IMG/VR virus record: IMGVR_UViG_3300032282_003429
Location: 1-28,123 of that record
DNA from: a virus
DNA length: 28,123 nt
Strand: one strand, 5' to 3'
Shown: piece after piece, positions 1-28,123 of the stretch
How positions within the stretch are numbered: the first letter of the stretch is position 1
Layout: every line of letters begins with the position of its first letter
Position numbers and translations under genes: made by a program
The notes under the pieces: generated by a model
Databases searched by the model: none
What the model saw: the letters and a program-made list of their open reading frames with translations, nothing else
Told to the model about the DNA's origin: nothing

Positions 1-15
1 CACTAGGAGATACTC

Positions 16-309
16 ATGCAATTCGAACACGAAATTGTCCGCCTCGATGGAGACGTTGATATCGTCGATATTGAGATCAAAATCACCCGCCGCTACGCTG
101 GCCCTACGATCAGTTTTTTTGAGCCGTCGCTTGCAGGCGAGTATGATTTTGCTTGCTATTATGATGGCTACGAAGTCACTGCGCGGGAGCTTGCAAAACT
201 GGTCGGCGCTGATGACGCTGATCATTACATTGAAAGCACGCTTGACAAAGCCGACGAAGATTTCTTTGAAGACGGCGATTACGATGAGGGTGATCGTTAT
301 GTTGTATAA
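16..309 (+). CDS. Small acidic phage protein, unknown function
   Basis: A 97-residue protein that I do not recognise. The ATG at 16 follows a strong ribosome binding site, CTAGGAGA at 3-10, a motif reused before several other rightward genes here. The N-terminal half alternates charged and hydrophobic residues as expected for beta strands. The C-terminal third is very acidic (ADEDFFEDGDYDEGD), which could suit a DNA mimic or a regulator binding a basic partner, but that is speculation. It overlaps the next gene by 11 bases, so the two are probably translationally coupled in the first early operon. Confidence 0.75.
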   Translation: MQFEHEIVRLDGDVDIVDIEIKITRRYAGPTISFFEPSLAGEYDFACYYDGYEVTARELAKLVGADDADHYIESTLDKADEDFFEDGDYDEGDRYVV

Positions 310-490
310 TATCGAAGATTTACCCCGCGTCTTGCGCGAACGTCTCGCCCGCAAAAGCTCTGTGCGCTTTAATTGGCGCTGGGTCTGGGCGCAATGGTAC
401 ACCGGCATGCCGGTTGATTACTTGCTTAATCTTATGGATGAAATTGAACAGGAGCATAGCCGTGAACCGTCCATTTCCGCAGATCAATAA
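299..490 (+). CDS. Small hypothetical protein (63 aa)
   Basis: A longer reading frame is open upstream, but that part is a shadow of the preceding gene. The ATG at 299 has a purine-rich GAGGGTGAT just upstream and overlaps the previous stop, which suggests coupling. The protein is basic at the N-terminus, has an aromatic patch (FNWRWVWAQWYTGM) and an acidic helix at the C-terminus. No family was recognised. The next gene starts inside its 3' end at GTG 462. Confidence 0.6.
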   Translation: MLYNIEDLPRVLRERLARKSSVRFNWRWVWAQWYTGMPVDYLLNLMDEIEQEHSREPSISADQ

Positions 491-728
491 CAATGGAACT
501 CCGGGGCAAGATTTGCTCGATCAACAATTGGAGATCATCGAGGCCTGCGAGGCCTTGATCAAAGCCCTCCGCCGGGCAACGCCTAATGGCCGCGATTACA
601 TTCAATCCGGCTCCAAGGCTCTGATCGAGGCTGCGGGAATGCACTTGTCATCGATTACTGCGGTCGATGATGTAATGAAGCAGGCGCGTGAGATTGCGCT
701 TGCAATTCACCAACAGATGAAACGCTAG
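462..728 (+). CDS. Small hypothetical helical protein (88 aa), GTG start
   Basis: The GTG at 462 was chosen because CAGGAG (449-454) sits at ribosome-binding distance. An in-frame ATG at 414 has no comparable site and would overlap the previous gene by a further 48 bases. The product looks largely alpha-helical (DLLDQQLEIIEACEALIKAL, then a C-terminal amphipathic helix) with a charged tail. It ends in CGC TAG, where the TAG is part of the next gene's CTAGGAGA ribosome binding site. Function unknown. Confidence 0.6.
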   Translation: MNRPFPQINNNGTPGQDLLDQQLEIIEACEALIKALRRATPNGRDYIQSGSKALIEAAGMHLSSITAVDDVMKQAREIALAIHQQMKR

Positions 729-737
729 GAGATGCCA

Positions 738-980
738 ATGTTACCGTATCGTTTGAATGCCAATGAAGAGCGTGCCCTGAAGGTTCTGAAGGCCGGGGGA
801 AGCCTGCGGATCACCCGCGAACATGGCGAACTAAACATGCGCCTGTTTGACGCCCATGATGTTATGCAGCCCGGATTTTATCACAGCACGATCATCACGT
901 TGGAAAGGTTGGGTGCCATCCAGCCATACAAAGCCGGTGGCACCCCATGCCTTGGAATTTACGTGCTAGCTCAACATTGA
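738..980 (+). CDS. Small hypothetical protein, possible winged-helix
   Basis: Two in-frame ATGs exist, at 732 and 738. The ribosome binding site AGGAG (727-731) abuts the first but is correctly spaced from the second, so 738 is preferred. The 80-residue product has a helix (NANEERALKVLKAGG) followed by strands and another helix (YHSTIITLERLGAIQPY), which could form a small winged-helix fold. This is a weak structural guess. It is the last gene of the first rightward operon, and its end overlaps the convergent leftward gene by 15 bases. A terminator-like hairpin follows. Confidence 0.65.
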   Translation: MLPYRLNANEERALKVLKAGGSLRITREHGELNMRLFDAHDVMQPGFYHSTIITLERLGAIQPYKAGGTPCLGIYVLAQH

Positions 981-1217
981 TTTGAGCCACCGCGCCCATG
1001 GACCGGCGGTTTTCTTTTTGTGGCCTAGATCGATTTGCCTTTGACGGTCCAAAAGAAGAGCTTTCTTTGTGATCCGTGCAATGTATGCAAGCTCCGACGT
1101 TGGCTCTAACTTTTCTGGCAGCACGCGCAAAATATCGCGCAAGGCCCGCACTGCGGCGTCAGCCCGGTGAACCTCATCAATCAGCCGCTGGAGCGGCACT
1201 TGTTGGCTGTCGATCAT
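966..1217 (-). CDS. Small hypothetical helical protein (83 aa)
   Basis: Leftward gene. An in-frame TTG at 1250 exists, but the ATG at 1217 is the more natural start. It overlaps the 3' end of the HTH gene 1177-1440 by 41 bases, so the two form an antisense pair between two rightward operons. The protein is a long amphipathic helix (DEVHRADAAVRALRDILRVL) followed by a basic segment (KKKTAGPWARWLK). Function unknown. It may act with the upstream HTH protein. Confidence 0.55.
   Translation of the reverse strand: MIDSQQVPLQRLIDEVHRADAAVRALRDILRVLPEKLEPTSELAYIARITKKALLLDRQRQIDLGHKKKTAGPWARWLKSMLS
989..1019 (+). terminator. Probable rho-independent terminator of first early operon
   Basis: ACCGC (989-993) can pair with GCGGT (1006-1010), closing a 12-base loop that contains the palindrome CCATGG. 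A T-rich run (TTTTCTTTTT) follows at 1010-1019. It lies directly after the stop at 980 and inside the 3' end of the convergent leftward gene. The stem is short, so the terminator is plausible rather than certain. Confidence 0.45.
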
Positions 1218-1440
1218 GTTTTTTCCACCGCTTGTCGGGATTGATAACAAAATAGACAGCGCATGGCGTCACACCAAAAGCTCGCGCAATGTCGGCATAA
1301 CGCATGCCATCAGCGCGCATGGTGCGAGCCTCTGCGTGCCACGAGCCTGAGCCGCGGCCCTTTTGTCGAGGTGGGAACTTTGTTGGGTCTGTTTCCTGAG
1401 TATCAACTGAGCGTCCGACATTTTCTGGGTCGGGCGTCAT
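1177..1440 (-). CDS. Small HTH DNA-binding protein
   Basis: An 87-residue protein. The ATG at 1440 is preceded on the minus strand by GGGAGA. Residues about 35-70 (ending in RYADIARAFGVTPCAVYFVI) read as a homeodomain/resolvase-like helix-turn-helix, a pattern common in small phage regulators. The flanking segments are polar and probably disordered. It is transcribed divergently from the secreted hydrolase at 1539 and may regulate that shared 98-base intergenic region. The target is inferred, not shown. Confidence 0.7.
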   Translation of the reverse strand: MTPDPENVGRSVDTQETDPTKFPPRQKGRGSGSWHAEARTMRADGMRYADIARAFGVTPCAVYFVINPDKRWKKHDRQPTSAAPAAD

Positions 1441-1538
1441 TAGGTTCTCCCTTTTTGTAAACGTGGGATTTTATGCTTGCCATGTGTCAATTACATTTGC
1501 AAGGCTCTTCTCCCCGGAAAGTAAAACGGAGAATGTAA
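1441..1538. promoter_or_regulatory. Divergent intergenic regulatory region
   Basis: This 98-base gap separates the start of the leftward HTH gene from the start of the rightward hydrolase, so it must drive at least two transcripts. It contains TGTAAA at 1456-1461, TTACAT at 1491-1496 and ATGTAAAT at 1533-1540. An inverted pair CTTGC (1476-1480) / GCAAG (1499-1503) brackets TTGACA-like bases read on the minus strand (1490-1485). No well-spaced -35/-10 pair was found, so promoter positions are not assigned. Confidence 0.5.
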
Positions 1539-2009
1539 ATGCGTAAGACACTTATCGCGCTAACAATTGCCATCGCGTTTATCGCGCCAGCATCAAGCGC
1601 ATCCGCATCCATTTCACCTTTGATCAATCAGGTTGGCTCAAGCCGCCCAAGCGATTGCCCGCGGCTATGGTGCGGTTGTTGGCTGCGTAAGGCACTTGCC
1701 CGCATGGGCTACTCCACGCACGGTGCATCCAATCTTGCCCGTGCCTACGCATCCTACGGCACCAGAGCGACACCCGGCGCTACCGGCTCGATCATGGTCA
1801 TGCGCGGCCATGTGGGCCTCGTCGTAGGACGCTGCGATAACAGTCACGTCAAACTGCTATCCGGCAATCATAATCATCGCGTTGGCGTTGGTTGTTATCC
1901 CATGAGGCGAGCAATTGCATGGCGCAAGCCCGCCAAAGGATATGTAGAAAGCGTTGCGGTGCCGGTTGCCGACACGCCGCCGCGGGCGCGATACAATTTC
2001 AATCGCTAA
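1539..2009 (+). CDS. Secreted CHAP/NlpC-like cysteine hydrolase (TIGR02594-like)
   Basis: A 156-residue protein with a clear signal peptide: basic MRK, a hydrophobic core (LIALTIAIAFIA) and an ASA-type cleavage site near residue 24. The mature part resembles the TIGR02594/CHAP amidase-peptidase group. A Trp-Cys pair (W44-C45) heads a helix where the nucleophile is expected, GHVGLVVG supplies the histidine (H91), and SGNHNHRVGV (around 108-117) supplies the strand with a polar third residue. The family cleaves peptidoglycan peptides or amides, so a periplasmic role in lysis or wall remodelling is likely. It lies far from the late lysis cassette, alone between two regulatory gaps. GGAGA at 1528-1532 precedes the ATG. 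Confidence 0.75.
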   Translation: MRKTLIALTIAIAFIAPASSASASISPLINQVGSSRPSDCPRLWCGCWLRKALARMGYSTHGASNLARAYASYGTRATPGATGSIMVMRGHVGLVVGRCDNSHVKLLSGNHNHRVGVGCYPMRRAIAWRKPAKGYVESVAVPVADTPPRARYNFNR

Positions 2010-2169
2010 TCCACCAAAAACCTAAGGGGGAAATGGGCTAAGTTTTTTGCACATTTCCTTCACTACCCACTTTGGGCATTCTTTACAAAAAAGATTTGTG
2101 TCATCCTGAAATCGTGATACACATATGTCACCGGCAGCGCGGTGCTGCCGCCATCACTAGGAGACACCA
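2010..2169. promoter_or_regulatory. Intergenic region with two hairpins and a palindrome
   Basis: A 160-base gap with no gene. GGAAATGGGC (2029-2038) pairs with GCACATTTCC (2049-2058) with one mismatch. A TTTACA box lies at 2082-2087. ACATATGT (2121-2128) is a perfect 8-base palindrome. CGGCAGC (2132-2138) pairs perfectly with GCTGCCG (2144-2150) just before the CTAGGAGA ribosome binding site (2157-2164). The last hairpin would sit in the 5' leader of the gene at 2170 and could modulate its translation. A promoter is expected here but none is convincingly spaced. Confidence 0.45.
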
Positions 2170-2469
2170 ATGTCCATCGCCCTTCTTTCCGCTTCTGACC
2201 TTTGCGACGAAATTGGCAAGCTCGACGGCGCCCTCAAGGCCATCGAGGCGCAGCTCAAGGCTGCTAAGGCTGAGTTCAAGGCGCGCGGCCTCGATAGCGC
2301 CGTTGGCGCGTCCTACGAAGTCAGCAAGACCGTCGCCATTCGGCAGACGCTCGATGTCGAGGCCGTCAAGGCCGACATGGGTCAAGCTTGGTTCGACGAC
2401 CACAGCAAGCTGGCTGAGATCGAGACGATCCGCATCAAGGCCAAGAAGCCGGTCGTTATCATCGCCTAA
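2170..2469 (+). CDS. Small coiled-coil phage protein (99 aa)
   Basis: The ATG at 2170 follows CTAGGAGA (2157-2164). Residues 8-40 form a strongly heptad-like helix (KLDGALKAIEAQLKAAKAEF), followed by a short beta/helix domain ending in a basic, hydrophobic tail (IKAKKPVVIIA). The layout loosely recalls small phage proteins encoded near recombination genes, such as Gp157-like proteins, but I do not assign a family. A strong terminator follows, so it appears to be transcribed as a single-gene unit. Confidence 0.7.
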   Translation: MSIALLSASDLCDEIGKLDGALKAIEAQLKAAKAEFKARGLDSAVGASYEVSKTVAIRQTLDVEAVKADMGQAWFDDHSKLAEIETIRIKAKKPVVIIA

Positions 2470-2476
2470 TCAACGC

Positions 2477-2506
2477 GGGAGGGTCGGAAAAACCCTCCCC
2501 CTTTTT
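2477..2506 (+). terminator. Rho-independent terminator
   Basis: A perfect 8-base stem, GGGAGGGT (2477-2484) with ACCCTCCC (2492-2499), a 7-base loop CGGAAAA, then CC and five T. It sits eight bases after the stop at 2469 and before the next ribosome binding site. This is the clearest terminator in the window. Confidence 0.85.
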
Positions 2507-2533
2507 CCGAATGTAAATCTAGGAGACAAAACC

Positions 2534-2893
2534 ATGAAAGCCATTCTCATTGACCCGGAAACCCAGACCATCTCCGAAGTGGAGTATGATGGCGACTATA
2601 AGACCATCTGCAAGCTCATTGACGCTGATGGTTTTGCTGTTGTGTATATCGACAATGATAACAACTCAGATGCCGTTTACGTTGATGATGATGGTCTGTT
2701 CACAGACAAGAAGTTTTTCTGGGCCAGTGGCTGGTCGCAGCCCTTGGCTGGCAAGGGTCTTGTCCTTGGAACAGATGATGCCGGTGATAGCATTTCGCCG
2801 CGCATCACGTTGAGGAAGCTCAAAACTCAAATCAAGTTCATGGATCGCAATGTAGTTGGCGTGCTGACACGCGCCGGGCTGTTCGATCTATGA
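2534..2893 (+). CDS. Hypothetical phage protein, DUF3846-like N-terminus
   Basis: A 119-residue protein from ATG 2534, preceded by CTAGGAGA (2519-2526). A longer frame upstream to 2072 is only a shadow of the previous gene. The start (MKAILIDPETQTISEVEYDG, then YKTICKLIDADGFAVVYID) resembles the small phage proteins grouped as DUF3846, whose function is unknown. The middle is acidic (DNDNNSDAVYVDDDGLF). Its stop overlaps the next ATG (ATGA at 2890-2893), so it heads a three-gene coupled unit ending in a Cro-like regulator. Confidence 0.7.
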   Translation: MKAILIDPETQTISEVEYDGDYKTICKLIDADGFAVVYIDNDNNSDAVYVDDDGLFTDKKFFWASGWSQPLAGKGLVLGTDDAGDSISPRITLRKLKTQIKFMDRNVVGVLTRAGLFDL

Positions 2894-3021
2894 GGGTCAA
2901 ATACCTCAAACCGGCGGTTCCCAAACGGGAGCCGCCCAAAATCCGCGATGAGGAAACTGACGAAATCCTCATCTGGCCCGACACTTTAGAGCAGGAACTA
3001 AAAAAGGCAGGACTAATATGA
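2890..3021 (+). CDS. Very small coupled protein (43 aa)
   Basis: A 44-codon frame from ATG 2890 to TGA 3021. It overlaps the upstream stop by ATGA, and its own stop overlaps the start of the Cro-like gene by ATGA (3018-3021). This double overlap, with no other gene in these 125 bases, supports real translation. The product starts basic and proline-rich (KYLKPAVPKREPPK), then has an acidic helix (DEETDEILIWPDTLEQEL). It may be a peptide cofactor of a neighbour. Unknown function. Confidence 0.55.
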   Translation: MRVKYLKPAVPKREPPKIRDEETDEILIWPDTLEQELKKAGLI

Positions 3022-3215
3022 CACCGGAAGAATTTCAGGCTTTTGTAAACGCCATCCAAGAAAAGCACGGCATCAGCAAATTGCGCCTTGCAGCAGCACT
3101 TGGTTGCCAGAAAGACAGTATCAAAAGATGGGAAGAGCGGGGCGCGCCGTTTTACATAAATCTTGCTGCTGCTGCTCTTATGGCAGGGTTGGACCCTTTT
3201 TCAAAAACGGCTTAA
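3018..3215 (+). CDS. Cro-like HTH regulator
   Basis: A 65-residue protein starting in the ATGA overlap with the previous small gene. KLRLAAALGCQKDSIKRWEE forms a lambda-type helix-turn-helix, and the following helix ends in a typical small-regulator tail (AAALMAGLDPF). The size matches Cro-type single-domain repressors. Its 3' end overlaps the convergent nuclease-like gene by 38 bases, so no separate terminator space exists. Likely targets are the early intergenic regions. No partner CI-type repressor with a cleavage domain, and no integrase, is visible in this window. Confidence 0.75.
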   Translation: MTPEEFQAFVNAIQEKHGISKLRLAAALGCQKDSIKRWEERGAPFYINLAAAALMAGLDPFSKTA

Positions 3216-3576
3216 AACTGCTGGTCGGGATCTCCACGCAACGACGCTGAAACTCGGCCTCTTTTATTTTGAGCTTTTCTCCCGGTTCAAATTTATACCA
3301 GCCAGCCTGATCCGGCCATTGAATGGCTAGCACGTATGGAACTCGTAAAACCTCCGCGGCCCTAATCCCCACTTCGACCGCATCTGCCGGTATTTCCTCA
3401 AATGCTCTAGGATCGCTCAGGATGGCCGTATGGCGGTATTCGACCGTCGCCAGTGCCTTGGCCTCCATTTTCTGTAAATCGACCAGAAGATAGTCTGCTG
3501 GGCCTTTGAGAGGCATCCATATGCAATGGACACCCCAAGTTTCCGCAAAAACGGATCTCAATTTTTCATCAAGCAC
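3178..3576 (-). CDS. PD-(D/E)XK-like small nuclease, tentative
   Basis: The last gene of the leftward replication block. GTG 3576 overlaps the helicase stop by 8 bases and has AGGA about nine bases upstream. An ATG at 3603 is in frame but lacks a ribosome binding site. The layout suggests a restriction-like nuclease fold: an N-terminal Glu (FAETWG), PADYLLVD with an Asp after a hydrophobic turn, ATVEYRH giving an E-x-R in place of E-x-K, then VPYVLAIQW as a core strand. The Lys-to-Arg substitution and overall divergence make the activity uncertain. It could be a replication-associated endonuclease or an inactive relative. Confidence 0.6.
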   Translation of the reverse strand: MLDEKLRSVFAETWGVHCIWMPLKGPADYLLVDLQKMEAKALATVEYRHTAILSDPRAFEEIPADAVEVGIRAAEVLRVPYVLAIQWPDQAGWYKFEPGEKLKIKEAEFQRRCVEIPTSSFKPFLKKGPTLP

Positions 3577-5059
3577 GGGCGAAGATCCTGTCCTGCCGGT
3601 CATACAGCATATATGTGGCGCCTAAATTCCCTGTTTCCGGCTGGTAACGGACCTTGCACACCCGGATAATGCTGGTGGAGCTCGTCTCCGGGTCGCCGGT
3701 GCGGGCCACAACGATGCCGTGATCCGCCTTATTGGCCCAATGCGAGCTATCGCTGACAGAATACAGGCTCAACTCTTCAGCATCGCGGTTACCGGCTGAT
3801 TTTGTTGGATGCGCCACTACAACAATGCAAACATCGTACTGCCGCCCGAACTTTTTCAGCGCTTGAATAGCCCTCCCAGTATATTCGGTCGCGCTTTCAT
3901 CGCCCCGCTTGGCATGCTCGATTTCGTTCCACGGATCGATCACGAACATTTTTACGCCGTGCCGGATCACCGCGACCTCCATGCGATCGAGCAGCCAATG
4001 AATATCGTGGACCTCATCGCTTGTCGCGTCTGGCGCGATAAAGTAAAAACGCCGCTCCATGAATTCATCGGGCGTGAGATCCATATCCGGCGATCCGACG
4101 CGCGATGACATGTGCTTGAAGATACGGGTCACCTGATCAGTTACATAAGGCTTTACGCGCATTTCGAAACTGGCGAGGCCGATGTTCCACTGGTGGAGAT
4201 ACGCCACCTGCGTCGCCATCTGAACCGTCCATGTCGATTTACCTTGGCCGGGAAAGCCAGTAACCACAACGAAACTTGGCGTATACAACATGAGCTTATC
4301 GTCCAGATCTTTGAAGCCGGTGCTGACCGGCACGAAGGCTGGCTCTGGTGGCAAATCGCTGTAACGGTAAACACCGCTGACCGGGTAAGGCTTTGCGTCG
4401 GCGATGATCTGCATAACGGCCTTCCGCCCGTGCTTTACCAGCACGTCATTGAAGTCCTTGCAGCCCTCTGGATATGTAACGAAAGAACACCGGATGCGAT
4501 CCAACCGACGCACTAGCTCTGCCGCAAGCCTGCGCCCGGGCCCGTCGGCATCGGTGGCGATGATGATCCGCGTCACCGCCTTCAGCGCCGTCCAGTCGTT
4601 AAGCAGGAAAGAATATTTATCGTCATCCTGCGGGTTGATATCAGACGTTCCCTCCGGCACCGCGATCAGATTGCCATGTGCATCGCGGGCTGGCGGCGCC
4701 CCATCTGGAACGCTCACAGCAAAAGGATAGCCCGCAGAAAGAACCGCCAAGCAATCCATTTCGCCTTCCGTGATCACAAGCGCATTGTCAGGCAGCGTTG
4801 GATCGTCGAGCACATCGGCATTGAAAAATACCTTCTTGGCCGCACCGGCCTTCTGCCAGAAGGTTTTTCCGGGGCCACGGTACTTCGCGCCAATCTCTTC
4901 GCCATTGCGAGTGAAGGGATAGACAAGAATTGTCCCGGCGCTATCTGGCTCTACCCCATCCTGCCCGCGCTTCGCGCTGTAGAGCCCCATAGCCACCGCT
5001 ATTTCCACGTCGATCTCCCGGCTTGCCAGCCAATCGAGGTGTTTTTCGCTGAGTGTCAT
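3569..5059 (-). CDS. Primase-helicase, Toprim plus RecA-like helicase (T7 gp4/Twinkle type)
   Basis: A 496-residue replication enzyme. Residues about 92-125 (ALVITEGEMDCLAVL) carry the Toprim glutamate E98, and IIIATDADGPG (166-175) is the Toprim DxD. Walker A is GFPGQGKST (268-276), the Walker B-like strand is KMFVIDPWNEI with D375, and CIVVVAHPTK (411-420) matches the following sensor strand of DnaB/gp4 helicases. It is expected to unwind DNA at the fork and prime the lagging strand. The usual N-terminal zinc domain is missing from this frame and is encoded just upstream in another frame. ATG 5059 has GGGAG eight bases upstream. Confidence 0.9.
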   Translation of the reverse strand: MTLSEKHLDWLASREIDVEIAVAMGLYSAKRGQDGVEPDSAGTILVYPFTRNGEEIGAKYRGPGKTFWQKAGAAKKVFFNADVLDDPTLPDNALVITEGEMDCLAVLSAGYPFAVSVPDGAPPARDAHGNLIAVPEGTSDINPQDDDKYSFLLNDWTALKAVTRIIIATDADGPGRRLAAELVRRLDRIRCSFVTYPEGCKDFNDVLVKHGRKAVMQIIADAKPYPVSGVYRYSDLPPEPAFVPVSTGFKDLDDKLMLYTPSFVVVTGFPGQGKSTWTVQMATQVAYLHQWNIGLASFEMRVKPYVTDQVTRIFKHMSSRVGSPDMDLTPDEFMERRFYFIAPDATSDEVHDIHWLLDRMEVAVIRHGVKMFVIDPWNEIEHAKRGDESATEYTGRAIQALKKFGRQYDVCIVVVAHPTKSAGNRDAEELSLYSVSDSSHWANKADHGIVVARTGDPETSSTSIIRVCKVRYQPETGNLGATYMLYDRQDRIFARA

Positions 5060-5261
5060 CTAGCAATCTCCCATCCGTCCAATTGCAATTGAAGCACCGA
5101 ACTCCTACGCCCGTCTCATCGATCCTGACGGACAAGCACTTATCGGCCTTCTTTTTTCTCGTGTGCGAACATTTCGGACATGTTGTTTTCCATGTGCCGC
5201 GGCTTAGTCCATTCCTTCCCGGCGATATTCCTAAATCCTCCAGCAGCTCGATGATCGACAT
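4941..5261 (-). CDS. Zinc-ribbon primase domain in a separate overlapping frame
   Basis: The frame encodes 106 residues. Residues 1-66 look like the CHC2/zinc-binding domain of phage primases: CPKC (28-31), a basic strand (HTRKKKADKCLSV), and CFNC (56-59) followed by the W-T-D-G seen in this family. This domain reads the priming template sequence. From about residue 67 the frame runs out of phase over the first 119 bases of the Toprim-helicase gene, giving a low-complexity basic tail. Either this is a separate small primase subunit, or a +1 shift near 5050 fuses the two, or one base is miscalled. It lies 45 bases downstream of the replication protein gene. Confidence 0.75.
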   Translation of the reverse strand: MSIIELLEDLGISPGRNGLSRGTWKTTCPKCSHTRKKKADKCLSVRIDETGVGVRCFNCNWTDGRLLDDTQRKTPRLAGKPGDRRGNSGGYGALQREARAGWGRAR

Positions 5262-5306
5262 GCAATTTTACCCTGCGTCTAATCGTTACATTTTTCCGAA
5301 TACGCA

Positions 5307-6056
5307 TTAGCAGAACCCTCCACCTATGCGGATCTTTTTTGCCGCCACGGGTTTGTAATCATCCTCGAAACGGCGTTGATTTAGAAACGTCACCGCCTGC
5401 GCGATGTAACGAGGATCGTCGGCCTGAGCGGCGTAGGCCAGCGTACCGACCATGATCGCATCATGCGATACGCCAGCATCGATCAGCTGGCTGTAGCTGC
5501 GCCATGCCTCGAACTTAGGATTGCCACCCTGCCGCTTGGGATATGCCGCCCAGAAGGCTTCAAACGCCGGTGAGTAATTTACAACCACACTGGCCTTCCG
5601 CTTGCGAGCCGGTTTCTGCTTTGGGGGGGCTATAGGGGGGTTATTATCTTTGATAGGTTCTATGATAGTATAGTGTGAACTGAGTTCACGCGAAGATGTC
5701 GTAGAGTTCACATCGGCGGCATCATCTGATTTCACATCGTGTGCTTCTAATTTCACATCACATGCGTCAGATTTCACATCGTCAGCGTCTGATTTCACAA
5801 GCTGATAGACGTTAAAAACGCGCCCTGAAACACCTGCTGCCCGGCTGCTTTTCCTTACAAGACCGATGTCAGCAAGGTGATTTACAATCGAAATCACATG
5901 CCGCCTGCTGATGCCAGCATCCTCCGCCAATTTCTCTTGCGACGGCCAACAGAAACCGTTCTCGTCGGCATAATTAGCCATGACCATCAGCACCACCTTA
6001 ACAGCAGGCGCTTTGGTTTTTTGCTTGATAGCCCAAGCCATGTAACTGAAACACAT
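5307..6056 (-). CDS. Winged-HTH replication initiator protein
   Basis: A 249-residue protein. The ATG at 6056 follows AGAGG; upstream in-frame codons to 6122 would run through operator-like repeats and are rejected. Residues 6-86 are an HTH_36-type domain (NGFCWPSQEKLAEDAGISRR, then HVISIVNHLADIGLV). A seven-residue repeat (VKSDADD, VKSDACD, VKLEAHD) spans about 87-115, then a disordered Pro/Lys linker. Residues 160-232 hold the replication-protein C-terminal signature (FEAFWAAYPKRQGG and a helical tail). Like lambda O, it probably binds the origin and recruits a helicase. The heptad repeat comes from DNA iterons lying inside the gene. Confidence 0.8.
   Translation of the reverse strand: MCFSYMAWAIKQKTKAPAVKVVLMVMANYADENGFCWPSQEKLAEDAGISRRHVISIVNHLADIGLVRKSSRAAGVSGRVFNVYQLVKSDADDVKSDACDVKLEAHDVKSDDAADVNSTTSSRELSSHYTIIEPIKDNNPPIAPPKQKPARKRKASVVVNYSPAFEAFWAAYPKRQGGNPKFEAWRSYSQLIDAGVSHDAIMVGTLAYAAQADDPRYIAQAVTFLNQRRFEDDYKPVAAKKIRIGGGFC
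5641..5799. other. Candidate replication origin with iterons
   Basis: Inside the replication gene, TTCACATC occurs at 5707-5714, 5731-5738, 5752-5759 and 5773-5780, with TTCACA at 5794-5799. The spacing is 24, 21, 21 and 21 bases, about two helical turns. A perfect 15-base palindrome, GTGAACT-G-AGTTCAC (5675-5689), supplies further TTCAC cores in both orientations. Next to it, 5641-5676 is about 75% A+T by my count, suitable for melting. In lambda the origin has the same arrangement: iterons in the middle of gene O with an AT-rich flank. The function here is inferred from that architecture. Confidence 0.6.
5707..5799. repeat. 21-24 base direct repeats (TTCACATC iterons)
   Basis: Four full TTCACATC copies and one TTCACA copy in direct orientation. 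The context is best kept as TCTGATTTCACATCG. In the protein they give the heptad V-K-S-D-A-x-D, so selection on the protein, on the DNA, or on both could maintain them. Confidence 0.8.
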
Positions 6057-6065
6057 CGTGGATAA
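6057..6065 (-). promoter_or_regulatory. DnaA-box-like site
   Basis: Read on the minus strand the sequence is TTATCCACG, eight of nine positions of the DnaA consensus TTATNCACA. It lies directly upstream of the replication gene's ATG. A single box could occur by chance, but the position next to the initiator gene is suggestive. Confidence 0.4.
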
Positions 6066-6068
6066 CCT

Positions 6069-6082
6069 CTTGCAAATGCAAG
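6069..6082. repeat. Perfect 14-base inverted repeat, possible operator
   Basis: CTTGCA-AA-TGCAAG is a 6-base dyad with a 2-base centre in the leader of the replication gene. The half-site TTGCAAG recurs in the divergent gap at 1497-1503. It may be a binding site for one of the small HTH proteins. Confidence 0.4.
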
Positions 6083-6104
6083 GCATCCCGATGTAAAAGG
6101 GGAG

Positions 6105-6149
6105 TGCCATTGCTCGTATCAATGGTCTGCCATTGCTCGCCTCAATGGT
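6105..6149. repeat. Tandem pair of dyad sites upstream of replication gene
   Basis: Two 22-base copies (6105-6126 and 6128-6149) differ at only two positions. Each contains the dyad CCATTG-N7-CAATGG. The centre-to-centre distance is 23 bases. The pair lies in the 139-base gap between the DnaA-like gene and the replication gene, where an operator or further iterons would be expected. The rest of the gap holds TGTAAA (6092-6097), the palindrome at 6069 and the DnaA-like box. Confidence 0.65.
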
Positions 6150-6195
6150 TTCAATCGAGGTCCGCCGGTTCGTCGCTGGCGGGCCTCAACTTTTT

Positions 6196-6690
6196 TCAGA
6201 CTACGCTCAACTCCCTGCCGTTGGCAAGACGCGATGCATGCGCTCTGATGCCATGCATCAATGTCGTATGATCGACGTTGGCAATACGAGCAAGGCGGTT
6301 CACGCTGTAATCATGCTCGACATAGGCGCGGAACCAAACTTCGTGACGCGCCTGCGCGACTGGCTTCCACCGCCTGCGACCTTCAATAGTCTCTGGCGGA
6401 ATATCCAGCTTATCCGCAACCTCATGCAAAATGCGGCGATAGTAAATGGCACTAGCCAATTTGCGCTTTTTGATGGCGATTTCTGCCGGATCAAATTTGA
6501 ATTCGTTACCAGCAGCCAGACCTGCCATTACCTCAACGGTGCGGGCAGGCACGACGCCAGTCGGCCTAGCAACACCGCCCGCGGCAATTTGTACCTTTTC
6601 TGGTACAACACCTTTGCGAACCGGCTCAGGGCCTTTCAGGCGCGTTTTGACCGCTTTGTAATGCTCCAAAAGTTCGTCGTAGTAAGTCAT
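6196..6690 (-). CDS. DnaA domain IV-like DNA-binding protein
   Basis: A 164-residue protein. Residues about 105-155 match the DnaA C-terminal DNA-binding domain: an N-terminal helix (ARHEVWFRAYVEHDYSVNRL), then ARIANVDHTTLMHGIRAH, which resembles the DnaA signature RDHSTV followed by a basic helix. The AAA+ domain of DnaA is absent. The N-terminal half is basic and probably partly disordered. It may bind DnaA-box-like sequences, either at the phage origin or to interfere with host initiation. The gene overlaps RusA by 65 bases and precedes the operator-like repeats. The ATG at 6690 follows AAGGGAAAA. Confidence 0.75.
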   Translation of the reverse strand: MTYYDELLEHYKAVKTRLKGPEPVRKGVVPEKVQIAAGGVARPTGVVPARTVEVMAGLAAGNEFKFDPAEIAIKKRKLASAIYYRRILHEVADKLDIPPETIEGRRRWKPVAQARHEVWFRAYVEHDYSVNRLARIANVDHTTLMHGIRAHASRLANGRELSVV

Positions 6691-7045
6691 CTAGGTTTTC
6701 CCTTGCTTTTTGCAGAACAACCGTCACTCCGGGGCCTTCCTCGACCCATGTGGCGGCAATTAACTTGGCGTGACTATCGTCCTGAACCAAGCCTGTTTTG
6801 ACCAACAGGTCAAAAACCGCCTTGAAGGCAAAATTATCCAGATCGCGGCGGCGGCGGTCAGGAGCATGCAAAAGAACGTAAGCTTCATAATTGCCTAAAA
6901 TGGGTTTATGACGCCCGGCGGCAACAATCCACTGACTTTCTTCCAACCAGTCTGTGTATTCAGCGCTGCGGTATACCCGCTTTCCGCCACCACGCCAAAG
7001 GCGGTTGATTGACGGCGGAAATGGCAATTCTAGGACAACAGTCAT
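6626..7045 (-). CDS. rusA: RusA-family Holliday junction resolvase
   Basis: A 139-residue protein from ATG 7045, chosen because the family begins with a short strand and PPSIN (MTVVLELPFPPSINRLWR). An upstream extension to 7129 would cover the divergent promoter region. The catalytic aspartates are visible at D68 and D70 (RRRDLDN) and D89/D90 (LVQDDSH), matching the D70/D72/D91 set of E. coli RusA. It resolves branched recombination and replication intermediates before packaging. It is the first gene of the leftward replication block and is divergent from the recombination cassette. Confidence 0.88.
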   Translation of the reverse strand: MTVVLELPFPPSINRLWRGGGKRVYRSAEYTDWLEESQWIVAAGRHKPILGNYEAYVLLHAPDRRRRDLDNFAFKAVFDLLVKTGLVQDDSHAKLIAATWVEEGPGVTVVLQKARENLDDLLRRTFGALQSGQNAPERP

Positions 7046-7119
7046 TGGTTTTCCACTAGTTGGTCGATTTACATTGCATGGGCGGTATGGGTTTGTAAAG
7101 ATGCAATTCGGAGGATCAC
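7046..7119. promoter_or_regulatory. Divergent regulatory gap between replication and recombination blocks
   Basis: A 74-base gap between two divergent starts. It carries a dyad of TTTACA (7068-7073) and TGTAAA (7094-7099) separated by 20 bases. GGAGG (7110-7114) is the ribosome binding site of the rightward gene. With a single short gap feeding both blocks, a regulator bound to the dyad could control replication and recombination together. Confidence 0.5.
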
Positions 7120-7617
7120 ATGAAACCAAATCAATTCACCGCACAGCGGATCGAAGAGCAAATTCGTGCGTTGCTGGCTGATTTTCCACAATTAGCTGAC
7201 GATGAAGACCTGAAAAATGACATGATATCTGGTTCGACCAGCTTCGACGAAGCTTTGTCGATGTTTGCCATGCTTATTCAAGAAACCAAAGTTCAATCTA
7301 TGACGTTGAAAGCTGTCATTGGTCAATTGACAGATCGCCTTCGACGTTTTGACCGGCGAGAAGAATTTGCCCGCGCCATGATCCATAAGCTCATGACAAC
7401 GGCAGATATGAAAAAAATTGAACTGCCTGTTTGCACGATCTCAGTTGTAAACACAGCACCCAAAATCATTATCACCGACGAAGCTGCTTTGCCTGAGCAT
7501 TTTCTGCGCGTGAAAATGGAGCCGGATAAGACAGCAATCAAAACCGCTATTGAGCGCGGCACACATGTTCCGGGTGCAACGCTATCTAATGCAGGAACAA
7601 CTATTCAAATCCGCTAG
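7120..7617 (+). CDS. Siphovirus Gp157-like protein
   Basis: A 165-residue protein with GGAGG before its ATG. It matches the Gp157 family layout: a long helical N-terminal half (about residues 5-98), then a conserved C-terminal beta domain with IELPVCTISVVNTAPKIII, LPEHFLRVKMEPDKTAIKTA and a G-x-x-V-P-G-A turn. The family is often encoded next to phage single-strand annealing genes. One member was linked to resistance to phage Sfi21, but the biochemical role is unclear. Its stop TAG is part of the CTAGGAGA ribosome binding site of the ERF gene. Confidence 0.8.
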   Translation: MKPNQFTAQRIEEQIRALLADFPQLADDEDLKNDMISGSTSFDEALSMFAMLIQETKVQSMTLKAVIGQLTDRLRRFDRREEFARAMIHKLMTTADMKKIELPVCTISVVNTAPKIIITDEAALPEHFLRVKMEPDKTAIKTAIERGTHVPGATLSNAGTTIQIR

Positions 7618-7626
7618 GAGATATCG

Positions 7627-8256
7627 ATGACAAGTCACATTGCCGCTGCTTTGCATCAGGTCATGAGCAAAGTTAGCTACGTCCAAAAGCAAGGCGAAAA
7701 TGATTTTCATGGCTACAAGTACGCTAGCGAAGCTGATTTGCTTCGTAGCTTGCGTCCCGCCATGATCGAAGCTGGTCTGATGTTGATCCCCAGCATTCAC
7801 AGCGTGATCGAATGCGACGAAAACGGCAACACCAGCATTCAGATCGAGTACACGCTCGTGCATAAGTCCGGCGAAATTTGGCCGGAAAAGATTATTGCCG
7901 CCGGATGCGGCAGCGATAAAAACAAAAGCGGTGTCGGTGACAAAGGCCTGTATAAAGCCCTTACCGGCGCTAACAAGTACCTGCTTTTCAAATTGTTCCA
8001 GATCGAAACTGGCGATGATCCTGAAAGCAGTGGACAGCAAGAAGCAGCCCTTGCTGAGGCTCAGTCTAATTATGTCAAGGTTTGCCTTGATGTGATTAAA
8101 TCTATGCAGACCAAGGCAGAGCTTGGCGAATGGTGGAAGGGTGAAACAGCGGCACGTAAAAAGCTGCACATCACCAGCGCAACTGATGCATACAAAACAT
8201 TAAGCGCAGCCGCTGCAAAACGCGCTGAAGCTTTTGTCAATAACGAAGCAAAATGA
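7627..8256 (+). CDS. erf: ERF-family single-strand annealing protein
   Basis: A 209-residue protein. The start (IAAALHQVMSKVSYVQKQGE, then YKYASEADLLRSLRPAMIEAGL), the strand pair with IEYTLVHKSGE, and GDKGLYKALTGANKYLLFKLFQIETGDDPE are hallmarks of the ERF annealase superfamily. These proteins form rings that anneal complementary single strands during phage recombination and concatemer formation. A helical C-terminal region (about 135-209) may contact partners. The SSB-like protein follows 11 bases later. CTAGGAGA (7614-7621) gives a strong ribosome binding site. Confidence 0.88.
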   Translation: MTSHIAAALHQVMSKVSYVQKQGENDFHGYKYASEADLLRSLRPAMIEAGLMLIPSIHSVIECDENGNTSIQIEYTLVHKSGEIWPEKIIAAGCGSDKNKSGVGDKGLYKALTGANKYLLFKLFQIETGDDPESSGQQEAALAEAQSNYVKVCLDVIKSMQTKAELGEWWKGETAARKKLHITSATDAYKTLSAAAAKRAEAFVNNEAK

Positions 8257-8267
8257 GGAGAAGCTAG

Positions 8268-8612
8268 ATGGCTACCGAATACGATAATAAAAATACCGGC
8301 GCTCTTTTTGACAACAACAAAAAGACCACGCCCAAGCATCCTGACATGACAGGCAGCGCAACTATTGTGTCGCCAAGTGGTGAGGTGTTTGAAGTCTGGG
8401 TTAGTGGATGGGCAAGGCAAAGCAAAAAGGGCGATGATTTTATTTCCCTTAGCTTTACCGCCAAGGATGCCGCGGCAAGTGGAACCGGCAAGAAGATTTC
8501 CGACTTCCGCAAATCTGCCGCAGCACAAGCACCGCTTGAAGAAGCCAGACCAGCGCGAAAGCCAGCCGCCGGTCAGACAGTTCCGGGTCTTGACGATGAA
8601 GTTCCATTCTGA
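8268..8612 (+). CDS. SSB-like single-stranded DNA-binding protein
   Basis: A 114-residue protein. The core (NTGALFDNNKKTTPKHPDMT, strands with VWVSGWARQSKKGDDFISLSF) fits a small OB-fold group found beside phage annealases. The C-terminus ends in LDDEVPF, an acidic tail like the DDDIPF tip of bacterial SSB proteins that recruits partner enzymes. It probably coats single strands for the ERF annealase or the replisome. AGGAG lies upstream, and the stop overlaps the next ATG by one base (TGATG). Confidence 0.75.
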   Translation: MATEYDNKNTGALFDNNKKTTPKHPDMTGSATIVSPSGEVFEVWVSGWARQSKKGDDFISLSFTAKDAAASGTGKKISDFRKSAAAQAPLEEARPARKPAAGQTVPGLDDEVPF

Positions 8613-8818
8613 TGGATGATATCAAAAGATGGGATTTGATGACGTACCGGCCAACAACAAATGGCAAATCTGAGGCTTACCGCCTTGGACGAGCGTTTAT
8701 GGGTAAACAGCCGGGCGTCATCAATATCAAGCTTGAATTGCTTCCGACGCCTAATACAAAAAACGTAGATGGCATGTGGGAAACATGGGCAACTCTTATT
8801 CCTTACGAGGATAAATGA
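8612..8818 (+). CDS. Small phage protein in recombination cassette (68 aa)
   Basis: It starts in the TGATG overlap with the SSB-like gene and ends in an ATGA overlap with the next gene, so it is tightly coupled. It is a compact alpha/beta protein with aromatic residues (KRWDLMTYRP, YRLGRAFMG, WETWATLIPYEDK). A fold related to small ssDNA-binding or DUF736-type proteins is possible, but I do not recognise a family. Confidence 0.7.
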   Translation: MDDIKRWDLMTYRPTTNGKSEAYRLGRAFMGKQPGVINIKLELLPTPNTKNVDGMWETWATLIPYEDK

Positions 8819-9159
8819 GCAAGCTTGTAACAGATGACATGGTCGAAGCAGCGTTGAATTACCTTGCGACGGCCTCACAAGAAGGAGCATCCGCCCGTGC
8901 CAATAGGTTACGGGCGGAGTTCAAACGTAAACGCCTGCGTTCAAAATTGATCCTTGAAGCTCCGCCAACATGCACATCTGCTACATTGCGAGAAGCATGG
9001 GCAGAGGCACATCCAGATTATCTTCTGGCATGCGAAGACGAGGTAAAATGGACAGAGCAAGACGAATTGCACCGGGGGGAGCGTAATCGCGCTGATGTAA
9101 TCATCGAGGCTTGGCGGACAGAAAATGCCAACAATAGAGTGGGTGGCAATTTCCGGTAA
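8815..9159 (+). CDS. Hypothetical protein in recombination cassette (114 aa)
   Basis: It starts in an ATGA overlap with the previous gene and ends in a TAATG overlap with the nuclease. The protein is helical and rich in charged residues. A central basic helix (RANRLRAEFKRKRLRSKLI) could touch nucleic acid. The second half has alternating aromatic and acidic residues (AHPDYLLACEDEVKWTEQDE). Small proteins of this shape are common beside phage ERF genes, with no known function. Confidence 0.7.
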   Translation: MSKLVTDDMVEAALNYLATASQEGASARANRLRAEFKRKRLRSKLILEAPPTCTSATLREAWAEAHPDYLLACEDEVKWTEQDELHRGERNRADVIIEAWRTENANNRVGGNFR

Positions 9160-9638
9160 TGGATATTCTTACGGAGAGGGGGAGGGAAACCGTGAAGCAA
9201 GAGCGCGAAGCTGTCGCAATCTGGTCTTCATGGTTTCCTTCTATTTCATATGTTCACACGCCCAAAGACAGGCCAGTGCCGATCGACGCTATGCTTGTAA
9301 AGAACGGCGCCATAATTGGCGTTGTCGAAACCAAATGCCGCCAAATGTCCCGCGAACAATTTTATGATGATTACAAATGCGAGTGGCTTGTCACCTTCGA
9401 CAAGATAATTGCAGCCAGACGTGTAGCTGCGGAATTAAGCGTGCCACTGATCGGTTTTCTTTACCTTGTGCCTGATCAATTGCTTTTGGTACAAAAGATC
9501 TGGTCGCCGGATGAAGGATTTGCTGTTTCATTTTTTGTGGACAAGACACCTACGCAAGCTACCGTAAACGGCGGTATGGCGATGCGAGATAACGCCTACA
9601 TCAGCATGGTAGAGGCGAAGCAATATGAGTTCAAATGA
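9159..9638 (+). CDS. PD-(D/E)XK superfamily nuclease
   Basis: A 159-residue protein. PVPIDAMLVKNGAIIGVVETKCR gives the restriction-like active site with D43 and E57-x-K59. An N-terminal helix (ERGRETVKQEREAVAIW) supplies the usual early glutamate, and QFYDDYKCEWLVTFDKI follows as the next helix and strand. Small enzymes of this kind process DNA ends or recombination intermediates. It could be the nuclease partner of the ERF annealase. Start: ATG 9159 overlaps the previous stop. An in-frame GTG at 9192 has a much better GGAGGG site and would shorten the first helix. Confidence 0.75.
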   Translation: MDILTERGRETVKQEREAVAIWSSWFPSISYVHTPKDRPVPIDAMLVKNGAIIGVVETKCRQMSREQFYDDYKCEWLVTFDKIIAARRVAAELSVPLIGFLYLVPDQLLLVQKIWSPDEGFAVSFFVDKTPTQATVNGGMAMRDNAYISMVEAKQYEFK

Positions 9639-9993
9639 CATCGGAACAACCGCTCGCGGCCATTTAAGCACTCGACGCAAATTGGCAATCTGGGAACGTG
9701 AAAAAGGTCTGTGCATGCTATGCAGCACACGCCTTCAGCCGGGGAAATTTATCTATGAGCACGTGAGAGCGTTAGAGCTTGGTGGCGCTGATACAGATGA
9801 CAATATCCGCCTGACCTGCATGCCATGCGCAGGCCTCAAAACCAAGGACGATCATTCACGGGCGGCAAAAGCAAAGCGCGTGAAAGCAAAACACCTTGGT
9901 ATGAAGAAAAGCAAAAACCCTTTGCCCGGCAGCAAAGGCTCTAAATGGAAACGCAAAATGGATGGAACTGTTGTGCGTCGTGACGATCAGTAA
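9625..9993 (+). CDS. HNH endonuclease
   Basis: A 122-residue protein overlapping the nuclease by 14 bases. GLCMLC (C30, C33) and LTCMPC (C65, C68) form the zinc-binding pairs. YEHVRALELGG (H46) with DDNIRL (N60) and a late His (H77) form the beta-beta-alpha-metal core of HNH enzymes; the first catalytic residue is Glu rather than Asp before His. The C-terminal 40 residues are very basic. The HNH nucleases of many tailed phages assist packaging or cut host DNA. Its end overlaps the convergent structural operon by seven bases. Confidence 0.8.
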   Translation: MSSNDIGTTARGHLSTRRKLAIWEREKGLCMLCSTRLQPGKFIYEHVRALELGGADTDDNIRLTCMPCAGLKTKDDHSRAAKAKRVKAKHLGMKKSKNPLPGSKGSKWKRKMDGTVVRRDDQ

Positions 9994-10679
9994 AATGGTA
10001 TAGCAGAAATACAAAGAACAATTTGGGTAAGAGATTTGTTGCTATCACTGCCAGTAATACCAATGCTGCTTGCTACGGCGGTTGTATTATTCAAGTGACC
10101 ATATCTATTTGAACCAGAGCCACCTTTATTAACTGTGGCATCTGTTGCAGGAGCATTTGTTCCGGTCCATGCATTTGGTGTACTGGGGGAACCTCCTTTA
10201 TTAGCCATGCCAAGAATAACACCATTAGCATACGGCGTAATATTGATATAAATTGGACCGTTTGTATTATTCACCGCACGATAGGCTCCAGTGTAAACAG
10301 CAGCGGAGCCGCCAGCGTAGATAACCGTCCACACACCAATTGTATGATTAGTACTAAGCCCAAAACTTACACTGACATTTGCTGTTGTTGAAGCGATATC
10401 GTAGAAAGCAAAAAATTGTGCTCTTCCATAAATGGACTGTGTAACGCCAACAGCTGTACCAGAAATACTATTGACCGTAGGAGTTATGGTATCACTAGAG
10501 TTTTCTGACCAAACGCCGACAATAACAATACGATCATCAGACCCCACATTAAGAGGTCCAATATTTAACCCAGTAAGCGTCAATGGACCGGCGCTGTTTG
10601 CACCAGTTCCGCTAATCCATGTTGCGGTAGGTGCCTGCCAGCCCGTGCGGCCAAACATGAAATCGCCAAAGCCAAGCAT
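9987..10679 (-). CDS. Tail-fibre-like or virion surface protein (230 aa)
   Basis: The last gene of the late operon. It is rich in Gly, Ser, Thr and Asn with almost no charge, and alternates strands and turns, as expected for an extracellular beta-sandwich (WTVIYAGGSAAVYTGAYRAV). It begins in a TAATG overlap with the upstream fibre gene, which argues that both act together at the tail tip. It might be a receptor-binding or fibre-cap protein. No family is recognised. A convergent overlap with the HNH gene leaves no room for a terminator. Confidence 0.65.
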   Translation of the reverse strand: MLGFGDFMFGRTGWQAPTATWISGTGANSAGPLTLTGLNIGPLNVGSDDRIVIVGVWSENSSDTITPTVNSISGTAVGVTQSIYGRAQFFAFYDIASTTANVSVSFGLSTNHTIGVWTVIYAGGSAAVYTGAYRAVNNTNGPIYINITPYANGVILGMANKGGSPSTPNAWTGTNAPATDATVNKGGSGSNRYGHLNNTTAVASSIGITGSDSNKSLTQIVLCISAIPFY

Positions 10680-11686
10680 TATGCGAAAGCCTTAATCACA
10701 TAGCCAAGAAGGATTTGCGTCGAAGAAACAGCGTACCACGGTATCACGTCGATGGCATTGCCCGCCGTGCTAAGGACGAGGCCCGCACCAGACGGTGTTT
10801 TGTAGGATGTGCCAAGGGTAAGTATCGCGGAGCCGCCAGAAGGTTGCTGTATCACAAAAATGCCAGACTGACCGGCTTGCGGTGCATATGTCGGGTTTAC
10901 CAGCGTAATTGATCCGGTTGGGGTAAGGTAGAAATTGTTGTTTGTGCGGAAATCTGGCGTGTAGCTGGTAGCTGACGATGTAGCCTGAACACCCACCGCG
11001 CCAGATGTGAATTGGCTATAGCCAGCACTTGTAATTGTAATGCGAGCAGCCATGGTATTAGCTGTCGAGCTAGACACATCCGCCTGAGCTGTAGACAGCA
11101 CAATAGAGCCTGATCCGCCACTTCCGGTACCATTACCGGCCTGAATGGCTAAGGCGGCTCCAGTGACGTTTGCACCGGCTCCTGATGGCGCTCTAAGAAT
11201 TCCGCCAGAAAGTGATGTTGTGGCTTCACCTGAGCCGACAACAACATCACCTGTAGGCACCACCTGAAGGCGGACAGAATAGTTTGTATTGAGCGAAGAG
11301 CCAGCACTGCCTGCGGGCATGGTATAGATCGAAACACTACCGCCCGCGCCGCTGCCGGTGCTTGCGCCACCGTAAAGTGTCAAATTGTAACCAATCTGGT
11401 TTGTCATACCAGCTACAGCGCTGGGAGCACGGATACCGCCACCAGCGATTGGAGACGTAGACGGAGAAACGCCATCTGTGCCGGTAATGATAATGCCGGT
11501 AGCTGTCTGTGTAATCGTTCCGCCAACAGTTATCTGTTTGCCAGAACCAATATTCATGGAAACAGACGTACCGCTGGAAGAAAATACATTGTCCAGTATG
11601 GTAAGGTCAGAATTAAGCGTCGTTCCCCATATGCCGGTATCGCCACCGGGCGTTGGAAGCGTCATGCCAAGATTTGGTGTTGCCAT
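10679..11686 (-). CDS. Tail fibre protein
   Basis: A 335-residue protein. The N-terminus (MATPNLGMTLPTPGGDTGIW and GTTLNSDLTILDNVF) is a motif often found at the virion-attachment end of phage fibres. The middle is Gly/Ser/Thr-rich and low in charge, with repeated strands (GSGAGGSVSIYTMPAGSAGS) fitting a trimeric beta shaft. The C-terminal part (TYAPQAGQSGIFVIQQPSGG) is hydrophobic and may be the tip. It sits next to another putative surface protein. GAGGAA precedes its ATG. Confidence 0.72.
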   Translation of the reverse strand: MATPNLGMTLPTPGGDTGIWGTTLNSDLTILDNVFSSSGTSVSMNIGSGKQITVGGTITQTATGIIITGTDGVSPSTSPIAGGGIRAPSAVAGMTNQIGYNLTLYGGASTGSGAGGSVSIYTMPAGSAGSSLNTNYSVRLQVVPTGDVVVGSGEATTSLSGGILRAPSGAGANVTGAALAIQAGNGTGSGGSGSIVLSTAQADVSSSTANTMAARITITSAGYSQFTSGAVGVQATSSATSYTPDFRTNNNFYLTPTGSITLVNPTYAPQAGQSGIFVIQQPSGGSAILTLGTSYKTPSGAGLVLSTAGNAIDVIPWYAVSSTQILLGYVIKAFA

Positions 11687-11697
11687 GGTCTAATTCC

Positions 11698-13503
11698 TCA
11701 ATGCTTGGCTATCTTCAGCGCAGTAACGATAGCATCGTCTGGCATAGAAAGCATGTTTGATGTGCGGTGGCTCAATTCTTTGCGGGTCTGAGCCACCTCG
11801 CGGGAAATACTTTCCGCGCCTCCACCGACGCGACCTCCAGATTTGCGGCCAACACGACCGCCATTGGCTTGTCCAGTTGGAATTTGATCTGGTGTGATCC
11901 AATCAAATTCATGACCCGGCTGGCTTTCGAGCCGTTGTTGAGCTGCTTGTGCCTGCTCAACTGCGAGGCCAACCGGATAAACAGATTTTTTGATAGCTGT
12001 TGTAGGCACATACCTTCCTGCTTGAGCCAATTTACCAGCACCATATGCTAGTTTACCTGCAATGCGCGGGGAGGAAACTATGGCTCCAGATGCAGCTAAA
12101 GCCACTGCTGTTGCAAAGGCTGTTGGATTTTGCATCAATGCAGCAGCCGTAATTCCGCCAGCCCCGGCCACGCCCTCAACAGCCGCTCTTATCCCGCTTG
12201 GACCTGCGGCATGCAAAGCAGCACCAGCTACCCTGTATGGAATTGTTGGATCAATCTGACCAACAATTTCAATGGCATTCGGCCCTTGGGGAATGCCAAG
12301 AGATTTAATTGTTTTTGCCAATTGAACATTGGCGCTTGTTTTATTGCCAGCACCAAGTGTTTTCTGCAAATTTTGCAATTCATCAAGCATATATTGATAG
12401 TCATCCATGAGCGCTGCATACTCTGGAGACATTGTTTTCAATGTATCGCGGACACCAGCCGCAACGTCTTTATAAGCCTGCCTTGCTTCTGCTGACAAAC
12501 TTGTATCATACATACGAAAATGCAGATGCTTTTTAAGCTCATCTAAACCTTGTAATGTATTTTTCCCCTGTCCGGGCGGAAGGCCTTCGAATTCTTTGCG
12601 AATTAAATCTTCAATTTCTCCCAATGTTTTTCTTGCATCTGGAAATAACTTGGTTTGCGAACCCCTTACTCCTCCAAAATTATCCCATGAATTTTGAAGG
12701 CTTTGATTGATTATTGAATAATCAACGGGCTGATTGGCAGCTCCGGTAATTTGTCCTCGCGTATTAACCCAATCTTGAGATTTTTCTTTGCGGACAGTAT
12801 CGATCGCATGACTAATATCCTGCGACAATTGAACGGGATTGCCGCCACCAGTGTAAAATTCATTAAATGCTTCTCTGGCTCCGCGTATTTTGTTAGCGCC
12901 TGCTTCAAACGCCTTTTGGAAAGCAACTGGGGCCACACCAGTTAACAATGATTGTGCCCCACGGGTTAGAGATGGCGCATATTTGCCAACCTCTTTCCCA
13001 ACCTGCACAACAGCCTGCGCCGGGTCCATAGCGCTTGCCGCTACCTTTCCCGCTGTTCCAAGAAAAGTACCAGCCCGTCCCATGGTACTGGCAGTTTGAG
13101 CTAATTTTCCCATTGGACCAGCGGCGAGCGAAACAAAACCAACCGGATGTTCTGCAAACGCCTTTTTCCAAGGCGCAGCAGATGTCGCTAGCTCATATGC
13201 AGAATGTGCAAATTGTTTATTTTTTTCTTCTTCTTCTGGACTTTGTGCTCCGCCAAGAGCCCCATAACCCAATGATCCAAGACGATATCCAGTATCTACG
13301 ATGCCCTTACCCAGACCTGTAACTGTCCCAACTGGGTCAATTATAGCACGCCCAAGACCTTTTGCCGTATTTACAAAATCATCAGTATAATTTTTAGTTG
13401 CGCGGAGAAAAACATCCTCCAACGGCATGTTTGCATATTCTTCTGTTGACTTTGGTGTATCATCGACAACACCAAGTTTGGAAAAATCTACTTGATCAGC
13501 CAT
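11698..13503 (-). CDS. Probable internal virion/ejection protein (601 aa)
   Basis: Begins in a TAATG overlap with the 1208-residue protein. The N-terminal third alternates Gly-rich, weakly hydrophobic helices (VGTVTGLGKGIVDTGYRLGS, VSLAAGPMGKLAQTASTMGR). The middle has long charged helices with a coiled-coil character. The C-terminal third is hydrophobic and Ala-rich, followed by a Gly-Arg linker (NGGRVGRKSGGRVGG) and a short helix (DDAIVTALKIAK). This matches internal or ejection proteins of podoviruses that cross or line the injection channel. Assignment is by composition and position after the muramidase-bearing protein. Confidence 0.6.
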   Translation of the reverse strand: MADQVDFSKLGVVDDTPKSTEEYANMPLEDVFLRATKNYTDDFVNTAKGLGRAIIDPVGTVTGLGKGIVDTGYRLGSLGYGALGGAQSPEEEEKNKQFAHSAYELATSAAPWKKAFAEHPVGFVSLAAGPMGKLAQTASTMGRAGTFLGTAGKVAASAMDPAQAVVQVGKEVGKYAPSLTRGAQSLLTGVAPVAFQKAFEAGANKIRGAREAFNEFYTGGGNPVQLSQDISHAIDTVRKEKSQDWVNTRGQITGAANQPVDYSIINQSLQNSWDNFGGVRGSQTKLFPDARKTLGEIEDLIRKEFEGLPPGQGKNTLQGLDELKKHLHFRMYDTSLSAEARQAYKDVAAGVRDTLKTMSPEYAALMDDYQYMLDELQNLQKTLGAGNKTSANVQLAKTIKSLGIPQGPNAIEIVGQIDPTIPYRVAGAALHAAGPSGIRAAVEGVAGAGGITAAALMQNPTAFATAVALAASGAIVSSPRIAGKLAYGAGKLAQAGRYVPTTAIKKSVYPVGLAVEQAQAAQQRLESQPGHEFDWITPDQIPTGQANGGRVGRKSGGRVGGGAESISREVAQTRKELSHRTSNMLSMPDDAIVTALKIAKH

Positions 13504-16500
13504 TAGTCGATATACTCCGTATCAGGCACAATCTTGTCGCCAACTTGTTTGCGTCCTTTGAATATAAAAGTTTTTCCGTTATTTGGATCAATATATTTCC
13601 AACCTTCATGGAAATGCGAAAGGCCTACGCCTCTTACAAGCTCTCCAGCAACTGGTGTGTTAGCTTTAGCCTCTTCAACAAATTCTTTGATTGTATTGCC
13701 CTTATCATCAAATTCACGAAGCCATTTACGAACATCATTGGTTTTGATGTATGGAGTTCCGCCTTTACTTGCGACAAAATCATCCCACGCCTCTGTTTTG
13801 GCCTCGTCGTAAGCCAATTTTCCAAGCATAGCGCCAATGATGTTTCTGTTTGCTTTTGCAAGATTTTGAACAGAACCTTGACCTTTAGCAACAAGCTTCA
13901 AGTCAACATTTGAAATTTGCGGTCCAATTTTGTCCTTCATGCCGCTATCAAGAATTGAGTTTGCAAAAAACTTCATAGCAGTTTGAACATCAACAGCCTG
14001 ATCAATTTCTTCGCTACCAGCAATGCCAAGGCTAGCCATGGTGTTAATCAATGTAGATTTGAATTCAGCAAATGCACCAGTTTCTGCCTTCTTCAAGGTT
14101 TCTGCAAGGCCATCTAGCATCATGTGACGAGAACCAAAACCTGATTGCAACTCGCTAAAACTCTTGTCTGTATCTTGAACAGAATTTGTTTGCGCTTCCT
14201 CAGCCTTAATTAAAGCCGCACCGCGGGCCGCAAGTTCTTGCGATCCGGGTATTGCAACAGTTTCTCCATTTGGAAGCTTGATGCCATTTTTGCCATAGCG
14301 ATCCCAAAGGGCGTTTGCCTGATCAAGATACATTTTCCTGAGGTCTGCTGTTGTTGCACGACCAGCTTTTTCATAAAGCTTGTATGGATTTTGATCATCC
14401 GGCAGTTGATTAAATATTTCTGCAGCACCTGTTGGTTTTGGTTGAGCAGGTGTTTCAGCTTGCGTTGCTGGCGCTGTTTGACTTGGAGCAGAACTTGTTT
14501 CGATTTGCTTACTGGGTGCAGACAAAGCAGGCGCGGCAGTTGATGCCGCGGCAGGAGGCGGAGCGACACCAGTTGAAGGCTGTGTACCATCAGACGGGGG
14601 AGGGGTCACTCCAGAAGGCACCGGCGTTGGTGCTGTAGTACCCTGAGCGGGAGCTGCCATAGATGCGCCACCAGCAATACCGGCCCTCATGGCTTCATCT
14701 TGAATAGATTGGTATTCTGGCGGAAGTGGCTTTCCCTCAGCCTTATAAAACTGGATCATAGGCAGAACAGCCATATACAACTGCCTAATTTGTCCAATGC
14801 GGGCAACATCAACATTGCCAAGAGCAGCCTGTGCCTGAGCACGCTGAGAAGCAACTTCAGAGGCAATTTTCTGCTGTTCAAATGGCAGCATTTGCTGGTT
14901 GTAGTAGGTCTGCATACCGACTTTGCCAGCCTCACCAAGGTTCACGCCAAAGAACGGCGAACGACCGGCCATCATGGCAAATCCAGCAGACATAAGAGCG
15001 CGTTGCATGTCGGGCGACATATCACTGTTAGTAATGCGCTCAATCAAATTGCGTTTGTGCTCATTAGATCCGGGTTTAACACCCTGAGATGTGCTTGATA
15101 CAAGGTTGCTAACAAGACCGGCAATGCCAGACGATTTTTCTGGCGTATCAGCAGTTGGATTTACTACAACATTGCCCAACCCAGCCTCTGTTGGTTGGGC
15201 AGAAATTTCTTTCGACAATGACTGCATGCGATTGTGCCATGGACCGGCAAAATCACCATATCTTTCTGGGTTCTTTTGCACGAGGCTCCCAAGGAAATCG
15301 CTATACAGTCCAAGCAATTTCTGAGGATCACCGCCGGATTGAGCGATGAGCTGACGAGCGCGGCCCGGCCCAGATGTTACAGAAATATCCAAGGCAACCT
15401 TGGCAAGGTTTGGATCTTTGGCAGCGAGAACATCGCCATTGATTGGCTTCCAATAATCATTAACGTAAATGTTTCTCGCCTCATCTTGCGTGAGTTTTTT
15501 TACGTCAATGTTTGGGTGAGCAGCTTGATTGATGCCAAAATTGGTCGGCGTTCCATTTGTGTCTTTTTCCAAAAGACCGCCCTCATGGCGAAGAACCATG
15601 TTCAATGCATCATTAAGAAAAGGAGAAGGCTCAGGTTTTGGAGGCGGAACAACGCCACCCTGAGCTGGGACAACTGGTGTATCGTCTTCTTCTTTTGCGA
15701 TAGAAGGGACAACGCCAGCATCAGCATAACCATGGCGAACCATACCGCCTGAAGCTCTGCGATATTCAGAGGCCGTAGGGTCTGGAAACAGCGTTTCTGT
15801 TACATCACCATAAAGGCCCTTCAAGTTTTTGCTGAAAGCTGCCTTTTGCTCATCAGACATGCCCCTGATTTGCGCCCATGTATCATCAAGGCCTGTATCT
15901 TGTGCTGCTTTTGGCGGGTCTGGAAGCGTAGAACCCGGCTTCATATGCTTTTCAGTTTCTCCACTTGGCACATAACTCATGCCTGTAGAGAAATCTTGAT
16001 ATGGGATCATGCCCAGACCGCCTTGGGCAAAGTGCTGGCGCTCCATCGATGGGGCTACAACGCCGCCCATGTAGGCAGTTCCGCCGTCCATTTTATGATG
16101 TCGAGATGGAATAGCCTTGTTGTAATCAACGGCCTTCAGGCCACCAATTTCAGAAACAGCCTCTGGATGACGACCTTCGACCTCTTGCGCGATCAGGCCA
16201 ATTTCTGTCTTTGGGCTTCCCTTGAAATTGTATTTGTAAATGTTTTGGCCGTCGTGCGTCTTGCCGACCGGCTCGATATTTTCCTTAAGCCGCTCATCAG
16301 ACCACGGGATAGACGCCATGGCAGTGCCAAAGCCAAGGAGCTGAGATCCAACATTTGGTCCCGGCATTGTTTGTGTGCCGGTACCACCCGCACCAGCGCC
16401 AATGCCTTCCGCGATGTTTGCAAAATACTGCGCCATCTGGAACGGATAGGCCTGTTGTTGCAGGAATTGATTGTACATGGCCTGATCATAGGCCTGTTGC

Positions 16501-17129
16501 GTGGCCTGTTGCTGAGCGCCAGCTGCCATTTGGGCCTGAGCACCAGAAAGCATGGATTGCTGGGTGGCGCCGCCAAGACCTTGAAGCATTGAGGCTGTAC
16601 CAGCTTCACGGGCGTACTGGTTTTGCAGCCCCGACATAGCTTGATTGTAGCCAGTATTGTAAACATTTGCCATGTTGGCGCCACCGGCAAGACCTTGCTG
16701 ACGCGCCAATTCAGACATGGCTATTCCGCTGCGATCGCCACCAAATGCCCCCTGCTGAATAGCCCCAGACTTCAAGGCTTGCTGTTGCTGCGCGTTTTGC
16801 TCAAGAATATTAGCCTGAGTGGCTGCAGCGACGTTAGACAGGTATGGCGACATATACTGGTTTACATCGCCAGCGCTAATTGGCCTCGCTGCTTGCGTCG
16901 CGTATTGCGTTGCAGCATTATAAAAAGGCAACGCTGCGCCTTGAGCGTTGTTTACATTTTGAATTCCAGAGATCTGGGTAGGGTTCAGACCCGCGACCAT
17001 CTCTCCGCCGTAAGATTGGAATGGCTGCTGCGAGGCGGCATAACCCATTTGGGTCGCCTTCCGATAAGCATCCATCACCTCTGCGGGCGGCTTATAAGAC
17101 GATGTTGTTGTTGAACCCTTGCTGCCCAT
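13503..17129 (-). CDS. Large virion protein with internal S74-type domain and GH108 muramidase domain
   Basis: A 1208-residue protein. Residues 1-270 are Gln/Ala/Gly-rich helices. Residues 277-340 carry the intramolecular chaperone/peptidase S74 motif: SDERLKENI with S277 and K282, and a following EIGLIAQEVE strand-helix. Residues about 505-640 are a GH108-like muramidase: LRHEGGLL with E516, then TPTNFGI, and a W-H-N tail. Residues 650-1208 are helical with a Pro/Thr-rich linker (about 830-930). It probably acts during DNA entry by opening the cell wall. The S74 element is normally C-terminal in fibres, so its central position is unusual. GAAGG precedes the ATG. Confidence 0.78.
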   Translation of the reverse strand: MGSKGSTTTSSYKPPAEVMDAYRKATQMGYAASQQPFQSYGGEMVAGLNPTQISGIQNVNNAQGAALPFYNAATQYATQAARPISAGDVNQYMSPYLSNVAAATQANILEQNAQQQQALKSGAIQQGAFGGDRSGIAMSELARQQGLAGGANMANVYNTGYNQAMSGLQNQYAREAGTASMLQGLGGATQQSMLSGAQAQMAAGAQQQATQQAYDQAMYNQFLQQQAYPFQMAQYFANIAEGIGAGAGGTGTQTMPGPNVGSQLLGFGTAMASIPWSDERLKENIEPVGKTHDGQNIYKYNFKGSPKTEIGLIAQEVEGRHPEAVSEIGGLKAVDYNKAIPSRHHKMDGGTAYMGGVVAPSMERQHFAQGGLGMIPYQDFSTGMSYVPSGETEKHMKPGSTLPDPPKAAQDTGLDDTWAQIRGMSDEQKAAFSKNLKGLYGDVTETLFPDPTASEYRRASGGMVRHGYADAGVVPSIAKEEDDTPVVPAQGGVVPPPKPEPSPFLNDALNMVLRHEGGLLEKDTNGTPTNFGINQAAHPNIDVKKLTQDEARNIYVNDYWKPINGDVLAAKDPNLAKVALDISVTSGPGRARQLIAQSGGDPQKLLGLYSDFLGSLVQKNPERYGDFAGPWHNRMQSLSKEISAQPTEAGLGNVVVNPTADTPEKSSGIAGLVSNLVSSTSQGVKPGSNEHKRNLIERITNSDMSPDMQRALMSAGFAMMAGRSPFFGVNLGEAGKVGMQTYYNQQMLPFEQQKIASEVASQRAQAQAALGNVDVARIGQIRQLYMAVLPMIQFYKAEGKPLPPEYQSIQDEAMRAGIAGGASMAAPAQGTTAPTPVPSGVTPPPSDGTQPSTGVAPPPAAASTAAPALSAPSKQIETSSAPSQTAPATQAETPAQPKPTGAAEIFNQLPDDQNPYKLYEKAGRATTADLRKMYLDQANALWDRYGKNGIKLPNGETVAIPGSQELAARGAALIKAEEAQTNSVQDTDKSFSELQSGFGSRHMMLDGLAETLKKAETGAFAEFKSTLINTMASLGIAGSEEIDQAVDVQTAMKFFANSILDSGMKDKIGPQISNVDLKLVAKGQGSVQNLAKANRNIIGAMLGKLAYDEAKTEAWDDFVASKGGTPYIKTNDVRKWLREFDDKGNTIKEFVEEAKANTPVAGELVRGVGLSHFHEGWKYIDPNNGKTFIFKGRKQVGDKIVPDTEYID

Positions 17130-17141
17130 GAGTAATTACCT

Positions 17142-17645
17142 TCAGTTCACAATAGGTGTCGAAGAAACGTCGCCAGTACGGGCATTATACAGGAAAAACG
17201 ATCCTGATGGGTGTCCAAACTGCCGTTCGTAAAGTCTTGTCTTAGCATCAGTACGCGAATTACTCAAAATGCCAATCATGAGCGGCATTCCAAGCTTATC
17301 AGCCGCCTGTTTGGCGAACTCAACAAGTCTGCTAGCCCGGCCACCAGCGGCCTGACGATATTCTGGGTGGACGTATACGCACATTTCCTCAAGAAATTGC
17401 GCGTCAGAATACCAGTAACTTGAAATCCGCAGCATCACGAGGCCCTCAATGCGTTCCTTGGGGCCAATTACTCCCATAATGCCGCCATCTTTGAACAAGC
17501 ACGGAATAACCAGCGCCTGAACTTTTTCTTCATTCATTTTGAAAACGCCGTTTTCCTCATTTACAAGGCGAGCAAGGTGCATAATTCCATCCAGATCATC
17601 CGGCTGGGCAATTCGCACGCGGCACTTTTCGCTCTTATCAGACAT
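17142..17645 (-). CDS. GNAT-family N-acetyltransferase
   Basis: A 167-residue protein. It starts with an RIAQPDDLDGIMHLARLV strand-helix, has a central strand pair, and carries the acetyl-CoA-binding motif A in CVYVHPEYRQAAGGRASRLV (residues 89-108) followed by the usual helix. The Q-x-x-G-x-G/A-type phosphate loop is only partly conserved (RQAAGGRAS). It lies between virion genes and may modify a virion or host protein. Such enzymes occur in the structural operons of several podoviruses, with targets unknown. AAGGATT gives the ribosome binding site. Confidence 0.8.
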   Translation of the reverse strand: MSDKSEKCRVRIAQPDDLDGIMHLARLVNEENGVFKMNEEKVQALVIPCLFKDGGIMGVIGPKERIEGLVMLRISSYWYSDAQFLEEMCVYVHPEYRQAAGGRASRLVEFAKQAADKLGMPLMIGILSNSRTDAKTRLYERQFGHPSGSFFLYNARTGDVSSTPIVN

Positions 17646-17647
17646 CT

Positions 17648-18193
17648 TTAATCCTTCTTTGGTCCGGGTAAGTTTTTGAGGGTCTTGATTGTCTTTTGAC
17701 GCTCCAGTTTTACCCAGCCATCAAGCAATTGATGGCCCTTATCCATGCTTCCATCCCCCCAATTGTAAACAGCCAGTGGCGGAATAACATATTCCCCGCC
17801 AGCGGCGACGATAGCTACAGGCGCGCCCTGATCAGGTGCTTCGCCATGCATGCGTTTATTTACCATATGGTCAATAATTTTGAAACCATGCTCTGTATTG
17901 CCCTCGCCAATGCCGGAAACGACATCTGCTGGCACTACATAGGCCCCTGACGGAACGTGCATTGGCAAGTGATCTGTGCGACCAGCCACTACGGCCTTAA
18001 TTGGTCCCGTGTGGATGGTTTTTGCGGTTCCGGCTGGTGTAGCGCCGCCCTTAGCTTTGTGGCTTCTACGGGCCGTATCTAAGGCGGCAGCAATGGCCTG
18101 ATTTTGCGGATGACCGGCATGCATCATCTCGCTGATGTTTGATGAAATCGTAGCCTTTGATTTACCGTGTTTTAATGGCATGGCTAAACTCAT
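17648..18193 (-). CDS. Phage structural protein with basic N-terminal motif
   Basis: A 181-residue protein. [20 protein letters not shown] followed by [14 protein letters not shown] is a motif seen in small phage virion proteins. The rest forms a compact beta domain ([20 protein letters not shown] and [18 protein letters not shown]). The function is unknown. The start at 18193 overlaps the upstream stop by ATGA; an alternative ATG at 18181 would start directly at MPLKHGK. GNAT follows after two bases. Confidence 0.65.
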
Positions 18194-18615
18194 GTCGGAT
18201 TATAGGTAACGCAAAATTGCGTTGTTGCTGCACTTGTCGAAATAACAAGGCCATTTGTATAAGCCAAATTCAATGGAATAAACGGAAATGGCGTAATAGT
18301 TGCGCTTGTTACAACTTGGAAAATGCAATTGCCTGCTGTTGTGCTAGCTGTCGAGGCGCTGTCATAAATTGCAATTGTATCAGCAGCACCCTTCAATGTA
18401 ATTGATACGCCAAACAAACGACCGCCACCTTGCGTGACTTGCAGGGCGGTTGTTGTTGTAACTGTTGCGCTTACATTTAGAGGATATTGCTCACCCAACG
18501 CCTGATAAATATTAGTAATTTGCGTCAGCAAAGACGACATTGTATTGTTGAGGTTATTGATAGCAATAACGCCATTCTTTTGCGCTGTCAGGATATCGTC
18601 AAGTGATGCGGCCAT
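18190..18615 (-). CDS. Small beta-rich virion protein (141 aa)
   Basis: The N-terminal 40 residues form a helix ([20 protein letters not shown]) and the rest is a Thr/Ser-rich beta domain ([20 protein letters not shown]). It has almost no charge after residue 45, as expected for a surface or tail decoration protein. It starts in a TAATG overlap with the 1081-residue protein and ends in an ATGA overlap with the next gene, so it is co-translated with the tail module. No family recognised. Confidence 0.65.
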
Positions 18616-21600
18616 TAGTATTTACCATCCTGCTGATAACGATAACGAATGTTACCTAAGCGCCAAAACGAACCAAGGTCAGTGCTATTTACCGTCATAG
18701 ACATAAGACGACCGCGCATACGAACGCTCAGGTATTCTGTTCCTGATGTCATGGTATATGGCCCGAATGTATACGGCGGGTCTGTTGGGTAATTTGTAAC
18801 ATTAAACGTCATGCCGACTGATTGTGTAGGCGTCGCTGTTTGACCGTATGAATTCCATTTCATATCAGGCCAAATTTGATCAATGAATGTTTGTAGATCG
18901 CCCTCAGCCAACGCAAAATAACCAGTTGTGAAATATGGTTTCATTGCGCTTCCATCAGCATCTGTGCTTGTTTCGTGCTGATAGATGTAATTGCCAGTAC
19001 CGACAACATTTGTGCTGGCATATGTACCAGAGCCAATTGGCGGGCCAAGAACAGATTGATCAATCCATGCTGTCCGACCAACAATTACATCGTTTGATGA
19101 TACGTCTTGATACCCAAAATCCCATTGGTTCAAGATAACATTGTACTTAACATACGCATTGATTTCGCCATTGCCGCTCGTGAAAGCTCCAGTTGGCAAT
19201 CCGGTAGTTGCGTCATACACCGGCACATTTGCCGCAGGGAAATACCATGTGACTTCATTGAATTGCGTGTTAGGCGCGCAACGAATTTTATCCGTCCACC
19301 TATTTCCGTTTGCATCAACTTTACCAGTTGTCGGGCTGACATACAGGTTCTGGAAAATAACATCCCATACCGGGCACGGAATTGGCTCAGGCCCAGAGCC
19401 AGCAATGCGGAAAAATCCTTTTTGGCTCATCCAATATACAATGCCAGAAAGCTGCCCCATTGCTTTTCTGGCAATCAATCCAGCGTTTGCTGCAATTTTA
19501 TTGAACCCGTAAACATATGGAGCGCCAACATATTGCATCGCCCACAGATCGAGGTCTGTCCAAATCAGCCCTTGCTGAGGCCCCTGCATGCCGCCGACAA
19601 TACGAGCGCCGGTAGGAATTCTGTATGAGCCTGCTTGGTTTGTTGAAGACGCATTCCATACGGTAAAATCTTCAATATCACTCCACCGGACAAGCAATGG
19701 GTCTTGGACATTTGCATTTGTTGATGAGCCATACGCAATAAGCTGACGTTGCGGCATGGCAACAAAAATGCCTTCGTTGAATAACGGGCTATTGTCTATG
19801 TAAGAGGCGTTTAGGATTGAACTGCCGACTGGGTTCCAATAGTAAATTGCACCGCCAACTGGCACTCCAGCAACGGAACGAATTGGGCAAGCAACAAGAA
19901 GTTGGCCCCAATTGTCCAACGTCCAATCCCATGCATCAATTGGCGAACCGGATGTCGATCCAGATGTTGCGCCTGTATTATATGCACCAGAGCCATAAGG
20001 TCCAATTCCATAAGCAATAGAGCCGCCGGAATTATATTGCGAAACATAATATACCGTATTGATGCGCGATACTGTTGGCGTCAACGGATCGCTGTTTTCA
20101 TAAGCAGAAGCACTTGAAGAGGCTACAGCGTTTCCGGCGCTAATTGTAAATCCAGTCGTTGCTCCGTTGTATTGATTTGAGCTAACTGACGTAACAGTGT
20201 AGTTACCACCTAATGTAAGACCACCAACTGTTGTTGGTACAGTAACATCATATGTATCGCCTACATTGAAATTGGCATTTGCAAGGGTAACTTGCACTTG
20301 AGATGAATTTGCTGACGTAGTGTAGAGCGCTGTTGTTCCGCCAAAATAACCAACATTGCCAGCGGTATTGGCTGGAATAAAAGTTCCGCCAGATGCGCTT
20401 CCAGCATATCCAGCACCAGCTGTATACCCGCTAACAGTAAATTGTGTTATGCTTGTTACACCAGTAACCGTTAGAACAATTCCATTGAATGTATTTGGAT
20501 TTGTTGTTGTTGAGCCATCAACGATGATTTTATCACCAGTTCTGACAAGCTGGCTTTGTGTTGTAGTAATTGTTGCTCCGCCCAGTGCATCTCTTGAAAT
20601 TACAAGAATGTTTGTAGATGCGTTGACATTAATTTGATATGCTGGCGGATTGACGAGAGCTACCTTGTAAGGCCCCGTTAGATACAAATAACCAACATTG
20701 ACAGGCGTATTAAAATACACCCAATCTTGTGTTGATGGCAGGTAATAGTTAGCTACGGTACCGCCCGTAGCATTTAAAACGGCGGTTCCGGTTGTTACAA
20801 TTGTTCCGGGGTCAACCGCCAAAGAATACGTAAAGGTCGTATAATTTGGTGCGGTAACAGTGATTGTATATGTTCCATTATAACCAGATGGAGACATGCC
20901 AGAAATAACAACGCTAGAACCATTAGGCAAGCCGTGTTCCGTACTGGTTGTTACAGTGACTGTACCGCCACCACCAGACGACCATGTGATGCTGCTAATT
21001 GTTGGACTTGTTGTTGTTGTTCCGGGCGCAAAACCACATCCAATATTCGTATAGCATGTACCAAAAGCCGTCGCAGGAGATGCGCCGGGATTACTGATGG
21101 CATAGTCAAATGTATATGTGGTTACAGCCGTAATTACATATGAACCATTGTATCCAGATGGTGCCATTCCAGAAACGGTAACTAAACTTCCAACAGTAAA
21201 ATTATGAGCGATTGTTCCTGTTGTAATCGTTGCTGTGCCAGCTAGCCAAGTTCCATTTGTAATTGTTGTTGATTGTTGGCATGAAAAATTTGTGCTTGTA
21301 CCGCCGCCGCCAGCAGATGCTGTAAATGTTCCATTTAAGCTCGTTGCGCTTGGTATAGATGAAATGACAAGGCTATCACCAATGGAAAAATCATTATTTG
21401 TTGTTGTTGTGAATTGAGCGATGCCATTTGCGCGAAAAGCTGTAGCTGTTGATTGCGTTGCCTGAAGGTCTTGAATAGAAACATTATCACTGCCAGTAAT
21501 CGTACTAATTCCAACGGTGCTGCCGTTAGGCGCGGCATTCGTCACATTCTCTTGAGGAGAAATGTTAGACGTTGAATTGGTGGATACATTGATGACGCTA

Positions 21601-21860
21601 AGATTAGCCGGATTGCCTTCTGTTCCCACGGCAAGATAGCTAATACCGGCAAGATCATTCCATCCCTTTAGGGCGCGAATAATGCTTGTATAAGACGTTG
21701 AATAGTATTTTAGCCAACCGCCAAGTTTCTGCGGAAGACCAAGATTATTTCGATCAGACACAAATCTGATCAAATTTGTGCTGGACAACGCAGCTTCATT
21801 AAGAGCTGGCGTCTTTGTCGTATCAACACCGGGAATTAGTTTTAATGCACCATGGGGCAT
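18615..21860 (-). CDS. Large tail/stabilisation-like protein with inserted beta modules
   Basis: A 1081-residue protein. The N-terminal 110 residues (NLIRF, LPQKLGGWLKYY, GISYLAVGTEG) and residues 590-1081 (WDWTLDNWGQLLVACPI, LIWTDLDLWAMQYVGAPYVY, IRYRYQQDG) resemble phage packaged-DNA stabilisation/tail-needle-base proteins, with WD/propeller-like aromatic repeats. Between them lie about five repeated beta modules, typified by VSGMAPSGYNGSYVITAV (residues 229-246) and VISGMSPSGYNGTYTITV (318-335). The modules look like an extracellular Ig-like insertion. The stop overlaps the next gene by one base. Family assignment is tentative. Confidence 0.65.
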   Translation of the reverse strand: MPHGALKLIPGVDTTKTPALNEAALSSTNLIRFVSDRNNLGLPQKLGGWLKYYSTSYTSIIRALKGWNDLAGISYLAVGTEGNPANLSVINVSTNSTSNISPQENVTNAAPNGSTVGISTITGSDNVSIQDLQATQSTATAFRANGIAQFTTTTNNDFSIGDSLVISSIPSATSLNGTFTASAGGGGTSTNFSCQQSTTITNGTWLAGTATITTGTIAHNFTVGSLVTVSGMAPSGYNGSYVITAVTTYTFDYAISNPGASPATAFGTCYTNIGCGFAPGTTTTSPTISSITWSSGGGGTVTVTTSTEHGLPNGSSVVISGMSPSGYNGTYTITVTAPNYTTFTYSLAVDPGTIVTTGTAVLNATGGTVANYYLPSTQDWVYFNTPVNVGYLYLTGPYKVALVNPPAYQINVNASTNILVISRDALGGATITTTQSQLVRTGDKIIVDGSTTTNPNTFNGIVLTVTGVTSITQFTVSGYTAGAGYAGSASGGTFIPANTAGNVGYFGGTTALYTTSANSSQVQVTLANANFNVGDTYDVTVPTTVGGLTLGGNYTVTSVSSNQYNGATTGFTISAGNAVASSSASAYENSDPLTPTVSRINTVYYVSQYNSGGSIAYGIGPYGSGAYNTGATSGSTSGSPIDAWDWTLDNWGQLLVACPIRSVAGVPVGGAIYYWNPVGSSILNASYIDNSPLFNEGIFVAMPQRQLIAYGSSTNANVQDPLLVRWSDIEDFTVWNASSTNQAGSYRIPTGARIVGGMQGPQQGLIWTDLDLWAMQYVGAPYVYGFNKIAANAGLIARKAMGQLSGIVYWMSQKGFFRIAGSGPEPIPCPVWDVIFQNLYVSPTTGKVDANGNRWTDKIRCAPNTQFNEVTWYFPAANVPVYDATTGLPTGAFTSGNGEINAYVKYNVILNQWDFGYQDVSSNDVIVGRTAWIDQSVLGPPIGSGTYASTNVVGTGNYIYQHETSTDADGSAMKPYFTTGYFALAEGDLQTFIDQIWPDMKWNSYGQTATPTQSVGMTFNVTNYPTDPPYTFGPYTMTSGTEYLSVRMRGRLMSMTVNSTDLGSFWRLGNIRYRYQQDGKY

Positions 21861-21863
21861 ATT

Positions 21864-22658
21864 TTATCTCGTCGGTGTCGCAATTGGGCTTGGCGGAACA
21901 GATGACCATGCAGCCGCTTGGAACTTTTTCCTGAATTCTTCAACCATGGCTCCCTTGAGCAAAGCTTGATATTGGCTTTCGTAGCTTTGCGCTGTTTGTG
22001 GGTCATCGCTCTGACGGCCAAAGTTTCTTTGATAGCCAGACACATAAATCATGGATGCCATCAAAAGAAGGTCAGGCATATATTGGCTAATGAATGTTGT
22101 GTTGTCTCCATTCGTTGTCGAATAGAGCGTTGTTGGCCTGATGGTGCCAATAATTTCTGCTGTATACGATTGATCAGGCCATGGGCCAATATTGATAATA
22201 ATACTGGTTTGACCTTCAGTTGCCAAATCACCGCCTTGAATGGAAAAATATTGCGGTACATTAGCACCAGAAGATGAGGGCCACGCATACTGCATAAATT
22301 CTTTAGTGACTGGCAGAAGTGGATTACGTGTACCACTGTCGGGAAATGTGACTGTACTTGGCGTGATCACATTGATGTTTTGGATTGTCGTGAAATATGC
22401 AGACCCAGAGCCAACCACCATTGGCAATGAATATGAAGATGTGTTTGCAGATAAAAGTTTTGTCGTGGAAATGACTGTTGATGTCAGGTCAACGTCACGA
22501 CAAATACGCTGTTCAGCATAAACAAGAGCCGCGGGAATAATTGAATTGAAATTGCTATCCGCCGTGGTGACAGGATTTGTCGGCGTGGACGGCATAGGAA
22601 CAACAGCCAACTCCGCCAACTGGGTAACGTAAGTATTATAAGTCAACCCAGTTGTCAT
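21864..22658 (-). CDS. Head-tail adaptor-like virion protein (264 aa)
   Basis: The ATG at 22658 has AAGGAG upstream. An N-terminal helical segment (YVTQLAELAVV, IIPAALVYAEQRICRDVDL) precedes a beta domain (SYSLPMVVGSGSAYF), a Pro/aromatic strand (PWPDQSYTAEIIGTIRP) and a helical end (PDLLLMASMIYVSGYQRNFG, SYESQYQALLKGAMVEEFRK). This resembles the T7 gp11/P22 gp4-type adaptor layout that links portal and tail, like the protein at 27383. It lies between the lysis cassette and the large tail protein. Moderate confidence. Confidence 0.6.
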   Translation of the reverse strand: MTTGLTYNTYVTQLAELAVVPMPSTPTNPVTTADSNFNSIIPAALVYAEQRICRDVDLTSTVISTTKLLSANTSSYSLPMVVGSGSAYFTTIQNINVITPSTVTFPDSGTRNPLLPVTKEFMQYAWPSSSGANVPQYFSIQGGDLATEGQTSIIINIGPWPDQSYTAEIIGTIRPTTLYSTTNGDNTTFISQYMPDLLLMASMIYVSGYQRNFGRQSDDPQTAQSYESQYQALLKGAMVEEFRKKFQAAAWSSVPPSPIATPTR

Positions 22659-22668
22659 GCCACGCTCC

Positions 22669-23181
22669 TTATTCGGCCATCTTCAAAGCCGTCTTTTTTA
22701 CTTTTGCAACTCTAGCCCCCCATCCTTTTCCAAAAACATGCCATGTTGGCAGTCCTTGAAGAAACGCTAGTCTTTTGTCGCAAACATCTTGAATTAACTC
22801 ACGAGGATTGAACAAAGCAACGGCCTGTAATGTTTTTGGGCCAATCACTCCATCAACCTTTACATTAGCGCATTCCTGCAAACATTTGGCGGACCTAACG
22901 GGGCCAGAATTTACAGCATAGTCAAAGCAGGCGTAGTCTAATCCATCAGGCAAATCATCGCCAGAAATTTTGTCCCAGTACCTGCTTTTGTAAAATGGCT
23001 TAACCAGATCAGGCGTCAGAGATTTCATTACTTTTTCATCAACCTGATGACCAACATAGTTTTCCCAGTTGGCTTTTGTAACTCCAAGGTTTGTCATTCC
23101 GCCCGGATCAGCAGGGTTATTTACATATCCGCCCTCGCTCACAAGCATGAGCTTGAAACAGACATCAAAATTTTCCTTCAT
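22669..23181 (-). CDS. GH108 endolysin (N-acetylmuramidase)
   Basis: A 170-residue protein from ATG 23181, which overlaps the upstream stop by ATGA; an upstream extension to 23262 is rejected as a cysteine-rich shadow. LVSEGGYVNNPADPGGMTNL supplies the catalytic E16 and the GG-x-T-N turn of glycoside hydrolase 108, followed by GLDYACFDYAVNSGP. The C-terminal third (CANVKVDGVIGPKTLQAV) is a short peptidoglycan-binding domain. It cuts the glycan backbone of peptidoglycan at lysis. No signal or SAR helix is present, so it depends on the holin upstream. Confidence 0.88.
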   Translation of the reverse strand: MKENFDVCFKLMLVSEGGYVNNPADPGGMTNLGVTKANWENYVGHQVDEKVMKSLTPDLVKPFYKSRYWDKISGDDLPDGLDYACFDYAVNSGPVRSAKCLQECANVKVDGVIGPKTLQAVALFNPRELIQDVCDKRLAFLQGLPTWHVFGKGWGARVAKVKKTALKMAE

Positions 23182-23474
23182 TTCAAGGAAATCCCGCCAA
23201 ATGTAATGTGGGCAATAAAGTTTGAAAAAGCACCAACCGCAGCAGCAATGATGGCAATCCAAACTTTGGTTGCAGTTATTGCACCGGCGCGCTCGCCTTT
23301 TTCAGCAGACATTTGCTGAAGGATGTTGTCCAAGGCGGACTGAATGTTTTTCAGTTCCGACTTGACTTCAACGAAGTCCCTTTCAAGTCTGTCCACTTTC
23401 TCTTCCAATCGCACAATAACCGCCGTTGTTTTGTCAAAACCGCCAGTGTTTGTAGACCGTCGTGCCGCAGCCAT
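23178..23474 (-). CDS. Coiled-coil plus C-terminal TM protein, XhlA-like lysis accessory
   Basis: A 98-residue protein. Residues 17-58 are a charged coiled coil (VIVRLEEKVDRLERDFVEVK). Residues 65-92 are a hydrophobic membrane segment (TKVWIAIIAAAVGAFSNFIA). Short coiled-coil/TM proteins between holin and endolysin resemble XhlA-type lysis accessories; a second holin is also possible. The stop overlaps the endolysin ATG. It starts five bases after the holin stop with AAGGGA as ribosome binding site. Confidence 0.7.
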   Translation of the reverse strand: MAAARRSTNTGGFDKTTAVIVRLEEKVDRLERDFVEVKSELKNIQSALDNILQQMSAEKGERAGAITATKVWIAIIAAAVGAFSNFIAHITFGGISLK

Positions 23475-23478
23475 AAGA

Positions 23479-24036
23479 TCATCCCTTCATGCTTTTGATG
23501 ATATCATCCTTAGCACGCGAACCAGAGCTGGAACCGTAGTAGAAGCTGATGATGCTAGTAAAGCTCGTTGCCAAAGAACCAAGAAGCAACAGGAAAGCCT
23601 CATTCCCTGATGCTGGCATGCCGTGGAAGGCCATGACACCCAAAATGCCAAAAAACCCAACCGTGACGCCAAGAGCGAGCGCCCTTGGTATCCAGTCTCT
23701 GGTGGACATTTGCATTTGGCGGGCGCTGTCGCGGTCATCCGCAGCAATCTTTTCCAGATCGATGTTCAGGCTCTCCATCTGAACCTTGAAATCCGCATCG
23801 ATCTTTTTCAGGGCCGTGAGCTGATCCGGCGTGGCACCGGACAGGGCGGAGGTAATATCATCCATAGAGCCGTTATCACGGCCAAGGAACAGGCTGGAAA
23901 GTGCCTTAACAGCAAGACCGGCGACCGGCCCGCCCAAAGCAGTGGCAATGGTAGGAGCTACAGCGGCCACAATGCCGCCTACAGCGCCCATTGTGCTAAG
24001 GGTGTTGCTGGTGCCGGTCTTGCTGAAAAGAGCCAT
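23479..24036 (-). CDS. Holin of the three-TM (gene-transfer-agent) family
   Basis: A 185-residue protein. The N-terminal hydrophobic stretch (VGGIVAAVAPTIATALGG) is followed by a helical connector (LKKIDADFKVQMESLNIDLE and AADDRDSARQMQMSTRDWIP) and two membrane helices (ALALGVTVGFFGILGVMAF; AFLLLLGSLATSFTSIISFY), with a C-terminal GSSSGSRAKDDIIKSM. This is the Holin_3TMs pattern. It forms the membrane lesion that releases the endolysin. GGAGG precedes the ATG, and the gene is directly adjacent to the previous stop. Confidence 0.85.
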   Translation of the reverse strand: MALFSKTGTSNTLSTMGAVGGIVAAVAPTIATALGGPVAGLAVKALSSLFLGRDNGSMDDITSALSGATPDQLTALKKIDADFKVQMESLNIDLEKIAADDRDSARQMQMSTRDWIPRALALGVTVGFFGILGVMAFHGMPASGNEAFLLLLGSLATSFTSIISFYYGSSSGSRAKDDIIKSMKG

Positions 24037-24228
24037 TTACGCCTCCGTAGCGGGCTCAGAAGCGGCTTCCTGCTGCTTCTTTTGATGTTCAGCCATCTGG
24101 GCGGAGCCTTGAGCCCGGATGCTGGCAATAATATCAGCAACAGCCTCGAATGGCTGTTTACCAAGTGCGGCCAACACAGTGTTGGCCTGTGCAATGGTCA
24201 TTTCGATGCTTACTTTAACGTCTTCCAT
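24037..24228 (-). CDS. Small helical protein before holin (63 aa)
   Basis: The ATG at 24228 is preceded by GAGGAGAGG, a strong ribosome binding site. The helical protein (TIAQANTVLAALGKQPFEAV, then IIASIRAQG) ends in an acidic, Ala/Gln-rich tail (QKKQQEAASEPATEA). It abuts the holin gene with no spacer and may help regulate lysis, but no family is recognised. It overlaps the upstream gene by 14 bases. Confidence 0.65.
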   Translation of the reverse strand: MEDVKVSIEMTIAQANTVLAALGKQPFEAVADIIASIRAQGSAQMAEHQKKQQEAASEPATEA

Positions 24229-24565
24229 GTGGTCCTCTCCTCAGCCCCCAAGGCAGGGGCATTAAGATTTCATTTACATTTTGCAATTCAGTGATTTTAC
24301 GATCCAAATCATCCTGAACGGCGGTTACATTGATAGCAGATTTAACCCACGATAACACAACATCTTCTGTGAGGTTGTCGTAAGGCACAAATCCAGATGT
24401 ATCCACGCTCAGAGGAATATCTGCAACAGAATATGTATTGGCAGAAATACCCGCCTCATTGCGCGCAATACACATCCACCAGACGCGGTTGACCACGTTT
24501 TGTAAATTGCCTTCCTGCTTTTTGGCCTGAATGCGCTGGATAGACCATGTGTATGTGTTTGCCAT
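24215..24565 (-). CDS. Small conserved-looking virion protein (116 aa)
   Basis: ATG 24565 is preferred over an in-frame TTG at 24571. The start MANTYTWSIQRIQAKKQEGN is a motif seen in short phage proteins found beside tail fibre genes (DUF7936-like). Two beta strands, an acidic stretch (NLTEDVVLSWVKSAI) and a charged helix (VQDDLDRKITELQNV) follow. It may assist fibre assembly. The end overlaps the next gene by 14 bases. Confidence 0.65.
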   Translation of the reverse strand: MANTYTWSIQRIQAKKQEGNLQNVVNRVWWMCIARNEAGISANTYSVADIPLSVDTSGFVPYDNLTEDVVLSWVKSAINVTAVQDDLDRKITELQNVNEILMPLPWGLRRGPHGRR

Positions 24566-24573
24566 CTTCAATC

Positions 24574-26667
24574 TCAGTATTCGATAATTACTAAGCCAGC
24601 CGTACCAGCGCCGCCGCTGCGGGCTGTTGCCGCAGTGCCGGATGCGCCACCACCACCACCTGCGCCATATCCAGTGGCGGCAACACCGTTACCAGCAGTA
24701 GCAAAAGCACCGCCCAAACCAAACCCAAGGCCAGTGTTTGCACCATTGGTATACACGGCCTGAGTTGCAGCCATTGTGCCGCCGTTGCCGCCAGCTTGCC
24801 CGTTTACAGAATAAGTGAAGGCCGTGCCAGAGACAGTACCACCGGCCCCGCCCGCACCGTTTGCGGTTCCAAGAAGGCCGGGGCCAGCCGTGTAGGTCAG
24901 GGCATTGTAAGTAATCGAGGATGACGTGCCGCTGGTTCCGTTAGCGTTCGAACCACCTGCCGCACCTGCTGTACCAACTGTATAAGTAATGGTGTTCTGA
25001 CCCGCGACGTAGGTCAAAACAATAACACCTACAGCACCAGAGCCACCCCCGCCGCCTGCACCGCCTGCCGTCGCCGCGTTACCACCACCGCCGCCACCAC
25101 CACCGACGACCGTTACCTTAAACTTAGCACCAGTCACTTGAACAGCGGCAGGAAGATTATATGTGGCCGCTGTTCCCGTTGTTTGCAGAACAATGTTTTG
25201 ATATCCAGCGCCAGCAGTTGCTGTAAGTGTTGTTGCGTTAAGGGTTGTTACGGTTGGCGTTGATGAAAATGAAGGAGCGCCTGCATTTGCTGTCAATACA
25301 CTATTAGCAGCGCCCTGTGCCGTCACAAGAATAGCGCCTGTCGTGTTGCCATACAAAACGCCATTTAGAGTAAATGTGCCAACACCAGTTCCGCCATTTG
25401 CTACGGTCAGATCATTAGTAAGGCTCAACGTACCAATTGCAGTAGTAGATGTGTTGAGGAATGTAGCATTGCCATTTGATGCAATTGTAAGAGCGGTAAC
25501 AGCACCGTTGTTACCTGTCTTAAATACAATGCTATCGCCGGAAGCAGCGACGTTACTTGTTGATTGCAATGTCAGAGAAGACGCTGCTGCCGTTCCACCA
25601 ATAACCAAAGGCACCGTTGCAGATGTTGTAATTGTTGGAGTAGCAATTGTTGGCGATGTTCCAAGAACAACAGCACCGGTACCTGTTGCGGTGCTAAAAT
25701 CAGTATATCCAGCTTCCCAGTCAGCCGCCGTTGTAAGCGTCGTGCCAATGCACGTCACCATCACTGTTGTTCCGGGGATGACAGTGATAACAAGGTTTCC
25801 GCCAGACGAGTTGACCGTCAGGTTTCCGGTTGAATTATTGACAATGTGGAATGTCCACCCCGTGGCAAGAGTGCTTGTGACGGGGAGGGTAATTGTCTGT
25901 GTAGATGTTCCAGTAAAGAACTGGAAATAGGTGCTGGTATTTGTAAGGACTGTAGTCCCGGCGGCGGTAGCGGTAGAAGTCCATGTCGTCAGGTTTGTAA
26001 GGGCTGCGTTAGCAGTTGTTTTTCCAGTGCCACCATTCGCAATGGCTAATGTGCCAGCAACAGTAACGCTGCCTGTAGTAGATGTAGATGGCGTTAAGCC
26101 TGTGGTGCCAAACGAAATATCTGAAACACCGGAAGTAGATGGGATTGTGCTAGACCATGTTGGCGCACCACCCGTGTTGGCTACAAGAATTTGTCCCGTA
26201 GTACCGGCGGCTGTTGTGGAAGCTACGCCAGATGCGTTTGCGTAAACTGATCCCCATGGAGTGGCACCAGACAATGTAAGGGATGTGCCACTAATTGCAC
26301 CGCCAGTAATCGATACTGAGCTACTTCCAAAACTAGTAATGCCAGTAATTGTGCCGCCGGTGATAGCGACAGAATTGGCATTCTGGGTAGACATCGTGCC
26401 AAGGCCGGTGATGTCCGTATTTGGAATTGTAGCGACTGTGGTAAATGGACTTATGCCATTGGCCTTGAGATAGCCAGCCGTGAATGTCGCCGCCCCCGTG
26501 CCTCCAGTGTCAACCGGCCAAGGACCGCCGTAACCTGTGGCGGCAAGTACTGCGATCTGCGAGACGGTGGCGCGCTTAGATGTTCCGCTCTGAACAATTT
26601 CAATTTGCTCAGAACCTGTCAGGGCAATAACTGGGGTCAAATTTGGAATTTGCACATAAGAAGACAT
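24574..26667 (-). CDS. Tail fibre with glycine-rich receptor-binding tip
   Basis: A 697-residue protein. The N-terminus (IPNLTPVIALTGSEQIEIVQ) is a typical attachment domain. Residues 90-500 are Gly/Ser/Thr-rich repeats (ITGGTITGITSFGSSSVSIT, LAIANGGTGKTTANAALTNL, LTVANGGTGVGTFTLNGVLY) forming a beta-helical shaft. The last 180 residues are a glycine-rich tip: VTVVGGGGGGGGNAATAGGA, many G-x-G runs, ending GTAGLVIIEY. This matches the glycine-rich phage adhesin type, where loops between polyglycine sheets contact the receptor. It starts two bases after the upstream stop. Confidence 0.85.
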   Translation of the reverse strand: MSSYVQIPNLTPVIALTGSEQIEIVQSGTSKRATVSQIAVLAATGYGGPWPVDTGGTGAATFTAGYLKANGISPFTTVATIPNTDITGLGTMSTQNANSVAITGGTITGITSFGSSSVSITGGAISGTSLTLSGATPWGSVYANASGVASTTAAGTTGQILVANTGGAPTWSSTIPSTSGVSDISFGTTGLTPSTSTTGSVTVAGTLAIANGGTGKTTANAALTNLTTWTSTATAAGTTVLTNTSTYFQFFTGTSTQTITLPVTSTLATGWTFHIVNNSTGNLTVNSSGGNLVITVIPGTTVMVTCIGTTLTTAADWEAGYTDFSTATGTGAVVLGTSPTIATPTITTSATVPLVIGGTAAASSLTLQSTSNVAASGDSIVFKTGNNGAVTALTIASNGNATFLNTSTTAIGTLSLTNDLTVANGGTGVGTFTLNGVLYGNTTGAILVTAQGAANSVLTANAGAPSFSSTPTVTTLNATTLTATAGAGYQNIVLQTTGTAATYNLPAAVQVTGAKFKVTVVGGGGGGGGNAATAGGAGGGGGSGAVGVIVLTYVAGQNTITYTVGTAGAAGGSNANGTSGTSSSITYNALTYTAGPGLLGTANGAGGAGGTVSGTAFTYSVNGQAGGNGGTMAATQAVYTNGANTGLGFGLGGAFATAGNGVAATGYGAGGGGGASGTAATARSGGAGTAGLVIIEY

Positions 26668-26669
26668 GA

Positions 26670-27386
26670 TCAGACCCCGGATTTCGGAACATCGACAAAG
26701 TTATACGGCAATCCGACCGCCAATGGAACCAGCAAGGAAGTGTTATTGCTGAGAGTGGCGGCTGAAACAGGGAATGTCGTGATGTATGTAAACGTCACAC
26801 TATCCACCACGGTAATTGTAAACGTGCCCATTGCCATCGTATTAGACAGGCCTTGGATGCCGACGATGTTGCCAGTCGAAAGACCGTGGGCATTTTGTGT
26901 CACGACAGTAATTGTGTAAGTGTTATCTGACGTAACAGAACGTAAGGGAATTGGCTGGTTTGGCGTGGCGCGGGTATCAATACCCAAAAGTGGGCCAACC
27001 TCCTGAGATACGCGAGGATTGTCAGTGGCAACGCCATCCGCCGACGTTACACGGATATCTCCGCCGGGCACAGGAAGGCCCGTGAGCGGGTCTACGGTGT
27101 TATAACCGGAAACTTGCCGTTGATCGCTGCTATCGAGCCTGTACGGCTCAACACGCGGGTTTTTGACCGGCATTGGGTCCGCGGGGAGAACGATGGCACG
27201 AAGCTGGTTTTGAGGGATATCGTTACATTTGCGGCAAACCAGTTGACGCTTATTAAGCAAGCTCGCGCCATTCCAATCGAACTGCCAAGACAGATCGACG
27301 TGATTGTAAAGAAACCCGCATTTGTCGCATATAGCGAAAGCTTGCGGGTTCTTTGTACTAACTCTGGCTTTGCCGTGTGGCCTCAT
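26670..27386 (-). CDS. Zinc-ribbon virion protein with C-terminal beta module
   Basis: A 238-residue protein. FAICDKCGFLYNH (C20, C23) and LVCRKCND (C51, C54) form a four-cysteine zinc ribbon around a W-rich strand. A linker (residues 60-150) is Pro/Asp-rich. Residues 155-204 (AHGLSTGNIVGIQGLS; MGTFTITVVDSVTFTYITTF) form a beta module matching the repeats in the 1081-residue protein. The start overlaps the adaptor stop by ATGA. Zinc-ribbon proteins of this kind occur next to adaptor genes in podoviruses. The function is probably structural or in assembly. Confidence 0.7.
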   Translation of the reverse strand: MRPHGKARVSTKNPQAFAICDKCGFLYNHVDLSWQFDWNGASLLNKRQLVCRKCNDIPQNQLRAIVLPADPMPVKNPRVEPYRLDSSDQRQVSGYNTVDPLTGLPVPGGDIRVTSADGVATDNPRVSQEVGPLLGIDTRATPNQPIPLRSVTSDNTYTITVVTQNAHGLSTGNIVGIQGLSNTMAMGTFTITVVDSVTFTYITTFPVSAATLSNNTSLLVPLAVGLPYNFVDVPKSGV

Positions 27387-28081
27387 GCGCGGAAATACCC
27401 GTTGATTTGCGGGCTAATATACATGGAAGCGTATTCCGTGTCTTGTGCCGCCGCAATTTCATAAGCCTCATCAGCCACTGCCTTAAGCATTGCCGCCGAC
27501 TGCGGTGCCCAAGTCTGAGAAAGGCGATAGGCGAGGCCGGTAGCAAAAGCCTCGTACCAGCGATACGGAATTTCGACATTTTCGCCGCCAGCAATATTGG
27601 CATCCTGAATTTGGCGGACTTTGTAATAGCTCAGTGTACCCGGATTGCCGCTGCCATCTGGAACCGGCCACAGGCTGATCGTCGGGCTGATCAGGCGATC
27701 AAACCAATAAACAGTAGGGAAACCTTGCTGTTCCTTATTAGGATACGACGCATATTCCGTGCGGCTAATTGGCAAGATAATGCGGTCAGTATTTGTACCG
27801 CCATTGATTGTCGTTACATAAGCATCGAGAACCATAACCGTGTTGCTATCTACAGAATATGTAGCCTGCCCCTCGATGAGGGTAATTGTGGGAACGAGTT
27901 CTACAGCCCAGAGATTGACGCCTTGGTTAGCCCAGCGCGACAGCATAAGGTTCGTTGCCATTTTGGCACTTTCCATATGCTCTTGAAGCAAGGATGTTGA
28001 GCGAATGCCACACAAATTGTAAGCGTAAATTACCACTTCGCTCAATGAAGGATTAAAATTGTATGTGTTGCTGGTGGTCAT
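27383..28081 (-). CDS. Head-tail adaptor/tail tubular A-like protein
   Basis: A 232-residue protein, the first complete gene of the late operon visible here. It has helical ends (SEVVIYAYNLCGIRSTSLLQ, MATNLMLSRWANQGVNLWAV) around a beta core (LWPVPDGSGNPGTLSYYKVR) and a late helical part (RWYEAFATGLAYRLSQTWAP). This resembles the connector proteins of podoviruses (T7 gp11/P22 gp4 type) that dock on the portal. AGGGCC lies before the ATG at 28081. Confidence 0.7.
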   Translation of the reverse strand: MTTSNTYNFNPSLSEVVIYAYNLCGIRSTSLLQEHMESAKMATNLMLSRWANQGVNLWAVELVPTITLIEGQATYSVDSNTVMVLDAYVTTINGGTNTDRIILPISRTEYASYPNKEQQGFPTVYWFDRLISPTISLWPVPDGSGNPGTLSYYKVRQIQDANIAGGENVEIPYRWYEAFATGLAYRLSQTWAPQSAAMLKAVADEAYEIAAAQDTEYASMYISPQINGYFRA

Positions 28082-28090
28082 GGTGAGGCC

Positions 28091-28123
28091 CTATTTAATT
28101 TGATGCACATTATCAGAAAGTCC
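28091..28123 (-). CDS. Partial upstream late gene, C-terminal end only
   Basis: Reading into the window from the right edge on the minus strand, one frame is open for ten residues (GLSDNVHQIK) and stops at TAG 28091-28093, nine bases before the next ATG. Given the dense late operon, this is likely the end of the next gene, possibly the capsid protein that often precedes this adaptor. Ten residues are too few to identify it. Confidence 0.45.
   Translation of the reverse strand, partial: GLSDNVHQIK

Follow-up and report, generated by a model that had tools for sequence, protein, structure and literature searches.

The initiator gene and its neighbours

The viral stretch analysed here (28,123 bp, hereafter the window) contained on its minus strand a replication initiator gene at 5307–6056, encoding 249 amino acids, whose start could be placed at the ATG at 6056 and end at 5307 by alignment with the MSMELMVKA starts of homologues. 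The protein matched the Pfam domain PF13730 (HTH_36) above the curated cut-off (1.4e-12, 47.7 bits against 25) and the PHROG profile phrog_270, "replication initiation protein", over nearly its full length (1.8e-43, ORF residues 23–262); by these two profile matches it is an HTH_36 / PHROG 270 phage replication initiator. A RepA_N domain (PF06970) gave no Pfam match in this protein, RepA-type N-terminal domains showing only weak fold similarity, and the RP-C domain (PF03428, RepC of repABC plasmids) stayed below its cut-off (13.3 bits against 24.4, E 0.07). A PDB sequence search with the initiator returned no match, and scanning viral contigs and genome contigs with single proteins gave no close homologue (>40% identity), so that conservation was assessed at the family level rather than between near relatives.

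The protein is predicted to consist of a winged-HTH DNA-binding domain (residues 5–86, 5799–6044), a disordered linker (residues 92–160, 5577–5783) and a C-terminal helical domain (residues 163–233, 5358–5570), all on the minus strand. In the AlphaFold (AF2) model, which was built on a shallow alignment of seven sequences, pLDDT was mostly 74–90 over residues 1–70, below 50 throughout the linker and about 50–70 in the predicted C-terminal helices. Foldseek related the winged HTH to the N-terminal domains of initiators (4pql, 4pt7 and 5kbj) and to DnaD (2v79), all weakly, with E >0.001. Primosomal and replication PHROGs matched over the C-terminal part, and we infer that this domain recruits the replicative helicase. 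Because the linker is predicted to be disordered, its sequence should be free to carry DNA signals.

Downstream of the initiator lie a zinc-ribbon ORF and then, at 3569–5059 on the minus strand, a phage primase-helicase (Toprim + DnaB_C-like; phrog_239 9.9e-84, DnaB_C 5.3e-11), which is likely the helicase loaded at the origin discussed below. The zinc-ribbon ORF (4941–5261, minus strand) and the beginning of the primase-helicase gene share DNA in different frames, as do the corresponding ORFs (4694–5110 and 4938–6470) of L077, a 55%-identical relative, and the two ORFs possibly represent a split zinc-binding domain joined by frameshifting. Just upstream of the initiator, the product of a minus-strand ORF at 6196–6690 contains the C-terminal domain of bacterial DnaA (2.4e-9); L077 and a further relative, L078, have a similar ORF ahead of the equivalent region. 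Two 22-bp direct repeats, TGCCATTGCTCG and TCAATGGT, 91% identical and 23 bp apart, lie just upstream of the initiator start at 6105–6149 and are a candidate operator.

Iterons, palindrome and weak duplex inside the gene

An earlier note on this DNA had placed a lambda-like origin candidate inside the replication gene, and its repeat coordinates, its palindrome at 5675–5689 and its flank of about 75% A+T (75% over 5641–5676) were all exact. The repeat TTCACATC occurs exactly at 5707, 5731, 5752 and 5773, with TTCACA at 5794. Read in the gene sense, that is, on the minus strand, the core of the array is GTGAA, which is found at CDS nt 259, 280, 301, 322, 346 and 368 and is followed by its inverse, TTCAC, at 378, giving six direct sites at a pitch of 21, 21, 21, 24 and 22 bp and a depth of about 260–380 bp inside the coding sequence. 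The iteron DNA encodes residues from about 86 to 128, almost wholly linker, and the proposal that the iterons fall between the winged HTH and the C-terminal domain was borne out by the domain layout from Pfam, PHROG and AF2; most iterons and the AT-rich element are contained in the linker DNA.

The first five direct copies, all on the minus strand, are half-sites that lack a second, matching half: TGTGAA(ATC) at 5794–5799, GATGTGAA at 5773–5780, 5752–5759 and 5731–5738, and GATGTGAA(C) at 5707–5714. The sixth copy, CGTGAAC, with GTGAA at 5685–5689, lies 22 bp from the fifth and forms with its inverted partner a full palindromic site, GTGAAC-N3-GTTCAC (5675–5689), of a class also present in other initiator genes. 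This 22-bp step is not divisible by three and shifts the sixth copy into a different frame, where it encodes R-E-L and not V-K/N.

The regularity of this DNA exceeded what the encoded protein would demand. The spaced pair TTCACATC-N13-TTCACA occurred three times in the window, all in the array, while shuffles expect 0.01, and GTGAACTGAGTTCAC at 5675–5689 was the sole match in the window even with one mismatch allowed (expected 0.04). When the initiator protein was recoded with the phage's own codon usage, five TGTGAA appeared in 0 of 20,000 recodings and GTGAAC-N3-GTTCAC in 35 of 20,000; furthermore, each of the five valines in the array is encoded by GTG, although this is the Val codon that the phage uses least (19%). 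DnaA-box-like sites were not enriched.

The segment 5640–5674, which abuts the palindrome and carries TAGAACCTAT on the minus strand, came out of a nearest-neighbour scan as the least stable 35-bp duplex anywhere in the 28,123-bp record and is a candidate DNA unwinding element, so that the AT-rich flank described beside the iterons coincides with the weakest duplex of the record. Compared with synonymous shuffles, the stability of the window linker gave p = 0.013.

Site design in related initiators

Two routes were taken to relatives, one through the motif and one through protein similarity. For the first, IMG/VR was scanned for two copies of GTGAACNNNGTTCAC no more than 24 bp apart, the palindrome being a specific probe and the triple TGTGAA pattern recovering mostly unrelated repeats. 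The duplicated palindrome was found in 22 IMG/VR stretches, 17 of them with the sites in initiator-type ORFs, following a winged HTH, and the 15 distinct ORFs among these 17 all matched replication-initiation or helicase-loader PHROGs. Among the remaining stretches, three held one and the same collagen-like protein, L169 had no recognisable gene, and L181 carried its sites beyond a winged-HTH ORF: there, at 925–1030, GTGAAC-N3-GTTCAC sites lie outside coding sequence, right after the ORF and next to a perfect DnaA box, TTATCCACA. The duplicated pattern was present in one of 385 alphaproteobacterial genomes, again in an HTH_36 initiator, and in none of 369 genomes of the Aliivibrio class, and a reversed control pattern was found in neither set.

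Across the motif-found initiators together with L264, 49 full sites were distributed over phases 0, 1 and 2 as 19, 30 and 0, phase 2 being apparently forbidden because an in-frame TGA stop would arise. Copies 22–23 bp apart switch frame within one gene (0, 1, 0, 1 in L166, for example), and in relatives these DNA sites are translated as VNxVH or GEPxSP. Since relatives change the amino acids and the reading frame yet keep the site, it is the DNA site that is conserved and not the peptide. An S/T-x-R motif at the start of the recognition helix was found in most palindrome carriers and also in non-carriers.

For the second route, relatives were chosen by protein similarity and not by motif, comprising phages, prophages and 31 of 150 genomes of one order; L264 was the single motif-found gene in this set, and the picture was unchanged without it. 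With genes treated as independent throughout, DNA 7-mer repeats beyond a synonymous shuffle (p ≤ 0.01) were found in 24 of 44 linkers by a test that is blind to degenerate sites and leaves about half of unselected linkers below significance, whereas the same test was positive in 0 of 43 winged-HTH parts, 0 of 41 C-terminal parts and 4 of 120 other ORFs. After removal of near copies, 22 bp was the commonest repeated-7-mer spacing above the null (18 of 38 initiators against a null of 1.8), and a 5-bp spacer marked the peak of inverted repeats with 5-bp arms in the 38 initiators (45 against 11.8, z 9.6). The sequence of the sites varied by subgroup within a constant 15-bp geometry, as in GTGAA-N5-TTCAC, GTGCA-N5-TGCAC, CTGAA-N5-TTCAG and GTGTC-N5-GACAC. 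At the family level the iteron DNA is conserved beyond the need of the protein, the opposite of the pattern that the earlier note had named as counting against its reading, namely heptad residues kept while synonymous sites vary freely.

The weak duplex followed the same distribution. The weakest 35-bp duplex of the gene fell within the linker in 36 of the 38 initiators (expected 13.8, p 5e-14), and the weakest linker duplex lay below the stability predicted by synonymous recoding (mean z 2.0). GAACC at a spacing of 10–13 bp was six times as dense within linkers as elsewhere and occurred in more than one frame in some genes; such repeats were seen in the AT-rich part of the linkers of L161, L206, L009, L208 and others, again in more than one reading frame. 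These GAACC repeats could possibly be a second origin element, that is, unwinding repeats.

Comparison with known in-gene origins and reading of 5640–5799

Origins inside initiator genes are already established for lambda, SPP1 oriL, pSK41 Rep and RepC, and the window element joins this known kind. Phage lambda, used as a positive control, gave an array p = 0.003 in its O gene, and the weakest 35-mer of O (39125–39159) lies just past iteron 4, which ends at 39118. In both systems the initiator gene carries iterons midway along its length, followed directly downstream by an AT-rich element; the lambda iterons, with 5-bp arms and a 5-bp spacer (CCCTC-AAAAC-GAGGG) at a pitch of 20–24 bp, share the 5-5-5 form of the window class, and lambda O and the window protein both match PHROGs 391, 678 and 345. 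The iteron sequences differ, however, as does the helicase route, which is a neighbouring phage primase-helicase in the window and lambda P with host DnaB in lambda. The Pfam lambda-O family (PF04492, Phage_rep_O) had no match in the window protein, while lambda O itself scored 5.7e-36, and hhalign gave no significant match between lambda O and the family profile. The description "lambda-like" therefore holds for the design and geometry but not for membership of this Pfam family.

Similar arrangements are known from plasmids and other phages. The Rep protein of pSK41 (RepA_N) uses a winged-HTH N-terminus to bind Rep boxes located centrally in the gene that encodes it, its linker being dispensable and its C-terminal domain recruiting replication proteins (PMC5703833). 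In the chimeric Rep of pPR9, a PF13730 N-terminus and origin region stand in place of the RepA_N counterpart, and the rep region replicates autonomously (PMC5703833). Both resemble the window in having a winged-HTH initiator with sites in its own gene, and pPR9 also shares the PF13730 domain type, but they are Gram-positive plasmids with other site sequences; the 7-mer array test was negative for pPR9 rep, the sole PF13730 rep gene whose replication has been tested in published work. SPP1 oriL, which lies inside the gene of the initiator gp38 and has direct repeats and an AT-rich unwinding element (PMC6316719), is like the window in layout and belongs to a different phage group. In the repABC plasmid p42d of Rhizobium etli, oriV lies within the initiator gene repC, where silent mutations in the A+T-rich part abolish replication (PMC3155836); this origin, unlike the window, has no iterons. 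A candidate origin in an HTH_36 gene of a Tardiphaga sp. 709 plasmid (L298, 2486–3166) has three direct half-sites ATGCCGCA at a 23-bp pitch, one 5-5-5 palindrome (CCGCA-AGCTT-TGCGG) and AT-rich TAGAACCTAT repeats, in the same order as the window and with TAGAACCTAT common to both, but its core sequence differs and its array p was about 0.07–0.11.

With an array in excess of coding constraint, conserved independently of frame, adjoining a weak duplex and set within this domain layout, the segment 5640–5799 is very probably the replication origin of the phage, located where the phage's own initiator gene encodes the linker. By analogy with lambda, SPP1 and pSK41, binding, melting, helicase recruitment and the start of replication would all take place there. 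The winged-HTH domain would bind the GTGAA half-sites, with an initiator dimer probably sitting on the palindrome, whose half-sites are 10 bp apart, one helical turn, and with a head-to-tail row of subunits on the direct half-sites, whose pitch of about 21–22 bp, two turns, would keep them on the same face of the helix. The assembled complex might then strain and melt the adjoining weak duplex at 5640–5674, and the C-terminal domain could bring in the phage primase-helicase encoded just downstream. In this record, which is possibly incomplete, GC skew did not switch at 5.7 kb, and its local turn near 7 kb falls where gene direction changes; because the sign of the skew follows the gene strand, it neither supports nor refutes the origin. 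Points that count against the origin reading are the half-site form of the five direct copies, the absence of close homologues in the scans and the 7-mer test, which about half of the unselected relatives and pPR9 rep fail.

Other explanations of the array appear improbable. The one with slightly the better chance, itself small, is an autoregulatory operator, through which the initiator would bind its own gene as a repressor or transcriptional roadblock instead of starting replication. The protein does have a winged HTH, with CRP-type domains and MarR-like folds among its weak matches, and autoregulation may coexist with origin function; however, the array lies about 260–380 bp into the coding sequence and not at a promoter, it adjoins the least stable duplex of the record, an arrangement with parallels in lambda and 36 of 38 relatives, and the family is annotated as replication initiators. 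Marginally less credible is a protein-level repeat, in which a low-complexity DVKSDAx heptad linker was kept for the protein or arose by recent tandem duplication, the regularity of the DNA being a by-product. Repetitive linkers occur in many proteins, and the five phase-0 copies, mostly seven residues apart, translate as L-V-K in the first case and D-V-K/N in the other four, but the spacer codons have diverged around a letter-perfect core that uses the rarest Val codon, the sixth copy and the palindrome stand in a different frame, the sites of relatives yield VNxVH or GEPxSP and switch between frames inside one gene, and those of L181 lie outside its winged-HTH ORF. Sites for another factor, either a host regulator of CRP/LexA type, given that TGTGA/TCACA resembles CRP half-sites, or the DnaA-C-like protein encoded upstream at 6196–6690, are very improbable, since the palindrome spaces its TGTGA-/TCACA-type halves by N7 where CRP has N6, DnaA-box-like sites are not enriched, and the sites travel with the winged-HTH initiator gene across many different phages.

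The origin reading would place the probable origin of an uncultivated phage to about 160 bp and provides a clear case in which one DNA stretch encodes a protein linker and is at the same time a recognition site. It also suggests computational tests for such origins in many other phages, through frame-alternating sites, a weak duplex and synonymous excess. Beyond the window, we lean slightly towards the view that HTH_36-type initiators of phages and prophages, a large group, share one undescribed origin design in their linker DNA, with 15-bp 5-5-5 sites (GTGAA-N5-TTCAC in the window class) at about 22 bp that shift frame, followed by a weak duplex with GAACC at 10–13 bp, and that the DNA-binding half and the origin could move as one cassette. 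If this is true, the initiator gene could directly reveal the origin in many uncharacterised phages. No publication describing these sites was found within a partial coverage of the literature, and to that extent the family-wide site design may be undescribed so far.

The three relatives identified by the neighbouring helicase (L077–L079) have a different DNA-binding half. Between L077 (4035–4808) and L078 (4011–4808), two closely related phages, the gene preceding the primase-helicase retains the C-terminal half, whereas the N-terminal DNA-binding half is entirely different. This swap sits beside near-identical neighbours and resembles the pPR9 case, and the difference may represent a swappable DNA-binding/origin cassette. 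Elsewhere in the window, 13503–17129 (minus strand) encodes a 1208-aa protein with DNA-ejection-like, chaperone-like and endolysin-like parts.
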